A stretch of DNA of 64,000 nucleotides from Parietichytrium sp. I65-24A (taxonomy: Eukaryota; Sar; Bigyra; Thraustochytrida; Thraustochytriidae). Within the stretch, counting starts at the first letter, position 1; each line of letters opens with the position of its first letter. The stretch spans positions 62,001-126,000 of the forward strand of contig BLSF01000085.1 of NCBI GenBank assembly GCA_012862575.1. The letters are read 5' to 3'. Position numbers and translations under genes: made by a program. The notes under the pieces are model-generated. The model had not been told where the DNA came from. It saw nothing but the letters and a program-made list of their open reading frames with translations, and made no database searches. This document shows positions 1-64,000 of this stretch, in pieces.

Positions 1-471
1 CGGGAGAAAGAAAGGAAAGCTGCGAAGTGCGCTCTTCGCGACGAAAGCACATACAATCAGTGTCATACGATTTGGGTTCCGCGAAGTGCAGAAGTGCAGA
101 AGACGAAGAGCGGAGTGTGGCGATTGCCAACCTTTGTCGCGAAAGAGAGGGTGTGTGGTAATATTATCGAGGCGAAGCGGAGTTCCGAGTTTGGAGTTTG
201 GAATTTGGAATTGGAATTTGGAGTTTAGAGTTTAGAGTTTAGAGCGCGAGGGAGATTTAAACGTATCGGAGGGCGTGTGCAGGCTTTTGCATCGGTACAT
301 TGATTAAAGTTTGGAAACCCGTTGACTGTGGAGAGCATTATATACTTTGCCAACACACGTCGATTACGCTCTTTTTGCAAAGTGCGCATCACGTCGATCG
401 GGCGCGTAGTTCTATAAGAGTTGCTGTTTTGTTGGCCTTTTGAGAAGAGTCTAAAGGCCCGACCGCAGGCC
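1..471. other. 5' flank of the protease gene
   Basis: No gene seen. It is purine-rich, with a degenerate 6-7 bp tandem array (gagttt/gga type) at about 186-244, roughly 230 bp before the protease start codon. Probably promoter and leader DNA. Confidence 0.5.
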
Positions 472-1911
472 ATGTGGCCGGCTCGTGCCGCCTGCCTGGC
501 GCTTGTTCTGGCTCTGACGAATGGCGAAGAAGATGGAGCGGACTTGTTCACAAACCGCGAGGCGTTCGTAGCGGCCTCTCAGTACGGTTTTTTGCCTCTC
601 TCCGGCGAAGAGCTGGCACAGGCAAATGCGTCCGGGGTACTCACTACGACTGTAACATCATCAACGACTGGAGCACAGAGCAGAAGCACGCTGCCAGACG
701 CTGTGGACTGGAGCTCCCGGATGACGGATGTAAAATATCAAGGCGATTGTGGCGTGTGTTGGGCTTTCGTTGCAACGGCGATGGTCGAATTCAGGCTGTC
801 CGTGGACTACAGCATTCCGGCGGTAAGCCTGTCCGAGCAACAGCTGCTGGATTGCAACAAGCTGGGCGTCAATAATGGATGCGCTGGGGGCAACTACTTC
901 TCAGCCCTCAAGGCGTGGACCGGAGGCTTTTTCTCGGGCGCCGCGTTTCCGTTCTTCGTCGAGGAGACTGGGCAAGAGCAGCGGGCGGCTGAGTTGGATT
1001 CGGATAGTGCATTCTGTGACGAGCACTACGCAGAAACCGACTCCGTTGCCGGGCTAATAATATCCGACTCGCACCTCAAGTTCTTGAGCTCACAGACTGA
1101 GTATGCGCTAATGACCGCCGTCGCCATCGGCCCGGTCGGCGTGGCCATTTCAGGCTACACTGACGCCTTCCTGGGGTACGATGGCGGGATCTTGGACCCA
1201 TCCGATTGCGAGGGAGATGTGGATCATGCAGCGGTGGTGGTTGGGTACGGAACGGAGGACGGCGTGGACTACTGGTTGGTGAGGAACTCGTGGTCATCTG
1301 CGTGGGGTGAAGACGGCCATGTCCGCCTCAAGCGCGGAGTGCAGTCCTCCGAGTATCCGTATGGGACGTGCTCCCTGCTTTACCAAGGTAACTACTTGGA
1401 GCCCGGGGCCGTCAACTGTACGACGGGCATGGGGCGCAGCTGCTCAGAATTTGCAAACGCCCAGTTTTGCACAGAGGAGTACGGCTGCCAGGAGGAGGCT
1501 TTTTATGCGCAAAAGTTTTCTGCAAAAATTGAGGCCGAGGCGTCGGCAAGCTCGGGCAGTGACGAAGGCACAAACCAGACGCTAGTTATAGCTGTGGCGG
1601 CAAGCGTGAGTGGCTTTGTGGTGCTCGCGTCCGTTGGGTATGTATTGGTGACAAAGTACTATCGGCCGTACCTGAACCGCCGCAAGGCGGGCAAGAGTGG
1701 AGCCCCGCACGAGATTCAGGCTTACACAGGCGAGGCGCCAGTAAGCACGGAGATGGTGTCCGCATTCCGTTCCAAGCTATCGGAGATCGAGGCGACCAGA
1801 GCACGCGCATACAAGGAGAGTACCTCGGTTCTCGAAACGTATTTACGCCAAAACCACCACGATCTTGCGGCGGCCGTCAACGAGTACCTCGCTTGTGAAG
1901 TCACCTACTAA
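472..1911 (+). CDS. Papain-like (C1A) cysteine protease with a C-terminal membrane anchor
   Basis: A cysteine endopeptidase of the papain/cathepsin family, 479 residues. The first ATG gives a hydrophobic signal peptide (MWPARAACLALVLALTNG); the upstream in-frame codons have no ATG. A short propeptide (about 60 residues, without a clear ERFNIN helix) precedes the mature domain. The oxyanion Gln90 and nucleophile Cys96 lie in QGDCGVCWAF, His252 in VDHAAVVVGYG and Asn272 in RNSWSSAWGEDG, so the catalytic set is complete. After a Cys-rich linker a transmembrane helix (about 371-393) is followed by a basic stop-transfer and an 85-residue cytosolic tail. Its last 40 residues look like a small UBA-type helical bundle (inference). 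The protein is therefore probably a type I protein of lysosome, vacuole or plasma membrane with the protease in the lumen. C1A identity is very secure; location is inferred. Confidence 0.93.
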   Translation: MWPARAACLALVLALTNGEEDGADLFTNREAFVAASQYGFLPLSGEELAQANASGVLTTTVTSSTTGAQSRSTLPDAVDWSSRMTDVKYQGDCGVCWAFVATAMVEFRLSVDYSIPAVSLSEQQLLDCNKLGVNNGCAGGNYFSALKAWTGGFFSGAAFPFFVEETGQEQRAAELDSDSAFCDEHYAETDSVAGLIISDSHLKFLSSQTEYALMTAVAIGPVGVAISGYTDAFLGYDGGILDPSDCEGDVDHAAVVVGYGTEDGVDYWLVRNSWSSAWGEDGHVRLKRGVQSSEYPYGTCSLLYQGNYLEPGAVNCTTGMGRSCSEFANAQFCTEEYGCQEEAFYAQKFSAKIEAEASASSGSDEGTNQTLVIAVAASVSGFVVLASVGYVLVTKYYRPYLNRRKAGKSGAPHEIQAYTGEAPVSTEMVSAFRSKLSEIEATRARAYKESTSVLETYLRQNHHDLAAAVNEYLACEVTY

Positions 1912-2500
1912 CGCCTTCAGGACGCACATTCCTCTCATACTTTACCTCTCTCGCGACGGAATCATGGAGCTACCTTCCGTCACGAGCACGTGACATACTC
2001 TTGAGCACATACATTTACAGATACATTTACTTACACGTACCAAACGCACCCATGTAACCTTTCCCGAGTATTCTCCAATGAAGGAGGTGCTTCAGCCCCT
2101 CCCTCTCCCCAAGTTATGCGCCAATTCCTCTTCCATGCAGCACACCATATCTCTTGTCCGTTCAACTGCCGCTCAACTCCCTTGGGTACCACTCGAGCCG
2201 GTGCATACCTATGCATTCATGAACATGAACATACTCGCGTGCATTTCGTGCATATGCACGCAGTACATCCATCCACACAGTCACCTAGCACCCACATATG
2301 TATTACAGTAGTACGTCCACTTTCCGCGTGCATTCAGCGTGCATTCAGTGCATTCCGTGCATATACCTGTGCATTCTGCGACTGACAGAGCAAGGTGTGC
2401 AGTGGGTCCATGCGGTGAGAGCAGCTCTGAGGGAGAGGGGGAGACAGTGGTCAGCCATTCGGCTTGCACGTGGAACGGCAATATAATTATATAGGGGACC
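1912..2500. other. Intergenic spacer with a gtgcattc array
   Basis: No gene seen. About 2327-2379 carries five or six imperfect copies of gtgcattc. The right end, agggg followed by accATGG, is the start context of the next gene. Confidence 0.5.
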
Positions 2501-4456
2501 ATGGGCGTCCCAGGTCTGTGGCGGTTCGCGTCGCTCAAAGTACTCCCAGAAAGGACTGTTTTGAGCCCTTCTTCCGAGGAGACAAACTCGAACGACCCAT
2601 TTGAGGCAACGAATGCGAATGGCGCGAATGACTCGGACAAGTTGGACAAGTTAAACAAGTTGGACGACGGCTGTGCCGCGGCGGGAAATGGAGGAGAAGG
2701 AGAAGGAGAAGAGCGTGTGACCGTGCTGGTGGACGGCCTGTCCATGGCACACAGCTTGTGGCATGCATCTCACACGTTCGACGCGATCAAATCATCCCCG
2801 CGCAAGACTGCTTCGCTGACGGCCGAGTGGCGTGAGCTGTGCTGCAGGTTGGTCAGATGCGCGAATACTATCTTCGTGTTTGACAGTCCGTGCGCCGTGG
2901 ACGAGCCCAAACGAGAATGCACGCTACGACGACGACGCGACAAGCTCGCACAGCTGCGCCGCTTCCTCCCTTCGCTTGATCATGGCGACGGTCCAAGAGA
3001 AGACAGGGATGGCTTGGACTTTGAGCGTGACTTGGATGCTCACGTTCTCCGACAGATGGGCAAAGCGTTGCTGCCGCTCGTCGGGGGCATCGCTCTTGAG
3101 CGTTTTGCGCGCGACGCCGGCGCTCGAGTGGAGCGTCCCTCCCGCGGGGCCGAGGCCGATCCCTTGCTTTGCCGCCTGGCCCGCGAGGCGCACTCTGCTG
3201 GAAGCCGCGTCTTTATCGTATCTAGCGACTCGGACATGCTGCTCCTGGATTGTGTAAGCGGCGTTGCCGCGCCAGAGGACCTCTGCATGTGCGCTGATGG
3301 CGACCTCGTCCTGCGCGCGCGTTCACGAAGCGCCGTCGCCCGAGCGTTGGGCGTGCCAGACGACTTGGTGTTTCTCGCGGCCATGGCTGCACTGGCTGGT
3401 ACGGATGTCACCCCGGAAGACCTGCGAAGGAAGATTGCCGATGGGCTCGCAGCGGCTTTCGCGAGCGATGCGATAAAGACGCAGCCCGCTCACAATCTGC
3501 GGAAGAGCAAGGGTAGTCGTAAGAAGAAGAAGAAGAAGAAGAGCAAGAACGAGAGCAGGAGTACGAGCCTTGCGCAAGGCAGTGGTAGAACAATGCGGGC
3601 CGCAGATATACTTGCCCGAGCAGCCTCTATCGTTGCGCAAGTGGCGCAGGGCCTTGCAAACGCTCAGAACGGTCATCAGGATCAAGTGGACCCGCGACAG
3701 GTGTTTGAGCGGTGCGCGGAGCTTGCAGTGCCGTCGTCTGCGTCTCAAATCGAGGTGGCGGACCATCTCGAGCGCACCTACCTGGCATACAAGTTCGGCG
3801 AACAAGAGCATTTGCAATTACCTCTGCAAGAACAAGAGCGAGCGCGGCCAGACGAGTGGTGGTGGCCCGCGGCGGTCGTGGAGAGCGGCATCAATCAGCT
3901 CACGGTCTTCGAGGCGCTGCGCCCCCTCAGAAAAGCCCTTGATATGTTGCATTCGGCAGAATGGGGCCCGGACCGTCAACTTCAAGAGTTCGCCCGGGTG
4001 GAGGTGGACATGGCTGCTACAGCAGGGCCATTTGAAGACAAGCTACGCGACGCACTGCGGGCTTGCAACACGGCGCCAAGCCCGCTGGCCGTTGTGCACA
4101 TCGCACTGTTATGCGTGCACATCGCATCCGACTGTCCTGCCAACTGGGGTACCAGCGGGTCGGCCTCCTCATGCCCCTCATGTATTTCTGCCTGGGAGTT
4201 CGATGTGCTCATGCGTTGTGTGCCCTGTGATAGTAAAGAGTCGTGTCTAGAGGTCTTTTCCAAATTTGAGAGCGGTAGGAGAGGGCGGGCTCTCGAGCGG
4301 TCCGTAGGCCGATTCTATTCCTTGTACAATCTTGTGCAAGGTGTTTTGTTCCATCTCGACCAGTACAAAAGCGGGTGCTCGCCTTGCCTCGAGGTGTGCG
4401 ACCCTACACCGTACTTGGAGATGTACCTCCGGACGGACGGCGAACACGAGAGATGA
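2501..4456 (+). CDS. Asteroid-like protein with an XPG/FEN1-type PIN nuclease domain
   Basis: The N-terminus MGVPGLWRFAS is the typical start of XPG/FEN1-family nucleases, and VTVLVDGLSMAHSLWHA, a region ending in FVFDSP, AEADPLLCRLA and VSSDSDMLLLD supply the acidic metal-binding residues of the PIN fold. Sequence order and the long divergent C-terminal half fit the Asteroid family rather than FEN1, EXO1 or GEN1: a low-complexity loop after the first strand (about 25-70), a lysine-rich tract near residues 340-355 that could act as a nuclear signal, and no helical arch or PIP box that I can recognise. Length is 651 residues in one exon. ATG sits in a strong context (accATGG). Whether it cuts DNA or RNA is unknown; Asteroid proteins are poorly characterised. 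Confidence is high for the superfamily and moderate for the subfamily. Confidence 0.75.
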   Translation: MGVPGLWRFASLKVLPERTVLSPSSEETNSNDPFEATNANGANDSDKLDKLNKLDDGCAAAGNGGEGEGEERVTVLVDGLSMAHSLWHASHTFDAIKSSPRKTASLTAEWRELCCRLVRCANTIFVFDSPCAVDEPKRECTLRRRRDKLAQLRRFLPSLDHGDGPREDRDGLDFERDLDAHVLRQMGKALLPLVGGIALERFARDAGARVERPSRGAEADPLLCRLAREAHSAGSRVFIVSSDSDMLLLDCVSGVAAPEDLCMCADGDLVLRARSRSAVARALGVPDDLVFLAAMAALAGTDVTPEDLRRKIADGLAAAFASDAIKTQPAHNLRKSKGSRKKKKKKKSKNESRSTSLAQGSGRTMRAADILARAASIVAQVAQGLANAQNGHQDQVDPRQVFERCAELAVPSSASQIEVADHLERTYLAYKFGEQEHLQLPLQEQERARPDEWWWPAAVVESGINQLTVFEALRPLRKALDMLHSAEWGPDRQLQEFARVEVDMAATAGPFEDKLRDALRACNTAPSPLAVVHIALLCVHIASDCPANWGTSGSASSCPSCISAWEFDVLMRCVPCDSKESCLEVFSKFESGRRGRALERSVGRFYSLYNLVQGVLFHLDQYKSGCSPCLEVCDPTPYLEMYLRTDGEHER

Positions 4457-4876
4457 CGAGATGATCTTGGGAGTCGATAAGATTTCTGTGGAACATCAAG
4501 CGAAGAGGTATCGCGCGAAGCGAAGAGGCAGCCATGGACCACAGCACTCTTTTTTTTTTTTGGTATTTGTAGTCAGATCGGAGATTCCTTCATCCATTCA
4601 TGCGTAATTATGTACCGGTACAGTACTTGCCTCGTTCGTTGGCCCATGTTGGAGCTTTAAAAAAGGATTATCCTTTTCGTTGGCCTCTAAATTTTGAAAA
4701 TTCAATGACGAATGGCACAAATTAGTTGTTAACCTTTTCTGGCTTCTTTCTTTCTTATACATGTAATCTTATCTTTCATAGAGAATGTTGTCTGCGTGAG
4801 CCTTGGTCATCAGTTTTGACAAAAACAAAAGAAACAGAGGACCTCAAATCAAGACTCAAAACCAACATGAGGGCAG
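4457..4876. other. Convergent 3' spacer
   Basis: Spacer between two genes that converge. It is AT-rich, with a T-run near 4550 and a perfect 10-bp palindrome GTACCGGTAC at 4612-4621. No gene seen. Confidence 0.5.
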
Positions 4877-7800
4877 TTACAATAGCTGGGTGCCGTGGCG
4901 AAATGGCATCAAGTCGCGCTGCGCAGGAAGAACCTGAAGGAGCCATGGCGCTGGGCCGTCAACACTTATATGCTCCAGCGCAAGCTTGGCGTCTTGGTTG
5001 GCTGGATTTGCTTTCAAAGCGGCCTCGAAGCATTGCACAGAGCGCTTCCAGTCCCCTTCTTGAAATGCAGCCACCCCTAAATTGTTCCATGCGTTGCTTT
5101 CTTTCGGGAAGAGCGCAACACAGAGCTCGTACAACCTCTTGGCTGAAGCCGTGTTCCCCGCCTGTAAATAGGCGTTTCCGAGGTCAATGAGGGGCCCTGG
5201 GTAGCTCAGTGCCTTCTCAATTTTTGGCACTGGGAGGCTGTCAAGAATATCCCACACAGTCGGTCCGTACAAATTATTCGCAGCACTTGCGATATCAAAC
5301 TTTGGGTCGACGTAATCCGTCACTCGCATGAGTAGCACCCTTCTCAGCAATCGAATCGACTCAAAGTGCTGACCAGCTTCACTGTAGGACATGCCCAGGT
5401 CGCGGAGGGTTTCTGCGAGCTCCTCACGAAGCACTGCTACCTTGTGGTCAACAGTCCGAGAATACGCTTGCGCCGGCATCTCAAACAGCTCCTCAGTGGT
5501 AATCTCCTCAAAATTACGGATCTGGACCTGCAAACCCTTGATCGTCTCTCGCAGCAGTTCTACTGCTGCAGCCACCTTCCCGCGCAGCTTCAAAAGTCTC
5601 GCCATTTGGCGCTGAAGTGAGACGCGATTGAGCACAGAGGAAGCGTCTGGCACTGGCGATTTGAGAAGCGCGCCGATCTGCGCTGTCGCGGCTTCAAAGT
5701 TGCCTTGCTCTTCGTAAGCCAGAGCCAGGTTCAATCTCGCAGCGGACTTGCACTTTGCGTTATCCACGCTCACGACCCGGACTTGTTCACCTATAGTAGC
5801 AGGATGAATCGAATCGCACAGTGAGAGTACTGCACCAAGGTGCCTCACTGCGTTCTCTAGATCCCCGGCGCGATAGAGGGCGGCTCCTAGATTGTTGCGT
5901 ATCCCGACATGTTTCGGTTGCATTGCAAAGGCCTCCCCAAGCGCTCTTGCGGATGCTAGGAATGAGCCTTGATGAAACAAGAGACTGCCCATGGCGAAGT
6001 GAACCTGCCACTTTGTAACAGAGGCTATGGACGCGCCATACCGCTCCAAAACGTATTGGAGAACAGAGACCGCCATATCGGCCTCCCCTACGCGCTGCAA
6101 GGCTCCAGCGAATCGCACCAAAGTATCTCCAGAGAGCAGCTCACAACCGCTTTGTACATCCGCTGAAGACCGCAAGGCTTCGAAAGCGGACTTCCACTTT
6201 GCGATGGCCGCAGAACCCTCTCCTCGGCGCTGATGGACTTCAGCGATCACTGTATCGGCGCATGGGCATCTTGCCTTGCTTTCCAGCGAGTTGATCACAT
6301 CGACGGCCTGTTGAGGCTGCCCCAAAAGCAAGTGTGTTGCTGCAGACCCACAGACCCCCTGGCTCTGGACGTTGGACAACTCGACTTGCCTCAAGTTCTC
6401 GAAATGCATTAGAGCTAATTGTGCAAAAACAGCCTCCGAATTTCGCACTTTCCCCCGAGCCTCAAGTTGGGCGAGGCAGAGCTGACCGGCCTTGACTTCC
6501 GCTTCAAAGCTCCTTACCGGCGCCAGAACAGTTGCCCACCAGTGGTACACGGCTGCGCTTTTCCAATCCCTCATCTCTTGGTAAGAAATTGCGAGCCTTT
6601 CATACAACGCGCGGAGCTCTCTGGACACCGTGAGGCGCGACAAAGTCGCGGGGTTCCGGAATAAGTGGGGAATGACCAGAAGAGCGACTTCAGCACCCAC
6701 ATTTTTGGGCTTGACAAGGCCGAGGCCCAGCTCGAATCGGTCATTGGCAAGCTTGACCCCTTCACCTTCCTGCAAGGCCAGGTCGCCGAGAGCAAGGGCA
6801 AGCTCAGGATACCCGCCAACTTGCTCTGATTCGGGCAAGAGGCTCTCAATTATTTTCAGCATGTTCCTGGTGTCGCTCGACTTACAGCCAACCCGATCTG
6901 TGCACGAATCCACTCTCCATCTGACGAGTTTGGAGATGGCGGACATTTGAGCTCCTGAAGGGATATCTGCGAGCTGAACGCGAAAGAGCTCCAGCGTGGA
7001 CAGATCTGTCGGCTCTCCAACCCAAGCCTGGGCAAATCTCCCTGCTTCATCCATTTTAGCTTTCGAGGACAGGAGCGGGAACAACAGTTTCTTGTGCTCT
7101 TGTTCAGAGAAACTGGAAGACAAAAATGCTCGCAACAATTTGATAGCATCTTCATAGTGTCCAGCCCCTTCCAAGCGCTTCAAGGCAATCATTACAGCCT
7201 GTGCTGTTCCAGAGTTCCCCACCCGCATAAGCTCTGTCGCAACCTGCATGGAGATTTCCGCGGCATCAGACACTAGGTGGCTTCGTTCCAGAGCCTGAGC
7301 GTAGTACTGCAGATGCCAAAATCTGCTCGCAGTCCCCTCTTTTTGCAACAAAAGACACGCGCGCCAAAACTGGACACTAGTGTCACTTTGCTTGTCGTCG
7401 TGAAAGATTTTGCCCAGTCCACAGACACTTTTTGAAGCGAGATTTTTTGCATAAAGTTCAGACTCCCCGGACTCGAGGTTAGAAACGTTTTGAAGGCTCA
7501 TCAAACCTCCTACAAAGCAGTCAGAAGCATCTTGAGAGTTTCGGGCCTCATGATACAATGTTCCAAGCTCAACAAGAATACCAGCTTTGAGCAAACTCTC
7601 CTCCCGGAAACTTGGCCGCCACGGGCCCCCGTCACAAAGCAAATAATCATGGCATCGATCGAGCAAGTCCGTGCTTTCTGAACAGCATCTGGGTGCCGTT
7701 TCATTCGTCTTCAAGGCATCAAAGTAGCCCCTAGCAAGAGTGAAATATTCAATAGGAGAGGTGGGTGACAAGTGCTCTTGCGGTTGTGAGAGCGTAAAGA

Positions 7801-10800
7801 TGCCCGCCCTGAAGAAGGTGTCAGCCGCAGCCAAAGTGTTATTGGATCTCAAAAGCATACTCGCCTCCACGAAGCAATTGCCAGCTCGCATCGTCTCGCT
7901 CCTGCGCTCATATTCCACTCCAAGAGCATGGAATGCCGCAGCCGAATTCGGATATTGAGAGGTTGCTTCCACCAGCAGCGCGAGCCGCTGCCCGGCATCA
8001 GCATCGTGAGTGGTCTCTTTTGGGGGCTCTAAAAGATATGCAGCCCATAGCATAACTTCAAGGCGCCTTGGGTGTTGCGGAGGAATCTCACGCAAGGCAT
8101 CTAATGCCATGTCGCCTGCCTTTCTCTGATCCGCAGTCCTGACGAGCAGTGACCACTCGAAAAGCGCTAAGGCGCTAAAAGTGTCATGCTTGAGATGCAC
8201 CACCTGCTCGAAGCAATCTGCGGCTTGCTGGACCTGACCACGAGCAGCAAACATACCGGCAATTTGCAACAGGCTCCCAGGCTCGTTAAGAATGATATTT
8301 GGCATCGAAGTCTCCTTTGCTCTGCGACACGTTGTGCCACGGTAGAGTGTTGAGCTGTTGCTCTTTCGAAGTTGGCGCGGATCAGCCAAGCCGTGCTCGC
8401 CGCCTTGGGGGCTCGCGGAGATCTCCCCCTTCTCTTGAGCAATTCTGGCCTGAGGAAACTCGAGAGCTTGTTCCTCTAAATCAGCCACTGTATCTTCAGG
8501 AGAACGAGAGCGATCCGCCAAGATAGATCGGGCAATATCGTGATGAGTGCGAGCCGACGTGGGTTCTCCATGGGCGGATAGCAAAAGTGCAAGCGACTGA
8601 TGCACAGATGCGTCCTGAGGGTCCAAATTTGCAGCGATCTGCAGATGCTGAATAGCGCTTTGCGCATCACCGCTCCGGAGATATATCGCTGCGATGCTCA
8701 TCTCGCTCATTGCAGCAAATTTTGCCGCACTGCTTCCTGGCGCCGATGCTGAGTTCGAAGAAAGCACGATCACCGTTTGGAACGTCTCCAGTGCGGCATC
8801 CGTGCGGTCTAATTCCAACATCGCCTGGGCCATGTGAAAGAGATTTTCAAGAGAATGCTTGTCTAACACATATGCATTCGTAAAGCTCTCCAGGGCCTTG
8901 TGAGCACGCCCTTTACGAAGCAGAGCTTTTCCGAGCTCTGTATGACAAGTCACGCACTGAGGAGTCAAAGTTGCAGAAGTGCGGAACAAAGCGATTACAG
9001 TGTCCAAATCTTCCGGGTTTTGTAGAAGAGAGATTCGGCCCAGCTCAAAGTGCAATTCTGCAGACCTCGGCCACTGTTCCACTCCAACACGCAAAATTCT
9101 TTGAGCAAGCCGGAGGTCCTGCACGCTAACCTTTGCGGAGCGCAGCAGTAGAGATGTGACTGTCTTGAACGTCCGCAGCTCTAAAAATCCATCGTCAATG
9201 GCAGCAACGTAATGCCTTAGTGCCTCTGCTCTGTCTTCACCCTTGGCCTCCATGAGGGTATCAGCGAGCCTGGCTCGAGCTTCCGGACCAGCCCCATGCT
9301 CCAAAGCCTGCTCGAAAGCACGCCGGGCCGTCGGCCAGTGCCGGAGGCTGTACAGCGCATTTCCCCGCATGACGTACAGATCTCCAAGATCAAGAATGTC
9401 TAGGTCAATTGCTCTTTTGATGAGCGGGAGGGCTTCTTCTGACCTTCCGAGCGAGAGTAGAGCGCTGGCTGTATAATTAAGAACACGCGATAGATGCGCG
9501 TTGATCCTGTGACAGTCGCGCTCGCACGAAACGGAGAACTCTTCTAGCGTGCGCCACGCAAGATCGTATTGCCCAATGGCTTCCGAAGGTTTGGAAACGT
9601 GCATCAGAATATCCCCGACCAAAACTCGGGACGCAACATGATTAGGATCAATTTCCAGAGACCTTTTCCCGCGACTAAGAGCCTCTTCCGCACGCTTGTC
9701 TTGGTAAAGAGTGTTCGCAAGCTGATAATGGGCCTCCACCAAATTATCGTTTAGCCAAGTTGCTTGCTGGAAATGGGAGATGGCTTCGCTTAACAGTCGG
9801 TCAGTCACGCTTGTGTCTGAGGCCCTCCCATACTTTGCCAAGATGATTGCTCGAAAGCGGAGCACTTTTCCGAGCTCAATGTGTACCTGAGGTGCCTCCG
9901 GCCAAAGCTCCACTGCCTTTCGAAGGTATTTCGACGCTAGGTCCCATTCCTGCCTCTCAGAGAGCAAGGATCCGACCCTAATGTACACGTAAAGGTCCTG
10001 GCAGCCAAGCCGAATCGCGGTGCCAAAGTGGTGCAGGAGGTGCTCGGTGAGGAAAAACGCGCTTTCGTCACCGGCCTCATCAGGTGCCGACGCCAGCAGT
10101 CTTCCGCTCCACCGTTCGTCAAGCGCCCTCATGATGAGACTCCAAGGAAGCTCAGAAACGGCCGGCCTCGAGAGGTTCGGCCTTAGGGCCAAGAGCCTAA
10201 GCTCGAAAGATTGACCGAGCCCACGATGACCTTCCATGCTCTGGGGAAGGATGTCTATGAGCCGTGAGAAATAGCCCTGGGCTGCGACTGGTTTCCCGAG
10301 CTCCAGCGCGAGTGCGCCAGCCCTCTGTAGCAAAAGCGCTAAAGACCTGAGGTCTGCAGCCAGAAAGTGACAGGTTAGGGCCCCCTCTGACAGTATTTTG
10401 TGATATTGGCCAAGTGCCCGCTCTTTGTCCTGAAGTCTCTCCAGTGCTACGGCTTTCAGACAGGCGATGGAAGCCACCCTTTGCGCAATCCCTTGGCGAT
10501 GTTGGCTGGAATAGCTCATCACGGAGAGCGCCTGCTGCGTAAACTTGAGCGTCTGGCTCCACTTTTGCGCTGTGGCAGCCACCAATGCCGCGTTCCACTC
10601 TTTGGAAGCGCCTTTGAGGCGATCTTGCAAAGTAATAATCTGATGCATCTCGTGCATCACGTTCCCCTCCCTTTCGCTACCGCTCGGAGATCCTAATAAA
10701 TCCTCTTGCAACAACTGCAGTGTGGCTCCTGCCCGGCCAATCTCTTCTGCAAACAACCCCAGTTCGCAGACCCTGCACATCTCTTCCAGCACCATTGCAT

Positions 10801-10942
10801 CGCCCATTCTCATTCTGCTCCCACTCTCTTCTGCTGCGCCATATCTCTTCACGCCATTCGCTCCAGCGAATACGGCCAACACTGTCGCAAACACCAATGC
10901 GCACCTCCCCACACGTGCGCTGCTCAAGTACATGGCACGCAT
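4877..10942 (-). CDS. Very large secretory TPR-repeat protein
   Basis: One uninterrupted frame of 2,021 residues. The N-terminus (two close Met codons, then CALVFATVLAVFAGANG) is a good signal peptide, so the protein should enter the ER. Most of the rest is tetratricopeptide repeats, with the W-L-G-Y-A-F-A-P spacing clear in many places (for example near 340-460, 520-560, 640-720, 780-820, 1670-1760 and 1930-2000). I see no catalytic domain, no transmembrane segment after the signal and no ER-retention tail (the C-terminus is HGTQLL). TPR proteins hold multiprotein complexes or peptide ligands; a lumenal or secreted one of this size is unusual. Two Met codons are possible starts (10942 and 10933); both keep the signal peptide. 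Coding is certain from length; the partner and role are unknown. Confidence 0.9.
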   Translation of the reverse strand: MRAMYLSSARVGRCALVFATVLAVFAGANGVKRYGAAEESGSRMRMGDAMVLEEMCRVCELGLFAEEIGRAGATLQLLQEDLLGSPSGSEREGNVMHEMHQIITLQDRLKGASKEWNAALVAATAQKWSQTLKFTQQALSVMSYSSQHRQGIAQRVASIACLKAVALERLQDKERALGQYHKILSEGALTCHFLAADLRSLALLLQRAGALALELGKPVAAQGYFSRLIDILPQSMEGHRGLGQSFELRLLALRPNLSRPAVSELPWSLIMRALDERWSGRLLASAPDEAGDESAFFLTEHLLHHFGTAIRLGCQDLYVYIRVGSLLSERQEWDLASKYLRKAVELWPEAPQVHIELGKVLRFRAIILAKYGRASDTSVTDRLLSEAISHFQQATWLNDNLVEAHYQLANTLYQDKRAEEALSRGKRSLEIDPNHVASRVLVGDILMHVSKPSEAIGQYDLAWRTLEEFSVSCERDCHRINAHLSRVLNYTASALLSLGRSEEALPLIKRAIDLDILDLGDLYVMRGNALYSLRHWPTARRAFEQALEHGAGPEARARLADTLMEAKGEDRAEALRHYVAAIDDGFLELRTFKTVTSLLLRSAKVSVQDLRLAQRILRVGVEQWPRSAELHFELGRISLLQNPEDLDTVIALFRTSATLTPQCVTCHTELGKALLRKGRAHKALESFTNAYVLDKHSLENLFHMAQAMLELDRTDAALETFQTVIVLSSNSASAPGSSAAKFAAMSEMSIAAIYLRSGDAQSAIQHLQIAANLDPQDASVHQSLALLLSAHGEPTSARTHHDIARSILADRSRSPEDTVADLEEQALEFPQARIAQEKGEISASPQGGEHGLADPRQLRKSNSSTLYRGTTCRRAKETSMPNIILNEPGSLLQIAGMFAARGQVQQAADCFEQVVHLKHDTFSALALFEWSLLVRTADQRKAGDMALDALREIPPQHPRRLEVMLWAAYLLEPPKETTHDADAGQRLALLVEATSQYPNSAAAFHALGVEYERRSETMRAGNCFVEASMLLRSNNTLAAADTFFRAGIFTLSQPQEHLSPTSPIEYFTLARGYFDALKTNETAPRCCSESTDLLDRCHDYLLCDGGPWRPSFREESLLKAGILVELGTLYHEARNSQDASDCFVGGLMSLQNVSNLESGESELYAKNLASKSVCGLGKIFHDDKQSDTSVQFWRACLLLQKEGTASRFWHLQYYAQALERSHLVSDAAEISMQVATELMRVGNSGTAQAVMIALKRLEGAGHYEDAIKLLRAFLSSSFSEQEHKKLLFPLLSSKAKMDEAGRFAQAWVGEPTDLSTLELFRVQLADIPSGAQMSAISKLVRWRVDSCTDRVGCKSSDTRNMLKIIESLLPESEQVGGYPELALALGDLALQEGEGVKLANDRFELGLGLVKPKNVGAEVALLVIPHLFRNPATLSRLTVSRELRALYERLAISYQEMRDWKSAAVYHWWATVLAPVRSFEAEVKAGQLCLAQLEARGKVRNSEAVFAQLALMHFENLRQVELSNVQSQGVCGSAATHLLLGQPQQAVDVINSLESKARCPCADTVIAEVHQRRGEGSAAIAKWKSAFEALRSSADVQSGCELLSGDTLVRFAGALQRVGEADMAVSVLQYVLERYGASIASVTKWQVHFAMGSLLFHQGSFLASARALGEAFAMQPKHVGIRNNLGAALYRAGDLENAVRHLGAVLSLCDSIHPATIGEQVRVVSVDNAKCKSAARLNLALAYEEQGNFEAATAQIGALLKSPVPDASSVLNRVSLQRQMARLLKLRGKVAAAVELLRETIKGLQVQIRNFEEITTEELFEMPAQAYSRTVDHKVAVLREELAETLRDLGMSYSEAGQHFESIRLLRRVLLMRVTDYVDPKFDIASAANNLYGPTVWDILDSLPVPKIEKALSYPGPLIDLGNAYLQAGNTASAKRLYELCVALFPKESNAWNNLGVAAFQEGDWKRSVQCFEAALKANPANQDAKLALEHISVDGPAPWLLQVLPAQRDLMPFRHGTQLL

Positions 10943-12526
10943 TTCTCTCCTTCGTGCATCACTTTCCTACTGACTGTAAGTGAGTGAGTGACTGCTAGAT
11001 TGTTCAATTTTGCCGACGCCGAGGACAGTTTCGCCGAGGTGGCGGTGTCCGCGCGGACACTCTTCCTGTTTGTTCCCTCACAGCGTGTGTGCAATGTGCA
11101 ATGTGCAAGTGTGGGGGGTGGGTTGGCTCGCTCCGCAGCTGGAGATGTCTCGCAGGGAGGAGAAGGAAGGGGAGGTGGGTGAGAGGCGCTTTCCCTCAAG
11201 TCCCCTCAAGTGTCCTCGGAGAATTGGGCCGATTTGGACCGCAGTTTGGTTGCTGCTCTCTTTGGACTCTCTCTGTGTTGTGGCCAAGTTCCACTTTCTG
11301 GCTAACGTTTATGGTAGTCACGAGTAGCACCCTGGGGGAGTCCTCACAGTGGAGTTGACGCAGGTGAGTAGGAGTCGGATATGATAGACTAAGGTCCCGG
11401 TGATTCTGTTCGCGCTTGAGTCTGCGCTATCTCAACTAGCGGTTTCGTTAGCCAAAATGGGTAAGGGTCTTATGGATGTCGTACGGGCTTAGGCGTGGGA
11501 CTGGTGTTATTAGGCGTTTCCGGTAGGCCATTTGTGGTCTTTGCGAGCTTTGGTTTCAACAGGTAGTTAGAGGATCGGATAGTGGGGAGACTAAGAAGTT
11601 TAAAAAGCTGTGTTCGGGGATACTATGGTCCGCTTGGGCGAAACAAGAGGACTCAAACAAATGATTCGTTTTGCCTTGTTGTCTCAATTTTAAAAATCTA
11701 ACTATGTCTTTTCTAAAGGTTCACCGTCTCCACCCAAAGCTGCCACAAATGATCTCAAGTTAAACTTTACAAATTTTAACTTTTAAATTTGACGCACTGT
11801 GTCTTTCATAGAAACGCGAAGGGAATCGAGAATTTACTTTGAAGACTCAAAGTCATGGTTGTTTCACAGTCAATCAAAAGTCAACTTCATGATGTGCTCG
11901 AGTAGCGAATCTTATCACGTATACTCGTTTCAGAACCAAGCAATCCAAAAGCCAAAAACGCGTCCCACTAGCATCATCTAAATAGCGTATAAGGTGACTC
12001 AAATTTTCGATTTTGAAACGTATGCACAGTTGGGAATAGGCACTCCTAAAGCATCATCGTATTCAAGTGGCTAGCCTAGCTCTATCTCGACATCGGTAGT
12101 AGCCATTAAGCACGTTGGAGCCGTTCTGCTGTTACCGGACTGGGGAGATTGAGAGAATGTTGGGAATCTCATACAAGACTACGACCTCAAACTATCTACC
12201 ACAACATGTAGCAGCACGCTGAAGCCAAGCCGCAGAAAAAGACTAGAAGCACATACGGCTCCAACAGCGTAAACCTTAGCGAGCGACTAGGACAGCGGCG
12301 AAGGGAAACTTGGGAAACCAGGCTTCGTTTCCTTGTTCCTTTTGTTCCCTCGTGGGACCCAATTAGACTTTTGCGTAGCAGTTGGCGCGTTTGGAACGAC
12401 CCAGCGTGCTCCGGCGTGCTGCGGCGGTGGGAGCACGCGGTGAAAGGTGACCAGACCACACAGAGAAGCGTTGGAGCGCGAAAGGTGTAAAGTGTAAAGT
12501 GGGAAAGTGGGAAAGTTGAAGATAAG
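10943..12526. other. Divergent promoter spacer, 1.6 kb
   Basis: Lies between the heads of the TPR gene (minus) and the PI synthase gene (plus), so it should hold both promoters. Just upstream of the TPR start the minus strand reads ACTCACTCACTTACAG, which looks like a 3' splice site of a leader intron. The middle (11,300-12,150) is AT-rich and shows no coding frame, tRNA or repeat. Near 12,485-12,520 aaagtg-type short repeats precede the PI synthase ATG. Confidence 0.5.
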
Positions 12527-13138
12527 ATGGAGATTCCGGTGGTGCTGTACGTGGCGAATATCATTGACTATTTCAGAGTGTACTTTTTGTACGTGGCGAT
12601 TCAGAACTACTACGCGGGGGATGAGTGGCAGTTCGTGCTGTTTTATGTGGTGAGCTACCTGCTCGATGCGTTGGACGGAATTGCGGCCAGGGCGCTGAAT
12701 CAAACGTCCAAGTTGGGGCTGTATCTGGACATGATCATCGACAGGATCTCCTCGTCTGTGTGCTTGTACATCGCGGCCGAGCAGTTCATGAAGGACTTTC
12801 CTGGGATGGAAGGGCTGGCAGGCGCTGCCATGCTCTACACAGCGCTTGTTCTCGTCGAGGTCATCTCTCACGGTGTGGTGATGTACATCTCGGAGATGGG
12901 AGGCTTTCATCAGAAGGAGATGCAATCATCGAGCTGGATCGTGGACTGGTACCTGGGCAAGAAACCCATTCTCTTCTGGTCATGTGCTAGTTTTGAGGCC
13001 ACTGCGTTATGTCTCGTGGTGAGTAAGCCTCTGTGGGCGCTTGCTTTCCTGCCAGGCTTTGTTTTTAGAAGCTGCGCCAACGTGCTTCGCCTTCGAGACA
13101 TCGTCCGATTTAAGGCGCCAAAGAACAAGGCCAATTAG
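12527..13138 (+). CDS. CDP-diacylglycerol-inositol 3-phosphatidyltransferase (PI synthase)
   Basis: Makes phosphatidylinositol from CDP-diacylglycerol and myo-inositol in the ER membrane. The CDP-alcohol phosphotransferase signature D-x2-D-G-x2-A-R-x8-G-x3-D-x3-D is complete (DALDGIAAR at about 46-54, then G and the two last Asp in GLYLDMIID), carrying the metal and CDP-binding aspartates. Length (203 residues) matches yeast and animal PI synthases (about 210-220). Several hydrophobic segments follow the motif, and the C-terminus is basic, typical of an ER membrane protein. It is a single exon; ATG context is aagATGG. A possible poly(A) signal AATAAA lies 7 bp after the stop codon (13145-13150). 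Other CDP-alcohol enzymes are less likely, because length and the first helix (VANIIDYFRVYFLY) resemble PIS. Confidence 0.9.
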   Translation: MEIPVVLYVANIIDYFRVYFLYVAIQNYYAGDEWQFVLFYVVSYLLDALDGIAARALNQTSKLGLYLDMIIDRISSSVCLYIAAEQFMKDFPGMEGLAGAAMLYTALVLVEVISHGVVMYISEMGGFHQKEMQSSSWIVDWYLGKKPILFWSCASFEATALCLVVSKPLWALAFLPGFVFRSCANVLRLRDIVRFKAPKNKAN

Positions 13139-13841
13139 ATACACAATAAATATTAAAACTGGGAATCCGTTATGTTCATCTTTTGCCAAATGCAGTGCCA
13201 AAGTTGCCCTATTTCAACAACAGGTTTTTCAAAATTCAAAAAGTTTCTGTCTCTTTCTTTTTTGCATGCAAATCAGTTGGCTAGTGACTCCCGAAAAGAT
13301 TCAAATGAACAGCACCCACTGTCAGTAGACTAGCGACGGGACAGGCCACAGGTATACCGGTCGGTGGGTTTGGCACTTGGCGGAAACTTCCGAAAGGTCT
13401 CCTTACTTGACGCCCTTTCCTGAAGGGGAGAAGCGTCACAGTAGATTATGGCGCGTGGTAAAGATAGACCTACGAAAAGGTGCTTTGTACCCTTTTCTAC
13501 ATAGTGAGAGTAAGACAATAATCTACCAAAGAGGGGGTAGAGGGCGACATTGAACAGCTTCGAAAGAGTGAAAGCAGACGTGCACACATTGGCTTCTGGA
13601 GAAATGAGTTATGAGATGTGCCAGCGGTCAGGGATTGCACCGCCTTTCAAAAAGCAGCCAGTACGTTCAAGTTGCCGAGAACTTAAATGTCTCTTTGCCC
13701 CACTTGCATTCATGGAGCAGACCCCAAACTCGGGAGTTGGCTCTCACAGAAACTTGGAGGCTTTACACTTTCGTGTGCCACAGTCGTTGCGCGCTGTTGC
13801 TGTTGCAAGAGCCACACGTCTAACGAGGAAAATCAAATTGC
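13139..13841. other. Spacer with a nested inverted repeat
   Basis: No convincing gene. The part 13,441-13,526 has a 9-bp inverted repeat (gtagattat / ataatctac) enclosing a smaller 7-bp stem (gaaaagg / ccttttc, 13,474-13,497), so a transcript could fold. It might be a 3' UTR structure or a small RNA. Confidence 0.35.
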
Positions 13842-14444
13842 ATGATGCTGTCCGCAAAGCTCATAGGCGCTGTGGCGCTTTTCATCGCATGCGTGAACGG
13901 CAAAAATGTTACGGAGTGCAAGGATGTCGACGAGAAAATATTGCTGGTACCATCGACAAGCTTGAAATTTGACTGCATCGTGGCAAACTACACGGGTTTG
14001 TTCAACATGGATATGGAATACCTTCTCCCTTCCGTGCCTTCAACACAATTCGATGGTCTGCCGCTTATTGTCACGTTGAAATTGAACCAGGGCACGGTGG
14101 GAAATCCTATTGGTGCCCAATTTTCCGATGCGACCAAACGCCTTGCTCTTGGGCTCAACATCACGTCAGTGGACGGCTGCATCGATTTTCAAATCGACCT
14201 CGCCGGAAACTACAAGAAAGGGAAGAAGAACGAGGATCTCTGGATGGCGAACGAGGAAAACCAAGTCAAGCTTCTCAACTCATCGGTTTGCTTTACCTAT
14301 GAAACAGAAGACGATGATTCTGCGGGCGATGGAAGCGGCGGCGACAACTCCGACGGCAGCTCTAGTGACTCTTCGACTGGCGCAATTGGTTCTCTTGCTC
14401 TGACTATCATCGCCGTGTCAAACGTCTTCTTCTTCTCGTCGTAA
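13842..14444 (+). CDS. Small secreted glycoprotein, probably GPI-anchored, function unknown
   Basis: Family not recognised. The 200-residue product has a clear signal peptide (MMLSAKLIGAVALFIACVNG), four N-glycosylation sequons (NVT, NYT, NIT, NSS) and a Ser/Asp/Gly-rich linker (about 155-178). It ends in a hydrophobic stretch (IGSLALTIIAVSNVFFF) with only two Ser after it, preceded by small residues: the layout of a GPI-attachment signal. Four cysteines in the ectodomain (ECKD, FDCIV, DGCID, SSVCF) could form two disulfides. The first of two consecutive ATG codons was taken as start. It is likely a cell-surface protein. Hydrophobic ends and codon structure make coding very likely; no function is claimed. 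Confidence 0.75.
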   Translation: MMLSAKLIGAVALFIACVNGKNVTECKDVDEKILLVPSTSLKFDCIVANYTGLFNMDMEYLLPSVPSTQFDGLPLIVTLKLNQGTVGNPIGAQFSDATKRLALGLNITSVDGCIDFQIDLAGNYKKGKKNEDLWMANEENQVKLLNSSVCFTYETEDDDSAGDGSGGDNSDGSSSDSSTGAIGSLALTIIAVSNVFFFSS

Positions 14445-15249
14445 ATCTTTGTAGGATAAAATACCCAGTACCGGTACCAGTCAGTTTTGCCTTTAATGTT
14501 TATTTTTGAAACTTTCACTTTGGCCATGTTGTTGAGGCACTCCTCTGAAGATGAAGGATGAGACGGGTTGCCGAACTTTTATGTTCTCCTCGCGCAAGAA
14601 GTAGGACAAAGTCCTTTGCTTCGCTCCTTTCCACGGAACCGTCTCACAAAAGAGGCAGAGAACTCCTCCAATTCTTTCCGTCTTCGATGTCTTGATGTCT
14701 TTTTTCGACCATCATCTCCTGTTCTGCATTCTGTTCGTCAACAAACACCACTTAACGTTATTAATAGTGTAGCGGGACAACTCTGGCCGGTCGTATAGCA
14801 CTCTCATTTTACGTTGCACATTCGTTAGTGCTCAGTACTCAGTACCCATACAGTACACATGGGATTGCAAGATCATGATGGATGTACCGGTAACGTTGTG
14901 CTTGCAATCCCGAAACAGCAGAACAGTAGAAGAGCAGAACAGCAGAGCAAAGGACGTTGGAGCTTGCAAGGGCGCTCTGGTGCTCTGGTCCAGTCGTGAC
15001 ACCTGCTCGCACATCTCACATCTCACATCTCACATCTTGCGTCTTGCATATTCCCATCTCACATCTCACATCTTGCGTCTTGCATATTCCCATCTCGCGT
15101 CTTGCGACTCAGTTTCAACGGCCTGTATCTCGCTCGCCTCAGACGCAGCGCGCACTTGCCGTTGTGTGACAATCTGCGCAGGACCGAAGCGCGGAGTGAG
15201 CACTCTTTGTGGGATTTTGTGGTGCATCGATCGAAAAGTCATCTGAAGA
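14445..15249. other. Spacer and promoter of the tyrosinase-fusion gene
   Basis: No gene seen. It contains palindrome-like boxes (GTACCGGTAC at 14,468-14,477, a variant at 14,884-14,893, CTCAGTACTCAGTAC at 14,831-14,845) and the 36-bp tandem repeat listed separately. Confidence 0.5.
15023..15106. repeat. 36-bp tandem repeat upstream of the tyrosinase-fusion gene
   Basis: Two perfect 36-bp copies (15,023-15,058 and 15,059-15,094) and a 12-bp partial third. The unit is made of cacatct and cttgcgtcttgcata blocks. The array ends about 145 bp before the ATG, so it lies in the promoter or leader. Confidence 0.9.
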
Positions 15250-18200
15250 ATGGGCGCTGGCGCGTCGTCTGCGGCAGGGCAGGTGGAGGAGATCGAGCAG
15301 ATCGAGGGTCTGCCCGATGGGATCAGAGGCAAAGTCCTGGCCCAGCTCGAGAAGTTTCTGGTGGACGTGACCAAAACGCATGCGCTTGGGGATGCACAGG
15401 TGACGGTGTATCACGCGGCGAACCTTCCGAAACTAGACACCAGGAGTGAGAGCGACCCATACGTGGCGATCTCGCTCACGAGAGACGGTACGAGGCAAGC
15501 TGGTGCGCAGATTGCCCACACTACAAAGATCCGCAACAACGCATTCCCAGTTTGGGGCAAAGGTGGCGCGGGAGAAACAATCAGCGTGGGGCCGGCTACT
15601 GGAGATGACACCATTCGTCTCGAAGTATTCGACTCAGATCGTGTTGAGCCTGATCCCACCGGGACCATCGATGACTTGATTGGCGCCGCATTGCTTCCTC
15701 TCAAGGATCATCTGGGAAGCCACGGCAGAAAGGTTACCGTGGATCTCAAGCTCGGCGAGGCGTCGTCTACTAGCAACGGCACCGTCACGATCTCGTACAA
15801 CCGCACTGTTGACCTCCCCGCGATCGATGCTGGGGCATCGGTTAAGGATACCATTCTCGCGTACTTTGTTTTGCTGCCTGAAGATTCAGACACAAGTCGC
15901 ATCCGCAGCAATTGCCTGGAAACCTTGAAAGCAGTGTTGCATTGCTTCCAAGCTCGCGTCGCTGCTGGAGAGCACGTCGCGCAAGTCGTTGCAAGTATCT
16001 TTGAAAAGCTCACGAGTAAAGACGAGACAATCTTTCACAGCTTTTACAATGCTGTGAGCTCCGGCGGTCTAGAGCAGATCGTGGAGCAGTTTCAGCCACC
16101 TGCCGAAGTGGAGCAAAAAGTCGACCCCAGCTCGTCACCAGCTAAAACCATCCCCGAGCTGGTGGTTCGACGGGAAATTCGCACAATGAGCGACGAAGAT
16201 CAACTCCGATTTGTGAACGCTGTCAAGAAGTCAATGGAAAGTGAAGAGCAGGGCAAGTCGGAGTGGCTGAGAATTGCAGGGTATCACGGGTGGCCAAGTA
16301 ACGACGGGCAGGGCTATTGCGTTCATCGAGCCGAAGCTTTTCCTGGCTGGCACCGCGGGTACCTGGTGGAGCTGGAAAACGCACTAAGAGAGGCGGACAA
16401 GGCCCTGGGCAATGATGGCATGATTGGTGTTCCGTACTGGGACTTTAGCATTTATGAGCTGAATGGCCAAGTCATGCCGAAACTGATCCGAGAGCACTTC
16501 ACGGAAGGGTTCAAGTTCCCCGACAACTTCTTCCCAGAAGACTCTGAGCTTATGGGCCATCCCGGGGTGAGCACCTTTGTGGATGTGGGTTTTTCCAAGG
16601 TCAGCTCTGACAGCGTTTTGCTTAGAAAAATGGAGAGGAACAACCTTGCGCAAAGGTCCGCAGACTGCCTTGATTTCTTCGCCAACGCGGAGCATTGGCA
16701 ACATGCCTCCACGGAAAATAAGGCAAGCGAGCCTGTGGAATCGCCGCACAATTCCGCGCACGTCTGTCTTGGTTTCCCGTTGACATCGTTAAAATTCGCG
16801 GCGTTCCACCCAATGTTTTGGCTGCTGCACTGCAATGCGGACAGGCAATACGAGAAATACCTAGAGCTTGCCGGACGAACCGCGTGCCTCAACGACATAA
16901 TCAAACATCAAGCGATGAGGGAAGAGCAAGGATATCCGAACCTACACCGCCAGGATTGTGAGCCATTCCCGAGAACGGCCCACCTAGACAAAATAAATCC
17001 TGACTTGAAAGGTCGCGGCTTCACGATGGCGGATGCGCTGCAAGAGCTTCACAACCTTGGCTACACCTACGATAAACTCCCTCCACAGCCGAAGCAGCAA
17101 ATGCGGGAGCTTCCAAACTACGTGCTCTTCAAAGACGTTGACGTGGCTACCAAGCTCATGGGTGCAGACGGCGTGATGAAGAGTTTCGACATGCACATCT
17201 TCCTCGCAAAGAAGGGCGATCAAGACGTGCTCCGGAGCGAGCTGTCAGCTGCGCTTGACAGCGGTTCGATGGAGAGCATCTTTGATGGTCATGATCGTTA
17301 TGCTGGAATTGTGTCAATCTTTGGTGGCAAAGGGCCCAAGTGCGATAATTGCAAAGTGAATCGAACGATCAATGCCAAGATAGAGATCAATGACACGTTG
17401 TTTAAGATGGGCAACTTGAGTCGATTTGACGTTGATCTTCTCGTTATAGCAGAAGATGAGGTGGGTGCTATGGTATGGTTCGAGGACATTCAATCCAAGT
17501 TTCATTCGGGGATCGAGATCCCTTCCCCCGTGCTCACTGGGCCAACGTTCGAAAAGTCTTCACCGGAGCTCGCCAAGGTGGACACCCAGGTCTCACCTCA
17601 GCTTGCTGAAGAGACGCGGGAAATTCAGTCAATTTTGGCTCGCCAAGGGTTTTATGACGGAAAGGTTGACGGTGAATTCGGACCAAAAACTGAGTCGGCG
17701 GTGAAGGCGTTCCAAGCCTATGCAGGGGTCCGCGACGATGGTATCGTGGGTCCAGTGACCAAGTCTGTTTTTCTTCAGCCACGATACGATGGTTCTCGCG
17801 ATGTGCAGGAGGAGGCGTCCTCTGCCACGCTCTCGTTTTCGAAGGGCCAGTCGATAACGTATTGGGTCGGAACTGAGCCTGGATATCTTGATCGCGGCGA
17901 GGTGTTGGAGGAAATCAAGCTTGCAATTTCGCAGTGGGAATCCGCTGGAGTGGTGACATTCAAGCAAGTAGACAACAAGGAGGATGCCGATGTGCGCATT
18001 CAGTGGAGCGACCACACCCAAGACAATGCCAGGCTTTTCGACGGAGTCGGAGGGGAAATCGCTCGCGCAGACGCGAAGGGCGTCACACTGGATGTTGCAG
18101 AGTGCTGGTCTACGAAGCCAAAACATTCGAATCCTCGAGCGTTTCGCTTGATGCCCGTCATTCTACACGAAATTGGCCATGTACTTGGACTTGAACACAC

Positions 18201-18297
18201 GAGTGATGCGAGCCGCGTGTTGTATCCATACTACATGGAAGGGAGGCAAGTGCTCACGGACTCTGACAAGACAGCGCTCCAGACTCTGTATGGCTGA
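15250..18297 (+). CDS. C2 - tyrosinase - peptidoglycan-binding - matrixin fusion protein
   Basis: A 1,015-residue, single-exon fusion. The start MGAGASSA fits N-myristoylation (Gly2, Ser6) and there is no signal peptide. A C2 domain (about 45-185; SDPYVAISL, FDSD) should bind membrane lipid. A type-3 copper (tyrosinase) domain follows, about 315-600, with CuA ligands His346, His359, His368 and CuB ligands His500, His504, His527 (HNSAH and FWLLHCNADR), so phenol or catechol oxidation is plausible. Residues about 785-842 form a PG_binding_1 domain (QGFYDGKVDGEFGPKT), as in matrix metalloproteases. The last 155 residues are a matrixin-type M10 protease with HEIGHVLGLEH (His973, Glu974, His977, His983). 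The expected cysteine switch PRCGxPD is replaced by PRYDGSRD. I know of no described protein with this architecture. The domain calls are firm; substrates and location are inferred. Confidence 0.93.
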   Translation: MGAGASSAAGQVEEIEQIEGLPDGIRGKVLAQLEKFLVDVTKTHALGDAQVTVYHAANLPKLDTRSESDPYVAISLTRDGTRQAGAQIAHTTKIRNNAFPVWGKGGAGETISVGPATGDDTIRLEVFDSDRVEPDPTGTIDDLIGAALLPLKDHLGSHGRKVTVDLKLGEASSTSNGTVTISYNRTVDLPAIDAGASVKDTILAYFVLLPEDSDTSRIRSNCLETLKAVLHCFQARVAAGEHVAQVVASIFEKLTSKDETIFHSFYNAVSSGGLEQIVEQFQPPAEVEQKVDPSSSPAKTIPELVVRREIRTMSDEDQLRFVNAVKKSMESEEQGKSEWLRIAGYHGWPSNDGQGYCVHRAEAFPGWHRGYLVELENALREADKALGNDGMIGVPYWDFSIYELNGQVMPKLIREHFTEGFKFPDNFFPEDSELMGHPGVSTFVDVGFSKVSSDSVLLRKMERNNLAQRSADCLDFFANAEHWQHASTENKASEPVESPHNSAHVCLGFPLTSLKFAAFHPMFWLLHCNADRQYEKYLELAGRTACLNDIIKHQAMREEQGYPNLHRQDCEPFPRTAHLDKINPDLKGRGFTMADALQELHNLGYTYDKLPPQPKQQMRELPNYVLFKDVDVATKLMGADGVMKSFDMHIFLAKKGDQDVLRSELSAALDSGSMESIFDGHDRYAGIVSIFGGKGPKCDNCKVNRTINAKIEINDTLFKMGNLSRFDVDLLVIAEDEVGAMVWFEDIQSKFHSGIEIPSPVLTGPTFEKSSPELAKVDTQVSPQLAEETREIQSILARQGFYDGKVDGEFGPKTESAVKAFQAYAGVRDDGIVGPVTKSVFLQPRYDGSRDVQEEASSATLSFSKGQSITYWVGTEPGYLDRGEVLEEIKLAISQWESAGVVTFKQVDNKEDADVRIQWSDHTQDNARLFDGVGGEIARADAKGVTLDVAECWSTKPKHSNPRAFRLMPVILHEIGHVLGLEHTSDASRVLYPYYMEGRQVLTDSDKTALQTLYG

Positions 18298-18536
18298 GCG
18301 CACTTTGTCTTTCATTGTAATTTCCCGTTTTAAATTGTAATCAGAATTCAGCAGGAACAAAGTCAATTGCGGTATTAAATATTTTCTCTTTTGCTTCCTC
18401 TACGCCTCCGCCTTCCTTGATGGAACAAAAGGGCTGAAATGCAGATTTATGTTAGATCAGTAATTTCCCTCCTCCAGGTTACACGTGTGAGACAACGTCA
18501 TCAACATAAAATAGAAAAGGAGAAGAAACGGCCTCT

Positions 18537-20512
18537 TTAGAGCTTGGACTTTGGAAGCGCGGAGATGACTCCATTCTTGACATCTTCGCGAATTTGGGTC
18601 TTGAGGATCTTTCCGGTTGCACCGCCTGTAAAATTTGCGAAGGAATTGACGAGTTAGTTTGGGCAAACAATTTGTAACCAATTCGAGAATTGCGAGAAGA
18701 AACTTACGTGGGAGCTGACCAGAATACAAATACACATGAGCTGGTCGCTTAAAGTGAGCAAGGGACTCACAAGTCTTGCGGATCGAGTCCAGACTGATGT
18801 GTGCTTCGCGGCCGGGCTTTGGATAAATGGCAACACCAACCTCTTCCTGCAAAGTTGGGTGCTTGATACCAATGACGGCGGCCTCGCTGACGTTCTCGTT
18901 CTCGTAAACAGCGGCCTCAACTTCGGCGCAACTGATGTTTTCTCCACCGCGGATCACGATGTCCTTTGCGCGATCCATGATGAAGAGGAAGTTCTCCTCG
19001 TCGAGTCTTCCGATGTCGCCACTGTCCAAGTAGCCGTCCTCGGTGATTGTCTTGGCAGTAGCCTCAGGATTGCGCCAGTACTCCTTCATGATGTTCGCAC
19101 CCTTCATCATGATGCGTCCCGGAGTGTTCGGTGGTAGCTTGTTGTTGTTATCATCCCAGATCTCGATAGTGACTCCAGGGGCAGGTCTGCGCAAAATAGC
19201 AATAAAAATTGTCAGCAAAGAGAGATCAAAACAATAAAAAGTCAAACATCAGAGGAGCCACAATGTGTCTTATCCCCCAAAGCTTGGAAACTCACCTTCC
19301 GCAAGACAGTGGACGCTTGACGTAGTCTGCAGAGGAGTTGATGCAAGAAATTGCATTGGTCTCCGTCATTCCGTACCCCTGCATTGGGGTAGCCTTCTTG
19401 AAACGCTTTCCGACATCGCGCACCATAGTTGGTGGAGGTGGTGCGCCACCTCCACCGACAGAGACAAGAGAGGAAGTGTCATACTTGTCAAAGTTTGGGT
19501 GCTGCATCATCTCAAGCACCATGGTTGGCACTCCAGTAAAGTGGGTGACGCGCTCCCTCTCAACGAGCCTGAGCGCATTCTCGGTGTCCCATTTCCTCAA
19601 GATGACGAGCTTGCGGCCTACAGGAAGCGACATCAGAAAGATTGCGTGCAAGCCAGTTGCGTGAAAGAGTGGGACCACGAGCATAATTGCACTTTGTTCA
19701 TTGGCGCCAGGGAGGAAAGAGTCGTCTTTGCCTTCCAACGCGCTCAGATTCTTGCCAATGGCAGCAAGTGCAATCGCGCTGTTCATCGCCTGGGTGATGG
19801 ACCTGTGCGGCATGACCACACCCTTAGGGAAGCCGGTAGTTCCCGAGGTGTACATGAGGATGGCGTTTTCGTCCTTGTGGCAAGGGAATGGGGGCATCTT
19901 TTGCCCGTTGCCCTCCGCGACGAGGTCCTTGAAGAGCATCACCTTCGGGTGAGAGATTTTTGTTGAGTTGCCAAAGACAACGACCTTCTCCAAAGTCTCG
20001 ATTTTGTCGAGCAGCGGGATGATGCGCTCAAACCTATCGTGGTCGCAGAATACAACTTTGGACTGGCTGTGCGAGATGCCATACTCCAGTTCGCGGGTCG
20101 TCCACCACGAATTCATCGGCACAGATACGCTGCCGATGGACTCAATTGCCAGGAAAGCAAAGATATATTCAACGCAGTTTTTGGAGGTGATGGTTACGCG
20201 GTCACCGCGGCCGACCCCGAGGCTGTGCACGAGCGCATGCCCAAGGCTCCCGGCGATATCGAAAGCCTCAAGGTAAGTGTATCTGTCATCGTCCTGCACG
20301 AGGAAATCGCGGTCGGCGAAGCCGAGCTTGAACGGCATGTTGAACATGTCCACCAATGTCTGGCACGTGTCCCCTCCAAACACCACCTGCTTGACGCCTT
20401 TATGGTGAGGCGCTCCAGTACCATCGGTGTACTTGATCACCTCTTCCTTCATCGGCATCGACCCGTTCGGACCTACCACGTCCATGATCGCCTTCTGCAC
20501 CTTTGGGTCCAT
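18537..20512 (-). CDS. Peroxisomal acyl-CoA synthetase (AMP-forming), three exons
   Basis: Activates a carboxylic acid to its acyl-CoA through an acyl-adenylate. Exons are 19296-20512, 18708-19186 and 18537-18625; both introns (109 and 82 bp) are GT-AG, and the joined frame of 1,785 bp is open, giving 594 residues. The ATG at 20512 was chosen; the frame extends upstream only to a GTG. Motifs: P-loop YTSGTTGFPKG (about 220-230), QGYGMTET, DSGDIGRLDEENFLFIMDRAKD, and RGATGKILK with the catalytic Lys, which only appears after the second intron is removed. The protein ends in SKL, a type 1 peroxisomal signal, so it probably feeds beta-oxidation. It resembles the medium/long-chain and 4-coumarate ligase branch; substrate cannot be told. 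It converges with the tyrosinase-fusion gene, with 239 bp between them. Confidence 0.93.
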
Positions 20513-23068
20513 GTTTCCAATACTCACACTCCGACAAACAATTCGTTCGTGTCACGCGTGGATGGTTGATTCACAATCAAACAAGACTTCTGCTCTTCGT
20601 GTCGCGATTGAAAGCTGCACTATCTCCTGCTTCCAATTTGGGATCTGCCACCGTCCGTCCTTCTTTCCATTGCAATCTCAATCTCCTCACAGCTCTTCTC
20701 ATTTTCCACTGTAGGACTAAGCAACGCTGCTACTCTCTCGGGCTACGAACAATTACGAGATATGCACAATGAATGATAGCAGTATTGATAGGATTAAGAC
20801 TTGTACGTCCTGTCATATACAAATCGGTGGGGTTTAGTGTAGGCCGACCATAGCGGTCGCCTCCTCACAACTTTTCGCCTGGCCTCCTTAATGAAAAGTA
20901 ATAGGAGTGCATCAGGTATGGTTTATGGTAGACTTGGCAGGTAGGAGGGGGAGAGGCCTCTAGGAGAAAAGGTTAGCTGTCTGTACGTTCGTGTTACTCC
21001 TTCCGACTGAACAGTCTTCCTAACTTTTAGAGATAGGCACTCTCTATGTCCTAGTATATTGCTAACCTCATCTGTACCGACGGTGCACTCCATCGGGGCC
21101 AGAGTCTTAATACCTACATAGGAGAGCGCATAATCCTGTTTTCCCACTGTGCCATGCGAGATTATGGTTTTTGGTAGATGGTCCCACATCGGTGATAAAG
21201 ATACTGCGTGTCTGATCGTAAGACGAAGGAGTAGAGCGTGCTAGCGTAGCTGGTGAGAAGGACGGTACTGTTGGTGATTACGCACTTGCATAGAAGTCCG
21301 TGTCAGTCCGGCATCGTTAGAAGAATGCCCGAGATGGCGAATGATTGTCCAAAACAAAGTTGTTTTGCAAACGGAAGCTAGTTTGGCACAGTGTCATGTC
21401 AGAACTTTGTTCATCAATCAAAAATCAAATTGGAATTGAAATCATACACATTCATTCATTCATTCATTCATTCATTCGCTTGGAGCGAGTTTGGCAGTCA
21501 ATCGCTTCCGCTTTTGTATCTGCGTCATGCTTGAATCGACCAAATAATCTTGTGACTGTGACAGAATTCATAAACTCATAAACTCATAATGCAGATGAAC
21601 GAGGGTTGAAAGGTGTCGTCCGCATCGAAGGATTGGCTGCGTGGGAGTCTTCGCCTTTATCAGGTCCATCTTTCATCGTGTACCTGTAACTTACCGGCGC
21701 AAGAAAGTCGTCTTGGACATCCTGGACACCCTGATCGGAGTAGTTGGGTTGGCTCTCGTACGCCGGCAAAGGGGATCAACCATGATCAACCCAATCAAAA
21801 AATACTCAGTTCCGGCGGATCATGTCGTGTCACGTGAGTCGCGTGAGAGAGTTTCAAGTCATTGAAGCGGATAGATTCATTGCTCAAGGAGGTTCAAGGA
21901 AGTTCAAGGAGGTTGGCGTTACTTTCAATGCCTGAGTCTCCCAGAGATCACCGTTCGAAGGCGTTTCAAAGCGGGGTCGGGGAAATTAACATTGCGCAAG
22001 TACGATTTGCAACGCGCACTGACACGTGAAAGATCCTTAGATCCCGAACAGTCGAGAGATTTTAACTCGATTGGATCGAGATGGGGAATACGAAAAGCTC
22101 GGACCTCGGGACTCTCGACACCAAAAAGATAGCCCCAGCCTACGCATTTGGTGACGGACAGATGATAAGGCCCAGCTCGGAGTTTATGATGGTCCAAAAT
22201 GTCCAAAACCAAAAAAACGACACTGCAGGTCAACATCGCCAATCAGGCCCGAGCGAACAAAAAGAGCTTCGACGAATAGGTCATACCAAAAGTATAACCG
22301 TCACTAATGATTTGCGACGCGGGACTCACGGATAGTCTGTTAATACTCTTTTCGGTAGCGGGGGGGGGGCATGAGGCAGCAGTTCTGCAAAGAACGAAAG
22401 AGAACAACTGGGAGAACTGGGAGGGCCCAACACCTTGAGTATTGCGCTTTGAGTTTGCGTTGAGGAGTGCATTCACTCATTCACTAAAAGATTCACTTGC
22501 CACAATGGTTTGCAGAATGACTCTCAATTGAAAAAGGGAACAAAGTAAAAGGCAAAGTAGCAAGAGCGCAAGGAGAAACAAAGCATTCTGCATTCTGCAC
22601 TCTACATTCTGCATTCTGGTTTGCAGAGATTGCGTTGCTTGAATTGACAGTGAGTACGAGTACTGATTGCGTGCTGTGACTCACTGTGTCTGCCTTTGTG
22701 TTTGTCTCTGTGTTTGTCTTTGGCTTTGTGAAGATTGTGAAGGTTGGAGGGAGAAGTGAACGTAACAGTACAAAGTACAACGGCGAAAGAAAATTGCGTA
22801 TGGAAGCGCAATCCTTGCATGCATACTGACTGCGACGGCCTGCACTCGGCGCTGACCGTGCGGCCTGACAGTGGAATATTGGCAGAAAGCGAGCCATAGC
22901 GGCGTGGAGGTGCTTTGAATGCGGCGTTGGTTGGTCTTTGAATGTCTCTGGCTAACAACCTTGGGCTGGTAGTTTGAACGTTTGCTGGAGCCCTGATTTG
23001 AAAGTGGGAAAGCAAGAGCGGCGCGTGATTTGGTTTGAAGTGCCGGGGTTGTGCGGTTTTGGGCTGAA
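20513..23068. other. Divergent spacer, 2.6 kb
   Basis: No supported gene. It holds (ATTC)n at about 21,450-21,477, attctgc copies at about 22,583-22,618, and a G-homopolymer near 22,360. An 84-codon ATG frame at 22,081-22,335 (MGNTKSS start) and a minus-strand open stretch ending in a good splice donor (GTAAGT, near 21,695) were seen, but neither has other support. Confidence 0.45.
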
Positions 23069-24748
23069 ATGGAGCTGTGCTTGGATTGTTATGCATGGGT
23101 GGTCACCATCGTGGCTGTGTTGTTGACATTCTTTCTCTTGCTGCGACGTGACCACAGAGTGCCCAAGGAGCAAAAGCACTTGACGGAATGTATTTCCCGC
23201 GCCGACAAGAGGCTCTCCATGGCAAGTACGGACTTGGCTGCAGCCTTTCGGAGACGAGAGTTTACGTGCGCCGAGATTTTGGAGTTGTACATTAAGCAGA
23301 TCGAAGCGTCGAACCCCACTCTCAACGCGCTGGTGGGAACTCGGTTTGAGGATGCTAGGAAAGAAGCTGCCCGCGCAGACCAGCTTTTGGATCTTGCTGC
23401 CAAGGGTCAACAGATCGAAATCCCGCCACTGCTCGGAGTACCTTGCATCACCAAAGAGGTGCACGAGTTTCCTGGGTTCCCGTTCAGCGCCGGTCTGGTG
23501 GGTCGCCGCGATAAAGTCGGTGAGAAGCTCAACCCTGCTTTGGCGAGAATCGTTCGAGCGGGTGCCATCGTGGTGGGCTGCGGGAATGTGAGCGAGGGCT
23601 GCATGTGGAGCGAGAGTGATAATCACGTCCACGGTTGCTCCAGCAACCCTTTCGATATTCGCAGGACCCCAGGTGGCAGCAGCGGCGGCAATGCAGCTGC
23701 CATCGCCGCCTTGCATGCCTCCTTTAGTATTACCAGCGACGTCGGTGGTAGTACGCGAATCCCGGCTCTTTACAATAGCTTGTTTGGCCATAAACCAAGT
23801 GGGGGCGCGGTGCCAAACGGGCGAAGTCTTCCAGTTGTGTACGGCAAAGTGGAAAGGTATTGTCAGCTTGGGCCCTGCTGTCGATCAGCCAAGGATCTCA
23901 TGCCAGTTTTGCGAATCATCGCCGGACCCCGTCAGCCACATGAACTGGACGACGCCAGCAATGACGAGATAGCGTATCTTGAGAGGCAGGAGCCATACAT
24001 GGTCAAGTATTCTTGGCCAGCCCTCGAGAGTGTCAACCCGCGAAAGCTGAGGTATTTCGTGATATACGAGCAACCTGGGGCCGAGCTTGGAATCATCTCC
24101 AAGCGACACCCTGAGATGCTTCTTGCCCAGGAGAAGGTGGTGAAAGCTATCGAGCAAAACTACGGTGTATCCGTCGAAAGTGTGGAGTTTCCTGCATTCC
24201 GGAAGTGTTTTGACATTTGGTCCACGATGCTTCAAACGGAAAACAAACACCCTTTTGCGCACATCATTTCCGAGGGTAAGAGGAATCCCGTGTCGCCAAT
24301 CTGGGAAATTATAAAATGGATTTTCTACCGTGCCAAGGACCCCGAGCACACCTTGCCGGCATTAATGCTTGCAGCGGCAGAGTCCTTTCACAGCTTGACG
24401 CCAAAGAAGAATGCTAGAATGATTCAGCTTGGCCAAGAACTGCGCGATGAACTCAACGCTCTTCTCGGTGACGACGGGGTACTCATCTTCCCGGGTTTAC
24501 CGAACCCCCCGCCAATGCACGGGCCACTCCCGAATCTTATTTACTTTGCTGACTATGCTGCTTGCGGAATCTTTAATACCTTGGAGCTGCCTGCCACTGC
24601 TGTGCCGCTGGGTCTGACATCGAAGGAAAAACTTCCTGTTGGTGTTCAGTTCGTAGGTGCGAGAGGCATGGACCACCTGACCATAGCCCTCGCGGTCGAG
24701 ATGGAAAAGCACGGAATTGCTGGGTATTCGTTTCCGCAGCTTAGGTGA
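23069..24748 (+). CDS. Fatty-acid amide hydrolase 2-like amidase (amidase signature family)
   Basis: Hydrolyses amides, in FAAH2 those of fatty acids. The ATG gives a 559-residue protein that starts with a transmembrane helix (AWVVTIVAVLLTFFLLL) and a positive flank, so it is membrane-anchored as FAAH enzymes are. The amidase-signature triad is complete: Lys129 in CITKEVHEF, Ser204 in PGGSSGGNAAA, and nucleophile Ser228 in SDVGGSTRIPA. The spacing (75 and 24 residues) equals that of mammalian FAAH (Lys142, Ser217, Ser241). The C-terminal GVQFVGARGMDHLTIALA is also typical of the family. It is a single exon, tail to tail with the FAM177 gene (155 bp between stop codons). Some amidase-signature enzymes act on other amides, so the substrate is open. 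Confidence 0.9.
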   Translation: MELCLDCYAWVVTIVAVLLTFFLLLRRDHRVPKEQKHLTECISRADKRLSMASTDLAAAFRRREFTCAEILELYIKQIEASNPTLNALVGTRFEDARKEAARADQLLDLAAKGQQIEIPPLLGVPCITKEVHEFPGFPFSAGLVGRRDKVGEKLNPALARIVRAGAIVVGCGNVSEGCMWSESDNHVHGCSSNPFDIRRTPGGSSGGNAAAIAALHASFSITSDVGGSTRIPALYNSLFGHKPSGGAVPNGRSLPVVYGKVERYCQLGPCCRSAKDLMPVLRIIAGPRQPHELDDASNDEIAYLERQEPYMVKYSWPALESVNPRKLRYFVIYEQPGAELGIISKRHPEMLLAQEKVVKAIEQNYGVSVESVEFPAFRKCFDIWSTMLQTENKHPFAHIISEGKRNPVSPIWEIIKWIFYRAKDPEHTLPALMLAAAESFHSLTPKKNARMIQLGQELRDELNALLGDDGVLIFPGLPNPPPMHGPLPNLIYFADYAACGIFNTLELPATAVPLGLTSKEKLPVGVQFVGARGMDHLTIALAVEMEKHGIAGYSFPQLR

Positions 24749-24903
24749 GGGCTGGAATCGCAAGGTTTTGTTTTGTTACCTCAAAGCTCCCATGTTTGAC
24801 AACCAAATTTTGGACGCTCGCATCTGGAGCAAAAGGGGAATATTTTCAAATTACTATTTTATATGTGTCTGAACTTTATTTCCTCAGTTGTGACGATTCG
24901 ACT

Positions 24904-25610
24904 CTATTCGATGGGCTGCACTTCTTCCTGCGGCCGGGAAAGTCTTCTTCGCTGCGCTTGGATGCGCGCCTGTCGGCAAATGGATGGCAAATGGATTCAC
25001 AATTCCGTTCGTCAGCCTGGCAGCGCTCCGCTTTCCCATTTAATACTAACTCAACTTACGGCTTCCTCCTCCTCCTCGCGCTCTCTCTCCGCGCTGTCGA
25101 TCACCCACTGATAATAAGAACTATTGAGCCCGAAAAAATGTGTCAACACCTCCCCAGCAAAGTTCAGCTCTACAACGCAGCAAAACCATATTCAAAAGTC
25201 GTTAATATGCACATGCGGCACACCTCATTGTTAAACCATTCGCAAGACAAGAGCAACTTACTTCGATAAGTCTTGAAGCTTGCAAATTTGACTTGATCCC
25301 ACACCTTTCTTGGAGCGCTGCTCTCTTGCGCATCCTCGCTGCATTCAAACCAGCCAAGCATGTCAGAATCCAGCCCGTCATGACCCCCTGCTTCCCCACG
25401 CCGTCGCGCAACTCACCTCCAGTAATAAGGCCCCCAATTCTCCGGATCGTCAGAGTCGTAGTCACTGTCGAAATCATCGTCGTCCTCATCACTGTCGTCA
25501 CTGTCCTCAGCTCCCGCGGCGCGCACGAGAGAGGCGTCTTCACCTAGGTCATCTTCCTCTTCCAAGCTCGCGTTTTCGTCCACGTCGTCCTTCTCTTGGT
25601 TGGAGCTCAT
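24904..25610 (-). CDS. FAM177-family protein, four exons
   Basis: Found by joining exons 25417-25610, 25262-25338, 25060-25169 and 24904-24969. The three introns (78, 92 and 90 bp) have strong donors (GTGAGT, GTAAGT, GTAAGT) and AG acceptors; the 447-bp frame stays open and codes 148 residues. The first 55 residues are Asp/Glu/Ser-rich. Then NWGPYYW and, after a short insert, a segment from WDQVKFAS to NSSYYQWVIDSA that aligns without gaps to my memory of human FAM177A1 (W-x18-GE ... LGI-x4-YQ-x2-ID), followed by the same acidic helix (REREEEEEA). FAM177 proteins are small conserved eukaryotic proteins of poorly known function, in animals reported near the Golgi. The three-dimensional role is unknown. 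The last exon (basic, PQEEVQPIE end) is the least certain; read-through into intron 3 would end two residues later. Confidence 0.82.
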
Positions 25611-26667
25611 GGTCAACGATCTGCCGTGGAATTCGTTACAGCCTCACGCCTTTAGCCAACAACACAACACAACACAACTACAACACAGCACAACACTCTC
25701 CACTCGGCGAGTCTCGCGCGTCCAATGAACGCATGTCTCTCTAACTTGGACTTGGCAAATTGCAAACTATTGGCAATCCAATCTCGGAACGGTCAAAATT
25801 TTTGCGCGAAGTAGTGTGTGCTATGCAAATCGCTAGAGCTAGTTGTAGCTTTAGCTAGATGGCAGAGAGAATGATGTATGGAAGAGGATCGAGATTCTGT
25901 GAACGAGTGATGTTGTGCGATTTAGTGAGTGCGAAGTCAGGATTCGCAGACATGTACAGTCATGTTCCCACTCGACGTTCATCTTTTTTCTGTTCCATTT
26001 TGTTTTCTTTGATATCAATGATATCAATGATATCAATGATATCAAAGTGCCTGCAGCAATGAAGAACTTTTATGTATGGATTGGAATCTCTATGATCTGT
26101 GTCTCTGTGGAGCGAGCTTGCGTGCTTTGGCGTCCGAGGTGAAGAGGACGGTCACAATGTCAAAAAAAAGAAAGAAAGAAAAGTGTGTCAAGGCGAGGAA
26201 GAAGTCGAGTGTCTCTTGTTGAGCAATCCAAGTTGTGCAGAATGCAAGCAAAGGTGCTAATCACTTGTATGGCGTGTTTTCAAATCGCGAGAGAATGAAT
26301 GTTGGCGCTCAGGAACTTTGTTTGTGCTCGGGGGTTTGGCTCAAAGTTTTAAGACGTAGGGGTGGATTGCTAGCTTGGGGCTTTGGAAAGTAACAGCAAA
26401 GGGGGATGGGTCTTGAGCAAGAAGTGTTCTGTTTTCAGTGACAGCATTCACTGTATGAACCTAACATACTTTGCGTCGCAGGCGGCAAGAGAAAATCCAG
26501 TACGTAAAAGTGGTTAAATTTAAGGGCAATTCACAGTCAGGTTCGCGATTTTTAAGATTCTCAAAAAGCAACAATGAGATGAAGGCGTTCATAGGACAGT
26601 TGCCGGAATTCTTCAAGCGGCAAGAAATGTCCCGTATTGAAGATTTGAAGTAGAGGGTCTAGCAACT
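25611..26667. other. Spacer, 1.1 kb
   Basis: No gene seen. It contains a 9-bp tandem repeat (gatatcaat unit, four copies) at about 26,011-26,045 and a GAAA run near 26,165. Confidence 0.5.
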
Positions 26668-27198
26668 CTATTCCATCTTGCCCTCTCCTTTGACGGAGCC
26701 TAGTTGAGTGCGGCTCTTTTCGATCACTTTAACGCTGCCCTGCATGTACCGCAGAGACGCAAACATTGCGATGGAAAACATGATCGTCGAAGGGAAGAAC
26801 TCATTATGCACCTTGAAGTCCTGCTCCACCAGAAAGTAAACAAAGAAGCCCGCTTGCCCGAGCATGAGCATCATCGCGCTTCGAAAGACCTTGCTGCTCC
26901 AGGGGATGCTCGTAGACACTTCGATTTGGCTCACCCAGATGGCAATAAGGACGTAAAACACCATCGAAATCGCATCAAATACCGCGTGGTCAAAGTTCTC
27001 GCTGTGCACGTACAAGGCGTACCCAGAATACGCCACAAGGAACCCCGCGAGCTTGCCCAGGAACTCGCGAAACTGGGCGTTGAACACCTCCGTTTTCACG
27101 TGCATCTCATACAGCGGCTTGTCCGCTCTCTCGTTAATCTGCTTTTCAAAGTCTTCTCGCGCCTCGCGAGCGCCCGGCTTCCGAGATCGCAATCCCAT
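26668..27198 (-). CDS. Four-span membrane protein, function unknown
   Basis: Family not recognised. The 176-residue product has a basic, charged N-terminus (MGLRSRKPGAREARE, about 40 residues, probably cytosolic), then four hydrophobic segments of about 18-20 residues: LAGFLVAYSGYALYV, AVFDAISMVFYVLIAIWV, AMMLMLGQAGFFVYFLV and TIMFSIAMFASLRYM. The C-tail is short and charged. The arrangement (both ends cytosolic) resembles many small ER or organelle membrane proteins, but I cannot name a family. Although Gly follows Met, position 6 is Arg, so myristoylation is unlikely. It lies head to head with the kinase-like gene; the 469-bp spacer between their ATGs is probably a shared promoter. Confidence 0.75.
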   Translation of the reverse strand: MGLRSRKPGAREAREDFEKQINERADKPLYEMHVKTEVFNAQFREFLGKLAGFLVAYSGYALYVHSENFDHAVFDAISMVFYVLIAIWVSQIEVSTSIPWSSKVFRSAMMLMLGQAGFFVYFLVEQDFKVHNEFFPSTIMFSIAMFASLRYMQGSVKVIEKSRTQLGSVKGEGKME

Positions 27199-27667
27199 CT
27201 TCCCAGATGCGTCCTACCAAGTGATTCGCCAAGCCTTTATATATAATTCGCGTCAAACTCCGCCGACTTGAGTTAATTGGACTCTCCACTGTGGCACGTG
27301 CCTCCGCCAGCGTCTCCCACACGTTCCAACACTCACAAACATTACGCAATTACATGCAATTACGCAAACTACGCACCACAAAATCCGGGCAGCACTCATC
27401 GCGTCACAAAAGTCACTCTTTTGACGCAGAGTCGCGACATATTGCGCACGAATCGCGTCACTTGGAGACACATGCCACGCGGCGATCGCAGCGAACATGG
27501 AACGGGTCCCTGCGCTTATGGTTCAATTAGTTTTGAGATAAGGTAATTTTCCATTTGTTGTTCACAGTCAATTGTGTTCACCAGGTGAAAAGTATGAAAG
27601 ATTTGGAATTTGGAAGATTTGGAAGAGTTGGAAGCGAAAAGGTGGGCGCATTGGAAGGGTTGCAAGT
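27199..27667. other. Short divergent promoter
   Basis: Spacer between two head-to-head genes. A TATA-like tatataattcg lies near 27,240, about 40 bp outside the minus-strand ATG; gatttggaa-type short repeats lie near 27,599-27,635. No gene seen. Confidence 0.4.
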
Positions 27668-29644
27668 ATGGAAGCTGTGAGAAGATGGCAACAGCGACTG
27701 GAAAGAGCGTCGTGGAAGGCGCTGACCGAAGATGATGCGTTGAAAGCTGTGTCGAATTTCGTTTCCATGGAGAAAGTCAGCGTCGCGAAAACCGAGGCGG
27801 TCTCGGACGACCTTTTCATTGTGCAGTGGAACGACTCTACTGGCGCTCAGAGAACGTTTTGCGTGAAGCAAGCAGCGGCGGGCGAATCGGCTGATTTGGA
27901 TTGTGAGTATCTGGCGCTTGAACTCTGGCGCGAATTTGTGCCCTGCAGCGTGCAGAACGTGCTTGGAATGAGCGAGGGGAGGTCACATATTGTCGTGGAG
28001 GAGCCTGAAGAATTCGTAGCATTGCCTGTGCTGATCTTCGCTAAAGACAAGGTTGTGGATGTGGTGGGCGCAGAGGTAGGGGCCAAGCTCGCCACGATGG
28101 CGTTTCGCACAAGCGTTTTCGGGATGAACTCTGCCGACCGAAGCATTTTAGTGCAAGCATTCGAGCAGAATCGAAAAAGCGCTGAATCGATAGAGGTGTC
28201 GTTGTTTCAGCAAGTTCTTCAAGCCGCCAATGCAGAGCAAGAGATTGACAAGGATCTTTTGGTTGCGCTGGAAGAGCTGACTTGCAACCCTTCTTTTGTT
28301 CGTCGTTCAGCGGAGTTGCGCCACAAGTTCTCGTCTTGCAAAAATTCATTACTTCATGGCAACCTCTGCACCGACAGTGTGCTGGCAAACTCAGCGGGAG
28401 AGGTTTGCATTCGCAATCTAGAAGGCGCTCTCATGGGCCCCATCGGCTTTGATCTCGGAATTTTTACGGCGCATTTGATTTTCACAGCCCTACAGCTTGA
28501 GGACCCGGAGGATGCCAAGAGACCACTCACGTGCATGTGCGATCTGTGGCAAGGGTTTCGGACCACCTTTTCGTATTTGTTCGCCCTGGAGAAGCAATCT
28601 TTGCAAGACAGAGCAAGCACCACAAGAACCAGCTTCTTCTTTCAAGAAGGCGAGGCAGAGTCTTGCAGTATTATCTCGGACACAATAGGAGAGGTCTGGA
28701 AGGACACAATAGGTTTTGCTGCTTTTGAGCTCATCAGAATCGCGCTGAGTTATGCTGAGTCGTTCAAGATAACTAATGGTGCGATAGAGCTACATAAAAG
28801 GCTTTTGATGCTGGAAATTGCATCAGAAATGCTTCTTCGTATGTCAAGGTATTCGACCGATATCTCTGTATCAAATTTGGTGGAGTCCAGGTTAGCCGGC
28901 AGCCAGATCCGGCCCAGGGCTCGCCTCTACATGTTTGCGAAGATGCCAAAACTAGGGAAATCTAAAACGCGACTTGCGGCTAAAATAGGCAATGAGCGCG
29001 CTCTCTCGTTTGCAGAAAGCTGCCTCTTGGATCTCTTGGAGCGTTTCGGGGGAGAGACGGACTGCAGCCTACAGGTCGATGTGGAGCGGGTGATCCTTTT
29101 TGTTCCGGATTCAGATCTACAAGAATACAAGTTGATGCTGGAGGCGAAGCTCCCAGAGGCACTCCGTTGGTGGAAAATGCACGGACTTTCCACAGCCCTG
29201 ATGGGTTCCAATTTGGGTACGGCCTTGTCGTCAGCGTATGACATTGCCAGGGAGGAAGGGTGCTCATCAGTCGGCTTTATCGGAATGGACACCCCTGACC
29301 TTGAGCCAAGGGAGGTTTTTGAGCAGCTAGCACGATGCTCCCACTCAGATGTTCACAGTTGCTTGTTTCCTGCCGAAGACGGTGGCTATGTGTTCTTGGG
29401 TTTGCCGTGCCACAAGCGCTTCGGTGCAACACAATTTTTTGACAAGGTCCGATGGTCCGAGAGCTGCACCTTTGCAACTCAAGCGCGAGCTCTTTTGAAA
29501 TGCCAACTGCACCTCGATATCGGGCCAGTGTACGCGGACATCGATGATGAGGAGGGCATGCTCAAGTTCCTCTCGAGACTTGAACGAGACTCGGACCTTG
29601 CACATGCTCTTCCGCGATTGTACTCATTTTCCTGTGAGCCGTGA
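27668..29644 (+). CDS. Methylthioribose-kinase-like domain fused to a DUF2064 glycosyltransferase-like domain
   Basis: 658 residues from the first in-frame ATG. The N-terminal part (about 1-400) follows the methylthioribose kinase fold: LLHGNLCTDS (230-237) stands where MTR kinase has HGDLHTGS, and NLEGALMGPIGFDLG (250-264) where it has DPEFAFYGPMGFDIG. In both motifs the key Asp (catalytic; metal-binding) is Asn, so kinase activity is doubtful; the Glu of the second motif is kept. The C-terminal part (about 417-640) is a DUF2064/TIGR04282 domain of the GT-A fold: ARLYMFAKMPKLGKSKTRLA, GFIGMDTPDLEP and PAEDGGYVFLGL, where the DxPDL and EDGGY motifs should bind metal and nucleotide sugar. I know of no description of this fusion. 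Domain calls are good for the C-terminal half and moderate for the N-terminal half. Confidence 0.8.
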   Translation: MEAVRRWQQRLERASWKALTEDDALKAVSNFVSMEKVSVAKTEAVSDDLFIVQWNDSTGAQRTFCVKQAAAGESADLDCEYLALELWREFVPCSVQNVLGMSEGRSHIVVEEPEEFVALPVLIFAKDKVVDVVGAEVGAKLATMAFRTSVFGMNSADRSILVQAFEQNRKSAESIEVSLFQQVLQAANAEQEIDKDLLVALEELTCNPSFVRRSAELRHKFSSCKNSLLHGNLCTDSVLANSAGEVCIRNLEGALMGPIGFDLGIFTAHLIFTALQLEDPEDAKRPLTCMCDLWQGFRTTFSYLFALEKQSLQDRASTTRTSFFFQEGEAESCSIISDTIGEVWKDTIGFAAFELIRIALSYAESFKITNGAIELHKRLLMLEIASEMLLRMSRYSTDISVSNLVESRLAGSQIRPRARLYMFAKMPKLGKSKTRLAAKIGNERALSFAESCLLDLLERFGGETDCSLQVDVERVILFVPDSDLQEYKLMLEAKLPEALRWWKMHGLSTALMGSNLGTALSSAYDIAREEGCSSVGFIGMDTPDLEPREVFEQLARCSHSDVHSCLFPAEDGGYVFLGLPCHKRFGATQFFDKVRWSESCTFATQARALLKCQLHLDIGPVYADIDDEEGMLKFLSRLERDSDLAHALPRLYSFSCEP

Positions 29645-29959
29645 GAAGCTCAAATATTTGGAACCCCCCCCCTCCTGGCCGACGCTCGAGCACACAAGCG
29701 GGCTTGCTACGACCGAAACCACATTGTTGGTCCATTGAAAACAAGCAAGCCTGGCACACATTTGAGCAAACTCTTGTCCCGATGAAAGAATGGCAAGAAG
29801 GCTTCTCGAAGAAATGTGTTCGAGAGGTTAGGACCCTAGCTAGTGCTCTGATTAGTATACTACACTTGCAACTAAACTACTTCCTTCGTCTGTGAAGAAT
29901 AAAAAGTGGATGAAGGGATTTGCTGTCACCAAATTTTGCTCGTACCATACATGTCAAAA

Positions 29960-30241
29960 AGAAAGAAAGAAAGAAAGAAAGAAAGAAGGAGAGAAGCGTT
30001 TGTTCACCTTGGATTGTGCCGTCCCGTGACGTAAGGGAAGATCCAGAATCATGCGCCGCTGGAGGAGCGAATAGGGTTTGCAATTCAGAATTCAGAACAG
30101 ATTTTAAAAAGAAAGAAGGAAACAAAGAAAGAAGCGCTTGTTCGCCTTGGACTGTGGCGTGGAGAAGATTCAGAATGATGCTGTCGGAAGCAGTGAACAG
30201 GATTTAGAAATCAGATTGCCAGCTCAGGTTTCAGAACAGAT
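29960..30241. repeat. Diverged direct duplication, about 135 bp
   Basis: Copy 1 is about 29,960-30,102, copy 2 about 30,108-30,241. Both run from a GAAA-rich head through gaagcg(t/c)ttgttc(a/g)cc and cagaat(c/g)atg to ttcagaacagat. Copies differ at many sites and by small gaps, so the duplication is not recent. Confidence 0.75.
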
Positions 30242-30823
30242 GATCCAATCAACAAAGACGACATGATGTTCAAAACAAAATCTACTAGAATAGAACACCA
30301 CCACCACTCCACCATTTTTCCACACAAAAAAAGTCCCATTCAAATCGCCCCTAGTCCTTTACCATTCGCGCTCTCCTAGGGTGCCCGCCCAGCTCAGTAC
30401 ACCCGTCCCAGCGCCGTTGAAACCGGACTACGTGAACCTAACCACCAATGTTGCGCAACGGACGCCTTCTCTGTGTATTGCCAGCCAACCTCACACGTAC
30501 ACTCTGCCCGAGTTATCGTACCGCAAGGGGTACGCGGGGACACCTTTTCAGCACAGATATTGCTTCCGCGGACCCAGAGTCACCGCTCTATGCGACAGTC
30601 CTCGGCGGAGAAGGCAGCTCGCTGGTGCGGGCCTCACTGTCGTGGTTGAAGGGCAACCATCATCGTCATTATCGTCATTATTGTCATTATTGTGGGCACT
30701 CTGGGCCAGTACTTTTTGCTGGAAGTGTCTTGAATTGCTTGGAAAGTGGCTCTTGAAGAGGAAAGAAAAGAAAAGAGCAGTGGGTTGAGTCTGCTTGATT
30801 GGCGTCGGAACGTTTGGACACTG

Positions 30824-31044
30824 CTTGTTCCTTTCGCAGGAAGCGGAGACTGGGTCCTAGAAGAAGGTTTTCGTTTTGTGGTATAGTTAATTCTTCGTGG
30901 GCTGATAGCTTGCTTCGTCGTTCTTGTTGGATATTTCTTGTTCCTGTCGCAGGAAGTGGAGACTGGGTCGTGGAAGAAGATTTTCGTTTTGTGGTATAGT
31001 TAATTCTTCGTGGGCTGGTAGCTTGCTTCGTCGTTCTTGTTGGA
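30824..31044. repeat. Tandem 108-bp direct repeat before the CHAT gene
   Basis: Copy 1 is 30,824-30,931, copy 2 30,937-31,044 (period 113, a 5-bp spacer). They differ at only about seven positions. The array ends 210 bp before the ATG of the CHAT gene, so it lies in its promoter or leader. The unit contains gtggtatagttaattcttcg, which has no sign of coding. Confidence 0.92.
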
Positions 31045-31254
31045 GATAGAAGACCGAGCGGCGTCGCATGCGTGCCAGCGTCGCCGAGGCCAAGCTGCTC
31101 GCTGGGAATAGCTGTTGGGAGATCAGCCGGCGAGGGAGGGCAGAGAGGGTCGCAAGGTCTGCATTTTGACCGAGCTACGAGCTTTGTTCCGGAAGCACGG
31201 GAGCTCGGTCAGAGTGCTCAAGCGGCGCGAGAGACTGCATCGTAGACAGAAAGG

Positions 31255-33813
31255 ATGACGCGACAGCAGGTGGTAGTGGAGGATGCGGCTTATGATACAG
31301 AGGACGAGAAGCGCGGGCGGTCCCGCAGTTCCTCCATACCCGGAAAAGAGCGAGCCAAGAAGAAAGTGTGGTCCATCTTGATGATCAGCGCGGACCCAAC
31401 GACCCATCACAAACTCAAGCTTCAGGCGGAAGAGCGTGCAATCAGAAAGAGCCTAGGGATGGCCCGAGACAGCGTGGAGATCAAACTGGACGTCCTTCCC
31501 GCCGCAACGATCGATGACGTAGCTGAGTGCTTGCTGAGGAAGTCGGCATCAGGCTCGGCGTATGACATTGTCCATTTCTCTGGGCATTGTGATCAGCACC
31601 ACCACATGGTGCAGCTAATCTTTTCGGAGCTAGAGAAGCAGCACGGAAAAGATGTTGTCAGTCGCTTCAAAGCCAGCCACGATGCGACACGAGGAATTCA
31701 TGAGCTTGCCGTCCAGGTGTCAAAGCATCTCGAGCTTCAGGCCGGGTGCTATATGGACGAATTGTACTACGGCGAGGAGGACGGCGACTTCGAGATGCAC
31801 GATGGCTGTCAGCAGCCAGAGAAAGAGGAGTTTCCGGAGCAAAGCGAAGAGGTGCGCAAGGAAGACCAAGAGAGTGAGTCTCCGCAGGATGAGAGCACGA
31901 ACTGTGCCAGCGAGTCGTCTGTGACAACGGCGGAGAGGTCAGAGGCTGACAAGGGTCGAAAGGATTCCGACGGAGAGACTATCACGATGGAGGAGACCAA
32001 GGAAATCTCGGACGAGGAGGTTGGTGAAACGGATTCTGATCAGCGTGCCTTCCGCTGGGACTCCTTTCGCACGCCTCGAAAGCTACAGCGCAGTGCGAGT
32101 TTTGACAATATTAGTATCGAAGTGGACGCGAGGGGAGCATGGGAAGGAGAAGGGCGCAGAGGGCGTTCCTTCTCTCGCGGCACACGCGAACAAGGAGCGT
32201 CGCGCTCCTTATCCCCTACATTCCGGGTTCATATGAGGAGAAAGGCAGGTACAGCACCGGCAGGCGAAGATCAAAGTCCTAGCGAGCAAACGGAAGATCG
32301 CGGTCGGGCGGGAGAGGAGGAGGCCAGGGTTGAGGAGCAGCAATTATTGGTGTTTACTCACGATGCCGCTTCCTCGGCCGCACACAATGAAGGACCCTTG
32401 CACTTTCCAAACGACCAAGACTCTCTCGTCCTTCGACTGCCAGATGTGATATCTAGAACCTTTCAGCCAGGGCTTGGACTGTTTCCCGACCACTCAGACG
32501 ACGAAGAAGTGGTTCCGACAAAAGACATTGTGCTCACGAAGCAGCAGATTCTGGATGCTGGCGTGGGGTCTTTGGCTTTTGAGACCGGGACGGGTTCAGG
32601 AATGAATTTTGTCGGGGCCAAAGCGTTCGCTGCGATGATCTCGCCCTACGCACTCGACACTGGCTGCGTCTTGCTGAATGCGTGCAACTCTCAGCTGACG
32701 TGCGAGCAGATTCTCTCGGTTGGAATCCCTTTTGCAATATGCAGCCGGGGACGTATGAGCGATAAATCTGCACTCCACTTTTCACAAGGATTCTACGAAG
32801 CAATTGCATTTGGTCATGGGATCGAGCGTGCGTTCTTGGAGGGGCAGAGCAGAATCTCCGTGCACAGCCACAAGGTTGCTCGCCACGCCGCCGGACCTAC
32901 TGCCATTGTACCTGGGACGGGTATTCCGTTTGGGGTCTCGGGATTGGAGGATGGAGAGAATCAAGTGTGTCTGATGCGCGCAAACGGCCGCATGGTTTTG
33001 GAGCCGGTGAGCGTGCGCCAGCACGTTCACATTTCCAGTGAAAATACTCGTCTCAAGAGCGTCATCCACGAAGGTGTCAAGATATTGTCTGAAAAGGACA
33101 AGGAAATCGAAGCCTTAAAAGCCAAAATTGCAAAGATGGAGGCAGAAGCCAGTACCCAGCCGAAAACGCCAGGTCCGAAACGTGACGGACTTCGCCGCAC
33201 AAGCAGCTCGAGGCTGAAACCCGGCTCAAGTGAGAAATCACAGCCCCGCCTCCGCACACAGCGAAAACGCCAAGAAGAACAGCCTGGAAACTCGCAAAGC
33301 CGGTCGCGTACCGAAGGAGCGTCCGGCCCAGCGCAGTTCAGGCGAAGAACGCCGTCCCCATCTGCCTCGCGTGTTCAGAGCGAAACCGATTCGAAGCCTC
33401 TGCCTCCATGGATTCCCTCGGGGTCTGGAGGCGACTCACACCGCCATTCGCACCTCCAGAGTGCCACTCCGTCCGTTTCACCATCACCGTCTTCAGGGAT
33501 GTCAGCGCAAGGAGCCGCTTCCTCGAGCCCGAGCGGAAACAACAAGGAGAACTATGTTCGTGTCACCGTCAATGGTAAACAGCACAAGTCATCAGGCGGT
33601 GGGAATAGAAGCAAGTCTACTACTGTATTTACAACCTCGGAGTCTTCCTCCGGCCCTCATACGCAATCGACCAACGGTGCACTTCACGAACATCATGGCA
33701 ACGCGATCCATCCGCAGCCCAAACTAAGTGGGTTCGGCTCTAGCGTTCCTCGTTTTTCCGCGAGTACACTTGTGAACCCTACACGGTACGAGACGATGTC
33801 GCCCCGGAGTTGA
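31255..33813 (+). CDS. CHAT-domain (caspase-like) protein with a long insert between His and Cys
   Basis: 852 residues, one exon. The N-terminal part after a basic leader, WSILMISADP, LKLQAEERAIRKSL, then YDIVHFSGHCD, is the start of a CHAT (clan CD) protease domain with catalytic His111. The domain resumes only near residue 425 (GSLAFETG, FVGAKAFAAMISPY) and reaches the Cys477 motif CVLLNACNS and GIPFAICSRGRMSDKSALHFSQGFYEAIAFG, which is typical of CHAT. About 310 residues between them are acidic, Ser/Arg-rich and mostly disordered. After the domain come a short coiled coil (about 590-630, KDKEIEALKAKIAKMEAEA) and a Ser/Pro/Arg-rich tail. CHAT proteins include separase relatives and bacterial immune and gasdermin-activating proteases; the target here is unknown. 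No partner gene adjoins it. Confidence 0.87.
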   Translation: MTRQQVVVEDAAYDTEDEKRGRSRSSSIPGKERAKKKVWSILMISADPTTHHKLKLQAEERAIRKSLGMARDSVEIKLDVLPAATIDDVAECLLRKSASGSAYDIVHFSGHCDQHHHMVQLIFSELEKQHGKDVVSRFKASHDATRGIHELAVQVSKHLELQAGCYMDELYYGEEDGDFEMHDGCQQPEKEEFPEQSEEVRKEDQESESPQDESTNCASESSVTTAERSEADKGRKDSDGETITMEETKEISDEEVGETDSDQRAFRWDSFRTPRKLQRSASFDNISIEVDARGAWEGEGRRGRSFSRGTREQGASRSLSPTFRVHMRRKAGTAPAGEDQSPSEQTEDRGRAGEEEARVEEQQLLVFTHDAASSAAHNEGPLHFPNDQDSLVLRLPDVISRTFQPGLGLFPDHSDDEEVVPTKDIVLTKQQILDAGVGSLAFETGTGSGMNFVGAKAFAAMISPYALDTGCVLLNACNSQLTCEQILSVGIPFAICSRGRMSDKSALHFSQGFYEAIAFGHGIERAFLEGQSRISVHSHKVARHAAGPTAIVPGTGIPFGVSGLEDGENQVCLMRANGRMVLEPVSVRQHVHISSENTRLKSVIHEGVKILSEKDKEIEALKAKIAKMEAEASTQPKTPGPKRDGLRRTSSSRLKPGSSEKSQPRLRTQRKRQEEQPGNSQSRSRTEGASGPAQFRRRTPSPSASRVQSETDSKPLPPWIPSGSGGDSHRHSHLQSATPSVSPSPSSGMSAQGAASSSPSGNNKENYVRVTVNGKQHKSSGGGNRSKSTTVFTTSESSSGPHTQSTNGALHEHHGNAIHPQPKLSGFGSSVPRFSASTLVNPTRYETMSPRS

Positions 33814-34207
33814 GCTTGAAGGTTCATGTTGACTTTTTCAAGTTTACAATCGTGTCTTCTTCTTCCAGTCTGCGAATGTCTCATTTCGAAGTGAAAGCTA
33901 AAGAAATAAATGTATTAATTAAAATGTGTCAGTCAAAGTTTCTTGCCCAGTTAGTTTCCCCTGAACACTTGAAGTCCGCTTGAAACGTGAGAAAGTTTGA
34001 TTGACTCTGTTCATGAAGAATGTAGGATTTGATCAGAATTCAGATTTTATGTGAAACTTATAGAAAAAATGGTAAAGAGTAGTAGATAACCTTGAGCTGG
34101 AGAGGGTGGGTGCAGAGAAAAGCCGCTTCGGAAGAGAACGCGAACTCCTTCGATACGGTCTTCGTCTAATTTGTTTCTCGCCATGTTCTGCGCTAAACGG
34201 GTGCGAT
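33814..34207. other. Convergent spacer
   Basis: AT-rich 3' region between the CHAT gene and the acyltransferase gene. AATAAA-type signals near 33,905 could serve the CHAT transcript. No gene seen. Confidence 0.45.
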
Positions 34208-35137
34208 CTAGGCGGATTTGTTCATGTAATAGTACGCCAGAATGATTAGAATCAAGATTCGCAAAATCCAAGCTCGGCGAGGTATTGGCAGTGGTTCGTA
34301 CGAAGGGGTCGGAAGACCGAGGGGCGGCACAAAGGCAGTTGTCTTGGCGTCGTCGGCTCCGTACGCATCGGCCCAAGTGTCTTCAAAGCTCTTTCTCACG
34401 GCCTCCACAAAGTTATCGAAAGAGTCATACTTTTTTGGTTCAAGCGGTTCCGAAATGCTAGTGGTGCAGACCACGTTGCGCTCCACAGTGAAGTCCTTCT
34501 CGTTGGCGATGAGCTCCTTATTTGTGGTAATCACGCACTGAACAGGGTGGTTGAAATCGTACGCCATCTTGAGCACTCCGGTCTTGAGCTTGAGAGGCTC
34601 TTTCTTAAGGTTTCGGGTTCCCTCTGGGTAAACGACAAGGCCCTGTGGGAAGTGAGGCGAGAGAGACCAGCGTTGATTAATAAAAAGTTCCACCTTGCCC
34701 GCAAGAAGCCAACATCAACTTACTTTATCCGGTCGGTACTTCCACTGCTCATGGAGAGACTTGCCCAAGACGTCCCTGTCCAGGCCCTTTTTGCGGTTGA
34801 AAAACCATGTGCTGTGCGCAATCCAGGCGTAAAGGCTCGACATTGGGCAGCCTAGGATGACCATGTACCTGGACAGGTACGCGCCGCCGCCGCAGATGGC
34901 CTGGTCCATGAAAAAGTCCCCCCAGCTGCGATGATTGCACAGATACATGGCACTCTTGTGCAAATTGCTCGACTTCTCCGTGCGCTTGAACTTGACATTC
35001 ATCAGATCGCAGATGCTCTTCGTTACCTGGTACGCGTTCGCGCGCCCTGTCAGCAGCGCGAACAGGGCGTGCACAGGGCACACCATGAACTGTACGTACA
35101 CATACAGCGCCACGAACGCCGGGATGTTCTTCCCCAT
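34208..35137 (-). CDS. Lysophospholipid acyltransferase (PlsC/LPLAT), two exons
   Basis: Transfers an acyl chain to a lysophospholipid or lysophosphatidate. Exons 34724-35137 and 34208-34642 are separated by an 81-bp intron (GTAAGT donor, CCCACAG acceptor, phase 0), giving 282 residues. The ATG at 35137 was chosen; the frame upstream of it has no other ATG. Motifs: HX4D in CNHRSWGDFF (His69, Asp74), and VYPEGTRN (Glu145), the first residues of exon 2, completing the active site. There is a hydrophobic N-terminal segment (PAFVALYVYVQFMVC) and a C-terminal transmembrane helix (ILRILILIILAYYYM) before a short tail, as in ER LPAAT/LCLAT1 (AGPAT3/4-type) enzymes. Acyl donor and acceptor cannot be read from sequence. 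It may act with PI synthase in phosphoinositide remodelling (speculation). Confidence 0.92.
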
Positions 35138-36343
35138 TCTCCTGCCTTCTGCTCCTACAAATTGACGCCGCGCACTCGCACTCGCACACTTCGACGCCGT
35201 GCGAAACCTCGCAGTTTGCACACTACACCACGGCCGCTTGGCCGCTATGCGATCCACGCGACACTGGCTCCTGACACCTGGTCAGCGAGAGAAAGAAAGA
35301 AAGAGAGAGAGAGTGAGTGAGAGAGTGAGAGAGAGTGAGAGTAACTGAGAGAGTAACTGGGTGAGTGTGCGCGGACGGCAGAGACGGTAGAGTGGCGAGC
35401 GACTCAGAGCGTACTCGGATAACTCGGCTAGCTGTTGTTGCTGCTCTGACATGCTCTGACACTTCTGACACAGTCACAGTCACGTCTCGCGAGGCGCAAG
35501 TGTTACTCAAGTAAAGCGCCACGATGCGATATGACTGGAATGACAGCAATGTCAGCAATGACTGTAATGTAATGTATGTAATGTCTGAAATGCCTGCAAT
35601 GCCTGCGATGGCGAGGACTATCGCGGCGCTTAGACAGTTGCCTGCGAAGTGCGCTGTAATTTACTGAGTACTCAGTACTCTACCTCCCGATTGATCGATT
35701 GAATGATTGAATTGATGGAATGTGCATGTGCATGTGCATGTGCATTTGTGCATATGCTCGTTGCTTGCTTCCTCTTCAAGTTTTCTCGTCGTTTGTCGCC
35801 GTTCTCTACTAAGCTTTCGCACTGCACAGCCAATAGCAGAATGCATTTCCATTCACTGTCTTTGGCATTTTGGGAAGGAACTGAGATGAGACTCAAGTCT
35901 GCGAAAGAAAGAAAGCTAGGAATAAGAGAAGGAAAGTCAAAGTGTGCGAAATGCGACGACGTAGGATGTATGGTGGAGTGGAAAGAAACTCTGGCGGCCT
36001 ATGCAATCTACGCATTTCTATGCAATTACAATTACTTCGTTCCACATTTGCGTTTCAGTGATCTTGGACTCTTAATCGACAGTTACTCTGCACATGGGTA
36101 GGGGATGAGTAGCTCGCAAAGTGGCGAAATGGATCGTCACAGAGGGCTGTCCGTGACATGTGTGTGGGGGATTGGAAATGTCGTTGGGAAAGATAGATAA
36201 ATTTTGATCTTGTAGAACAGAACGGAACACGGTGCTTTCATTCTTGTTGTGCGAGAGACTGTGATTAAATTAGGACACGAAACGACATCGGTTGGTTGGG
36301 AAATAGTTTTGAAGAAGGCAAATGTTAATGTTTTGCTGTTTTG
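35138..36343. other. Spacer, 1.2 kb
   Basis: No supported gene. It contains GA-repeats (about 35,288-35,360), tgcatg repeats near 35,722-35,745, and a perfect 14-bp palindrome ACTGAGTACTCAGT at 35,663-35,676. A 132-codon ATG frame (35,703-36,101) owes its start to the tgcatg repeat and has no family likeness. Confidence 0.45.
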
Positions 36344-37414
36344 TTAATAGCCCTGCGATTTGTCGACCGGAGTGGCAAGAGGTTCGCCAGCTTGAAATTT
36401 CTCGAGGTTATTTTTGAACACCTGCCAGCCCAGGGAAATGTAATCTTCAGTCAAATCAGCGTTGTGCGCAGTGATGAGGAGGCGGTCTCCGTCGACCTTC
36501 CAAAGCGGACTTTCTGCAGGGAGAGGTTCCACTTCGAAGACGTCGAGGGCTGCAAAGATGTGCTTGTCATCCGTCAGGGACTTGAGAAGCGCTTTCTCAT
36601 CCACGACGGACCCCCTTCCACAGGAGATGAGTACGGCGTCCTTTTTCATGGCCTTGAACTCTGCTTCAGAGAAAAAGTGCTTGGTGGCTTTTGTGCCCGG
36701 CAGCGTGGACACAACAAAGTCGCTCTCGCGCAAAATAGCCTCTTTCTCAGTATACACCTTGTCCGCACCAGGCGACGGCTTGTTGGAATTGCGAAGCACT
36801 CCAATCTTCATGCCGAATGCGCGCGCGAGTGTCGCAGAGTGAACGGCAATATCTCCGTATCCCACAAAGCCCATCTGTTTTCCCTTCAGCGTATTCATGG
36901 TGAAGCGGTCCCACTTGTGCGTTGTGAGATTGTCCATGCACCGCGGGACCTGCTTGTTGAAGTGCAATGCCGCGAGCATCACGTACTCTGCCAGCGAACT
37001 CGAAAAAGCCCCGCGCCCGTTGGACAGGGGAAGGTCCTTGGGAATCAGTCGGCTCTCGATGAAAGGCGCAATCGCATCCACACCTGCGGAGAACGAGTGC
37101 ACCCACTTGACCGTGTCATCAAACCCGAGCTCGTCCCAGATGCCCTGCACCAGCTCCGCCTTTGCTGGCGGGACGACCAGCATGGCATTCGCCGGCCCCC
37201 CAGCTTTCTCCAGCTCGCTTTTGAGACTCTCTGCGGTATTCCCAAAAACCAGCGTTGCGTCGGCCAGGTCCGCCGGTGCGAGTTTGGGAACTGCGGTTGT
37301 GGGGTCGCATAGCACCGCCACGCGCACTTGTTTTCCTCCCTGCATGCTGTGTAGTCCGCGTCTCAGAGCCCCTGGCTTTAGCGTCGCGCGGGAAAAGTGT
37401 CTGGCTAAGTCCAT
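36344..37414 (-). CDS. D-isomer-specific 2-hydroxyacid dehydrogenase
   Basis: NAD(P)-dependent reduction of a 2-keto acid, such as glyoxylate or hydroxypyruvate, or the reverse. 356 residues from the ATG at 37414; the frame runs on upstream only to a GTG that follows a CTTACAG splice acceptor-like site, so a leader intron is possible. The start (MDLARHFSRATLKPGALRRGLH) is basic and amphipathic and could be a mitochondrial presequence. The nucleotide-binding motif is modified to GFVGYGDIAVHSATLA (the last Gly of GxGxxG is Ala). The catalytic Arg (SCGRGSVVDE), Glu (ALDVFEVEPLP) and His (LITAHNADLT) are all present. The exact substrate is not clear; the divergent glyoxylate/hydroxypyruvate-reductase branch fits best. 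Confidence 0.9.
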   Translation of the reverse strand: MDLARHFSRATLKPGALRRGLHSMQGGKQVRVAVLCDPTTAVPKLAPADLADATLVFGNTAESLKSELEKAGGPANAMLVVPPAKAELVQGIWDELGFDDTVKWVHSFSAGVDAIAPFIESRLIPKDLPLSNGRGAFSSSLAEYVMLAALHFNKQVPRCMDNLTTHKWDRFTMNTLKGKQMGFVGYGDIAVHSATLARAFGMKIGVLRNSNKPSPGADKVYTEKEAILRESDFVVSTLPGTKATKHFFSEAEFKAMKKDAVLISCGRGSVVDEKALLKSLTDDKHIFAALDVFEVEPLPAESPLWKVDGDRLLITAHNADLTEDYISLGWQVFKNNLEKFQAGEPLATPVDKSQGY

Positions 37415-39100
<1,686 letters not shown>

Positions 39101-39992
39101 GCTCGCTGTATGATCCCTTTCGCCAATAACTCTGTTCTGTGCTTCTCTCCCTTGACTTGAACTGCTCGGCCTCTCTCCGCCATGGGCAGGCAACAACCCA
39201 GCGGGGTGCCGGATTACATAAAAACCATTTTACATACCAACTAAAACACAAAACATTCGCAAAACCATTCATCCTCATTATTATCATCCCCCGAACGCCA
39301 TACGCGCTTTGACGCCCGACTCGAATCGCTACATCGTTCAAGCTCTTCCTTCCTGCGAACGTCTCAGTCGACCAGTCCGAGCCCGAGTATCTCCCAAAGG
39401 ATCAGCCCTTGTCCAAATCACTCCGGAGAGCAAAACGATGCGCGGGCCAACGCTCTTCGGACAAGGAGACATCACGCAGCGTCGCAATTCATGCATGCAT
39501 GCATGTTTCCTTGCTTACTTGCTTTGCTTGCCTGCTTTCGTTTCCCATCTCGAGAGGCCCAAATCACAAAATCAACCTAGCTCTGTGTACTCGGAGTACA
39601 CAAAGCCTTAGGCATGTCAACGGTCTTCTCCGGCGTCCATAGCGTCCATAGCTGAAGCCAAGCCCATGCCTCTTTCGCGTTGCACACTCGGCGGCCAGTG
39701 AGTTACAGTCTGTCGCTATATCGCAGAGGCCATATCGAGGCAGTCGAGCAGTGAGTGAGTGATTGAGTGATTGAGTGGGTCGAACAATGATTGCCGCGTA
39801 GAGCGGAGGTGCGTAGCTGATCGGGAAGACGTGAACTTTTCTCTGGCTAGTAGAGATAGAGAGAGAGTCAAGAAGACGAAGCTGTCGTTTCTTGTTCTCC
39901 CGGGAACTTCGTGAAGGCGGAGACGTACACGGGCGATTTTGAGCGTGAAGGGGGACAGGGAAGGGAAACAACGTTGTTTTCTGCGGCTCGTG
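39101..39992. other. Spacer, 0.9 kb
   Basis: 3' region of H4 and promoter of the BIVM-like gene. It contains an alternating atgc tract near 39,491-39,505 and gagtgatt repeats near 39,751-39,778. No gene seen; a long minus-strand frame (39,564-40,322) is only a shadow. Confidence 0.5.
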
Positions 39993-41257
39993 ATGGACTT
40001 GTCTCAGAGGAAAAAGGCGCCGGAAGGGCAACTCAGCGGAGAGGCTCAAGCATGCGCCAGGGCGACGTTGGACAAGAATGCAAAGCCTGTCATGGAGCAC
40101 GTTCTCAGCGAGCTGATTTTGAAACGCGGAGTTGAAGGCGGCCGCGATGCAGTCGTTCGGTTGGCGATGGAGTTTGAAGACTGCGACTCTAGTTCCGTGG
40201 TGGCGTTCGCTACCAACGCAGCTCTCCATGCGATGATCGCACAACAGACCTCTCCCGCTTGCGCTGCTGCGGCTGTAGCGACCGCGTTGAACGCGCTCGT
40301 AGGAGAGAGGCGTTGGACGCAAGCAGCAGTCGTGCCTTGGTACGTTGACATTGTAAAATCTAGGGTTTTAAAAGCCAGGCAGCGCATTCAGAGGTGCTTG
40401 GGTGCCGGGGCAAACCTAGAACATGTGTGGACTTTTGGAATTGCCACTCTGTCGCAGTTTAAGCAACACGTGAGAGCGCTCCAGGCTCAGGGGGGGCCTG
40501 CAGAGCCAACTGTGGCTCTTTTGGTTGAACTCTGGGCAAGCGACGGCCCCGACGATAGCGACGCAGGCATAGAAGGGGAGGAGGAAGCAGAAGCAGTTGA
40601 CGTGGAAGAAGCCGAGGCGCCTTTAAGCGCGTCCGGGAGATGGAATTCGTCTAAAGACCTCAAGGACTGGATTCGCAAAGAGGTGGGGCTCGAGAAGCTC
40701 ACGCGAGCAAAGCCAAGCACCGCATGTATTGGAAATTGGGGCATCAAGGCAAGTTTCACCACTCCACGGAGTTGCTCTTTGGAAAGTCTTTTTGTTTGCG
40801 GCAAAAGGATCAAGAAATTGACAGTCTTTATGTTTTTTTACCTTTATTATGTGTACAGGAGGCGATCGACATGGGAACCTTCTCCCTGGGCGCGGACAGT
40901 ACGACATCGTTTCATTTCGAACAATTTATGGGCAAATCCGTGCGCTGCAAAGTCCGTGTGCGGGCCAAAGACGGGGAAGACGCGGTGGATCTGCAGTGGT
41001 GTCAACTGTGGCAGCATTTCACCAAGCAGCGCGCCGGGCAAATGACAAATGTGTTCATCTTCCATCTCAAGAATCACTATGCACCCATATACTCGCTCAA
41101 AGTTGACTCCGCGGGCGAGCGGTGGATCCTGACAGCCCGTAAAGGGCAAGATCCAAAGCACTGGATCTCTTTCAGTGAAGTGCGGCGAACGCTCTTATCT
41201 TGGGCCGGGTACGGCATTATGGGCGTCAGCATCTCTCGCCTCTCGCCACCCACTTGA
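39993..41257 (+). CDS. BIVM-like protein, two exons with a GC-AG intron
   Basis: Exons 39993-40748 and 40859-41257 enclose a 110-bp intron that starts AAG|GCAAGT and ends TACAG; both exons are whole codons, giving 384 residues. The first ATG in frame is at 39993. The N-terminal 250 residues are alpha-helical with an acidic tract (EGEEEAEAVDVEEAEA). The C-terminal part, STACIGNWGIKEAI across the splice site, FHLKNHYAPIYSL, WILTARKGQ and WISFSEVRRTLLSWAGYGIM, resembles as I remember it the conserved region of BIVM (basic immunoglobulin-like variable motif-containing protein), found from protists to animals. The Cys in ACIGNW and His in KNHYAP could be a papain-like pair (inference). A third exon starting at 41,286 is possible: a weak 61-bp intron (41,225-41,285) would replace the last residues by about 54 others. 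Confidence 0.7.
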
Positions 41258-44200
41258 TCCGTCGATGATCGGTAGTACAGGCCAGAGGAAGGTTTCCATT
41301 GTCTCAGCGCCCGTCTCGTCTCCTGCGGCAGCAAATGCTGCTTTGAGCTCAGAATCAGAAACTGTTGTGACCAAGTTGTACTCCGGTCTCGCCGAGTTCG
41401 AGTTCATGAAAAGAGAATCGCAATTGCAATCTCTAGAGCATTCATGATCATATGATATGGAAGACCGTAACGGCTCGCCTGCGAGTACCGGTGTTGAGTG
41501 CTGGCCGCTCTTCAGGCCCTGAAACTCTCCTTTTTACATTTCCTTTTGTTAAAGGGAGAGTTTCGCATTTTCTGAAAGCCGTCAGCGATGACGAGGCGAG
41601 ATGAGGACGTGAGGAGGTGAGGAGGCATCCATTCAACACGAGCCTCTCTTGTTACTGCCAGCTAGAAACCAATTTACTGCCCACCAGCAACCAACAACCA
41701 ATACTTCTCGAGCTTCTCGAGCTCGCAGTTTTCGCGACTCTCGCACATTCCTTTCGCGATTTCTCGCGTTCCACAAGAACGGTGCGGGCACGCCTCGTCA
41801 GCGTTGTCAGCGTTGTCAGCGTTATCGGCGTCCGTGGAGTTAATTTAACGGCGGAAGTCCACAGCCAACTGCGAGTTCCCGCTTTTGGTTCCAAACATCT
41901 CTGCGATTTCCAGCATTGGTGAAAAACACCTGCGCGCAAGTGCCGCACGAACAGTTGTTCTTTCGCTGTCAAAAAGTACTCTTTTGTTTTTTTCTGTTCT
42001 GAGATTTTTTTTTGTTTATAGCGATTGATTTTTAAAAACCTATTGATTGAAACGATTTACGAGCAAAGCGCGCAGTCAATTCAACGAAGAAAAAGAAGTA
42101 AAAACAAAAAAAGAAAACGAAAACGAAAAAGGAACAGCTTTCTCCGAAACGTTGCGGACTAGGACCTCCCAGCCCACGCTATAGTAGCCTTTGATAGCAC
42201 GTCTGGTAAGACCGGTATGACGCACTCTCGCCCAAGCTCGTCATCCGAAATCGTCCCAGCCGGGTCTGCTGGCAATGGCACGACAGAAGATGCGGTGGGA
42301 TAGGTGGGAACGTGAAGAAGGCCAGCAAGATGCGATGGTTTGCGCGCACGAGACTCGGCCAGTCCGAGATGAAATGCCTTTGCATCTTGCGAAAATCTTC
42401 TCTCTCTCTCTCTCTCTTACACACTGAGCAGAGCACTGTGGTAATTTTTGAAGCAAGTCAAAATTTCTTTTTTCGATCGATTCTCACTGACTGCGAGAAA
42501 AGAAAAGAGTGGCCCTTGAGAGGTTTGACATGGTGAAATTTTAAAGTTCAAATTTTAATCACAAATAATTGGTGCGCACTCGTTGCGCCGTCTTGTCTTG
42601 TGCCGTCCAGTTCATTTCCAAAAATATATAAAGCGTATAACCGATGCTCATTGTCAGTACCCGAGCTGCTATCGGTTCCAAAAAGCGCTCCTTCTATTAG
42701 CCAAACAGATAAACGAGCGCTGAGCTGAACATTACACATCATACATCGGCGAAACGCAGCGGAGCTTGTGCGAAAGAAAGAAAGAAAGAAAGAAAAGCAA
42801 TGGAAATTGACCTGCCGCGTTGGACCGACCATCATTCAGAGCTCTCGCGGTTCTAAATAAAGAGCGTTCAATACAGTAATTTCAGTTCTATGCATCGAAA
42901 ACTTGCCGACTCGCGGCTAGACGGAGACGGGCTTACTTCAAGGACAAGTCTAAAATCGAAACATTCATTTGTATGCATTTCAAGTCGAGTGCAACTTGGC
43001 GTTGTGAATTACAGTATAGTACGATGATACTCAGTACTGAGCACGTCAATCATTGTAAGCAGTGTAAACAGAGGGAGCAGTGCCTCATCACAACTCACGG
43101 AGCGTCAGGCGAGGTCAGCGAGAAAGAGGAAAACAGGAAACGGGAAAAGAGCGAAGCTGCCTGACTCTTTTCCACCTGGAAGAAATGCAATTGTGCTTTG
43201 CAGGACTCTCTTTCTCCGAAAAGCAATGGGTTTCATCATGAAGGTCTGAATAAAATCAGAATTCAGAGTGTTTTGCAAGTATCGTTAATGAACGATGGAC
43301 GATGGACGATGGACGATGGACGAAGGGAGATATCAGTTCAATTTTACGATATTTTACGATTTCCATACGTGAAAGATGGAAGGATGGGAAATGGAAATGT
43401 CTTGGCTCGCTTTTCCATTCTCCGGGCCGTCCAGCCAATCAGTGCTTGGCCCACGAATTCACGTGCCAGGGGTCGCCCCTCCGCCCGCGTTTCGCCTCCG
43501 ACTTTCCGTAGGTCTTCTATAGATTTGCATGCAACAAGCCAACCGGCCGACCGCAGAGCTGCCAATCGTTTATCAAGCGCCGCCCATCGGCGTAGCCAAG
43601 CGCTTCGCCATTCTGGAACGCGAAATTTGGTGCGGAAGATGCGACATCATACGTGGAACCACGCCGTGTCGTGTATCGAATCTTCTTCGCAAAGAGCCAT
43701 GCAATAAGTGCATCTTGTGAGGTGTGCTTGTTAGCAGACCCAAAAAACGGCCAAGGAGCCTTCCGTACAAGATTTGAAATGTCAGGCAGGAGGAGGAAGG
43801 GGACTTGTGCACCGCAGCTGTGAGGCGCCCCCCGGAATGCTTCGGTTCCGGCTTTGGCTCAGAGGGAATTCCCTGCCTGAACGCTCAATTCCGGGGCTCT
43901 CTCAAGGGCGGCTTCCCTCCACACAGCTACTGTGAGAGGAAACCAATTTCATCACCGCCGTCATCGCTAACCCTCATCAGCGCAATCGCTAACAGCACTC
44001 CAGCTCCTCTCCAGCCCGAACACAATATCGTACATCTCATAGCGAACACTAGGCTTTCGCCTCTCTTCGCGAACCGGCGGCTAGCAGTCCGCTGAGTACC
44101 GTGGGAGGCGTACTACCTACCGGCTACAGCGGCGCTTTTCGTTTCACTGCAGCGCCTAGGCAGCGTGATAGCAGTGTGGTAGCGAGCGGGGAAAGAGGCA

Positions 44201-44306
44201 GGAGGGAGAGCTCGTTTAGTTTCCGTGAGAGATCGAAACGAGTCATCGACGACCGGGCTGTCTTTCTCTCTGTCAGAGTAAGTTAAAGTAAACTTATGTG
44301 CACAAC

Positions 44307-44373
44307 TTAGTTATACTTTTAATAATTTTATTAAAAATGATTAGTTATACTTTTAATAATTTAATTAAAAATG
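44307..44373. repeat. 34-bp AT-rich tandem repeat
   Basis: Two copies of a 34-bp unit (ttagttatacttttaataat core) starting at 44,307 and 44,341, with one or two differences. It stands alone in the long spacer; origin unknown. Confidence 0.85.
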
Positions 44374-44810
44374 AATGGAAATGTTCACAAACAATCCCCT
44401 TCGCTATCTTTCCTCCCTCTTACCCGCATACACCATCTGACCAGTAGCCCTCCCCTTCCTTCTCCCAGAGCTAGAGCCTTCCCTAGCAGTCGAATCTGAC
44501 CCTACCTGCAACCTCTACTTGCTCTCTAATGACCCTTCCCTGGGAGTACTGCACACTGCTAGAGGAGGCAGTAGCCCGCCATCAACCGCATCATCCTCTT
44601 GTACAATCCTCCTACCCGTAGCAGTAGTACTTAGAAGCAAAGGAGGGGAAGAGGAAGAAGCATCGACGAGGCAACAGAGGGAGAAAAGAGATGTAATTTC
44701 TAACCTTTATTTGCGCAGAGAGACACCTCACATTCTTCACATCCTTCCTCACAATCGAGTCCGAAGCCAAGTTTGGCTGTGAATTCACTGTCAGTGAAAT
44801 CTCATCATTC

Positions 44811-45371
44811 TCATCATCATCATCATCATCATCATCAACTAAATTCACACATTGCAAATTTGGGATTGTGAAGGAAGGAAAAACCACACAGCCAGCACTG
44901 ACTGCACTTTTGAGAGAACCCAACGCCCTCTCTCTCTCCTCCCTCTCATTCCCTCCCTCTCATTCCCTCTCTCCCTCTCTCCTCCTTCCCCACTCTCTCT
45001 TCCTCTCTTCCTCTCAGACTCTCTCTCTCTCTCTCTCTCCCACTCTGTTGTATCTCTGTGTCTCTTGCATCTCTCCCGCGAAGCACAAGAGAAAAGGAAA
45101 GACAAAGACAACAACAACAACAGCAACAACAACAGCAACAACAACAACAACAACAACAACAACAAGAGAGGCGAAACGAAAGAAACCAAGAGCGCAAAGA
45201 AGAAGAAGAAGAAGAAGAAGAAGAGGGTGAAAGAAGAGGGTCCTCGCAACTCGCACTGCAAAAGCCGCTCGCGAACGTTCTCTCAGAGGCTCGGCTGCAG
45301 CGTTGTGCCTCGCAGTCTCCTTTCCATCTTTCCTTCTTTCCATCTTTCCAGCTTTCCATCTTTCCTTCTTT
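44811..45371. repeat. Microsatellite-rich leader of the RRM gene
   Basis: A chain of different low-complexity arrays: (CAT)n 44,811-44,838, CT-rich about 44,926-45,045, (CAA)n about 45,107-45,166, (GAA)n about 45,196-45,224, and ctttccat/ctttcctt about 45,317-45,371. They lie 0.5-1 kb before the RRM start codon. Confidence 0.85.
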
Positions 45372-45841
45372 GACTCTGTTGCCCGCGCAGACTCTGCGCT
45401 GTGCGTCCTCGTTCAACTGGCTCGCAGCATATTTCGCGCTCACGGCAAAGTATCAGAGTGTCAAAGTGGCAAAGTATCAAAGTGGCAATCAAAGTGGCAA
45501 AGCGGGAACGGAAAGTGGCGGAGAAGTGCGTTGCAGTTCGGGGTTGAAGTAGATATTTGCTCTTGTTCGTTTGTTTGCTTGGTTTGTTGATTGGTTGGGT
45601 AGTTGGTTGATTGGTTGGATTCCGCATCTGGCGACAGCTGTTTCGAGGGAGGGGGTTGAAGTCTCGAGCGAGTGGTCGTCGAGAGTGGCGCTTCCAAGAT
45701 CGGCATGCAACCAAGTAAGTCTGAGTCGCGGAGAAAAAGTCCGGGTTGGTTTGTTTCAAGTGCAGTGATTGATTGATTGATTGGTTGTCTGACTGACTGA
45801 CGGACGGACTGGAAATGTGAACGAAATGGAGCGCAGAACGA

Positions 45842-47350
45842 ATGCAGAACGTGGAAATCATGCCGGAAAGCGATGGGGAGGTCAACGTGGACGACAGTGG
45901 GGCAGATTTCGTAGAGAACCCGGGGCAGAATCAGGTGACAGGGAACGAGTCTGCTCGCGAGCCGGTCGACGATCGTCAAGTGGGTCGAGGGGAAGAAGGG
46001 AACGCGGTAGAAGGGGAGGACGAAGAAGAAGAAAAAGAGGAAAAGGAAACTGAGAAGGGCGCAAAGTTGTTTCTTGGGGGTCTCTCCCTCGAGGCCAACT
46101 CGCAAACCGTTACAGACTACTTTGAGGGGTACGGCGAAATTGTAGAGGTCCGGGTCCCGGCACATAAAACTTTGTCTGGCAAGTCGCGTGGCTTTGGGTT
46201 TGTCACCTTTAAAGACCCTCGCATTGCCGAAATGATTCTGCATGAGGGCGAACATAAGATATGTGGAAGGCAGGTGGACGTAAAATATGCCGTACAGGTG
46301 AAACAGACAGCCCCTGCACCGAGGGACAGTAAGCCTTCCACCTTTTCGCCTACACATCACAACTCCTCTAGAAAACCTCGCTCTTCGGGTTCGCGGCCCA
46401 GTACGGCAAGGCAAACCGACACACATTATGACAGGTACACCCCACATACTATCCTTGCCACCGCGGCTGCTCTCGCCTCGATGCCCAGCCCTGGCCCTGC
46501 GTCGCGGCAGCCGACATGCATTCCCACCAGCCTGGGGAGCGAATCAGAATCCCCTCTGCTCCGAGCCGAGTCGCGCTCGAGCATACCAACATCGGGGGCA
46601 GAAAGCGTGTCGACGAGCCAGTTCGCATCCGCTACGCCAAGCACAGTAGGTTCCTTCAGTTGCAGTAGCAGCGTTACGACAGACTCCGAGCCAAATGGAA
46701 AAATTTTTGTTGGCGGGCTTGCCGCAGGAGTGACTACAGATGTTTTGAAGGATTACTTTTCAGTGTTTGGCCCAGTGCAAAGCGCGACGGTGATGATAGA
46801 CCGCGACACAAACCGATCGCGCGGCTTCGGCTTTGTTGTGTTTAAAGACGAAGAATCTTCTCGTAAAGCTCTCGGGGAAGCAGAGCATAAAATTCTTAGC
46901 AAGCGTGTCGAGGTGAAGCTAGCCATCCCAAAGGACATTATTGATCAGCAGCCTGTTCAGCACATGCTGCACCCCCGCAAGCAACGATCGCTCTCACATC
47001 ATTACTTGGACCCACACTCGCAAAATATGGCACAGAGGCACCTTCACCCGGCGCATCAACCAAGTATGTACGGAATTGCCCCAGCTCCTTACCCAGGAGC
47101 AATGTACTGCATGTACCCCGTCGTCCCCCAGGTAAATTACAATTCGCAACAGCCATTCCTTCCTGTGCACTATTACGGGCCAGGGCAGCCGCAGTACATT
47201 GACGGTTCGCAGTACGTGCTTGCGCCGTTCCCACATCAACACCCATCTCCGTCTCTTGGCCCGCAGGCGTATGTCACGGTGCCGCAGACGCCAAACTCTA
47301 CACCCAGAAACTCTTCTCTTAACGCTGGCGCCGAGCAAGGCACAAGTTGA
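45842..47350 (+). CDS. Two-RRM RNA-binding protein (Musashi/DAZAP/hnRNP type)
   Basis: 502 residues, one exon. After a Glu/Asp-rich head (1-72) come RRM1 (about 74-150; RNP2 LFLGGL, RNP1 SRGFGFVTF) and, after a Ser/Pro/Thr-rich linker, RRM2 (about 285-365; RNP2 IFVGGL, RNP1 SRGFGFVVF). The short C-x-x-x-DVKYAV / EVKLAIP ends of both RRMs are typical of the Musashi-DAZAP-hnRNP group. The last 135 residues are rich in Pro, Gln, Tyr and His (YNSQQP, YYGPGQPQY) and probably disordered, as in RNA-granule proteins. Likely role: binding 3' UTRs or pre-mRNA. An out-of-frame ATG 16 bp upstream (45,826) opens a 76-codon frame overlapping the start, so translation may be damped or leaky. The C-terminus ends before a C-homopolymer near 47,560. 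Confidence 0.9.
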   Translation: MQNVEIMPESDGEVNVDDSGADFVENPGQNQVTGNESAREPVDDRQVGRGEEGNAVEGEDEEEEKEEKETEKGAKLFLGGLSLEANSQTVTDYFEGYGEIVEVRVPAHKTLSGKSRGFGFVTFKDPRIAEMILHEGEHKICGRQVDVKYAVQVKQTAPAPRDSKPSTFSPTHHNSSRKPRSSGSRPSTARQTDTHYDRYTPHTILATAAALASMPSPGPASRQPTCIPTSLGSESESPLLRAESRSSIPTSGAESVSTSQFASATPSTVGSFSCSSSVTTDSEPNGKIFVGGLAAGVTTDVLKDYFSVFGPVQSATVMIDRDTNRSRGFGFVVFKDEESSRKALGEAEHKILSKRVEVKLAIPKDIIDQQPVQHMLHPRKQRSLSHHYLDPHSQNMAQRHLHPAHQPSMYGIAPAPYPGAMYCMYPVVPQVNYNSQQPFLPVHYYGPGQPQYIDGSQYVLAPFPHQHPSPSLGPQAYVTVPQTPNSTPRNSSLNAGAEQGTS

Positions 47351-47740
47351 ACGCAGCTGTTCGTCTCCATCCATCATCATCGCTTCATGTTGCGATGTAA
47401 CCCGTCTGTTCATCCGTATGTCCTTCCATCCACCGCTTTTTCGAAAGTGAAGCTGTTGTTGTTGATGTTGTTGTCGTTTGGTTCGACCGAATAAGTGAAG
47501 AGTAACGATTTTCTATGAAATGTGTTCATCGCATCTTCTCCAACCAAAGCATCTCTTCTCCCCCCCCCCCCAACAGTGAGTTCGGTCTTTTGAGATAACC
47601 CGCCTGCACTCCCAAACTATGCACAAAGGTACTAGTGCGCAAAAATCCTGCAATTCACAAATGAACCGGAAAAAAAATCACACCTACAAATAGATTTGAA
47701 ATCAGTTCTTATGAAACTAAGTGCCATTTACCAATCAATA
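47351..47740. other. Convergent spacer
   Basis: 3' ends of the RRM and HET/TPR genes meet here. It has a gttgtt-type run near 47,455-47,476 and a C12-13 homopolymer near 47,560. No gene seen. Confidence 0.5.
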
Positions 47741-50581
47741 TCAAAGGGAGTTGATTGCTCCACGCCAGCTGCTTCTATTTGCATTCACATCCACTTTCAT
47801 TCTTAAAGGGTTTTTTGTGGGTGCCGTGTCGCCAGATTTCTGCTCCTCCTCTTCGTTCAGTTTGCATCCATCTTCGCAGAGAAAAGAATCACCGCCGAAG
47901 CCGTGTAGGTCAAAGGGTAGCTTTGCGTCAAGATCCAGAGCACCTTCGAGCGCACTAGACTCCGGGCTTGTCACTCCAGTGTCAATTGTTGCATAGTGGA
48001 CCTCTTTCTCGTCCCTGTGGGCCTCGTCGTACTCAAAGAAAGCGTTCCTAAGATTTATGAAATCTTCCGCCTCTGAGCTAGTGCCATCGCTACTGCAACT
48101 GTTGCTGCTACTTTCCCAACCGAGCCGCTCATCGCGCTCGAGTCTCTGGAGGAATTTATAAGCTTTGTTGGTGGCAGCGTGATTGGGGCCCAGCTTCAGC
48201 TTTCGAATAGAGAAGCAGAGAGCCTCCCTCGCTCGAGCCGTGTTGAAGTCACCCAGGGCCTCCAAAGCTATCGCCTCGTTTTCAAGGGTGTCGGCGGCTT
48301 GCAAGCTCTTACTTCCCAACTTTTCGTGGATCACCTCGAGCGCCAGCTTGTAATACTTTAGCGCTTCTTGCATGTGTCCACTCTGCTTCAAAAGGACTCC
48401 GAGCCCGTTGAGGCTTATCGCAAGGGAGATCTTCCGAGGTGTGCTAGTCTGTTGCAGTTCAAGCGCGCGATGAAAGTGTCGGAACGCAAGTGTAGACTCT
48501 CCAAACGCATACCAAATGTTGCCAACATCGTTTAAGGCCTGGATGTCGCGCTCTTCGCATTCATCGAGGTTCTTTGGAAGAACAAGATTCAATTGTTCCA
48601 AAGCCGTGTGCAAGTCTCCACGGCACATGCACATGGCACTGGAGAGGAGCAGGAGCTCTCTTGTCTTCTGTATTTCCAGGCCACTTTGAACGTACTTTGC
48701 CGCCTCCGATTCCCTGCCTAGCGCGTGAAGCGCGCGGCCTAGCGCCGTCAAAGTGCGCAGGACATGGGCGCGAGTGATTTTAGAGGAGTAACTTCCGTCT
48801 TGTTGCTGACGCCAAACAGTTTCCGCTCGCAAAAAGACCTTTACTGCCAAGGACGCTTCCCCAATTCGATAAAAGAGCATCCCGAGAGAATTATAAGTCT
48901 CCCCAACCTCTGTGGAAGCAGGGCCAAATTTTTCGATCTGTAGCCTGATCATTTCTTCGTAGATCGCAGCTGCGCGCCTCTCTTGACCGTAGTCTTCTGC
49001 GAGCAGTGCGTATGTTTTCAGAACCCGGACCTTGTGCTCGGGAGAGTCGTCTAGACCTTCGTGAACAAGGCGCAAAGCGTGCGAGAGCTCCTTCTTGGCT
49101 GCCTCGGATTGCTTCTCACTTGCCAGCAATCTGGCATGGGCCAAAGCTGCGTCGAGAGCTTCCTGAGGTTCCTGCATTCCGAAGTTTTGGATTGAAAGTT
49201 CAAAATGTCTCGATGCGACTTGCACTTCCTCGGCAGCCATGCAAGCCTTTGCCAGCCCGTAGTGTATGCGGGCTATGCGCACAGACGAGTCGGCATCTCT
49301 CATCAGCTCCGCGATTTGAAGCATTCGCTGGAGGTAGATGCGGCTGGAGGTGTAGTGGTGATCCTTTTCAAGCTCCTCGACTGCCTTTTGAAACACTCCC
49401 AAGACGTCGAACAGGGGGTTTTCCTCCTGGTCCTGCTCGTGGTGCAGGGCTTTGCTGAGTGACCTTCGAGGAGAAATGGCCGCAAAGACGCGTTGTATGG
49501 TACTCCTCCGGCGTCGGTGCGTTGGGCTGGCGCATTCGTCTGGGGAATGAAGTAAGCTGGCATACTTGTCCAACTCCTCTTGTTTTGGACAGAAGCGGTT
49601 CAGGAGCAGTTCGTGCAGATATTTGGTAATGTCCCTATTGAAATCCGAAACGGACTGATAGCCCTCGAAGGTGCCGTCCGAGCAGGTAAAACCTTCAGTG
49701 AGCCACGCCAAGATGGACGCATGCTCGCCTTCTTTGCCCACTTGCCGAGTAGAGCTGGCCAGGTCAATGGATGCGATCGCTGACGCAAGAGGCTCTATGG
49801 TGCTGTACATTCCTTCTTCGTCAACCTCCGTTTCGAAAATAATGAGGTCAGAACTTCGGGAGCATCTCATCGCCAAAAAGAGCTCCCAGAGCAAGTTGAT
49901 GTCATTCAATTCTAAGCTCGAAAGAAGGAATGTGCAGTGTGCACGAAAGCACTTTATCGAGAACGGAAGTCGGCGAGTTAAGAACCGCTCGCGGTCAGGA
50001 AGCGCAACAGGGAGATTTGCCTCTACTAGGTTTGCGTGATTTACACAGAAGGCGTCCATCCAGACATATCTTTGGTCTGGAAACTTTCGGTGCCATATCA
50101 CTGCAAAAAAGTTGTGAAGACTCGCCAGCGTCGCTTTTGGAGGACAGCTCATAAACACTGCTTGGCCAGGTTTGCTGGCGAATGCGGGATCAATAGTTTC
50201 CACGTAGCCACAAGGGAAGAAACTCTCCTGCGCTGCGCTAAGATGTGGCACGATGCAAAAATTTCTCAGGTCTTCCAGTGTCCAGTTTGTCCTATTCTTT
50301 AGCAATACTTGTTCTGCACCAAACTCCACCCAGCCATTTGCAGTAAAGCCGCGATACCTGCGCTCGCCGCCGCATGGCTCAATAACTCTGATAGTTTCGC
50401 CCGCCCTGGCCTCGTCCCCAACATTTTCCTGGCAGACCACGAGTCGAACATCCGCAAACTCTTGGCCCCGCAAGACGCGTCTGAATAGTTTTTCAAGGAA
50501 CGACACGGAGATACCCTTCAAACTCGTACAGCCCGGCTCTGGCTCCTGACCGACAGGTTCTGGATGCGCAGCGCGCCGCAT
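47741..50581 (-). CDS. HET/TIR-like domain plus TPR repeats
   Basis: 946 residues from the ATG at 50581; one exon. The first 380 residues contain QRYVWMDAFCVNHANL, the core of the HET (heterokaryon incompatibility)/TIR-like domain in which W-x-D-x-F-x-V-N-Q is usual; here the Gln is His. The region after it (HCTFLLSSLELNDINLLWELFLAM, SDLIIFE) fits the same fold. A basic linker (RRRRSTIQRVFAAISPRRSLSK) leads to about nine kinesin-light-chain-type TPR units (about 420-830; for example IARIHYGLAKACMAAEEVQ, ALNDVGNIWYAFGESTLA, ISLNGLGVLLKQSGHMQEAL). There is no NACHT or NB-ARC module, so this is an effector-plus-sensor layout without an ATPase. Algal and fungal relatives are thought to act in stress or non-self responses; that role is inference. 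The HET/TIR call is moderate; TPRs are sure. Confidence 0.78.
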   Translation of the reverse strand: MRRAAHPEPVGQEPEPGCTSLKGISVSFLEKLFRRVLRGQEFADVRLVVCQENVGDEARAGETIRVIEPCGGERRYRGFTANGWVEFGAEQVLLKNRTNWTLEDLRNFCIVPHLSAAQESFFPCGYVETIDPAFASKPGQAVFMSCPPKATLASLHNFFAVIWHRKFPDQRYVWMDAFCVNHANLVEANLPVALPDRERFLTRRLPFSIKCFRAHCTFLLSSLELNDINLLWELFLAMRCSRSSDLIIFETEVDEEGMYSTIEPLASAIASIDLASSTRQVGKEGEHASILAWLTEGFTCSDGTFEGYQSVSDFNRDITKYLHELLLNRFCPKQEELDKYASLLHSPDECASPTHRRRRSTIQRVFAAISPRRSLSKALHHEQDQEENPLFDVLGVFQKAVEELEKDHHYTSSRIYLQRMLQIAELMRDADSSVRIARIHYGLAKACMAAEEVQVASRHFELSIQNFGMQEPQEALDAALAHARLLASEKQSEAAKKELSHALRLVHEGLDDSPEHKVRVLKTYALLAEDYGQERRAAAIYEEMIRLQIEKFGPASTEVGETYNSLGMLFYRIGEASLAVKVFLRAETVWRQQQDGSYSSKITRAHVLRTLTALGRALHALGRESEAAKYVQSGLEIQKTRELLLLSSAMCMCRGDLHTALEQLNLVLPKNLDECEERDIQALNDVGNIWYAFGESTLAFRHFHRALELQQTSTPRKISLAISLNGLGVLLKQSGHMQEALKYYKLALEVIHEKLGSKSLQAADTLENEAIALEALGDFNTARAREALCFSIRKLKLGPNHAATNKAYKFLQRLERDERLGWESSSNSCSSDGTSSEAEDFINLRNAFFEYDEAHRDEKEVHYATIDTGVTSPESSALEGALDLDAKLPFDLHGFGGDSFLCEDGCKLNEEEEQKSGDTAPTKNPLRMKVDVNANRSSWRGAINSL

Positions 50582-53500
50582 GGCTGCCGCCCGCTTCTCA
50601 ACCAACTTTGGCGATCAACTCTCCCAGGGTCAATCACTGTAAACAATCATGCGGGGATGCTCGGTCGTGCCTCCTCTTCACTTTTTACGCGCAAAACTCT
50701 GAATGAAGCGCTTGGGGACCCTCTCGCTGGCACGGTCTCGCGTGGGTCTCTATCCCGCGACACTTCGGCTGGACTTGGCCCTGGCGTGGTGCCTATCGCT
50801 TGTTGAGGTGTAAATTTTCTAAGGTAAATACTTCCACAAGCTTGTACAGAGCAATATACAGGAGAACTAAACAAATCGAAGAGCTCTCTGCGCATGAAGC
50901 TATGCCCCGCACAACTACGATGTATCATCAAATATATAGTCGAGGAATCTAACGATAGTTGTTGCACACGCCCCACCGCTTGTGCACTCACTCTGGTTGG
51001 GCCAAGGCGGAATGGACGGAGTCGTCCGAATCGGGGAGGCCTTACCTTCGAGTTGACCGATTGATAATCATTCATTCATTCATTCATTCATTCACTGTGC
51101 GACACGTGTACAGTGGCGGCCATGGCATTGGTGGCGTCCGCCTTTTGCTCCATCCTTCATGCACAAGTGCTCAGTATCGCGCGTACGAATGAAACGCAGT
51201 GGCTCCGCGCCACAATCCATTTCTTCCCGAACGGGACTAGAAGCAACATCTATTCCTCCCTACACCCACCACCTTCATAAGAGCGACCAAGCCCTCCACA
51301 TGTATTCGTGGAACATGGCTGAACGGACACTATTGACATTCAGCATAGGTTACCTAAGTTTTATCCTATGGTTAGTGATAGTAATAATTGAATGTCTATA
51401 GTCCGAGTTGTCAATTTTGATTTTGTCAACTTTGATTTTGGCCAGCGATTTCGAGGCGTGGTTGGTGTGTTTCAGGAATATGATTGTTGTTTCAAGCTAC
51501 TTGCGCAGCTCGCGACCTCTCTTGCAGTGTCAATGGAAAGAGGTCTTCGCGTATCTCTTCAGCTCTTCCGCTTAGCTTCTGCAACGTGTCTATCATCGCG
51601 AAACTTCTCGTCTGCTCTGAATACTTGCTTCTGTGCAGAAAGCTCTCTCGACAATTGACGGACAAAAGTGGCCCCTGTACGTTCGCTTTCATTCTTTCTC
51701 TATCTACAAACACTTCAGACACTGGGTACTGGGTCTCGATTCCAAGACCATTTCGAACCCATCGATAACGTCGTTCCTCAATTCTTCAACGAACTTCACA
51801 TTGCTCCGCGACCCTTCAGCTTCAGCTTCTTCTCGAGCGAAGAAGCTCATAGTTAAAGCGCAAAAACTTCTTCAAGGACAAGCGAAACAAAACAGGGACA
51901 AAATGAACTTTTCTCTTTCGATTACTCGTCCAAGATAAGATATCGTAGACAAAGGTGCACACCCTCAAAACTTTAGATTTGCTTATCTATATTTGGTAAG
52001 GCTCCGATTTACTAGGATCTCTTATTACCCCGTAAGGAAGGATACCAATATTTGGTAGCCACTTGAGCAACACCGATTGGGGAGAGCAATTAGTGAAAAT
52101 GCGTATGTAACCTTACGAACATTATGTGGCTGGATTTGACTGCATAAGCTTATTCATTTGTTCATTCTCTGTCAACAAAATGTATCAAACAATCCCTCCA
52201 CGGACTCCACGGGTCACACGGGTCCACGAATCGTTCAATGGAATGCTTCTTTCTGTCTCTCTGTTCAGTGAATGCTCTGGATGATAACTTGGCACAGTAG
52301 TCTCAAGCTGTCTCAAGATTCGCAACATGGAACACCATAAAGGGCGAGGAAAATGGCGGCGAAGAGAGAAAAATGGCCTCGCCATTCTCGCCTAGCAGTC
52401 AGTCACCCATTGGCATAACATAGCCCCTACTGCACGCATTACCCTAAATATTAATCGCTCAGTTGGTGTAGTTGATACGAAGCATACTAGCTCGATGAGG
52501 ATGATAGAGCGATGTTAACGACAACTATAGGACAGTCAAGGAGCCAATACACTTGGGTATATAGTACTGCTTAATAGTTCGCTTTAAGCTTATCTCCCTC
52601 TCGAGAAGGCAAAAGCCGGAACGGCTTATGATATGTACTAGCCGATGCTTAGTGCGCATTCCACATCGCCATCTCGCCATGCGAGCTGAGCTTAAGCGAC
52701 GCTCTAACCAACTCTTACCGTGCCCTTAATCGAGAATTAAAACGTTCTCCCTATCCCACTGCTAATGGCACGCTACGAACAGAAGCGCACACTCACAGCA
52801 GTCAAAGCGCATTCTAGCGCATTCTCTAGCACGACAGCTCTCCCTTTCCCTCTCTCTCTCTCTCTCTCTCTGTGTGTCTCGCTCTCTCCCGCCCTCACAC
52901 ACCGGCACGCATCCTCACAGCAAATCACCACCGCACTCGCTAGCATCAAATCTACTGCTCTCTGAGGCTCGCCCGCCCTCACATCCGCTCTTAGTCCCCT
53001 CGCTACTCACCCTTACCCATCCCGACCATACGCCAACCTCGAAAGCGGCGCACACCACCTAGCGACGTCTACTCTCCGGCTGGGACGTCTTAATGCCTAG
53101 CTATCCAATGCCTAGCCCCCTGCTATGAGAGCCAGAAAACATTCAGAAAACACAGAAAATGAGAGGAAAAAGTGGGAAAAAAATGAAAAAAACATGAGAG
53201 AGAAGTTTCCTTTGAACGAAAAGTCTCTCTCTCTGTCTTCTCTCTCTTTTTTGATTTCAAGAAACGACGGAAAGAGCGCGCACTTAGCTGGCGAGAGAGA
53301 GGTGTACGCGGGTACACAGGACATACGCAGACGTAAGAAGCTCCTAGCGTAAGCTAATAGTCTGCCTAAGCCCCAGCGACTGCGCGCAGCGTGCGAAGGG
53401 ATCAGTGGATCAGTGGAGCGGCGGAGCTGGCGCACAGGGTGGATTCGAGGAGCGAGCGTTGGTACTTGGGCACTTGGGCAGTTGTTCGTGCGTCCCAAGT

Positions 53501-53848
53501 TGCGCGGGAAGCGTGAAATTATTGTTGGCGATCTGTGATCTGTGAGCTGTGAGCTGTGAGGGTGACGAAGATCGAAGCTGGAAAGAGAGCTGTTTATTGA
53601 GTGAGAGATTTAGATTTGTCTTGTGTCTGTCTCTTCGGTGTGTGTTTGTGTGTGTGTTTGCGTGTTTGCGCATGAAGCGTTGAACATTGCGGGTTGGCTG
53701 TGGTGGTCAAAAATATACAGATTTATATATATATCTGTGTTTCTCTCGCTTGAAGCCGAAGCGTAGAAAGAAGAGAGGGCCGTTTTGTGGATATTGTAGC
53801 GGTGCGTTGGCAATTATCGCATAAATCGCATCTCAGAACTCAGGAAGA
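50582..53848. other. Divergent spacer, 3.3 kb
   Basis: No gene I can support. (ATTC)n at about 51,070-51,094, (TC)n at 52,849-52,872, 7-bp repeats (gagctgt) at about 53,529-53,560, GT-rich 53,636-53,667 and a tatatata stretch near 53,725 close to the next gene, perhaps a TATA box. Short plus-strand frames around 51,480-51,940 have no family likeness. Confidence 0.45.
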
Positions 53849-55021
53849 ATGATGGAGCGCAAGAGTGTCAAGCCGCGGCTGGAGAAGGAGAACAGCAGCA
53901 CAATGAACAAGCTGATGATGTCCGCGCACAAGGCCGCAATGTCTGCTGCAGATAATGTTTGGGCACGAACGAAAGTTGTGCGCAGCAAGTTTCCAACCGG
54001 ACCGAGAGCGCACATGCGCAAGGCGTCCATGGCATTCCCATCGAACCGCCTACTCGAGTCGGTTGCAGAGAACAACGATGTCATCTACTACGACTCGATG
54101 AGGGATCTTTGGGAAGACGACGTGTCCAACCTCCCAGTCGCCAAGGACCTCCCAAGGCTCATCCGTAGGGTCTGCATCGTCAACCAGGAGGACGAGATTC
54201 TGTTTTTGCCTGCCGGAGGCACTGCTCCTGCGAGGCTGTGGCCATCTATGCCGAAGGGCAGCGCGCCGTCGGAAGAGAACTCGAGCGAGGACGACGAAGA
54301 TGAGCTCGATGAGAATGAAGCTCAGAGTACCGACTCGGCAACAGCACCCGACGCAGAGTCTTCCGAGGAAGCCGAGCCCGAGAGACCTCGCAGGAGCTCC
54401 AGGCTTGCCCGCTTCTCGCTTCTGCGGAAGCGCAAGAGCACGCCGAAGGAGGAGGATTTGAGCACCAATGCAGCGGTGGTGAAACTCATTCTTGAATTCG
54501 TCGATGTCCTCGCAGAGCGCCTCGAGTCCCCAGAGGAGCAGGAGAGGATCAAGGAGGAGCTCAAGGAGATCAAGGAGTCCGTGAAGGACTCGTCTGACCT
54601 GCAGCTGGTGGTCAAGGAGATTATCAGCGCACTTGGCGAAGACTCCAAGGTTGTCCGCGTGTTCAAGGCGATACACCAAAACGTTGTGCTGCACAGCACC
54701 GTCCAACTAAAAACCAAGCTTACCATGAAGTACAACACCAAAGACATCCGAACAGCTGATGGTTGGCGTATTGTGGTCATGCTCGCCAAGGGATACATTC
54801 AAGTCGCGCACGTCCGCAAGGAACAGTCTATCGACGCCTTCGGAAACGTAAAGGACCATTGGGAGTTCGAGTGGGAGGTGCGCATGACGTTTGACGACCG
54901 CATGCTACACATGACTGCTGCTCAAATACGAATCACGCGCCTCATTCTGGGCGAGACTATGGACGAGAGTCTTGCCCAAGAGTTAAAGTCTACACTGGTG
55001 GACGGCCTCATCGTTATTTAG
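53849..55021 (+). CDS. Protein with a GlfB-like C-terminal domain
   Basis: 390 residues, one exon. A basic head (residues 1-70), a conserved-looking segment (about 76-130: NDVIYYDSMRDLWEDDV, LPRLIRRVCIVNQED), a disordered acidic/Arg-rich stretch (about 140-200), then a helical part and a C-terminal beta-rich domain (about 270-390). That last domain, with WRIVVMLAKGYIQVAHVRKEQSID, WEFEWEVRMTFDD and AAQIRITRL, resembles the C-terminal domain of Dictyostelium RasGEF GlfB, a domain widespread alone in ciliates and oomycetes. I see no RasGEF catalytic domain here. Role unknown; possible link to small-GTPase or membrane signalling is only inference. Start taken at the first of two ATGs (MMERKS). 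Confidence 0.68.
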   Translation: MMERKSVKPRLEKENSSTMNKLMMSAHKAAMSAADNVWARTKVVRSKFPTGPRAHMRKASMAFPSNRLLESVAENNDVIYYDSMRDLWEDDVSNLPVAKDLPRLIRRVCIVNQEDEILFLPAGGTAPARLWPSMPKGSAPSEENSSEDDEDELDENEAQSTDSATAPDAESSEEAEPERPRRSSRLARFSLLRKRKSTPKEEDLSTNAAVVKLILEFVDVLAERLESPEEQERIKEELKEIKESVKDSSDLQLVVKEIISALGEDSKVVRVFKAIHQNVVLHSTVQLKTKLTMKYNTKDIRTADGWRIVVMLAKGYIQVAHVRKEQSIDAFGNVKDHWEFEWEVRMTFDDRMLHMTAAQIRITRLILGETMDESLAQELKSTLVDGLIVI

Positions 55022-55812
55022 AGGCACACATTGATCACTGGAGTTCCAAATCTCGGGATCTGACATTGGTAGGGAACCAATGAGCGCATACTTTGGTACA
55101 TATATGCGATGCATTTCTATGCCTGCTTGCTCTGCCTCGTGGGCTTACGTTTGGCGCGATGCCGCGCAGCACAACAGCTCTATCTTGTTGCTGATTTGCT
55201 CCTACTTTTCTCTCTTCTTCTTTCAAGCTGCGTTGCTTTCTGTTGAATCGGACTGGTGAACTCTCCGCAATGCACCTTGGTGGTGAAGAAGCCTTGCCTT
55301 TCTGGTGTTATCGGTTGTCGTCTTCTTTGCGCAAGAGATTTTCTTCGATTGAACAGTATGATGCAGCTCTTGGTGTAATAATTATTTGAATGATTTGTTT
55401 GAGAAAAGATCTGTTGAATTCCTTCTTTGCAGTGTGCACAATATAGTTTTTCACTAGATTTTGGGATCGCATCCCCATCCAACTCAGACCTGACCCAGAC
55501 ACTCAGCTCGTCGTTCGTTCTCTCCTTTCGCATAAAAGAGGCTGCGCCCCCAGGTTTTCGAGCGCGAGGTTTCCGTACATTTGAGCAACTTTTGTTTTTC
55601 ATGACCTCGACCATTGAGGCTGTGTTCGAAGGGCGGTGGCAGGAATAGACAGTGGTAGCGGCATGCAGAAACTCGATTTGTCTCTATTCTCTGACAGCCT
55701 GGCGTCCTCCCCTTTTCAAGAGTCCTGGCAAATGCATACGTGGGCGCGTCTTTCGCAAAACTACATGAGGAATCTTCAAGCAAGTCTGCCCTCTTTCAGC
55801 AACGGGAAGAAT
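55022..55812. other. Convergent spacer
   Basis: 3' ends of the GlfB-like gene and kinesin. A plus-strand frame ending at 55,839 (MQKLDLSLFSDSLASSPFQE ...) overlaps the kinesin stop by 27 bp and looks protein-like, but has no other support. No other gene seen. Confidence 0.4.
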
Positions 55813-57597
55813 TTACTTGAACGGCTGCCCGAGCTTTGACAACTTTTGAGCTTGCATGAGAACTGCCCATTCCGCCATTGCCAGACGGTCGTCGTGCGAC
55901 AAACATCCGTTTGGCTCATCGGGCTTGCTGATCAGGTGGTGATACAGCCAATTCTCGTACATGGCAATAACCTTGTCACTGTCAAGAACTAGCTTGGCGC
56001 CGGGATTCCGCTGAGTCCAATTCTCCAGCCTCTTGACGGCACAGCCGACCTTGGTGTGCAGCTCCATGAGCTCGTCCTCTTCTCTCTCTTGGCTGTCCTC
56101 GCTTTGCCTCCGGGATTTTCCCGAGGTTGGGCGAGAAGAAAAGGACCCGCTCCTTCTGGCGCGGGTCTTTGCATTATTTTGTACAGGGGTCGCAGGCCGA
56201 CTGCCTGCAAACGAGGATTGCACAACGCTCGAAGCCCGCGATGGTGGGCGAGATGCCTGTGATGACTCTTGTGGCAGCCCCGCCCTCTCAAGCTCAAGCT
56301 CTAGTAGCCGAATTCTTGCTTCAAGCTTCTTGATGAGCTGCGAGTCGTTAAGCGACTCGTTGACGGATACCTTTGTCATGACCCTTTTGGCGCGGTCGGC
56401 GAATTGAAGTGATGAGATGCTCTCCTCTGTGCAGGATTGCGCCGGCGACAGCGCGATGAGGACGCTGGTCTTCGAATTTCCTCCTAGCGAATCTTGCAAG
56501 AGCCGAGTGAGCTTTGAGTTTCGATACGGCACGTGCGTGTTAGTTGGCCCGAGCAGCGCGCGGATGCAATTGCCCAGGTTCGAGAGGCTTTGATTGATAC
56601 TGGTCATCTCTTGAATGCGCTGATTGGAACAAGCTGCAAACTGGTGAGAGCGCCATTTCTCCGATCCGGCTAGGTCGACAAGGTTCAATTTACTGCGGAG
56701 GCAAGTATCCCCACCCCGTGTCACGGAGTGCTGCTCCAAGCTTACCTGAAATATGGTGTGAGAACGGCTCGAGTATTCATTCATGTCTGTCGCGTCGATG
56801 GCACGGTTAAGCGCCCCTCGCCACAGCAAGTCATAGACTTCGTGCAGACTCGAGACTTGAGTGCAGATGAGATCGGGTACAAAAACGCCGCCCTGATCAT
56901 CCTCTAACAGATCGAGACCTCTCTCCCCTTGCTGGCGCTTGCTGCCCGCATTACAAAGCAAGTCGTAAACCTTTTCGTTGTAAATCTCCATGTAGCTGCA
57001 CGTGCATTTTACATAAATGCCGTTTCTTGGAGCCTCTCGCTCTACGTACTCAAAGATCCTTTCCAGAGATCTTGGCAATATTCCTTTAGCTTCCGAACAC
57101 ATCACAGAGGATTCTAGTGGCCTTGCGAGCTCTTCGTTTGGGTCGTTCTTGCCAGCCGCGATCTGCCACAAGTCCTCGCCCAGCATGGAGTACGTTTTCC
57201 CGGACCCGGTCTGCCCATATGCGATGAGCGACCCATTGAACCCTTGGCATACGGCATTCACGAGCGAAAGTCCACACCTTTGAAACACTTCGTCCTGCTC
57301 AGAGCCCTCGTCAAAGGCATGATCGAATTTGTACCCCGCATCACCGACCCGCACTTCTCCTTCCACTACACAACAGCCTCCAGGTCTTGAGCGGTTTTCC
57401 ACCTGCGTTTCCAGAGCCAGCTCCCGCCGGTTTAAAGGGCGGAGCCTTGTGTAGACTTTGATGCGTTCTTCTGCGCCATTGCGAAAGCTGGCCGATCTTC
57501 GCATTTCCTCCTCTCCTCCGCGAGTGCAGTCGACGCCCTTCGACCTTTCGCAACTCTGATAGGTAGGTGCTTTTGCGATGACCTGACTTGTGATCAT
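55813..57597 (-). CDS. N-terminal-motor kinesin
   Basis: 594 residues from the ATG at 57597; a second Met at 57504 begins MRRSASF just before the motor and is possible. The motor (about 45-400) has KVYTRLRPLN, P-loop GQTGSGKT (about 128-135), switch I NEYSSRSHTIFQV, switch II LNLVDLAGSEKW and the microtubule-binding VPYRNSKLTRLLQDSLGGNSKT, so ATP hydrolysis should be intact. A coiled-coil neck (about 400-425) is short. The tail is a Ser/Arg-rich stretch and a helical end (ELHTKVGCAVKRLENW, DRLAMAEWAVLMQAQKL) I do not recognise; no FHA, PH or other cargo domain. Its family within kinesins is unclear. It transports or crosslinks along microtubules; a role in flagella or division cannot be told. 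Confidence 0.93.
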   Translation of the reverse strand: MITSQVIAKAPTYQSCERSKGVDCTRGGEEEMRRSASFRNGAEERIKVYTRLRPLNRRELALETQVENRSRPGGCCVVEGEVRVGDAGYKFDHAFDEGSEQDEVFQRCGLSLVNAVCQGFNGSLIAYGQTGSGKTYSMLGEDLWQIAAGKNDPNEELARPLESSVMCSEAKGILPRSLERIFEYVEREAPRNGIYVKCTCSYMEIYNEKVYDLLCNAGSKRQQGERGLDLLEDDQGGVFVPDLICTQVSSLHEVYDLLWRGALNRAIDATDMNEYSSRSHTIFQVSLEQHSVTRGGDTCLRSKLNLVDLAGSEKWRSHQFAACSNQRIQEMTSINQSLSNLGNCIRALLGPTNTHVPYRNSKLTRLLQDSLGGNSKTSVLIALSPAQSCTEESISSLQFADRAKRVMTKVSVNESLNDSQLIKKLEARIRLLELELERAGLPQESSQASRPPSRASSVVQSSFAGSRPATPVQNNAKTRARRSGSFSSRPTSGKSRRQSEDSQEREEDELMELHTKVGCAVKRLENWTQRNPGAKLVLDSDKVIAMYENWLYHHLISKPDEPNGCLSHDDRLAMAEWAVLMQAQKLSKLGQPFK

Positions 57598-58713
57598 ACG
57601 TTCATGTCTGTACTCACTCTCATTCACGGTCAGTCAGTCAGTCCAATATACTGAGGAGAGGGTTTCGAGGAGTCTCTTTGATGACTCTGCATATTCTCCT
57701 ATCTCGAGACATGCCATTCACAGTTTCAATTTACAGTCGACTCATTTTCGTTACATGTCTCTTTGCCTTTTGTGTGTTGGGTTTGTTTATCTGTGCGCCT
57801 TTCAACCGCTTCTTGCAATGCCATGGAAGGCCAGCTATTTGCGTTTCGGTTTTCAAGGTTCAATGTGTTCGATGGAACATGAACATGTTCAACATGAGAA
57901 CGCGATTACATCCACAAGAAGACCGTTACGGGAGGTTCTCCATACGATTCTCTGTTCGCGAACAAAATGAACAACCGTCTTGATCGGCGAACTTCGTCGC
58001 GTGGATACACACTGTTACCAGATTCCTTCTTGCACAAACAATGTTTTCAATCCTCATGCTCTTGACATCTCTTGACGGTAACTTTCACTTTTTGGGCATT
58101 TGACTGAGCAGTTGCTGATCCGGGCGTAAAACTATAAATCGCCTGCCATTTTACCTTTATTAAACTCTATAATTTGACTTTACCTAACCTCTCTGTCGAG
58201 GTTGTTGCGCTTTTAAATCGGTCAAATGGCATCATGCGACTCTCGAGAAAAAAGGCACCATCAGCATCCATCAGCGTTTCATGCAGGTTGTTTTCCTTTT
58301 TCTTTTCTTTTTTTCGGTCAATTTCAATCCGCTTTTCTCATTCATGAACAACATATAAAACAATTCAAATTTGACATTGGCGTTAATAATATAACCACCC
58401 GTCTTTCCCCCGCCTGCCTGACTCTTCGATCCAGAGACAGCACAGTAATATCTGTGTGGGAGAAAAGATCATTCCATTAAATAGTCGACGGCTGTTCCTC
58501 CTGCCAAGGTGCCACCGGTTGGCTGTTCAACCTGTTAGTGTACGAAAATTTGCTTCAACTTCAGCCCCGTCAAATCAGCATAATTCCACCTTCGACGGCC
58601 AAGCGTATCGTGTTTCTTTGCAGCGCTGTCACAATTCTTAGAATCATTCGTTCGTCGCGTCGCGCCACGGCGCTGCTTTTGGAAAGAAATTGCAAACTTT
58701 TATGTCAGGGCAC
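57598..58713. other. Spacer, 1.1 kb
   Basis: Between the kinesin head and the ENT 3' end; AT-rich, T/C-rich microsatellites, no coding frame or RNA gene recognised. Confidence 0.5.
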
Positions 58714-60138
58714 CTAACCCTGAATGATCCACACTGAGAAGAAGCTGGAGGCCGACCCAAGTACGAGCCCCAAGGTAAGAGCTGTGACAGATATCGTCGA
58801 AGCAGTGTCACGGTGTACGCTCGGGACCATGCGCGCGGCATGGACCATGCTGGCAGTCCCGACAAACCCGTTGCTGAATCCGCATGCCGAAGACAAAAGC
58901 AGGGGGACGATATCAGAGTCCAGCAAGATTGGGAGGCGAGTGTTATGCACGCGCTGAAACCAAAATAGCGGCCAAAACAAGACCCTCGACGCGGAGGCTA
59001 TGAAAAGCTGTCGTCCTGAAAACGGCTGCCACCGCGCCTGGACGAGGCGCCCAACGAAGTCGAAGGTGTTGAATAACAGGAAGAGCACCGGGACGAAGAG
59101 ATCATTTCGAAATCGAGATGCGCCATGCTTGCACCTGTGCGTCGACTCTGTCGCTGCTGTCACAGCGGGGAAAATTGTTAGGGTGATCCAGAAAGTGAGC
59201 AGCACGGCTGAGCATGGAAATTTGATGACGCGCATCACGCCGACAATTGTGCCGAGGTCCCACGACTCGTAGGGTGGCAGATTTGCCAGGAGCGACCGAG
59301 ACGACTCCTCCATGATAATGTCAGCGTCGTCTCCGCCACTCGCAGTGGAGGTTTCCGTAGGGGGGAATGAACTGTCGTCTTCAGCTTCCTGCGCGATTTG
59401 CTGCTCGAGGAGAGGATCCTGCATTACCCCTAGCCCTTCTTCCTGCGGATGGCGCTTCTTCGCAACAGCGTAACAGCCGACGCACAGGAAACAAATTGCG
59501 GCAGCGACAATAAAGTAAGAGAACGCCGCCCAGTCGCCTTTGTATGCTTTGTCGCCTTCCGAAGCCTCGTCCAGCCCTTCGAGTCTCCAATCCGACCCAT
59601 TTGCATTCTTCTTGCAGAAATCGGATTTCAAATCAGCAGAGCTGGTCGTGATAAGGCTTGTGAGGGAAGCGACAGCGCCGCCAAATGCCTGGCCCGAAAA
59701 GTAAGCCGACGCGCAGGTCCTGGAAACTCGACTCGCAAAACCGGTAACCCCTGCGATCATCGGGGCAGCCAGAATCCCCGAAACGAGCACGCACGCCAAC
59801 GTGACGAAAAAGAGAAAGTTGGCGGAGGAGAGCTCCACCATGGTCAGCGCTGTCATGACACAGAAGATTGCTCCTGTGGACAGGTACGGCACCGCGATCA
59901 TCACCCGCTCCGAAAGATACTGCTGCACCATCATTAGCACAAACAGCGCCACCAGATTGCTCCCATTGTACGTGATCCCAAACGCGCTCTCGAACGTGTT
60001 GGCGTACGAGGTGCCTTCAAATCTCGACGCAAAGTACGAGCTCTCCGTGATGAACGCATTCCACGGAAACAGCGACCCGAGACCGAGCAAGAAGAACAGT
60101 CCCACGTCCACCATCACCTCTACTTTGACGCTTTGCAT
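58714..60138 (-). CDS. Equilibrative nucleoside transporter (ENT/SLC29)
   Basis: Moves nucleosides or nucleobases across a membrane down their gradient. 474 residues with about 11 hydrophobic segments. Family signs: the first helix LGLGSLFPWNAFIT, and in the second half FVPVLFLLFNTFDFVGRLV, the ENT signature with the F-D-x-x-G-R motif. A large acidic cytosolic loop (about 235-290: QDPLLEQQIAQEAEDD) lies between helices 6 and 7, as expected. An extracellular loop with Cys (SDFCKKNANGSDWR) follows. The C-terminus ends shortly after the last helix. One exon. Substrate preference is not clear. There are 1,116 bp between it and the kinesin head on the same strand, so they are separate transcription units. 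Confidence 0.93.
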   Translation of the reverse strand: MQSVKVEVMVDVGLFFLLGLGSLFPWNAFITESSYFASRFEGTSYANTFESAFGITYNGSNLVALFVLMMVQQYLSERVMIAVPYLSTGAIFCVMTALTMVELSSANFLFFVTLACVLVSGILAAPMIAGVTGFASRVSRTCASAYFSGQAFGGAVASLTSLITTSSADLKSDFCKKNANGSDWRLEGLDEASEGDKAYKGDWAAFSYFIVAAAICFLCVGCYAVAKKRHPQEEGLGVMQDPLLEQQIAQEAEDDSSFPPTETSTASGGDDADIIMEESSRSLLANLPPYESWDLGTIVGVMRVIKFPCSAVLLTFWITLTIFPAVTAATESTHRCKHGASRFRNDLFVPVLFLLFNTFDFVGRLVQARWQPFSGRQLFIASASRVLFWPLFWFQRVHNTRLPILLDSDIVPLLLSSACGFSNGFVGTASMVHAARMVPSVHRDTASTISVTALTLGLVLGSASSFFSVWIIQG

Positions 60139-62624
60139 TCTCCTTGCCTGGCGCCAATACTACCGCTACCACCTCCGCGCTACGCCAGTCGCCAGTTGCC
60201 AGTCACCCGTCACCTCGAATTCGCAGACCCTTCAACGCGACGTCGATCTTGGCTCTCCCGTTTCGCTCATGCGAGTGATAGATTCTTCCTTCATCTGAGG
60301 CTTTACTTTCCGTGTTTGGATTGTTTGGATCATTCTTCACTACTTTCTTCTTAGCCAGCGAGACGGAGAAACATTTGACACATCGTAGGCATAGTGCCAT
60401 CATGATGCTTTCTATTAGACAGCACCAGTACAGATTGTACAGATTGCGAGTTGTGTTTCATTCATGTGTTTTTTATTCACAGTCAATGTTGAAATGATCA
60501 ATGTTCGAATACAACCACGCAACCAAAGTATCGACCACAAGACGTCAACCAGCTCCCGCGTGTCTGCGAAGGAAGACGTGCGTGCCAACTCGCTGCGAGG
60601 CTCAAAGACATGACGAACGTGGGCTGTCCTCGATTGGCGCCGCGGCGCACTGTGCACTGATGGCGAGCACCGGAAGACGACATGTCTCGGGACACTTGTT
60701 CGTTTCAGAGCTCAGAGCCCCATTCTCGCCATCTAGATTATACAACCTGAGGCAGAAGCCTGCTTGAAGGATCGGGTTCCGGATAATTTGAAAACTGGTG
60801 TATCCGAGCCTTCAAAAACCTTCGATCAATAAAGCACTTCGCGCGTCGAACTGTTCGCGCCAAGAGTGTGCTTTCGCCTGATCGCACTTGAGAGCACGCG
60901 GCGTCCGGTCATGATGGAACATCGTCCAACATCCTCTTCGATATTCTGAGGGCTCTGCGGTGTCGGCATGAGCTGGTCAAGCTGGTCCCCGATAACCATC
61001 CAGATTGTCGTCATCGAGGCCTCGTTCTTTTTTTTGCAAGTGGGAGCACTTCTTTCATTCAAAGCGCCTTGCTGCTGCTCTTCGCCGGGGTTCGCGGATT
61101 GTTGACATGATGAGGAGTTGTTCGGACGGTCGAACGCATCGCGGGTCCTGGCATTCGTTCGAAGGGTGTTGGAAGGCAGTGCAAAACACTGGCTGTCGGT
61201 TCTGACGAGAAGCCAATTGCGAGCTCGTGAGCTTTCACTCGCACATTCTCGCACAATCACGTGTTTTTTCATGTTTTCACGTCTTCAATAACGAGAACCA
61301 ACATCCCATCGTCAACTTGGGATCCTTGGCGTCAACAGCGTCAACATCGCGCTTCCCTCTGCTCCGATCAAGTCTAATTCTTTCTACGTTGGAAGGCCAT
61401 CCGTCGTCCATCTCCTTTTTAATCATCATCATCGAGCTGTGATTCAACTCACAGTCAATGAATACATCCAAGTTGTGTGCTGTTTTTTTCTTTTGAGACT
61501 TTTTCGAGGATTTTTACCTTCAGAAGTCTAATAGATAATTGACTATAGGATGAGCTATCTGGGCCTGACATCGAGTAGCTATGGCTACTGCAACTTAACA
61601 GCGAGACATAGCGAGACTAATGATCGTGATAGAGAGAGTCTAACATGTGGCAATAGTCTAACACTATTACTATCAATCAAGTAGAAGCAAATAAGCCTTG
61701 TGATAGGACTGGTATAAATCATAGCCAATCCTTAATATTCCTTACAAAATTGTTAGGAGACTGTGCCGCGCACACCCCTGATTTCAATTGAGAGAATTGA
61801 GAGGAGGAGAAGAAGAAGAGAAGTAGAAAGCAACTTGAACTAAGCTTACTCCGGATCTTTTTTCTCTCTTTCTTTTCTTTCTTTCCTCTCTTCTGCAGAA
61901 GGTAACTTTAGCACCCAACTTAGCCTCCATCATGGCTGCATTGCGACTGTCTCCCACTTTTTGATTCCTCCGACCGTGAACTTGGCTAACAGGGACTCTA
62001 CAAGTGCTTGGTTGGCTTCTTGCTTTAGTTGGAAGGAGAGCGAGTCCTGCGGAACTCGCTGGCAACCAAAAGAAGAGCTGTTTTTGTCCAGAACACATTT
62101 GGAAACGCGAGAAACTACGTTCTACCTTTCCCTCGTCTACGGTTTGCTACTTCCCAGGCTATGCATCAGCAGTGAGAAGAAAGAGTCGAGTGAAGTTTCC
62201 TCATTCTCACTGTCAATGCTCTCTGGCAATGCAATAGAAGAGCAACCTACCACATGAACACCAACGTGAGAGACACTTCTACATGCCACACATCAAAACT
62301 CTAAAGTCCTAAACTCTACACCTAAAATTAGAACCACCATTATCACAAGTCCATCGTTTCGCCTATTCACCTTACATAGACAAGGCCATGATTGGTACTA
62401 TTATTAGTACCATGTCAGAGACGAATTTAGATGGAAGACCTACTTGTCTATGCTAAATTTTGCAGAGCTATCTTCCAATCTGTCAAACCCCAAACTATCT
62501 AAAACGAAACGAGACGAGACGAAACGAGACGAAACGAAACGAGACAAGGCAGGACGAGATAATAGGACAGGACAAGACCGACGGCAAAAGTTGAAAGGCG
62601 ATTGTTTGGTAGGAGCAGGATATA
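60139..62624. other. Divergent spacer, 2.5 kb
   Basis: Holds promoters of ENT (minus) and the two-repeat protein (plus). A 148-codon minus-strand ATG frame (60,826-61,272) is listed as a possible gene. At about 62,503-62,560 a 5-bp repeat (gacga/aacga) ends 65 bp before the next start codon. No RNA gene seen. Confidence 0.5.
60826..61272 (-). CDS. Possible small gene, function unknown
   Basis: ATG frame of 148 codons in an otherwise empty spacer. The product is polar, with a basic head (MKKHVIVRECASESSRARNW), a Gln/Glu run (GEEQQQG) and no signal peptide, membrane helix or motif I know. A frame this long in spacer DNA can occur by chance. Listed as unproven; it needs expression or conservation to count. 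Confidence 0.22.
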   Translation of the reverse strand: MKKHVIVRECASESSRARNWLLVRTDSQCFALPSNTLRTNARTRDAFDRPNNSSSCQQSANPGEEQQQGALNERSAPTCKKKNEASMTTIWMVIGDQLDQLMPTPQSPQNIEEDVGRCSIMTGRRVLSSAIRRKHTLGANSSTREVLY

Positions 62625-63188
62625 ATGTCGGCGGTACCAGAGGAGCCAGCAGCCAAGCGGCAGAAGACGGAGTTCACGCTGCCAGAGCACAAGCAGAACG
62701 TGCGGCACGCTCTTGACAAGGACAAGGATGGGCTGAGCTTGCACGCCATTCTGGACGCCAAAGTGGAGGTGTTCAATGGCCTCGGAGAAGTGGCCGAAGA
62801 GATGATGGAGGCGCTCGGCGTCAACACGATTGGGCAGCTCGCGGAATGGAAGTTTGGCCGCTGGGCGCGCGCCATCAAAGTCCTCGCGGAGCTGGAGGAG
62901 CCATGCGAGGAGAGGGCCAAGTCCAGCTTGAACATCGACAAGGCGCTCGACAAGGACTATGAGACCAAGTCGTTCAAGGAGCTCGTCGATGCTCCGGTCT
63001 CTGCGCTCCAGGGGCTCACGGACAAGGCCGATGAACTGCTCAAGCGCCACAATATCACCACCATTGGCAAGCTCGGCTCCTGGAAGTTCCTCGAGTGGGC
63101 AAACGCAGTCAAGGACCTCGTCGATGCAGAGGAAACCAAGAGCCCCGAGGAGCTCAAGCTGGAGCGCGAGCTCCGCCGCCTCAGCTAG
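62625..63188 (+). CDS. Small protein with two helical (HhH-like) repeats
   Basis: 187 residues. An N-terminal basic patch (AAKRQKTEF) could be a nuclear signal. Two homologous units follow, about 38-105 and 113-175: each has a stretch ending V-x2-L-x-G-L-x4-(A/D)E-x2, a short turn, N-T/I-T-I-G-x-L, W-K-F-x3-A-x-A-(I/V)-K-x-L (NTIGQLAEWKFGRWARAIKVL; ITTIGKLGSWKFLEWANAVKDL). The G-L-x-x ... turn ... G-x-L pattern resembles the helix-hairpin-helix-like domain common in stramenopile and haptophyte proteins; no catalytic residue. Likely a nucleic-acid or protein-binding module (inference). The start ATG is the first in frame. Codon use and repeat conservation support coding. Confidence 0.72.
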   Translation: MSAVPEEPAAKRQKTEFTLPEHKQNVRHALDKDKDGLSLHAILDAKVEVFNGLGEVAEEMMEALGVNTIGQLAEWKFGRWARAIKVLAELEEPCEERAKSSLNIDKALDKDYETKSFKELVDAPVSALQGLTDKADELLKRHNITTIGKLGSWKFLEWANAVKDLVDAEETKSPEELKLERELRRLS

Positions 63189-64000
63189 ACGCAGTCGTGT
63201 TTCCGTTTGCACGACTGCATCCAAGTTCTTCAAGCAATTCAACGCTAGGCCCTTTGTTCGCTTTTCCCCAGCAGGAAAGGCACCATAAACTCCACTCTCT
63301 CAAACAAAACAAAACTCAAACAAAACAAACTTTGGAAATGTATTGACTGTGAAAACAACATCCACATCAACATGAACAAGAATAAGAAAGAGCACCTCCA
63401 GACTTTGAACAGGCGCCTAACGTTTGCCAGCACTAATCAACCAGTAGCGCAGCATCCCCGTCCGCACGTTTCTCTCGAAAGACCGCACTTTACTCCTCGA
63501 GCCCGTGGCTCCTCCATCTCTGCGCTCAAAATCCAACGTCAAACAATCGAAAACGCCGTAAACCGAACAACTGGAACAGACAGCTCGCGAACAATAACTT
63601 TCTTTTCCACAATCACCACCAACCTTTCACGTTGACTCGAGCCTTTCATTTGAACTTGAGCAAAACACAAGCAACGCACATCTGGGTGTGGATAGGCTGG
63701 AATGAGAACTCAACAACATACTCAAAATACTCAACATAGATCGCAAAACTTACTACCGGTCCAGATGTCCGTCTGTGACTTAGTGTTTTAATTAACGAGG
63801 GCATCAGTACCAACGAAGCCGTTCCTTGTTCACCGCATCCTCACAGTAGCAATATATCCACCTCCGCTGAACCAGTGTCCGCGCCCGTGGGTATGCGCGG
63901 CGAGTACTCCCCTGCCGTCCCTAGCCACACATAATCCTCAATTAGGCCGCCGGTAGCGTAGGGATCATAGGGATCGTAGGGTGCGCGCGAGCGTTGCGAG
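63189..64000. other. Right-end spacer
   Basis: 3' flank of the two-repeat gene and the window end. No coding frame, repeat array or RNA gene recognised; gatcata/gatcgta short repeat near 63,962-63,980. Confidence 0.4.

Follow-up and report, generated by a model that had tools for sequence, protein, structure and literature searches.

Fungal pro-tyrosinases such as A. oryzae MelB and A. bisporus PPO4 are, to our knowledge, single enzymes without a C2 domain, a myristoylation motif or a fused protease. They have six copper histidines, a Cys-x-His thioether motif and a post-core domain bearing a CxxC, and are mostly without a signal sequence. Mollusc hemocyanins, which are oxygen carriers of many tandem units, also have the C-x-H arrangement. 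Matrixins and MMPs (M10), including the PGBD-matrixins of Paenibacillus plasmids, show PG_binding_1 followed by Peptidase_M10 and the zinc motif HExxHxxGxxH.

The lid of A. bisporus PPO4 contains the CXXC, and taking this lid off activates the enzyme; the origin of the responsible protease is given as unknown (PMC4157443). Insect prophenoloxidase and apple MdPPO1 are also latent phenol oxidases activated by cleavage. In insects, activation runs through a cascade of serine proteinases, and MdPPO1 undergoes self-cleavage via a linker peptide, without any external protease (PMC6563526). The activator of non-insect tyrosinases is described as elusive (PMC11608171) and their in vivo activator as widely unknown (PMC6563526), so that there is a recognised need that a tethered protease would meet.

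We analysed a window of 64,000 nucleotides from contig BLSF01000085.1 of Parietichytrium sp. I65-24A, in which an uninterrupted frame of 1015 codons without internal stop (15250..18297) lies on the + strand, as do all features below. The ORF resembles the fungal pro-tyrosinases in its six copper histidines, its Cys-x-His motif and its CxxC-bearing post-core domain, and differs from them in carrying a C2 domain, a myristoylation motif and a fused protease. It has the C-x-H arrangement in common with the mollusc hemocyanins; unlike them, it has one such unit within a multidomain protein. It has the domain order and zinc motif of the PGBD-matrixins; unlike those, it has lost the cysteine switch, two structural-zinc histidines and the Met-turn methionine, and its matrixin is fused behind a tyrosinase.

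Domain architecture and a proposed self-maturing oxidase

A Pfam scan of the whole 1015-aa protein places C2 at residues 49-157, Tyrosinase at 337-537, PG_binding_1 at 787-838 and Peptidase_M10 at 867-1015, all four exceeding the curated cut-offs. With the proposed lid between tyrosinase and PG_binding_1, the whole ORF reads C2-tyrosinase-(proposed lid)-PG_binding_1-matrixin. The initial annotation had placed C2, tyrosinase and matrixin on one chain, in a single uninterrupted frame with six copper histidines and HExxHxxGxxH, and the Pfam domains, motif scan and alignments bear this out, with both metal sites in place. Catalysis by both the tyrosinase and the matrixin is predicted and likely, though not certain.

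We propose, with a probability of about one in three, that the latent tyrosinase is matured under Ca2+ by the unlatched matrixin in its own membrane-attached chain. N-myristoylation and the C2 domain would place the chain on membranes as Ca2+ rises. The tyrosinase would be synthesised in a latent form, with the post-core domain (residues about 612-765) lying over its active site; as in fungal pro-tyrosinases, the CxxC of this domain may help to load copper. The C-terminal matrixin, without its latency cysteine, would then cut the chain in cis or in trans around the lid, which would free an active, quinone-producing tyrosinase that could serve in defence, in the response to wounding or in local cross-linking. 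Latency and activation by cleavage would be as in insect prophenoloxidase and MdPPO1. In a strictly cis version, the tyrosinase would carry its own activating protease, and this matrixin, unlatched by loss of its switch cysteine and brought to membranes by a myristoyl-C2 module under Ca2+, would remove the lid; we hold this version to be less probable. The single intact frame with both metal sites counts in favour of self-maturation. If the proposal is true, the ORF would be a one-polypeptide prophenoloxidase cascade in a eukaryotic microbe and would identify a dedicated activator for a tyrosinase from outside the insects. As a natural tyrosinase-protease fusion, it offers a directly testable case for pro-tyrosinase cleavage outside insects.

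Tyrosinase core and post-core domain

The tyrosinase/mollusc-hemocyanin-like core spans residues about 305-611 (16162..17082) from Pfam, structure and profile matches, with the Tyrosinase profile PF00264 at E=2.2e-25 (90.7 bits against a cut-off of 22.6). The closest solved structures to the core by sequence are mollusc hemocyanins (8trz, E=4e-73 when summed over repeats). Motifs, together with alignments to hemocyanins and to a tyrosinase of Rhizobium (L017), place all six copper histidines: H346, H359 and H368 in CuA (16285..16353) and H500, H504 and H527 in CuB (16747..16830). C357-V-H359 fits the Cys-His thioether arrangement, and Asn501 directly follows the first CuB histidine. The CuB signature pattern is DPxF..H...D. 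The corresponding motif of the ORF, HPMFWLLHCNAD, keeps the ligand histidine and departs from the signature by His520 in place of the first aspartate, which we count against self-maturation.

Behind the core lies a post-core domain of 154 residues (612-765; 17083..17544), proposed as a lid from its position and motif. It contains a single CxxC, C698-D-N-C701 (17341..17352), with F691 (17320..17322) seven residues ahead of it. A CxxC-bearing domain of this size counts for self-maturation; the match statistics below, with a lid homology that is not significant, count against it. The Tyrosinase_C profile PF18132 scores the post-core domain at E=0.091 and 13.8 bits, under its cut-off of 26.9. In a two-sequence alignment, L017 has a CxxC and a Phe in columns matching those of the post-core domain. 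In a five-sequence alignment, the L017 register is off by at least one residue, and the other three sequences have no CxxC there. Pairwise homology with L017 was not significant, as 56 of 300 shuffles scored as high.

Among the seven tyrosinases compared, a CxxC after the core was found in L017 only; a different one, L018, alone scored nominally high against the post-core domain (6/300 shuffles; one of seven tyrosinases) and is without a CxxC. The motif was absent throughout in six viral-contig tyrosinases. When searched against solved structures, the post-core domain alone matched none up to E=10. A profile built from the window ORF and L017 matched latent PPO4 (5m6b_B) with E=4e-23 along the core, and the best stretches of fungal tyrosinases against this profile, among the matches listed, were also in the core. 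The statistics do not bear out a lid match, and residues 612-765 are kept as a proposed lid over the copper site, from position and motif.

Matrixin domain and the lost cysteine switch

The matrixin (Peptidase_M10) catalytic domain occupies residues 867-1015 (17848..18294) by Pfam and structure alignment, and the PF00413 profile gives E=6.5e-28. By sequence, the nearest solved relatives of the C-terminus are karilysin, MMP-1 and MMP-14. The catalytic zinc site HEIGHVLGLEH (residues 973-983; 18166..18198) is complete, with H973, E974, H977, G980 and H983. In the alignment, two structural-zinc histidines are replaced, by R939 and T946, and the Met-turn methionine is replaced by Leu991 (18220..18222; VLYP for MYP). 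These missing residues count against self-maturation, since a matrixin without them might be weak or dead.

The domain could accordingly be a catalytically weak or dead module for binding or stability, the protein then being a membrane-attached tyrosinase. R939, T946 and Leu991, the lost switch and a loop that is longer in L015, L016 and L021 would all fit this. Against it stand the intact three zinc histidines, Glu and Gly of HExxHxxGxxH and a domain score of 98 bits against a cut-off of 24. In the same alignment, both structural-zinc histidines are also missing from L022 and L024, so their loss alone is not unusual; with the gap of L016 at the Met-turn, departures from the matrixin consensus evidently occur elsewhere. 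We regard a weak or dead matrixin as rather unlikely.

PG_binding_1 (residues 787-838; 17608..17763; E=7e-16) sits at the pro-domain position of matrixins. It is followed by QPRYDGSRDV (residues 843-852; 17776..17805), which pairs with QPRC-GVPDV of MMP-1 in the alignment and reads as a degenerate cysteine switch, PRYDGSRD standing in the ORF for PRCGxxD. The alignment thus indicates that the cysteine that holds matrixins latent has been lost in the ORF. Arg-Cys-Gly is kept in all four bacterial or viral PGBD-matrixins aligned (L015, L016, L021 and L024), a comparison drawn from six matrixin loci of which L022 is a piece without the pro-domain and L023 was left out. The loss here, set beside its retention in these four, counts for self-maturation. 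D847 is a possible candidate for an aspartate replacing the switch cysteine.

The same four bacterial or viral matrixins, when scanned, all have PG_binding_1 directly ahead of Peptidase_M10. The domain therefore carries no message on wall binding, and we rejected peptidoglycan binding as its function. The PGBD of the initial annotation is present by Pfam, and it need not be read as binding a polymer.

An unlatched matrixin could also act in a polyprotein, cutting the linker at about residues 766-786 (17545..17607) and releasing itself, so that the two enzymes would work apart. The missing cysteine latch is compatible with this, as is the linker, a stretch without a Pfam domain match between the proposed lid and PG_binding_1. 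Having both enzymes on one chain would then achieve nothing beyond co-expression, and we consider such a polyprotein unlikely.

N-terminus and predicted location

The ORF starts with MGAGASS (15250..15270). The N-myristoylation pattern is an N-terminal MGxxxS/T, which this start fits in a motif scan; myristoylation itself is predicted. The C2 domain (residues 49-157; 15394..15720) matches its profile at E=1.5e-10 (41.7 bits against a cut-off of 22). Its motifs SDPY (68-71) and VFDSD (126-130) provide the loop aspartates typical of Ca2+-binding C2 domains, so that Ca2+ binding is predicted. The C2 domains of synaptotagmin and PKC align weakly with it (best E=2e-5). C2 modules are usual on the cytosolic membrane face. 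The segment of residues 158-304 (15721..16161) gave no family match over cut-off, in a scan of residues 181-317.

Hydropathy in 19-residue windows showed no signal peptide-like or transmembrane segment in the ORF, with a top mean of 1.3 over the whole ORF and of 0.37 near the N-terminus. Because this segment is missing, the start is MGAGASS and the C2 aspartates are of the Ca2+ type, the enzyme is more probably cytosolic and attached to membranes than secreted. This is the simplest reading of the predicted location, and the same three features are counted for self-maturation. A possible 5' exon supplying a signal peptide counts against self-maturation, as does the fact that matrixins in the cytosol are unusual. 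If the prediction holds, the ORF would be a matrixin without its cysteine latch acting inside the cell.

The initial annotation had favoured a secreted or surface enzyme, cross-linking by phenol oxidation and remodelling a wall or matrix polymer by proteolysis. Both the tyrosinase and the matrixin families include secreted members, and the ORF has five N-x-S/T sequons. Against this stand the hydropathy result, the myristoylation motif at the very start and the Ca2+-type C2 domain at the N-terminus, which leave secretion distinctly unlikely. The supporting premise, that tyrosinases are as a rule secreted, does not hold generally: according to a 2024 review, few fungal PPOs have a signal sequence and the majority are cytosolic (PMC11608171). 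Among type-3 copper proteins, a cytosolic beta subclass has been described with a conserved aromatic residue above the active site (PMC3658974).

A probable single gene and search for relatives

A TGA lies two codons 5' of the ATG at 15250. An open frame of such length has a chance probability of ~2e-20 given the ORF's own base composition, and GC3 stays at 0.54-0.71 along the frame (19/19 windows). We scanned for introns as a GT[AG]AG[TCG] donor followed by a pyrimidine-rich YAG acceptor within 40-260 nt. The scan found no consensus donor and acceptor pair within 15250..18297, and it recovered the intron of the adjoining acyl-CoA synthetase-like gene, its sole positive control (n=1). Since no consensus intron lies inside, GC3 is steady and so long a frame is hardly due to chance, the C2-tyrosinase-PG_binding_1-matrixin fusion is very probably real and one gene. 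An artefact, be it two genes, an intron that escaped the scan or a wrong join in the assembly, is very improbable against 1015 open codons, even GC3, no intron consensus inside and both halves in the same frame, although a single copy was seen, in a single genome.

In a profile search of the genome (42.5 Mb, 172 contigs), matrixin, tyrosinase and PG_binding_1 each scored over cut-off once, in every case within the ORF, and the C2 region found no further match. The first-look filter of this search can miss members; a second, divergent tyrosinase-like frame (L002), which it missed with the tyrosinase profile, came up in a protein search and scores 38 bits with PF00264 over the whole frame. By eye, L002 has hydrophobic segments. 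No in-genome donor of the PGBD-matrixin half was seen in the profile search, and a bacterial origin of this half is possible.

Whole-protein scans found no relatives among 37 candidate stretches of viral contigs and two related stretches, by the PGBD only, among 82 candidate stretches of genome contigs, both scans being seeded by six peptides not picked for conservation, so that distant relatives would escape. In tblastn searches, none of 68 phage records and none of 39 plasmid records covered 80% of the query. The tyrosinase part and the PGBD/matrixin part were never matched together in viral or genome contigs, phages or plasmids, among the matches listed (20 each for phages and plasmids). 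The open-licence PMC literature gave no report of a tyrosinase-matrixin fusion among the matches listed. The architecture is unusual and was not found elsewhere in the viral, phage, plasmid and genome contigs, where the only eukaryotic genome covered was the one that holds the ORF.

Proteases beside bacterial tyrosinases

We inspected 12 loci on bacterial plasmids that carry a tyrosinase relative, with 7 kb to either side, drawn from 32 distinct tyrosinase-matching records among the matches listed. Near-identical records were avoided, and the 12 do not include Streptomyces, two unannotated records or several records from rhizobia, Paracoccus and Burkholderia. Annotated endopeptidases make up 7 of 139 neighbour genes, counted as all listed features minus the 12 tyrosinases used as queries and a second tyrosinase gene, and occur in 6 of the 12 loci. 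In the controls, four 40-kb stretches on four of the same plasmids, 0/103 genes are annotated as endopeptidases; one stretch has just 4 genes, and a protease-positive locus is present on each of the four plasmids. The difference has a one-sided Fisher p=0.019 in a small test whose loci are partly related and whose genes were classed by annotation after being seen. Without the two loci that prompted the test, 5/115 genes in 4/10 loci remain (p=0.039). Because the set is small and phylogenetically clumped, the enrichment of proteases near bacterial tyrosinases is a lead; as such it is counted for self-maturation.

No annotated endopeptidase lies within 7 kb on each side in L036, L038, L040, L041, L042 and L044. 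The count leaves out two enzymes of L041, an Xaa-Pro peptidase and an M20 enzyme, as well as the DJ-1/PfpI proteins of L040 and L043. The endopeptidases counted are of several families. L033, L035 and L039 each have an M4 endopeptidase near the tyrosinase, and L037 has two S8 endopeptidases with a transposase between them. In L043, one S8 endopeptidase is two genes from the second tyrosinase gene. In L034, a trypsin-like gene lies four bases 3' of the tyrosinase.

Protease genes beside tyrosinase-family genes

On bacterial plasmids, protease genes are found close to tyrosinase-family genes (L033 4640-8371, L034 6605-9071, L035 6911-12833, and L039 6347-11637). M4 metallopeptidases are among these neighbours (L033, L035, and L039), and in one case emfourin, a protealysin inhibitor, comes next. 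At L034, a trypsin-like protease gene lies 4 bases downstream of the tyrosinase-family gene. The neighbouring proteases are possibly activators of the adjoining tyrosinase.

The genome from which the window comes has a second, divergent tyrosinase-like frame (L002 1-1938, minus strand; PF00264, 38 bits), in which an HNxxH motif is followed by hydrophobic segments, as judged by eye. In the viral contig L021 (2944-4152), a PG_binding_1-matrixin arrangement precedes three ChW repeats (PF07538), and the matrixin retains the cysteine of the cysteine switch.

Other features of the window

A short way upstream of the tyrosinase-matrixin ORF (15250-18297, plus strand) is a tandem repeat at 15019-15096 (36-base unit, 2.2 copies, 100% match), presumably located in the promoter or 5' UTR of the ORF. 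A papain-family cysteine protease is encoded at 421-1911 (plus strand; PF00112, E=3e-51). By eye, a hydrophobic segment and then a C-terminal tail follow the protease match, and the product is perhaps a membrane-anchored cathepsin. The 690-aa frame at 27572-29644 (plus strand) matches DUF2064 towards its C-terminus, and its long N-terminal portion had no match in the family search at E 0.01. The 852-aa protein of 31255-33813 (plus strand) has a CHAT-domain match (PF12770, E=1.4e-6) and a long tail which, on visual inspection, appears to be of low complexity.
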